This document shows positions 1 to 16,549 of a stretch of DNA of 16,549 nt, piece after piece; positions within the stretch are counted from its first letter, which is position 1, and each line of letters opens with the position of its first letter. Location of the stretch: contig DMPD01000331.1 of assembly GCA_003456125.1 (NCBI GenBank), positions 1 to 16,549 on the forward strand. The letters are read 5' to 3'. Source of the DNA: Cyanobacteria bacterium UBA8156 (GTDB lineage Bacteria > Cyanobacteriota > Cyanobacteriia > Pseudanabaenales > Pseudanabaenaceae). A program made the position numbers and the translations under genes. The notes under the pieces were generated by a model. It was not told the origin of the DNA. It made no database searches and was given only the letters and a program-made list of their open reading frames with translations.

Positions 1-804
1 CATTGCGGTGAATACGGCGGGGGTGGTTTAAGCTCTTTTGGGGGGGTTGGGGGGGGGGGGGGGTGGGCCGCCCTTTTGGGTTCTTGGTGGGTGCCGGTGG
101 TGCCCCCAGCCTTCGCCCTGTTGTTGGCGGGTATCGGCACGGCCTATGTTCGGGATTTTGTGGCTTTGGTGGCCCAACAACAACAGATGATTGAACAACG
201 CCAGCAGACCCTCGATGAGGCCTTCAACGCCATGCACAATGGCCCGTTGCATACCCTCGCCGAAATTTTGGGGCAAGTACGTCGCCAGGAAACGTCTCCT
301 GTCTTGCTGTTGCCCAAACTGGAAACCCTCGATCGCGAACTGCGGCAGGTCTATGAGTCTTTACGCCCCGAAGCTCAAAGCCGTTATGAAGCACCCCTCC
401 ATGAGCTGTTGTATGAGGTGTATCACAAAACGTTGCAGCGGGATTTTCCGGTATTCCATGACCTCAAATTAAAAATCCCGGATATGCAACCCGTTTCCGA
501 AAAACACTTGAACGGCGATCGCAAACGGGAGTTGTGTGCTTTCTTGGAAGAGGCGCTGTGCAACATCGGTAAGCATGCGAATGGGGCCACCCGCCTCAAA
601 GTGATTTGCAAAGAAGAAAACGGTTGGTGTGTGGTCGGGGCGATCGACAACGGGCCGGGGATTGACCCCAACCGGCCGCAACGGGTGAGTGGCGGTACCA
701 AACACGCCCAGATGCTAGCCCGGCAATTGGGGGGAGACTTTCAGCGGGAAAACCATCCCCCCCACGGTACCCGCTGTGAAATTCGCTGGCCGGCCAGGCC
801 TTGA
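1..804 (+). CDS. Sensor histidine kinase, C-terminal portion (5' partial)
   Basis: The frame is open from the first base of the window, so the true start lies upstream. A TTG at 76 is the first start-like codon but is probably internal. Counting from it, residues 6-25 form a Pro-rich hydrophobic segment that looks like a last membrane helix. A Gln-rich linker follows, then an H-box with MHNGPLHTL (His54, near base 235) of the HisKA_3 type. The HATPase region has an N-box-like EEALCNIGKHA, the G1 motif DNGPGI and a final GGTKHAQMLARQLGG stretch. The protein should autophosphorylate and pass phosphate to a response regulator; its signal is unknown. Cyanobacterial kinases with an N-terminal CHASE2 domain often look like this, but that part is not in the window. 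A run of G at 44-63 lies in the coding region and may hide a sequencing error. The 3' end lies in a tandem duplication, so the natural C-terminus is uncertain. Confidence 0.8.
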   Translation, partial: HCGEYGGGGLSSFGGVGGGGGWAALLGSWWVPVVPPAFALLLAGIGTAYVRDFVALVAQQQQMIEQRQQTLDEAFNAMHNGPLHTLAEILGQVRRQETSPVLLLPKLETLDRELRQVYESLRPEAQSRYEAPLHELLYEVYHKTLQRDFPVFHDLKLKIPDMQPVSEKHLNGDRKRELCAFLEEALCNIGKHANGATRLKVICKEENGWCVVGAIDNGPGIDPNRPQRVSGGTKHAQMLARQLGGDFQRENHPPHGTRCEIRWPARP

Positions 805-858
805 ATACGGGGGCGGGTACCCCAAACTCAATCCCCGCTGTGAAATTCGCTGGCCGGC
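770..858 (+). repeat. 25-bp perfect direct repeat, 64 bp apart
   Basis: Bases 770-794 and 834-858 are identical over 25 bp. They encode the kinase ending CEIRWPA in two different frames, because 64 is not a multiple of three. Removing one 64-bp unit would join the kinase frame directly to the downstream HTH frame. It looks like a recent tandem duplication or an assembly error. Confidence 0.9.
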
Positions 859-1033
859 AAAAGCAACCGGAAAATCATCCGATGTCCCTAACATCTCTGA
901 GAAGACTGTGAAAAATCACCTCATCCACATTTTTCGTGAACTGCACGTCAAAAGCCGCAGCGAGTTGATGGCGCGGATGCGATCGAGCATCGCCTACACT
1001 GGAAACGCATCCACCCAAGGAACCACACCATGA
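776..1033 (+). pseudogene. Remnant of a LuxR/NarL-family response regulator (HTH C-terminus only)
   Basis: The frame runs from a GTG at 776 to a TGA at 1031-1033. The last third reads as the end of a NarL/LuxR helix-turn-helix: NISEKTVKNHLIHIFREL, then HVKSRSELMARM. This covers the recognition helix and the last helix. The receiver domain and the first HTH helices, normally about 150 residues, are missing. What precedes is the repeated tail of the histidine kinase. In cyanobacteria such kinases often sit next to a NarL-type regulator, so the likely history is a deletion that joined the 3' end of the kinase gene to the 3' end of its partner regulator. The fragment is unlikely to bind DNA alone. 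Its stop overlaps the cinA start (ATGA), so it may still provide translational coupling to cinA. Confidence 0.65.
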
Positions 1034-2280
1034 CTGCGAAAGGGGCAGAAATCGTCTGCGTCGGCACCGAGATGCTGTTGGGGGAAATTGTTAACACCAA
1101 CGCCACCTATTTGGCCAAGGCGTTGGCGGAATTGGGCATTCCCCATTACTACCAGACGGTGGTGGGAGACAACCGGCAGCGCATTCACGGGGTGTTGGCC
1201 CTGGCCACCAGCCGCTCCCAAGTGGTGTTGTTTACGGGGGGGGTGGGGCCCACCCCCGACGACCTGACCACCGAGGCGATCGCCGAATTTTTTGGGGTGC
1301 CTTTGGTGGAGCATCCCGAATTGTGGCCGGACATCGAAGCCAGTTTTGCGCGGCGGGGTCGCCTGGCTCCGGCCAGCAACCGCAAACAGACGTTTTTGCC
1401 GGCGGGGGCGGCGGTGTTGCCCAATCCGGTGGGAACAGCGCCCGGCATGGTTTGGGAACCGCAACCGGGCTTGTTGATTTTGACGTTTCCGGGGGTGCCG
1501 ACCGAAATGCAGGCCATGTGGACGGCGACGGCGGTACCGGAACTGACGCAGCGGGGTCTGACGGGCGATCGCCTGCATTCGCGGATTTTGCACTACTGGG
1601 GTATTAGTGAGTCGGCCTTAGCGGAAAAGGTTCAGCCTTTTTTTGAACTGAGCGATCCGACGGTGGCCCCCTACGCCAGCAAAGGTCAGGTGCGGTTGCG
1701 GCTGACGACTCGGGGGCAAACGCCAGAAGCTGCCGCCGCGGTCTTGACCCCAATCGAGTCCCAAATTTTGGCCCTGACCGGTGAATACTGTTTTGGGCAA
1801 GACGACGATACCTTGGTGCGGGTGGTGGCCCGGCGGTTGCAGGCCCGGCAGGAAACCCTAGCAGTGGCGGAATCCTGTACGGGGGGTGGGCTGGGGCAGG
1901 CGTTGACGGCAGAGTCCGGGAGTTCGGCCTATTTTGTGGGTGGGGTCATCGCCTATAGCAACGAGGCGAAGGTGCGGCTGTTGGGGGTCAATCCCGAAAC
2001 CCTGACCGCCCACGGCGCGGTGAGCGGACCGGTGGCCGCCGAGATGGCGGTGGGGGCCCGAGCACGGTTGGGCAGCAATTGGGCGATCGCCATTACGGGC
2101 ATTGCGGGGCCGGGGGGCGCCACCCCTGAAAAGCCGGTGGGCACGGTCTGGATTGGGATAGCGGGGGCGGATGGGGTGCAAACCCACTTGGAGACCCTGG
2201 GCGATCGGCGGGGGCGGGACTGGGTACGGCAAACCAGTGTGGCGGCCGCGTTGGATCGGCTCCGGCGCCGGTTGGATTGA
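1030..2280 (+). CDS. cinA: CinA family protein (MoCF-like domain plus NMN deamidase/PncC-like domain)
   Basis: A 416-residue protein, the usual length for full CinA. The N-terminal domain (about residues 1-170) is of the MoaB/MogA fold and carries GTEMLLGEIVNTNATYLAK and TGGVGPTPDDLT, the nucleotide-binding signature. The C-terminal domain (about 260-416) has AESCTGGGLGQALT, GGVIAYSNEAK and ITGIAGPGGATPEKPVGT, typical of the nicotinamide mononucleotide deamidase (PncC) domain used to recycle pyridine nucleotides. In other bacteria the full-length protein also has ADP-ribose pyrophosphatase activity, and cinA is linked to competence in some. The ATG at 1030 overlaps the stop of the upstream HTH remnant by ATGA. 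The gene converges on modBC with 43 bp between stops. The resemblance of its first domain to molybdopterin-binding enzymes makes its place next to mod genes curious, but nothing in the sequence shows a link to molybdenum. Confidence 0.95.
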   Translation: MTAKGAEIVCVGTEMLLGEIVNTNATYLAKALAELGIPHYYQTVVGDNRQRIHGVLALATSRSQVVLFTGGVGPTPDDLTTEAIAEFFGVPLVEHPELWPDIEASFARRGRLAPASNRKQTFLPAGAAVLPNPVGTAPGMVWEPQPGLLILTFPGVPTEMQAMWTATAVPELTQRGLTGDRLHSRILHYWGISESALAEKVQPFFELSDPTVAPYASKGQVRLRLTTRGQTPEAAAAVLTPIESQILALTGEYCFGQDDDTLVRVVARRLQARQETLAVAESCTGGGLGQALTAESGSSAYFVGGVIAYSNEAKVRLLGVNPETLTAHGAVSGPVAAEMAVGARARLGSNWAIAITGIAGPGGATPEKPVGTVWIGIAGADGVQTHLETLGDRRGRDWVRQTSVAAALDRLRRRLD

Positions 2281-2323
2281 CGCTTGGGAAAGGGAACCAA
2301 GAAAATCAACAGTCTGTCTACTG

Positions 2324-4159
2324 CTACAGGAGCCATAGTAAGCGCTGGGGGCACAGACTTACCCACCAGGGGAACGGAGCCGCCTGCAGAACCTGCCATT
2401 TTTCTTGGAACACTTCCGCTTGCAGGTGGTAATCATGGCTCCCGGTGGGCGGTGCATGGAGTTTGAGATAGATGGTCATGCGGTGGGGGGTCTCACTGGT
2501 CCAGGCGACCCAAGCAGGGAACGTGTTGGGCTGATTGGGATTATGGCCAAAGGTGAGGTGATGGGCGCGGATACCGATATGGGTGGCTTCGGCGGCAACG
2601 GCTTCGGCGGTTTGTAGGGTGCAGTGCCAAGCGTGGGCATAGACCGTATGGGCATGGATGACCTCAATGGGAGAAAAATTTTTGCACCCCGTGAGCTGGG
2701 CGACTCTCAGGGTGCGGGGACGATCGAAGACTTCACGCTTGGGAGCACAGGCGATCGCTTTGCCACCAGACAGAACCATCAACCTCTCGCAGACCCGATA
2801 GATCTCCTCCAGGTTATGACTCACAAAGAGGGTGCATCCGCCGTAGTCCGCCAGGGTTTGGATCAACTGCCGTTCCATCTGATGGCGCAGGTAGGTATCC
2901 AGGGCCGAAAAGGGTTCATCCAGCAGCAGGACTTGGGGTTCCGTCGCCAGGGCCCGCGCCAGGGCTACCCTCTGTTGCTGTCCCCCCGATAGCTGATGGG
3001 GGTAGCGATCGCCCAATCCCGATAACTGGAAAGCATCTAAGAAGTGGTGGATGCGTCCCCTGTGCTCTGGTTTGTTGAGGTGCTGTAGTCCAAAACCGAT
3101 ATTTTGGCTGACGGTCAGGTGCGGAAACAGGGCATAGTGCTGAAATACCAAACTCACTTTGCGCCGATGGCTGGGGACATTGATGCCCTGTTCCGAGTCA
3201 AAAAAGGTACGACTATTCAGAACAATGCGCCCACGGGTGGGGGTCTCTACCCCGGCAATGCACTTGAGGGCCATGCTCTTGCCCGATCCCGACCCTCCCA
3301 AAATGCCAAGGGTTTCCGCCTTTGCCCCAAACGCCATGTTCAGGCAGAAAGTACCCAGAACCTTCTCAATATCCACTTCCAAACCCACGTCCGTGGCCGA
3401 AGTCCGACCAAAGGTATGGAAGGAAGTGGGTATTTCGGCAGTGGGTGAGGCATTCGTCTCCACCACACCCCCTTTCTGGCGATGAATCCGCCCTTCAAAG
3501 TGCCCTTGCCACAGATTCACCAGGGCGATCGCCGCCAAGGAAAGCCCCATAATGGCCCCCGTCCAGAGCCACGCCTCCTCCATAGCCCCAGCTTCCACGG
3601 CAAAATAAATGGCCATGGGCATGGTTTGGGTTTCGCCGGGGATGTTGCCCGCCAGCATCAGGGTGGCGCCAAATTCCCCCAAGGCGCGGGCAAAGGACAG
3701 CACGGTGCCAGCGACAATGCCGGGCATGGACAGGGGCAGCAGCACCCGCCAAAAGATGCACCACCGCGAGGCACCTAGGGTTTGGGCGACCGCCAGCAGG
3801 CTCCCATCGACCTGTTCAAAGGCCCCCAAAACGGTTTTGTACATGAGGGGAAAAGCGACCACCGAGGCTGCCATCACTCCTCCGTACCAGGTGAAGATAA
3901 TTGAGAAATCAAACCGAGCCAGAATCTGCCCCAGTCCGCCATTTCGGCCAAACAGCACCAGCAAGAGAAACCCCACGACCGTGGGCGGCAGGATCAGGGG
4001 AGCCACCAAAATGCCCTCCAGCAAAGATTTCCAGCGTCCCCGATAGCCCAGCATCCCGTATGCCGTCCCCAAGCCCAAGAAAAAGACGGCGGTCGTGGCC
4101 AAACCGGCAATTTTCAGGGAAATCCAAAAGGGGGAAAAGTCCACAGCTTCTAGATTCAT
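2324..4159 (-). CDS. modBC: Molybdate ABC transporter, fused permease-ATPase (ModB-ModC)
   Basis: One chain of 611 residues combines the inner-membrane permease and the ATPase of the molybdate importer. Residues 1-220 are ModB: several hydrophobic helices and an EAA-type loop near 129-148 (GASRWCIFWRVLLPLSMPGI) that contacts the ATPase. A polar linker of about 35 residues follows. Residues 260-480 are ModC, with Walker A GGSGSGKS at 288-295, Q-loop VFQHY, signature LSGGQQQR at 390-397, Walker B VLLLDEP at 410-416 and the switch His in VSHN. The tail (about 490-611) is a divergent TOBE-like region. I chose the ATG at 4159, seven bases after the modA stop. A TTG at 4183 would add eight residues and overlap modA. 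ModBC fusions are known in cyanobacteria. The operon with modA assures Mo for nitrogenase. Confidence 0.94.
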   Translation of the reverse strand: MNLEAVDFSPFWISLKIAGLATTAVFFLGLGTAYGMLGYRGRWKSLLEGILVAPLILPPTVVGFLLLVLFGRNGGLGQILARFDFSIIFTWYGGVMAASVVAFPLMYKTVLGAFEQVDGSLLAVAQTLGASRWCIFWRVLLPLSMPGIVAGTVLSFARALGEFGATLMLAGNIPGETQTMPMAIYFAVEAGAMEEAWLWTGAIMGLSLAAIALVNLWQGHFEGRIHRQKGGVVETNASPTAEIPTSFHTFGRTSATDVGLEVDIEKVLGTFCLNMAFGAKAETLGILGGSGSGKSMALKCIAGVETPTRGRIVLNSRTFFDSEQGINVPSHRRKVSLVFQHYALFPHLTVSQNIGFGLQHLNKPEHRGRIHHFLDAFQLSGLGDRYPHQLSGGQQQRVALARALATEPQVLLLDEPFSALDTYLRHQMERQLIQTLADYGGCTLFVSHNLEEIYRVCERLMVLSGGKAIACAPKREVFDRPRTLRVAQLTGCKNFSPIEVIHAHTVYAHAWHCTLQTAEAVAAEATHIGIRAHHLTFGHNPNQPNTFPAWVAWTSETPHRMTIYLKLHAPPTGSHDYHLQAEVFQEKWQVLQAAPFPWWVSLCPQRLLWLL

Positions 4160-4166
4160 CAGGAGT

Positions 4167-4958
4167 TCACGGGGCACTGCCAAAACCGTACTTGGTGAAG
4201 ACCGGACGCGCGAGGGGCCCGCTCAAAAACTGGGCATAGATTTGGGCAGATTTTTGCTGGCGGCTGGCGGACACGATCGCTACAGGATAGACGATCGGAG
4301 AGTGAGAGTCTTTGGGGGCGATCGCCACCTGCCGAACCCGATCGGTGATTTTGGCATCGGTGACATACACCACCCCCGCATCGGCGTTGCCGCTCTCCAC
4401 GCTGGCCAGCACATTGCGGACGGAATTGCCAAATACCAGTTTGGGGCGAATTTGCTCCCAAAGGCCCAGATTGCGGAATACTTCCTCGGCGTACTGCCCA
4501 GCAGGGACGGAACGGGGTTCCCCCATCGAGATGCGCTTGATCTGAGGACTGGTGAGCTGGCGAAAATCCGTCAGCACCCCAGTGGAACTGCGGGGTACGA
4601 CCAAAACCAGACGGTTGGTGAGCAGATTGCGGCGGGTTTCGACAAGGATTCGTCCCTTGGCCTGGAGGGCATCCATCTGCCTGCTGGCGGCGGCAATGAA
4701 TACATCAATGGGTGCGCCCTGCTCAATCTGCTGTTGCAGGGCACCGGAGGCGGCAAAGCTGTACTTGACGGTGATGCCGGGATGGGCCGACTGAAACAGG
4801 GGCGTGACCTCCTTAAGGGCATCCTGCAAACTGGCCGCCGCCCCCACCAGCAAGTTGGAGGGTTGGGCGATCGCCCCATCGGGCATAGCAGAGGGCAAGC
4901 CGAGCGCCAGCCCCAATGCCAGCACGAAACCTAGGATTGCTATAATTTTTCTTCGCAT
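4167..4958 (-). CDS. modA: Molybdate ABC transporter, periplasmic substrate-binding protein ModA
   Basis: A 263-residue protein. It begins MRRK followed by a hydrophobic core and an Ala-rich cleavage region (near AIAQPSN, residues 29-35), a clear Sec signal peptide. The mature part carries ModA family features: VGAAASLQDALKEV at the start, FAASGALQQQIEQGAPIDVFIAA, and later ESGNADAGVVYVTDA, the second-lobe segment that helps bind the oxyanion. Ser residues in AAASL and ASGAL are the usual contacts for molybdate or tungstate. The protein delivers the anion to the ModBC fusion encoded directly downstream. AAGG lies seven bases ahead of the ATG. The gene is transcribed divergently from the RHH-Mop gene, 118 bp away, so shared control is likely. 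Confidence 0.95.
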   Translation of the reverse strand: MRRKIIAILGFVLALGLALGLPSAMPDGAIAQPSNLLVGAAASLQDALKEVTPLFQSAHPGITVKYSFAASGALQQQIEQGAPIDVFIAAASRQMDALQAKGRILVETRRNLLTNRLVLVVPRSSTGVLTDFRQLTSPQIKRISMGEPRSVPAGQYAEEVFRNLGLWEQIRPKLVFGNSVRNVLASVESGNADAGVVYVTDAKITDRVRQVAIAPKDSHSPIVYPVAIVSASRQQKSAQIYAQFLSGPLARPVFTKYGFGSAP

Positions 4959-5076
4959 AAACCAACCTTGTGATAGCGATACAGACCTACAGCTTGCTCT
5001 CAGGACTTGGCACTGGCGCTAGGATTGTAGGTAGACATTTCCTATCACGACTTACCAACTTATTTGGTATATCCTA
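4959..5076. promoter_or_regulatory. Divergent promoter region between modA and the RHH-Mop gene
   Basis: This 118-bp spacer separates two divergent Mo-related genes and must hold both promoters. GTGATAG at 4970-4976 and CTATCAC at 5042-5048 form an inverted pair 65 bp apart. The motif ACCAAC occurs near each start, at 4961 and 5054. I cannot assign -35/-10 boxes with confidence. No GTA-N8-TAC (NtcA) site was found. Confidence 0.55.
5053..5069. promoter_or_regulatory. 17-bp inverted repeat, candidate operator of the RHH-Mop/modA pair
   Basis: TACCAA-CTTAT-TTGGTA is a perfect 6-bp inverted repeat with a 5-bp spacer. It ends seven bases before the ATG of the RHH-Mop gene. RHH proteins bind as dimers to short inverted or tandem sites, so autoregulation is plausible. 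Its role is inferred from position and symmetry only. Confidence 0.45.
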
Positions 5077-5499
5077 ATGCCAAAGAAAGAGCAGGGCTGG
5101 ATCACCTTTCAATCATCCGCAGAAGAGCGGCAAATTCTGGAGCAGGTTTGCCAGCAATCTCAGCGTTCCAAAACCGAAGTACTGCGAGAACTGATCCGGC
5201 AGATGGGGCGATCGCTGCCCCCAAGCCGAACAGAATTGGCTGGGGAACCGACTGCCGACCTACCCATCCGCAGTCCCAAGCGCCAGACTGTCACCCTTAG
5301 CGCCCGCAACATCCTCAATGCGGAAGTGGTGCAGATGGTCAAGGGTACGGTCAACGCTGAAGTGACCTTGGCGATCGCCCCCGGTGTGGAATTGGTCGCC
5401 ACGATCACGCGCACCTCGGCCGAGGGATTGGGTTTGGTGCGGGGGAAGAAAGTTTTTGCCGTAATCAAGTCCAACAGCATCATACTTGCCACCGATTAG
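5077..5499 (+). CDS. Ribbon-helix-helix DNA-binding domain fused to a Mop (molybdate-binding) domain; candidate Mo-responsive regulator
   Basis: A 140-residue protein of two parts. Residues 8-44 fit a CopG/Arc-like ribbon-helix-helix: strand WITFQSS, helix AEERQILEQVCQQSQ, then SKTEVLRELIRQMG. A Pro/Arg-rich linker (45-72) leads to a single Mop/TOBE domain (about 74-140) with LSARNILNAEVVQMVKGTV, IAPGVELVATIT and GKKVFAVIKSNSIILA, the pattern of molbindins that bind molybdate or tungstate in oligomers. The C-terminal half is clearly similar to the small Mop protein at 7290-7499. Classical ModE has a winged-helix domain before its Mop domains; here an RHH fold replaces it. Divergence from modA and the inverted repeat ahead of the start suggest control of modABC and of itself. 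Domain identity is well supported; the regulatory role is inference. Confidence 0.85.
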   Translation: MPKKEQGWITFQSSAEERQILEQVCQQSQRSKTEVLRELIRQMGRSLPPSRTELAGEPTADLPIRSPKRQTVTLSARNILNAEVVQMVKGTVNAEVTLAIAPGVELVATITRTSAEGLGLVRGKKVFAVIKSNSIILATD

Positions 5500-5533
5500 G
5501 GGCTGGGGGTGAGCACAGCCATTCCCAAATCTA

Positions 5534-5550
5534 TGCAAAAACTGTTTGCA
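5534..5550. other. Inverted repeat in the spacer between convergent genes
   Basis: TGCAAA-AACTG-TTTGCA, 6-bp arms with a 5-bp loop, lies in the 134-bp spacer between the convergent ends of the RHH-Mop and dps genes. There is no T-run after it on either strand, so a terminator role is weakly supported. Apart from this and the hairpin at 5632 I see nothing in the spacer. Confidence 0.3.
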
Positions 5551-5631
5551 GTCCGAATCCCACGATCGAGTCATGGCTTGGCAAGATTGCATAACCTTAT
5601 TCCCTGCCTCAGTCCCGTGATCCCAGGAAAG

Positions 5632-5649
5632 ATTCACGAAAGTGTGAAT
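5632..5649 (-). terminator. Hairpin overlapping the dps stop codon, possible terminator
   Basis: ATTCAC (5632-5637) and GTGAAT (5644-5649) form a 6-bp stem extendable by a G-U pair. On the minus strand it is followed by CTTTCC, a weak U-tract. The dps stop lies in the stem. It could end or stabilise the fdxB-CBS-dps transcript. Confidence 0.3.
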
Positions 5650-6179
5650 TGCACCAAAGAATCGGCTTCGAGAAAGTGTTGGTTGTGATAGGCGCGTTCT
5701 TCCAATTGCAAGAGGATACCATCGTAGAGATAGCGAGTGGCGCGATCGCCCAAACTCTCTGCTTGAGAAGCCAAGCGCCGGACAACCTCAATCAGTGCCT
5801 GCTCCGATCGCAAATCCTGCTCGATCCTCTGCCGCACCGTAAAAATGCCATCGGGTTCGGGGTGAAAACAGCACAGTTCCGCCAACTTGGCAAAACTGGC
5901 CACCGGTACGCCGCCCAAACCATCCAAGCGTTCGCCCAGATCGTGGACGTGCTTTTGGCTCTGCTGGACATTTTCGTGGAACCAGTTGTGCACCATATAG
6001 AACTCACTGCCCTTGACCACAAAGTGGTGCTTTTGGTACTGCAAATACAAGGCTTGACAACTGGCAAGAACCGCATTCAATCCCTCGCAGATGGGGGCGG
6101 TTTGGGCGATTTCCAGCCCTACCACGTTTTCGTGGACAGTGCCCCACGCTTGGGTCGGGATGGTAGTTTGAGGAATCAT
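5634..6179 (-). CDS. dpsA: Dps-family ferritin-like protein (DpsA)
   Basis: A 181-residue protein with the Dps core: [20 protein letters not shown], then [14 protein letters not shown], and a four-helix-bundle length. Dps dodecamers oxidise Fe(II) with peroxide and store the iron, protecting DNA and proteins. Aligned by eye to E. coli Dps, His52, His64 and Glu83 match ferroxidase residues H51, H63 and E82, but the positions of D67 and D78 are His68 and His79. As I recall, a similar Asp-to-His change is described in the Thermosynechococcus elongatus DpsA, whose site binds zinc. AAAGGAGA lies five bases before the ATG. It follows the CBS-CP12 gene by 70 nt on the same strand. Its place in the nif region suggests guarding the iron-rich, oxygen-sensitive nitrogenase. 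Confidence 0.92.
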
Positions 6180-6249
6180 GTTTTCTCCTTTGGGGGGTGT
6201 GACAAAAATCGGGGCAGGGCCACCAGCCGCTTGCTGGCAAAAGTCCTTT

Positions 6250-6894
6250 CTAACCTGCGGTTGCTGGGACAGAAGCGGTCAGGTCTTGGTGACGGATCCG
6301 CAGAATTTCGGGATGCTCCAGACAGTACTGCTGGAAGGCGGTGATTTCCACAGGCTGGGTGTTTTCCAGATAGCTGGATTCCGCCTCCAGGTCTTCTACC
6401 ACCGCCCATGCTTTCACACAATCATCGGCATCAAAACCCTCGGTGCTGCAGATTTCGCGAGCATTGGCGATCGCCTGGTTCAAACTTCGCGCCAAGGCAG
6501 AAGATTTGGGGTTTTCCAGATAATCACCACGGTTGAGAATGTTGGTCAGGGTCACCATCCCCAGCAGGGTGCCTTGAATCACGGGCGCAACACGGATACC
6601 CGTATGGGCGAACAGGCGCGCCACATACTCCACAGCCAAGTCGGGATTGACAGTGATACAGGGTTTGGTCATGATTTCGTAGACCCGCATCCGACTGGGG
6701 TCTTTGCCATAGGCCACCACCTTGTAGACAATGTCGGTTTGGGTGACAATCCCATAGGCATCATCGGGGTCGGAAATATCCACAATCAGGGCTCCCAGTC
6801 CCTTGAGATGCATCAACCGAATCACTTCGGCAACGGTGGCGGAACCTTTGACCAAAGGCACGTTTTTGGTCATAATGTCGACGGCGTGTAGCAT
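6250..6894 (-). CDS. CBS-pair protein with C-terminal CP12 domain
   Basis: A 214-residue protein. Residues 1-125 hold two CBS motifs: [20 protein letters not shown] with [13 protein letters not shown], and [20 protein letters not shown] with GMVTLTNIL. Such pairs usually bind adenine nucleotides. Residues 138-205 match CP12, the small disordered protein that joins phosphoribulokinase and GAPDH and inactivates them in the dark: NAREIC, then [18 protein letters not shown] and YCLEHPE. The first redox Cys pair (Cys149, Cys159, CX9C) is kept. In the second pair only Cys191 remains, the partner position being Ile200, and the AWD core reads AWA. CBS-CP12 fusions are known in cyanobacteria, but their role is unclear. 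The start at 6894 has AAGGAG ahead of it; a longer frame from 7011 would run into fdxB. The gene sits between fdxB and dps. Confidence 0.88.
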
Positions 6895-6935
6895 GGCTTT
6901 TCTCCTTGTGGCGTGAATTTGGATAGATGGTTTGA

Positions 6936-7229
6936 CTAGTTCAACGACTGCGGTGCGTGGCTGTAGCAGTTTTTCGGACAAATGCGCGAGCAGGACTGAC
7001 AGCCAATGCACAGCTCAGCATGGGCGATCGTCATCACCTTGCGCTCGCTTTCTTCTTCCTCTTCATCGACAAACTCAAATTCATCGTTCACCGCTTGCAG
7101 GCGCAGGACATTTCTGCCACAGACCTTCAAACAGCGGCCGCAGCCCAGACAGCGGGTGATGTCAATGTTCTGGACGAATCGAGGTGTCCAAGGGGTGCCC
7201 CCTTGGGTTAGGGCAGTTTGGTAAGACAT
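6936..7229 (-). CDS. fdxB: nif-associated 2x[4Fe-4S] ferredoxin FdxB (ferredoxin III type)
   Basis: A 97-residue bacterial-type ferredoxin. Two cluster motifs are visible: [11 protein letters not shown] near residue 27 and [12 protein letters not shown] near residue 74, each CX2CX2CX3C. Between them is an acidic stretch, [15 protein letters not shown], longer than in short clostridial ferredoxins and typical of nif-linked FdxB. It probably carries electrons for nitrogenase or for FeMo-cofactor synthesis; its exact partner is not known to me. AGGAG lies nine bases before the ATG. It heads a minus-strand group with the CBS-CP12 gene (41 nt away) and dps, and is divergent from a mop gene. Confidence 0.93.
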
Positions 7230-7289
7230 GATACATTTCTCCTGTGCGTCCGTGTAGTATTTTCGGCTTGGTTTTGGCTAAGGGATGCT
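7230..7289. promoter_or_regulatory. Divergent spacer between fdxB and mop
   Basis: Sixty bases separate the two divergent starts and must carry at least the fdxB promoter. AATACT on the minus strand (7256-7261) is a possible -10 box with no clear -35. No NtcA-type site was found, so the assignment rests on gene orientation. Confidence 0.35.
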
Positions 7290-7499
7290 ATGGAAGTTAG
7301 TGCTCGCAACCTTTTCAAGGGAACGGTTAAGAGTCTTGTGGTTGGACTGGTAAACGTCGAAGTTATCCTTGAAATTGCGCCTGGGGTAGAAGTGGCGGCG
7401 GTAATTACGAAGGCTTCGAGCGAGAAGCTAGGTCTATCCCTGGGCAAGGAAGCCTATGCCGTCATCAAAGCATCCGATGTGATGTTGGCAGTAGATTAA
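7290..7499 (+). CDS. mop: Molbindin-like Mop protein (molybdate/tungstate binding)
   Basis: A 69-residue protein that is one complete Mop domain: EVSARNLFKGTVKSLVVGLV, NVEVILEIAPGVEVAAVIT, then GLSLGKEAYAVIKASDVMLA. Molbindins form oligomers that bind molybdate at subunit interfaces and are thought to store or buffer Mo in the cytoplasm. The ATG at 7290 is preceded by AAGGGA; upstream codons in the frame do not match the family. It is on the plus strand between fdxB and fdxH, both on the minus strand, so it has its own promoter or is read from another transcript. It is close in sequence to the C-terminal half of the RHH-Mop protein, which suggests one arose from the other. Confidence 0.93.
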   Translation: MEVSARNLFKGTVKSLVVGLVNVEVILEIAPGVEVAAVITKASSEKLGLSLGKEAYAVIKASDVMLAVD

Positions 7500-7637
7500 A
7501 GCAGTAGCTTGAAGTTTAGATTGTGGCGGGCAGCGAATCCTTGCACCCAACCCTTTACCATGAATGCGATTGAGACGTTTGGAAATGGTGAATGTTTTGC
7601 CAGTGATTCTCATTGGATTGGATGAGGCGCAGGTCAT
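7434..7637 (-). CDS. Small unrecognised ORF after fdxH
   Basis: A 67-codon frame begins 12 nt after the fdxH stop, with AAGGAG about eight bases before its ATG, as strong as the real nif ribosome sites. The product begins MTCASSNPMRITGKTF and is rich in Arg and Lys (ISKRLNRIHGKGLGARIR). I recognise no family; it does not match FeoA, NifT or NifZ by eye. Its last 22 codons are antisense to the end of mop. It could be a decayed gene or a genuine small protein. Confidence 0.3.
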   Translation of the reverse strand: MTCASSNPMRITGKTFTISKRLNRIHGKGLGARIRCPPQSKLQATALIYCQHHIGCFDDGIGFLAQG

Positions 7638-7649
7638 GGGAAGGGCTCC

Positions 7650-7961
<312 letters not shown>

Positions 7962-8282
7962 TTAAGAACTGGGACAGGTGTCTGGAGAAAAGGATTTGCC
8001 GCAACTGCAACTAGAAGGATGATGGAAGGAAAATCCACTGTGGATCAATCCCTCCACGTAGTCCATCACCACGGCTTCCAAATGGGGCAGGCTAGCGCGA
8101 TCGACATAGACGAGCAGGTCGGAACCGGGCTGCAGAACATCATCGGGGGTGGGTTGCCGAATGATTTTCAGGTCGTAGGTGTACCCTTTGCAGCCGCCGG
8201 CAAGGGCTTTGAGGCGAAAGGCGCGATCGGGTTGGGGTAGGAGCGATCGCAGTTTGTTTTGGGCGCTGGTGGTGATTTCCAT
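7962..8282 (-). CDS. hesB: HesB/IscA-like A-type iron-sulfur carrier
   Basis: A 106-residue A-type protein. It has the three Cys of the family: one in LAGGCKGYTYDL and two in SSCSCGKSF near the C-terminus. These proteins carry Fe-S clusters or iron to apo-proteins, here probably to nitrogenase parts. A short tail (SPDTCPSS) follows the usual end and adds a fourth Cys. GAGGAAG precedes the ATG and overlaps the hesA stop region, with only 10 nt between the genes. Neighbours hesA and fdxH are as in other cyanobacterial nif operons. Confidence 0.95.
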   Translation of the reverse strand: MEITTSAQNKLRSLLPQPDRAFRLKALAGGCKGYTYDLKIIRQPTPDDVLQPGSDLLVYVDRASLPHLEAVVMDYVEGLIHSGFSFHHPSSCSCGKSFSPDTCPSS

Positions 8283-8292
8283 GGCTTCTTCC

Positions 8293-9051
8293 TCAAAAAA
8301 GATGGCGACAAATCGGACATTGGGGCTCGCGAAAGGTGCGTAACTTCTGGAAATGGAGGGTATTCAGATTCATCACCAACAGTTCTCCCAAGAGGGAAGG
8401 AGCAAAGCCGGTAATGAATTTAATGGCGTCGAGGGCGGTCAGACAGGCTAGGGTGCCGGACACTGCTCCCAGTACGCCAAAACTGCGCCGATCCCAGGGG
8501 GGGAATTCGGGATAGAGACAATGCAGGCAGGGCGTTTTGCCCGGAACCATCGTTGTGAGGTAGGCAGACATGCCATCCATCGCGGATTCCACAAAGGGTT
8601 TTCCCTGGGCGACACACGCTCGATTGAGTAAGGAACGCTCCTCAAAGTTATGGGCCCCACTGATGGCAAGGGTACACTGCGCAACAAGGCGATCGCCGTT
8701 TTCTGCGGTCAAATATTCCGGAATCGCCTCAATCGTGACATCGGGATTGAGGGAGTGCAGCGCGTTTTTGGCCTGCCACACCCTCGGTTTCCCCACCCAA
8801 TCGTGGGTCATCAGCACTTGACGATTCATATCATCGAGGCGCAGATCCCCTCCCCGCACCAGAATGAGTTTGCCGATCCCCGCCACGGTGAGATAGAGGG
8901 CGACGGTACCCCCCAAGCCACCCACCCCCGTAATCAATACCGTGGATTGCTTGAGGGCCGTTTGGGCGGCTTCACCGAAGTGGGGCAGTTGCATCTGGCG
9001 GCGATAGCGCTCCAGTTCTTGGGGAGATAGGGTTGCCATCTTCGTGCTCAC
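8293..9051 (-). CDS. hesA: HesA, ThiF/MoeB-like adenylating (E1-like) enzyme
   Basis: A 252-residue E1-like protein. The nucleotide-binding loop GVGGLGGTVALYL is near residue 42, the acidic and Arg residues of DLRLDDMNRQVL follow, and two zinc-binding CXXC pairs are present in CLHCLYPEFPPW and CPICRHLF. ThiF and MoeB adenylate the C-terminus of small sulfur-carrier proteins; HesA is thought to act in sulfur or Mo handling for nitrogenase, but its substrate is not settled. I take the GTG start at 9051 because it overlaps the nifW stop by four bases (GTGA) as elsewhere in this operon; an ATG four codons later is also possible. Confidence 0.94.
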   Translation of the reverse strand: MSTKMATLSPQELERYRRQMQLPHFGEAAQTALKQSTVLITGVGGLGGTVALYLTVAGIGKLILVRGGDLRLDDMNRQVLMTHDWVGKPRVWQAKNALHSLNPDVTIEAIPEYLTAENGDRLVAQCTLAISGAHNFEERSLLNRACVAQGKPFVESAMDGMSAYLTTMVPGKTPCLHCLYPEFPPWDRRSFGVLGAVSGTLACLTALDAIKFITGFAPSLLGELLVMNLNTLHFQKLRTFREPQCPICRHLF

Positions 9052-9359
9052 TCTTCCGTAATTTGCGATAAAAGCACCACGTTGGGAGCTTTTTCCTGAA
9101 ATACTTTGAACAGTTTCTGCTCGGGAGCGGAGGAGGACACAAACAGTTCGTAGGCGGATTGCAGTGCCGAGCGGTAGCGATCGAGGAGTTCGTGGGGATC
9201 GGCGGTCTGTTGGTCAATATCCGCCTTGAGTTGGGCGAATTTCTGCAGGATGTGCAGACGGTTCACCTGCACCACCTTGGGGTCGTAGGGTAGGGATAGG
9301 AACGCAAAGAATTCCTCGGCGTTGGTGAGTTGGTTGAATTCCGCTAGGGTGCCCGTCAT
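9048..9359 (-). CDS. nifW: Nitrogenase-stabilising/protective protein NifW
   Basis: A 103-residue protein, normal for NifW. It contains FNQLTNAEEFFAFLSLPYDP and VVQVNRLHILQKFAQ, the conserved N-terminal half, followed by a helical part with SAYELFVSSSAPEQKLFKVF. NifW associates with the MoFe protein and is held to protect it from oxygen or help its maturation. Its ATG overlaps the DUF683 stop (ATGA), and its stop overlaps the hesA GTG. Such chained overlaps imply translational coupling. Confidence 0.95.
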   Translation of the reverse strand: MTGTLAEFNQLTNAEEFFAFLSLPYDPKVVQVNRLHILQKFAQLKADIDQQTADPHELLDRYRSALQSAYELFVSSSAPEQKLFKVFQEKAPNVVLLSQITEE

Positions 9360-9577
9360 GGTTTTTGCTCTAATTCCACAAGTTGTTTTCTCAGAAGATC
9401 GATTTGGTAAAAGATGTCGTAGGTTTGACCGGCTACGGCCATGAGTTGCTCGTAGTTGGTCGGCAATCCTTCAGCGAGGTCGTGCAAGTCCATCTTCATC
9501 TGTCCTGCTTTGCTGTTCAGGCGACGGATTTGGCTTTTCAACGCTGCTACGCTGAGGGCTTCTGAGGTTTGCGTCAT
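9356..9577 (-). CDS. NifX-associated DUF683 (CCE_0567-like) helical protein
   Basis: A 73-residue protein, MTQTSEALSVAALKSQIRRL and onward, predicted to be two helices with a short turn (GLPTNYEQLM). It matches the DUF683 family found beside nifX in cyanobacteria and other diazotrophs. I recall a cyanobacterial member being crystallised, but no function is fixed. I chose the ATG at 9577 for its GGGAGG site and family start; the longer frame from 9757 is antiparallel noise over the DUF269 gene. It lies 14 nt after the DUF269 gene and overlaps nifW. Confidence 0.9.
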   Translation of the reverse strand: MTQTSEALSVAALKSQIRRLNSKAGQMKMDLHDLAEGLPTNYEQLMAVAGQTYDIFYQIDLLRKQLVELEQKP

Positions 9578-9591
9578 GGTGATTCCTCCCA

Positions 9592-10038
9592 TTAGGCTTC
9601 GGTAACTGCGGGGAATCGCTCGACGAGGGCGATGCCCGACCGGATGGCTTTGGCTCCGTCCTCTGCCATTTGCTCCAGGCTGATGAAACCAAAGCGTTGG
9701 GCATCGCGGAGGGTGCGGGAAACCACCAGGAGTTTGCCACTGAAGACAAGCACCCAACCAAAACCTTCTTCATTCAAGCTGACGACCACCTGCATCAATT
9801 TGCCGGTTTGCTGTTCGATTTCCCGGGCGATCGCCCCGTAAAAGTAGGTGATTCTGCCCTTGGTGACGGGATCGACTGGGGTATCCACGGGGATTCTGCG
9901 CTTCTCTTCTTTGCTGAGAATGTAGGGTTTGAGGAGCAGTTCGTCGCTCCAGGCGCGGTACACGCCGTAGGGGTCTTGGGCCCGAATTTGGGTAACCAAG
10001 GTCTGCAAAAAAGGCGCGGCTGTCACATCGGTAATCAT
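9592..10038 (-). CDS. NifX-associated DUF269 protein
   Basis: A 148-residue protein, MITDVTAAPFLQTLVTQIRA and onward. Recognisable DUF269 parts are DPYGVYRAWSDELLL, RITYFYGAIAREIEQQTG, a GFGWVLVFSGKLLVV core and RDAQRFGF. The family almost always follows nifX and is thought to assist FeMo-cofactor traffic; no activity has been shown to my knowledge. The ATG at 10038 overlaps the nifX stop (ATGA) and has a perfect GGAGG inside the end of nifX, which decides the start against an upstream in-frame codon at 10089. Confidence 0.92.
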   Translation of the reverse strand: MITDVTAAPFLQTLVTQIRAQDPYGVYRAWSDELLLKPYILSKEEKRRIPVDTPVDPVTKGRITYFYGAIAREIEQQTGKLMQVVVSLNEEGFGWVLVFSGKLLVVSRTLRDAQRFGFISLEQMAEDGAKAIRSGIALVERFPAVTEA

Positions 10039-10430
10039 AGATCTTCCTCCGTAAATTGGGGTTTGATGCCGAGGGCCTTGCGCAACCAAGGCGGCGGGCT
10101 GGTCTGTAGGATTTTCACCAGGCGATCGAGGGTGGGAATGATGCCATCTTCTTCGGACTGAGATTTGATCGGCGTGATGCCTTTGTTGATCAGGCGGGCC
10201 GCCGCACTGCCCCCAATGGCAGACACATAGACAATCGTGCAGTCCTGCAATCCTTCTAGTTTGGGGATGAGTTTGTCTTCGTTTCCATCTTCTTTCCCAT
10301 TGTTGGGGAATTCTCGATGCTCCACCAAGGTGTATCCCTCCAGAGAGACCTCATAGACGGCTAGGGTATCCGCCCAGCCAAAGTGAGCGTTGATGTGTTG
10401 GCGATCGGTAGTAGCAAAGGCAACTTTCAT
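10035..10430 (-). CDS. nifX: FeMo-cofactor carrier NifX
   Basis: A 131-residue member of the NifX/NifB-C/NafY fold. It starts MKVAFATTDRQHINAHFGWA with the conserved His of the cofactor-binding region, continues through LVEHREF and CTIVYVSAIGGSAAARLINK, and ends with an acidic tail. NifX binds NifB-co or VK-cluster and passes it between NifB and NifEN. Sequence TTEEDL-like variation at the tail is ordinary. AGGAGA precedes the ATG, 19 nt after the nifN stop. Confidence 0.95.
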   Translation of the reverse strand: MKVAFATTDRQHINAHFGWADTLAVYEVSLEGYTLVEHREFPNNGKEDGNEDKLIPKLEGLQDCTIVYVSAIGGSAAARLINKGITPIKSQSEEDGIIPTLDRLVKILQTSPPPWLRKALGIKPQFTEEDL

Positions 10431-10449
10431 GATGATTCTCCTGAGTGAG

Positions 10450-11724
10450 CTAGGGGGTTTCGGCTTCTAAAATCAAATTCCCAAGGTCAAACAACAACTG
10501 GGTGGTGCCGCGGTAGCCCACATAGGAACGCAGACCATTCCCCAGACGGTCGAAAATGGGAAAGCCCAAACGCAGTAGCGGAATGCCCAGGGATTTGGCG
10601 ATGGAACTTCCCCGCGAATTGGTAATCAGCAGATCGGCACCCCGGGCATGGGTTTCCAAGTCCTGCAAATCCCCAATGAGAATCTGCTCGCAGGGAATGC
10701 CTTCCAGTTGGGGCGAACGGGTGGGGGAGACCGCCACTTGGATTTCCGCTCCCATACTCACCAAAAAACGACTGATGCCGCAGAGCAAATCCGGTTCCAG
10801 GGCGAGGGCGATGCGCTTACCACCCAAGTAAAAGTGGCTATCTAGCATGGCATCCAGCAATTGCCGCCGCTGCCAGGGATAGGGCGCCGGGACAGCACAG
10901 CCGCTCCATTCCATCAAACACTGAATCAGGCGATCGCTCGCTTCTAATCCGGTGAGACTGGGGAGAAAGCTGTAGGGGACTTGGAAGCGTTCTTGCCAAA
11001 TCTTTGCCGGCGATCGCATGGAGTCCCCAACCGCCAGCACGAATGCCGATCGCCCCGCCAACTGCAATTCTGCGACGGTGACCCCACCCGTGGAAACCCC
11101 CGGATATTCATCGGCGAGGTGCCCGTCCATGGCAGTGGAAAGATCGGGAATGGCGATGGGCGTTAGGTGAAAGGACTGAACCAATTGCTTCAGGTCGGCC
11201 ACTTCACCGGGGGTCAAGTCAGAACCGACCAAAAGGGTCACCTGCCGGGTCTGCAAGGCACCTTCCTGGGGCATGGTGCGGACGATCGCCTCCACTGCCC
11301 GGCTGTAGCCATCGCTGAGGGAACCGCAAAAGTCCGGCGTATTGGCATAGACCACGGGTACCAGAAATTCACAGGTGCGCAACATTCCCGCCACATCCTC
11401 GCCCCGCGCCTCCGAAAGAGCCGTAGAACACAGACCAATGAGTTGGGCTTGGGATTGCTCCACCAGCACTTTAATGCTCTGTTGGATGTTCTCCTCACCA
11501 CCGAGAATGGCAGAAACTTCCGTCAGGGCGGTGGTGGCCAAGGGAATGGCCTCGCGATAGTGGCGCACCAGCAACACCTTGGCAAAGGCCGTACACCCTT
11601 GGGAGCCATGAAACAGGGGAATTGCGCCCTTGATGCCCAGGAATGCCAGTGCCGCTCCCAGGGGCTGGCTCAACTTCAGGGGATTGATGGCGAGGGGTTT
11701 CCGACTGGCGATCGCCTTACTCAT
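10450..11724 (-). CDS. nifN: Nitrogenase FeMo-cofactor scaffold subunit NifN
   Basis: A 424-residue relative of NifK. NifE and NifN form the scaffold on which NifB-co becomes FeMo-cofactor. It begins near NPLKLSQPLGAALAFLGIKG, then FHGSQGCTAFAKV with the conserved Cys44. It differs from NifK in having Ser in place of the first P-cluster Cys (KLSQP) and LCSTALSEARGEDV at the third, as NifN usually does. The C-terminal half has LGIPLLRLGFPIFDRLG and YVGYRGTTQLLFDLGN, shared with NifK. Its ATG overlaps the nifE stop by eight bases (ATGAGTAA), so the two subunits are translationally coupled. Confidence 0.96.
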   Translation of the reverse strand: MSKAIASRKPLAINPLKLSQPLGAALAFLGIKGAIPLFHGSQGCTAFAKVLLVRHYREAIPLATTALTEVSAILGGEENIQQSIKVLVEQSQAQLIGLCSTALSEARGEDVAGMLRTCEFLVPVVYANTPDFCGSLSDGYSRAVEAIVRTMPQEGALQTRQVTLLVGSDLTPGEVADLKQLVQSFHLTPIAIPDLSTAMDGHLADEYPGVSTGGVTVAELQLAGRSAFVLAVGDSMRSPAKIWQERFQVPYSFLPSLTGLEASDRLIQCLMEWSGCAVPAPYPWQRRQLLDAMLDSHFYLGGKRIALALEPDLLCGISRFLVSMGAEIQVAVSPTRSPQLEGIPCEQILIGDLQDLETHARGADLLITNSRGSSIAKSLGIPLLRLGFPIFDRLGNGLRSYVGYRGTTQLLFDLGNLILEAETP

Positions 11725-13087
11725 GATCCACCTCCCACGGGGCTGGTTGACGAATTTGGGCCCAGATGGGGCTGTAGAGCGCGTGGGTCAATTCTTGGGC
11801 GAGGGTGACCATGCCCTCATAGCCAGCGTAGCCCTTGTGCCGTTCCTGATTGATATCCAAGAAGGGAATGCGGGCTTTCAGCGCGGTGTACTGGTTCCTC
11901 CCACCCGCAATGAGCAGATCGGCCCCCGTACGCTGAATCACCGCTAGCAGCTCCTTGGCACCGCCGCCCTCAATGGTGATGCCCTCGGTTCCCAAGAGTT
12001 CCTTAATTTTGGCTTTGTCCTCGGCCGTACTTTTTCTGGTACTGGTGGCAACCACCTGGATCCCCAAATCCTGTGCCGCCGAAATCACCGACCAACTCTT
12101 CACGCCACCCGTGTAGAGCACCACTTTTTTCCCGGCTAGTTTGGCGCGATAGCCCGCCAGGGCATGGTCTAACTTTTGGGTTTCCTCGGCAATCAGGGCT
12201 TCCACTTTGGCGCTGAGTTCCGGGTCTTGAAAGTGTTGGGCAATTTGGCGGAGGCACTGATTCAAGTCCGATATGCCATAGAAGGAACACTCCACAAAGG
12301 GGATACCGTAGCGTTCTTCCATCTTGCGGGCGACATTCAGCAGGGCTTTGGAACAGATCACCAGATTCAAATGGGCGTGGTGGGCGTAGGTGATCTCCGC
12401 GTAGCGGGCATCCCCCGTCATTTTGGCGAGGACTTGAATTCCCAGCCGTTCCAACACCTGCACCACATTCCACATTTCCCCAGCGATGTTGTATTCGCCA
12501 ATCAGATTGATGACGAATCTACCCAAAGCCGGCGGTTCGCCCGTCCCGATCGCATAATCCAAGAGGGCTTCTCCAGCCAACCGATTGCCCAGATTCTTAC
12601 TGCCCACAAATCCCGGTGCCATCACGGGAATCACCGGCAATCCCAGCTTCTGTTTGGCAGACTGGCATACCGCCACCACATCCTCCCCCGTGAGGGCGGG
12701 GACGCAGGTGCAGTAGACAAAGATGGCGGCGGGCTGATAGTCCTGGGCGATCGCCTTGATGGATTGATACAGGCGCTTTTCGCCCCCCATGATAATGTCC
12801 TGCTCGCTCAAATCGGTACTGAATCCCGTTTGAAAGAGATGGGAACCCGAGGAGAGGCTGCCCCTACTGCCCCAGGAATTCCCCGCACAGGCGATCGGGC
12901 CATGGACGAGGTGGGCCGCATCGGTGATGGGCACGAGGGTAATGCTGGCGCCATCAAAGGCACATCCCCCTTGGGCGGTGCCCGGTTTGGCCTGCTGGGA
13001 GCAACTGCGGTTCTTTTTATCCCCGTGGTGGTGATTGTGCTCGCAGGCGGGTTCGGTGAGTGCTTGGCTGACTTTGGCTGGTAACAT
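11717..13087 (-). CDS. nifE: Nitrogenase FeMo-cofactor scaffold subunit NifE
   Basis: A 456-residue NifD relative. Cluster-ligand Cys positions are Cys42 in GGCAFDGA, Cys67 in GPIACAGNSW and Cys128 in YCTCVPALTGEDV; a further Cys sits in FVECSFYGISD. The N-terminus carries a short His-rich, Cys-flanked patch, CEHNHHHGDKKNRSC, that may bind metal. I take the ATG at 13087; the GTG just before it (13090) is an alternative. GGGAG lies ahead, overlapping the end of the small upstream gene (13-nt gap). It forms the cofactor-assembly complex with NifN, whose gene overlaps its stop. Confidence 0.96.
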   Translation of the reverse strand: MLPAKVSQALTEPACEHNHHHGDKKNRSCSQQAKPGTAQGGCAFDGASITLVPITDAAHLVHGPIACAGNSWGSRGSLSSGSHLFQTGFSTDLSEQDIIMGGEKRLYQSIKAIAQDYQPAAIFVYCTCVPALTGEDVVAVCQSAKQKLGLPVIPVMAPGFVGSKNLGNRLAGEALLDYAIGTGEPPALGRFVINLIGEYNIAGEMWNVVQVLERLGIQVLAKMTGDARYAEITYAHHAHLNLVICSKALLNVARKMEERYGIPFVECSFYGISDLNQCLRQIAQHFQDPELSAKVEALIAEETQKLDHALAGYRAKLAGKKVVLYTGGVKSWSVISAAQDLGIQVVATSTRKSTAEDKAKIKELLGTEGITIEGGGAKELLAVIQRTGADLLIAGGRNQYTALKARIPFLDINQERHKGYAGYEGMVTLAQELTHALYSPIWAQIRQPAPWEVDHE

Positions 13088-13100
13088 CACTCGGCTCCCA

Positions 13101-13385
13101 TTAACGCTCTAGGTAGGCACTCACATCCACTTCAAGGGCAGTGAGGTAATCTAAGGCACGCATTCTCAAAGCCACTACTTCGTTGTAGCAGGGATTTAGA
13201 TGGCACAGGGGCGGAATATCAATCCGATGGTTGCCCAGATAAAACCTGCGCTCAAAAGGGCAACGACTGGGAATCAAGCGACAGATGAGATAGGCCGTGC
13301 GCGAACGGCGAACCCGAATGTTGTTCAGGGCTTGCCGCAAGGGAAACAGCCAATCTCTGGGAGAATCCAAAATCAGGGTATCCAT
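13101..13385 (-). CDS. Mo-dependent nitrogenase C-terminal-like protein (Mo_nitro_C family)
   Basis: A 94-residue protein with the signature of the Mo_nitro_C family: TAYLICRLIPSRCPFER, then IDIPPLCHLNPCYNEVVALR and RALDYL. Members occur as small separate genes in cyanobacteria and here, as in some Nostocales, one lies between nifK and nifE. It has four Cys (two in CRLIPSRC, two in CHLNPC) in an arrangement that could bind a metal, which is my inference. Function is unknown. GGAG lies nine bases before the ATG; nifE follows after 13 nt. Confidence 0.88.
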   Translation of the reverse strand: MDTLILDSPRDWLFPLRQALNNIRVRRSRTAYLICRLIPSRCPFERRFYLGNHRIDIPPLCHLNPCYNEVVALRMRALDYLTALEVDVSAYLER

Positions 13386-13400
13386 GGGTTGTGCTCCAAA

Positions 13401-13425
13401 GGATGGGGTAGTGGCTCCCCATTCC
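13401..13425 (-). promoter_or_regulatory. Hairpin between nifK and the Mo_nitro_C gene
   Basis: GGATGGGG (13401-13408) pairs with CCCCATTCC (13417-13425), giving eight base pairs with one bulged T and an 8-base loop. It lies in the 73-nt spacer after nifK. With no following U-run it is more likely an RNA stability or attenuation element than a full terminator. Confidence 0.45.
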
Positions 13426-13458
13426 CGGTTCAGGGTTTGGGGATAGCCAAGTTGGTGG

Positions 13459-14988
13459 TTAGCGAATCAGGTCAAAGGAGATGTCCGTCTTGCCAATGGT
13501 GATGGTCTGGCGATCCAGTTCATCCAAGACCGTATTCACAAGCCAGTTGAGCAGGTTGAGTACCCCCTGATAGCCCAAGGTGGGATAGCGGTGCAGGTGA
13601 TGGCGATCGAAAATGGGATAGCCGATGCGAACGAGGGGCGTGCCCGTATCCCGCCACAGGAACTTGCCGTAGGAGTTGCCGATGAGCAAATCGACGGGTT
13701 CGGTAAACAGGAGCGATCGCAAGTGCCAGAGGTCTTTTCCACCCCAGACGGTGGCATCCTTGCCATTGGCATAGCTGGCCAGCAGAGCCTTGGCTTCCTC
13801 CTCAAAGGTGGCATTGCTGTTGGTCACCACGATGTGTACCGGCTCCATGCCCATTTCCAACGTGAAGGACAGCAGAGCCATCACCACATCGGGATCGCCG
13901 TAGATGGCAAACCGCTTGCCGTGGAGCCAGGCTTGGGAGTCGGTCATGGCATCCACCGCCCGCCCCCGCTCTATTTCGAGGGTCCGGGGAATCGCCTTGC
14001 CGGTGAGTTCGGCCAGCTTCATGAGGAACGCATCGGTGCCGCGAATGCCAAAGGGACGCAATACCTGGGTGGGCTGCTGCCAATCAGCTTCAATGAAGGC
14101 ACGGGTCTTTTCGGTGGAATAGGCTTGCAGGGCGATCGTACCCTCGGCATTGACCGCATCCGCCGTTTCCGCCAGGGTGGTCTTGCCGTTGTACATCACA
14201 AACTCCCCTTCGTTGGGAGAGTCAAAGGAGTCAGAGTTATCCGCCAGAATGGTGTGGGGAATCTCCATCAGGTTGAGGATGCGATCCAGTTCCCGATTAT
14301 TGGTCACATAGGTATCAAAACCGGGAATGAAGTTCCATTTGCCATTGCTGCCCGTTTTGTCACCGCCCAGTTCCGTGAGAATCCCTTTCAGCATGTTGTC
14401 GTAGCCCGTGATGTGGGAGCCGACAAAGCTGGGGGTGTGGGCATAGGGCACGGGGAAGTCCTGGGGCACCGAACCTTCTTGCTTGGAAGTGGTGATGAAT
14501 GCCCCCAAATCATCGCCGATTACCTCCGCCATACAGGTGGTGCAGAGGGCAATCATCTTGGGTTTGTAGAGGGTATAGGAATTCGCCAAACCCTCAATCA
14601 TGTTTTTCAATCCCCCAAACACAGCGGCATCTTCGGTCATGGAGGAGGAAACTGCCGAGAAGGGTTCCTTAAAGTGCCGGGTGAGGTGGGTACGGAAGTA
14701 GGCCACACAGCCCTGGGAGCCATGGACAAAGGGCAGCGTTCCTTCAAAACCGGAGGCGGCAAAGATGGCACCAAGGGGTTGACAGGCTTTGGCCGGATTG
14801 ACGGTGAGGGCCTCCCGGGCAAAGTTCTGTTCCCGATAGTCCCAACCCTTTGTCCATTCCGCAACCCGCTGCACTTCCTCGGTGCTGTGGCAGTTCTCAA
14901 ATTCCCGCTTGCGGGCAAAGAGGTCTTGGTACTCGGGCTGACCAAACAGTCGGCTGTGGTCTTTGATTTGTTCGACATTTTGAGACAT
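13459..14988 (-). CDS. nifK: Nitrogenase MoFe protein beta subunit NifK
   Basis: A 509-residue beta subunit. P-cluster ligands are visible: Cys69 in PAKACQPLGA, Cys94 in GSQGCVAYFR, Cys152 in LCTTCMAEVIGDD and Ser187 in TPSFVGSHITG. The C-terminal half holds LIGNSYGKFLWRDTGTPLVR and IGYPIFDRHHLHRYPTLGYQ. With NifD it forms the alpha2-beta2 protein that reduces N2. AGGAG precedes the ATG, and nifD ends 27 nt upstream. The protein is full length without frame breaks. Confidence 0.98.
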   Translation of the reverse strand: MSQNVEQIKDHSRLFGQPEYQDLFARKREFENCHSTEEVQRVAEWTKGWDYREQNFAREALTVNPAKACQPLGAIFAASGFEGTLPFVHGSQGCVAYFRTHLTRHFKEPFSAVSSSMTEDAAVFGGLKNMIEGLANSYTLYKPKMIALCTTCMAEVIGDDLGAFITTSKQEGSVPQDFPVPYAHTPSFVGSHITGYDNMLKGILTELGGDKTGSNGKWNFIPGFDTYVTNNRELDRILNLMEIPHTILADNSDSFDSPNEGEFVMYNGKTTLAETADAVNAEGTIALQAYSTEKTRAFIEADWQQPTQVLRPFGIRGTDAFLMKLAELTGKAIPRTLEIERGRAVDAMTDSQAWLHGKRFAIYGDPDVVMALLSFTLEMGMEPVHIVVTNSNATFEEEAKALLASYANGKDATVWGGKDLWHLRSLLFTEPVDLLIGNSYGKFLWRDTGTPLVRIGYPIFDRHHLHRYPTLGYQGVLNLLNWLVNTVLDELDRQTITIGKTDISFDLIR

Positions 14989-15015
14989 GGTCGTTCTCCT
15001 GATACGGTAGGGTGG

Positions 15016-16467
15016 TTAAACAGTTTTCCAAGGGGTTTTCACCAATCCCCAAGTGGGACTGTTGAGGGCTAGGTCCATGTCTCGGGCAAAAATGGCAAAG
15101 CCATCGTAGCCGTGGTACGGCCCCGAGTAATCCCAGGAGTGCATCTGCCGGAAGGGAAGCGCCATCTTTTGGAAGACATACTTCTCTTTGATGCCGGCGG
15201 CGATTAGGTCGGGCTTCAGCTTGCGGGCGAATTCCTCAAATTCGTAGCCGGTGACATCGTCGTAGATCACGGTGCCGGGATCGGTGTATTCCGTGGTCAG
15301 TTTGTAGTCGTCGTTGTGCCCGAATTCATAGCCGGTGCCGATCACTTCCATGCCCAAATCCCGGAAGGCGGGGATCACGTGGCGGGGGCGCAGTCCGCCC
15401 ACCATCAGCAGTACCCGTTTCCCTTCTAGGCGGGGACGATATTTGGCAATCACCCCATCGGCTTGGGCTTGGTACTTGGCGATCGCTTCCTCGGCTTTGG
15501 CTCGAATGGTGTCATCAAAGCGATCGGCAATTTCCCGCAAGGACTTGGCGATGTAGGTGGGGCCAAAGAAGTTGAATTCCAACCAGGGCACGCCGTAGGT
15601 CTCTTCCATGTGCTTGCAAAGATAGTTCATGGAGCGGTAGCAGTGAATCAAATTCAACTTGCCCCGGTGGCTGAGTTTGACTTCATTGAAGGAGCCATCC
15701 CCAGAGAATTGGGAGATTACCCGCAGCCCCATTTCCTCCAACAGAATGCGGGAAGACCAGGCATCGCCGCCAATGTTGTAGTCGCCGATGACGCTGACAT
15801 CGTAGGGGGAGGGAGTGAAGCCCAGTTCCTCGTTGGGAACCTTGTCGGATTTGGCATAGACCCAGTCGCGCACGGTGTCGTTGGCGATGTGGTGCCCCAG
15901 GGATTGGGATACGCCCCGAAAGCCTTCACAGCGCACGGGTACCACACTTTTGCCGATCTCCTTCGCCTTCTTTTTAGAGACGGCTTCGATGTCATCGCCG
16001 ATCAGTCCTACCGGACATTCCGACTCGATGGTGATGCCCTGGCTGAGGGGAAACAGGGTTTCCAATTCGTCGATCACCTTCGCCAGTTTTTTGTCGCCGC
16101 CAAAGACGATGTCCCGTTCCTGGTAGTCGCTGGTGAAGTGCATGGTGCCGAAGGTGTCAATGCCCGTGGTGCCGATGTAGTAGTTCCGGCGACCAGCCCA
16201 AGAATAATAGCCGCACCCGATGGGGCCGTGGCTGATGTGGATCATGTCCTTGACGGGCCCCCAGACCACACCCTTGGCTCCAGCAAAGGAACAACCTCGG
16301 GCGGTCATCACTCCGGGCAGGGATTTGATGTTGGATTTCACACCGCAGTCGGATTTCCCTTCCTCGGTGATGTTGAGGTGCTTTTCCCGCTTTTTGCGGG
16401 ATTTTTCGGGATAGGCTTCGAGCACCTCCTGAATGATCTGGCGCTTTTCGTCTTGAGTGTAGGTCAT
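15016..16467 (-). CDS. nifD: Nitrogenase MoFe protein alpha subunit NifD
   Basis: A 483-residue alpha subunit. P-cluster ligands are Cys59 (ARGCSFAG), Cys85 ([10 protein letters not shown]) and Cys151 ([12 protein letters not shown]). FeMo-cofactor ligands are Cys276 ([10 protein letters not shown]) and His443 ([17 protein letters not shown]). These match the standard Mo-nitrogenase set, so a vanadium or iron-only enzyme is excluded. The frame is continuous, with no excision element of the kind that interrupts nifD in many heterocystous strains. GAGG lies nine bases before the ATG. The gene follows the presumed nifH with a spacer that holds a hairpin. Confidence 0.98.
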
Positions 16468-16493
16468 GGTGTTGTCCTCAAAGGATAGGTGAG

Positions 16494-16520
16494 AACCCCC
16501 ACCTGCGTAAGGCAGGGGTT
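16494..16520 (-). promoter_or_regulatory. Hairpin in the nifH-nifD spacer
   Basis: CCTGC (16502-16506) pairs with GCAGG (16512-16516) around the loop GTAAG, and the stem extends with C-G and A-T pairs after a small internal mismatch. It lies in the 64-nt gap ahead of nifD. Such hairpins after nifH are thought to help give more NifH than NifDK by protecting the nifH mRNA end. Confidence 0.45.
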
Positions 16521-16531
16521 GGAAATGGGTG

Positions 16532-16549
16532 TTAAGCGTTGACCAACTG
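16532..16549 (-). CDS. nifH: Possible last codons of nifH (3' end only)
   Basis: On the minus strand the edge reads CAG TTG GTC AAC GCT TAA, an open frame ending QLVNA. The position, just ahead of nifD on the same strand, is where nifH lies in nearly all nif operons. Five residues are too few to confirm identity. Confidence 0.35.

Follow-up and report, generated by a model that had tools for sequence, protein, structure and literature searches.

ModE, the regulator of molybdate uptake genes with which the protein described here is most closely compared, consists of a winged helix and a di-Mop module (TIGR00637), whereas our protein, hereafter RHH-Mop, carries a predicted ribbon-helix-helix (RHH) domain, a disordered linker and one Mop domain, with TACCAA half-sites as its probable targets. 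NikR couples an RHH domain to an ACT-type nickel sensor, while in RHH-Mop the partner is a Mop/TOBE oxyanion sensor and the operator is different. Further pairings are known from other bacteria: TunR joins a recombinase-like DNA-binding domain to TOBE, again for W/Mo and outside ModE, and both TunR and the TaoR-like regulators use DNA-binding folds other than that of RHH-Mop. The TaoR-like proteins are presented, in the excerpt of PMC11980592 available to us, as non-ModE proteins in which TOBE is paired with a DNA-binding domain for W/Mo. The storage proteins Mop, ModG and Tub, as far as the excerpted literature goes, have the same Mop domain and ligand residues as RHH-Mop and are devoid of a DNA-binding domain.

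In cyanobacteria, which are major N2 fixers and nitrate users, molybdenum sensing has so far rested on the label ‘modE homolog’, a gene suspected upstream of modA in Anabaena variabilis (accessible part of the review PMC4284476, citing Zahalak 2004). In genome G397 (main contig of 6.378 Mb) modA and modBC are separated by 2.68 Mb, and RHH-Mop is encoded divergently from modA. From this genome it follows, very probably and short of proof, that the A. variabilis ‘modE homolog’ belongs to the RHH-Mop family; by the domain content of the G397 gene it is not ModE. Among open-licence PMC titles and abstracts no paper on RHH-Mop was recognised, and, within the portions of the sources consulted, the identity of the protein (RHH, not ModE), its probable operator and its predicted regulon are new, while the idea of a molybdenum regulator beside modA was already known. 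In our judgement RHH-Mop is, with high probability, a one-component molybdate-responsive repressor of modA, modBC and its own gene.

The stretch of DNA analysed as a whole (the window, 16,549 nucleotides) is contig DMPD01000331.1 of Cyanobacteria bacterium UBA8156, from an assembly of 2.31 Mb that is 77.6% complete. Its features relevant to molybdate are as follows:

2324..4183, minus strand: modBC fusion (permease and ATPase), probable target together with modA (profile matches)
4167..4958, minus strand: modA, molybdate-binding protein, probable target (TIGR01256, 224.8 bits)
4959..5076, no strand: divergent spacer between modA and the RHH-Mop gene, 118 bp (ORF coordinates)
5020..5025, plus strand: TAGGAT, possible -10 of the RHH-Mop gene (by eye)
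5024..5029, minus strand: TACAAT, possible -10 of modA (by eye)
5053..5069, no strand: probable operator TACCAACTTATTTGGTA (TACCAA-N5-TTGGTA), a shared inverted repeat with presumed binding
5077..5499, plus strand: RHH-Mop regulator gene, 140 aa (ORF and domain matches)
5077..5214, plus strand: RHH domain, residues 1-46, presumed to bind DNA (predicted fold and family alignment)
5215..5295, plus strand: linker, residues 47-73 (pLDDT below 50, varying across the RHH-Mop family)
5296..5493, plus strand: putative molybdate-sensing Mop/TOBE domain, residues 74-139 (profile matches and ligand residues)
7260..7499, plus strand: stand-alone Mop protein, 79 aa, probably for molybdenum storage (profile matches)

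The modBC reading frame opens with TTG at 4183, and its true start is probably an ATG near 4159, as judged by eye; Pfam found no TOBE domain in this fusion. Both -10 boxes were placed by eye only, because a consensus scan of 4900-5600 gave no sigma-70 promoters (nor terminators); TAGGAT or TAGAAT was seen again, also by eye, in spacers of relatives. A Moco riboswitch or another known RNA was considered for the window and rejected, no Rfam match being obtained.

The preliminary description of this DNA had proposed an RHH domain fused to a Mop domain in a gene divergent from modA, with structure prediction of the N-terminus as a check. The gene order held, with the 118-bp spacer between the two genes. 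The Mop part scored above curated cut-offs (PF03459, 59 bits against 22.3; TIGR00638, 66.7 against 55) and forms a single stretch, residues 74-139. For the N-terminus the prediction returned an RHH-like fold, with the expected strand at residues 8-13 and predicted helices at 15-28 and 32-45, which is the strand-helix-helix arrangement of the RHH (MetJ/Arc/CopG) superfamily. The N-terminal domain thus resembles RHH proteins by its predicted fold, and its scores are below Pfam gathering thresholds (RHH_1, 12.3 against 20.5 bits; RHH_9, 14.4 against 23.4). A weak RHH_1 match recurred in 33 of 40 relatives, and an unrelated model matched in 23 of the 40. Foldseek with the RHH domain gave no match at E ≤ 0.001, the RHH profile found nothing at E below 0.5 among PDB sequences, and in the whole-model fold comparison the Mop part was the only part matched. 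Residues T10, F11, Q12, R30, K32, T33 and R37 of the RHH part are invariant in 50 aligned sequences.

An ungapped alignment placed the type-2 ligands of Tub, given in the excerpted PMC11980592 as Ser4, Arg6, Ser40, Lys60 and Ala61, on S75, R77, T111, K131 and S132 of RHH-Mop, correspondingly; the type-2 oxyanion ligand residues are thus present, with Thr at the position of Tub Ser40, as far as this source allows the comparison. S75, R77, T111 and K131 are invariant in the 50 aligned sequences. Having such a domain, RHH-Mop might be a molybdenum storage protein whose N-terminal extension plays no role on DNA, as the names of its relatives (‘molybdopterin-binding protein’, ‘TOBE domain-containing protein’ or ‘transporter’) would allow. 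We find this barely credible, for of the 26 positions that do not vary in the family alignment 17 fall in the N-terminus, which has an RHH-like fold and, as described below, tracks a DNA repeat, and the same window encodes a separate Mop protein.

Membership in ModE was considered for the protein and for the class. TIGR00637 was not among the five NCBIfam families matching RHH-Mop at E ≤ 1, and the ModE equivalog NF007957 matched only its Mop part, with 27.5 of 369 bits; judged by its sequence, which has neither the winged helix nor a second Mop domain, RHH-Mop is outside the ModE family. The suggestion that it stands in the place of a missing ModE was upheld at a larger scale: TIGR00637 exceeded its cut-off in 0 of the 388 genomes of the class and in 2 of 14 control genomes. 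Candidates for ModE elsewhere in the class (265 of the 388 genomes match at E ≤ 0.001) were rejected, the best reaching 36.3 bits against a cut-off of 98.5, and the weak ModE-like match checked in locus L061 was a LysR-type HTH_1. It should be added that the weak ModE-like matches in L060, L061, L062, L064, L065 and L070 belong to ORFs some 690-720 aa long, which could, at a guess, be Mo-dependent repressors of the VnfR type.

A protein search with the window protein gave 360 relatives, and a second one started from a Nostocales relative gave 969; organism names among the best 120 of the 360 are cyanobacterial, with the same kinds of names among the best 120 of the 969, and database names among the relatives listed are ‘TOBE domain-containing’, ‘molybdopterin-binding’ and ‘transporter’. 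Some match to RHH-Mop occurs in 158 of the 388 class genomes, in many of them to Mop proteins only. We counted as carriers 65 genomes among the matches listed (mostly full-length, a few split or partial) and the window's own genome, 66 in total; at the thresholds used, modA was present in 64 and modBC in 58 of those 65. Across the 35 members searched of the window's family, full-length RHH-Mop occurs in its own genome only and two others have the RHH part alone; lateral transfer or a misplaced contig is possible for this lone copy. The gene-order set comprises 80 of 267 relatives, as kept in a search of genome contigs. In 30 of the 80 loci modA is directly upstream of RHH-Mop; among the remaining 50 are loci at contig ends as well as second copies, e.g. 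in Nostoc sp. NMS7, where L127 is beside modA and L131 is not. The genus of G117 (Anabaena sp. 4-3) has RHH-Mop in 13 of 13 genomes, with modA beside it in 12; among the 12 loci fetched (L280-L291), 11 have modA and the same 11 an exact copy of the repeat described next, and G117 itself has modA there.

The repeat at 5053-5069 begins the evidence from DNA. It lies 7 bp from the ATG of the RHH-Mop gene and about 94 bp from that of modA, and for this reason the case for direct control of modA is drawn from relatives. The window's own 2.31 Mb assembly has one exact copy of TACCAA-N5-TTGGTA only, this one; at two mismatches there are 63 copies against 71 for the reversed control, which is chance level, and therefore only the exact site is meaningful in this assembly. 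Across 31 modA/RHH-Mop spacers (30 named loci and the window) the repeat is exact in 23 and present with at most one mismatch in 29, compared with two exact copies in 884 kb of DNA flanking the same loci. Hexamer enrichment without a prior ranked TACCAA first in three of four upstream sets (spacer, orphan and separate-modA) and third for modBC.

Copies of RHH-Mop away from modA formed an orphan set of 50, of which 49 had at least 100 bp upstream (L101 was dropped). Of the 49, 18 have an exact repeat within 250 bp, 34 have one with at most one mismatch and 36 with at most two, and the other 13 have none there even at two mismatches. In many Nostoc orphans the repeat lies about 220 bp off instead of at the ATG. 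L105, L110, L137, L150 and other Nostoc orphans show, upstream of position 6001, TTGGTA-N6-TACCAA around a TAGAAT box near the gene, in place of the repeat otherwise seen at the ATG, and by eye many such orphans are near a CBS-like and an FtsH-like gene.

If the repeat is the operator, it is expected to stay in front of modA when the two genes part. Upstream DNA of about 430 bp (290 bp for one gene) was read for 17 modA genes of carriers that are not beside RHH-Mop, namely 15 main and two second copies; G167, where the modA match began at residue 76, was left out. The repeat is exact in 8 of the 17, within one mismatch in 15 and within two in 16. For contrast, 60 genomes without an RHH-Mop match were searched for modA, which 47 of them have, and 40 of the 50 modA rows were read (10 weaker, partial or second rows were omitted); contig ends left 160-196 bp in two of these regions and 335 bp in a third. 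Here the exact repeat occurs in 0 of 40, and one region (G142) has it with one mismatch. Fisher's p is 1.5e-5 for exact sites and 9e-11 at one mismatch, uncorrected for shared ancestry, and 13 of the 17 separated cases belong to one family, f32. Half-sites number 7.84 per kb before separated modA against 0.9 in genomes without RHH-Mop. The repeat was also absent at modA in G166, a non-carrier of f32, in G224, a non-carrier whose genus also includes carriers, and in those non-carriers of f1, the window's own family, whose upstream DNA was read; nor did it occur within one mismatch upstream of three less similar binding-protein paralogs.

These positions bear on whether RHH-Mop might instead act as an activator, or mainly on its own gene with another factor in charge of modA. 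The window site, between the candidate -10 at 5020 and the regulator's ATG, suits autoregulation, and sites before separated modA begin very roughly 65-260 bp upstream of the start codon, not always at the promoter core. Yet modA and modBC retain sites where they are apart from the regulator, which self-control alone would not require, and molybdenum represses a Mo-transport gene in A. variabilis according to the accessible part of PMC4284476. We regard such an arrangement as improbable, noting that the chances we assign to the alternatives overlap.

Regions upstream of modBC, where it is not directly behind modA, were read in 21 cases, 15 plus six from the Anabaena-type genus; in G117, G154, G390 and G392 modBC is within 2 kb of RHH-Mop, in regions that do not overlap the modA/RHH-Mop spacer. 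All 16 facing TACCAA..TTGGTA pairs 6-60 bp apart sit at 11 (two), 22 (eleven) or 32 bp (three), a pattern that arose after restriction to facing pairs and addition of the six genomes, and such a pair occurs in 14 of the 21 regions. Exact N5 or N16 pairs are present in 12 of the 21 (two of each in 846 kb of background), and three further regions have an N5 site with one mismatch; G118, G143, G165 and G253 have neither a facing pair nor an N5 site within one mismatch. Among the first 15 regions, six were without an exact N5/N16 pair or an N5 site within one mismatch, and two of these have the 32-bp pair. These spacings correspond to one, two or three turns of the helix, as would suit dimers lying side by side on the same face of the DNA. 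When all half-site pairs beyond the palindrome were tested for phasing, 0 of 2000 random placements reached the observed value in sets A and B, and 389 and 1032 of 2000 did in sets C and D, which is not significant; since the signal is confined to A and B, sets that share ancestry, we do not rely on long-range phasing. If RHH-Mop controls molybdate uptake genes as ModE does, the observation that bears on it is the repeat at modA and modBC in trans.

Genome-wide, 34 exact sites were found in 20 carriers (reversed control, 14) versus six in 20 non-carriers (control, 10), of which 16 have a modA match. By coordinates, 22 of the 34 carrier sites belong to mod-related loci. RHH-Mop, modA or modBC accounts for 16 of them and an accessory locus for five (G136, G150, G167, G197 and G338), and the last, in G167, precedes a Mop gene that neighbours RHH-Mop. 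In four of the 20 carriers (G040, G049, G104 and G114) none of the exact sites is at a mod locus. The remaining sites that were read (6 of 12 in carriers and 5 of 6 in non-carriers) are all within ORFs of at least 100 aa. In G338 a second RHH-Mop copy (L204 84-557, minus strand) is divergent from modBC with an exact repeat between them, another RHH-Mop being beside modA. In G150, G338 and G167 a gene with an HSDR_N-type domain follows the accessory site at a distance of 42-43 bp. This gene, with a domain of the type I restriction R-subunit N-terminus, is an orphan (L232 3033-5533, L233 3255-4328 and L234 1749-2987, correspondingly); in G150 the next genes encode a luciferase-like monooxygenase and a nitrogenase-associated protein (TIGR01616), and a Mop gene is close by.

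The RHH part also occurs by itself. RHH-only genes without Mop in G374 (L205 1500-1697, minus strand) and G286 (L206 about 920-1129, plus strand) have an exact repeat 6 bp before the ATG, and those in G006 and G033 have no exact repeat in the stretch read. The repeat being kept at such paralogs, comparison of these sequences points to the RHH domain as the part of RHH-Mop that would read it. The L205 gene is between homocitrate-synthase-like and 2OG-Fe(II) oxygenase-like genes, and the neighbours in L206 look similar by eye.

The same data speak to two other readings of the repeat, as a hairpin in RNA or as the target of some other regulator that happens to accompany RHH-Mop. In many loci it stands just before the ATG, where a hairpin in the mRNA could affect translation; against this, half-sites are both inverted and direct, at 11, 22 and 32 bp, and they occur far upstream of modA and modBC, as befits an operator in DNA, and Rfam has nothing in the window. 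The repeat furthermore tracks RHH-Mop when the genes are apart and precedes the two RHH-only paralogs, which makes either version very unlikely.

For the repressor reading, the computation supports the two-domain build, the kept ligand residues, the conserved repeat and the link of repeat and regulator where the genes are apart; repression itself, molybdate as co-repressor, physical binding and overlap with the modA promoter we infer. RHH domains would pair as dimers and bind TACCAA half-sites, the usual target being two facing half-sites with centres 11 bp (one helical turn) or 22 bp apart. With enough molybdate, the Mop domains would bind it, fix the arrangement of the RHH dimers and tighten their hold on DNA, so that the loaded protein would shut down modA, modBC and its own gene; when molybdate is scarce, RHH-Mop would release the DNA and the uptake genes would be expressed. 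The ModE-like logic with a different fold, as first suggested for this gene, is supported by the RHH-like prediction, the invariant ligand residues, the repeat in the modA spacer, its tracking of the regulator elsewhere and the 0 of 388 genomes with ModE over the cut-off. Sequence comparison suggests that RHH-Mop controls the molybdenum uptake genes of many cyanobacteria. A different DNA-binding fold and a probable operator mean that the regulator can be annotated and its regulon predicted; it also lengthens the list of DNA-binding domains to which a Mop sensor is fused, a hint that molybdate control came together on more than one occasion.

The sensed ligand might be another oxyanion (tungstate or vanadate), or the protein might act constitutively with Mop serving for assembly only. 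Tub binds tungstate and molybdate alike in vitro, according to the excerpt of PMC11980592, and the RHH-only paralogs keep the repeat in spite of having no Mop. The probable targets, however, are molybdate uptake genes (modA of the window, TIGR01256, 224.8 bits) and the ligand side chains are invariant, and we hold a ligand other than molybdate, or none, to be unlikely.

More tentatively, the molybdate-responsive repressor may be a hexamer whose three RHH dimers, on flexible linkers, read phased half-sites, a reading by analogy that we think doubtful. Tub, a single-Mop protein, forms a hexamer of three dimers (PMC11980592, excerpt), and by that model one RHH-Mop particle would carry three RHH dimers. 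On the DNA side, spacers of the window's close relatives L073, L074, L076 and L078 have three half-sites at 11-bp steps, unlike the window, and 22-bp pairs precede many modBC genes. If it were true, operator geometry would set gene-specific molybdenum thresholds, and the RHH-only paralogs would be Mo-blind competitors at the same sites.

It had also been suggested that RHH-Mop sets the molybdenum supply for nitrogenase. This stood in part: nifD over the cut-off is commoner in carriers among the matches listed (39 of 66, or 45 of 66 with split nifD in six more) than in other genomes (78 of 322), and yet 21 of the 66 show no nifD, whole over the cut-off or split, three of these (G268, G321 and G343) being from assemblies less than 90% complete. 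The regulator is therefore not specific to nitrogenase, and presumably follows molybdate use more widely, nitrate reductase included. In the window itself, a Dps/ferritin-like gene, a CBS-CP12 gene and the stand-alone Mop gene are 3' of RHH-Mop, and beyond them are nifW, a FeMo-co binding-type gene, nifN, two ORFs taken for nifE and nifK by order and look, and nifD. The CBS-CP12 gene (6250-7011, minus strand), in which CBS domains are fused to CP12, is thus located between the mod and nif genes.
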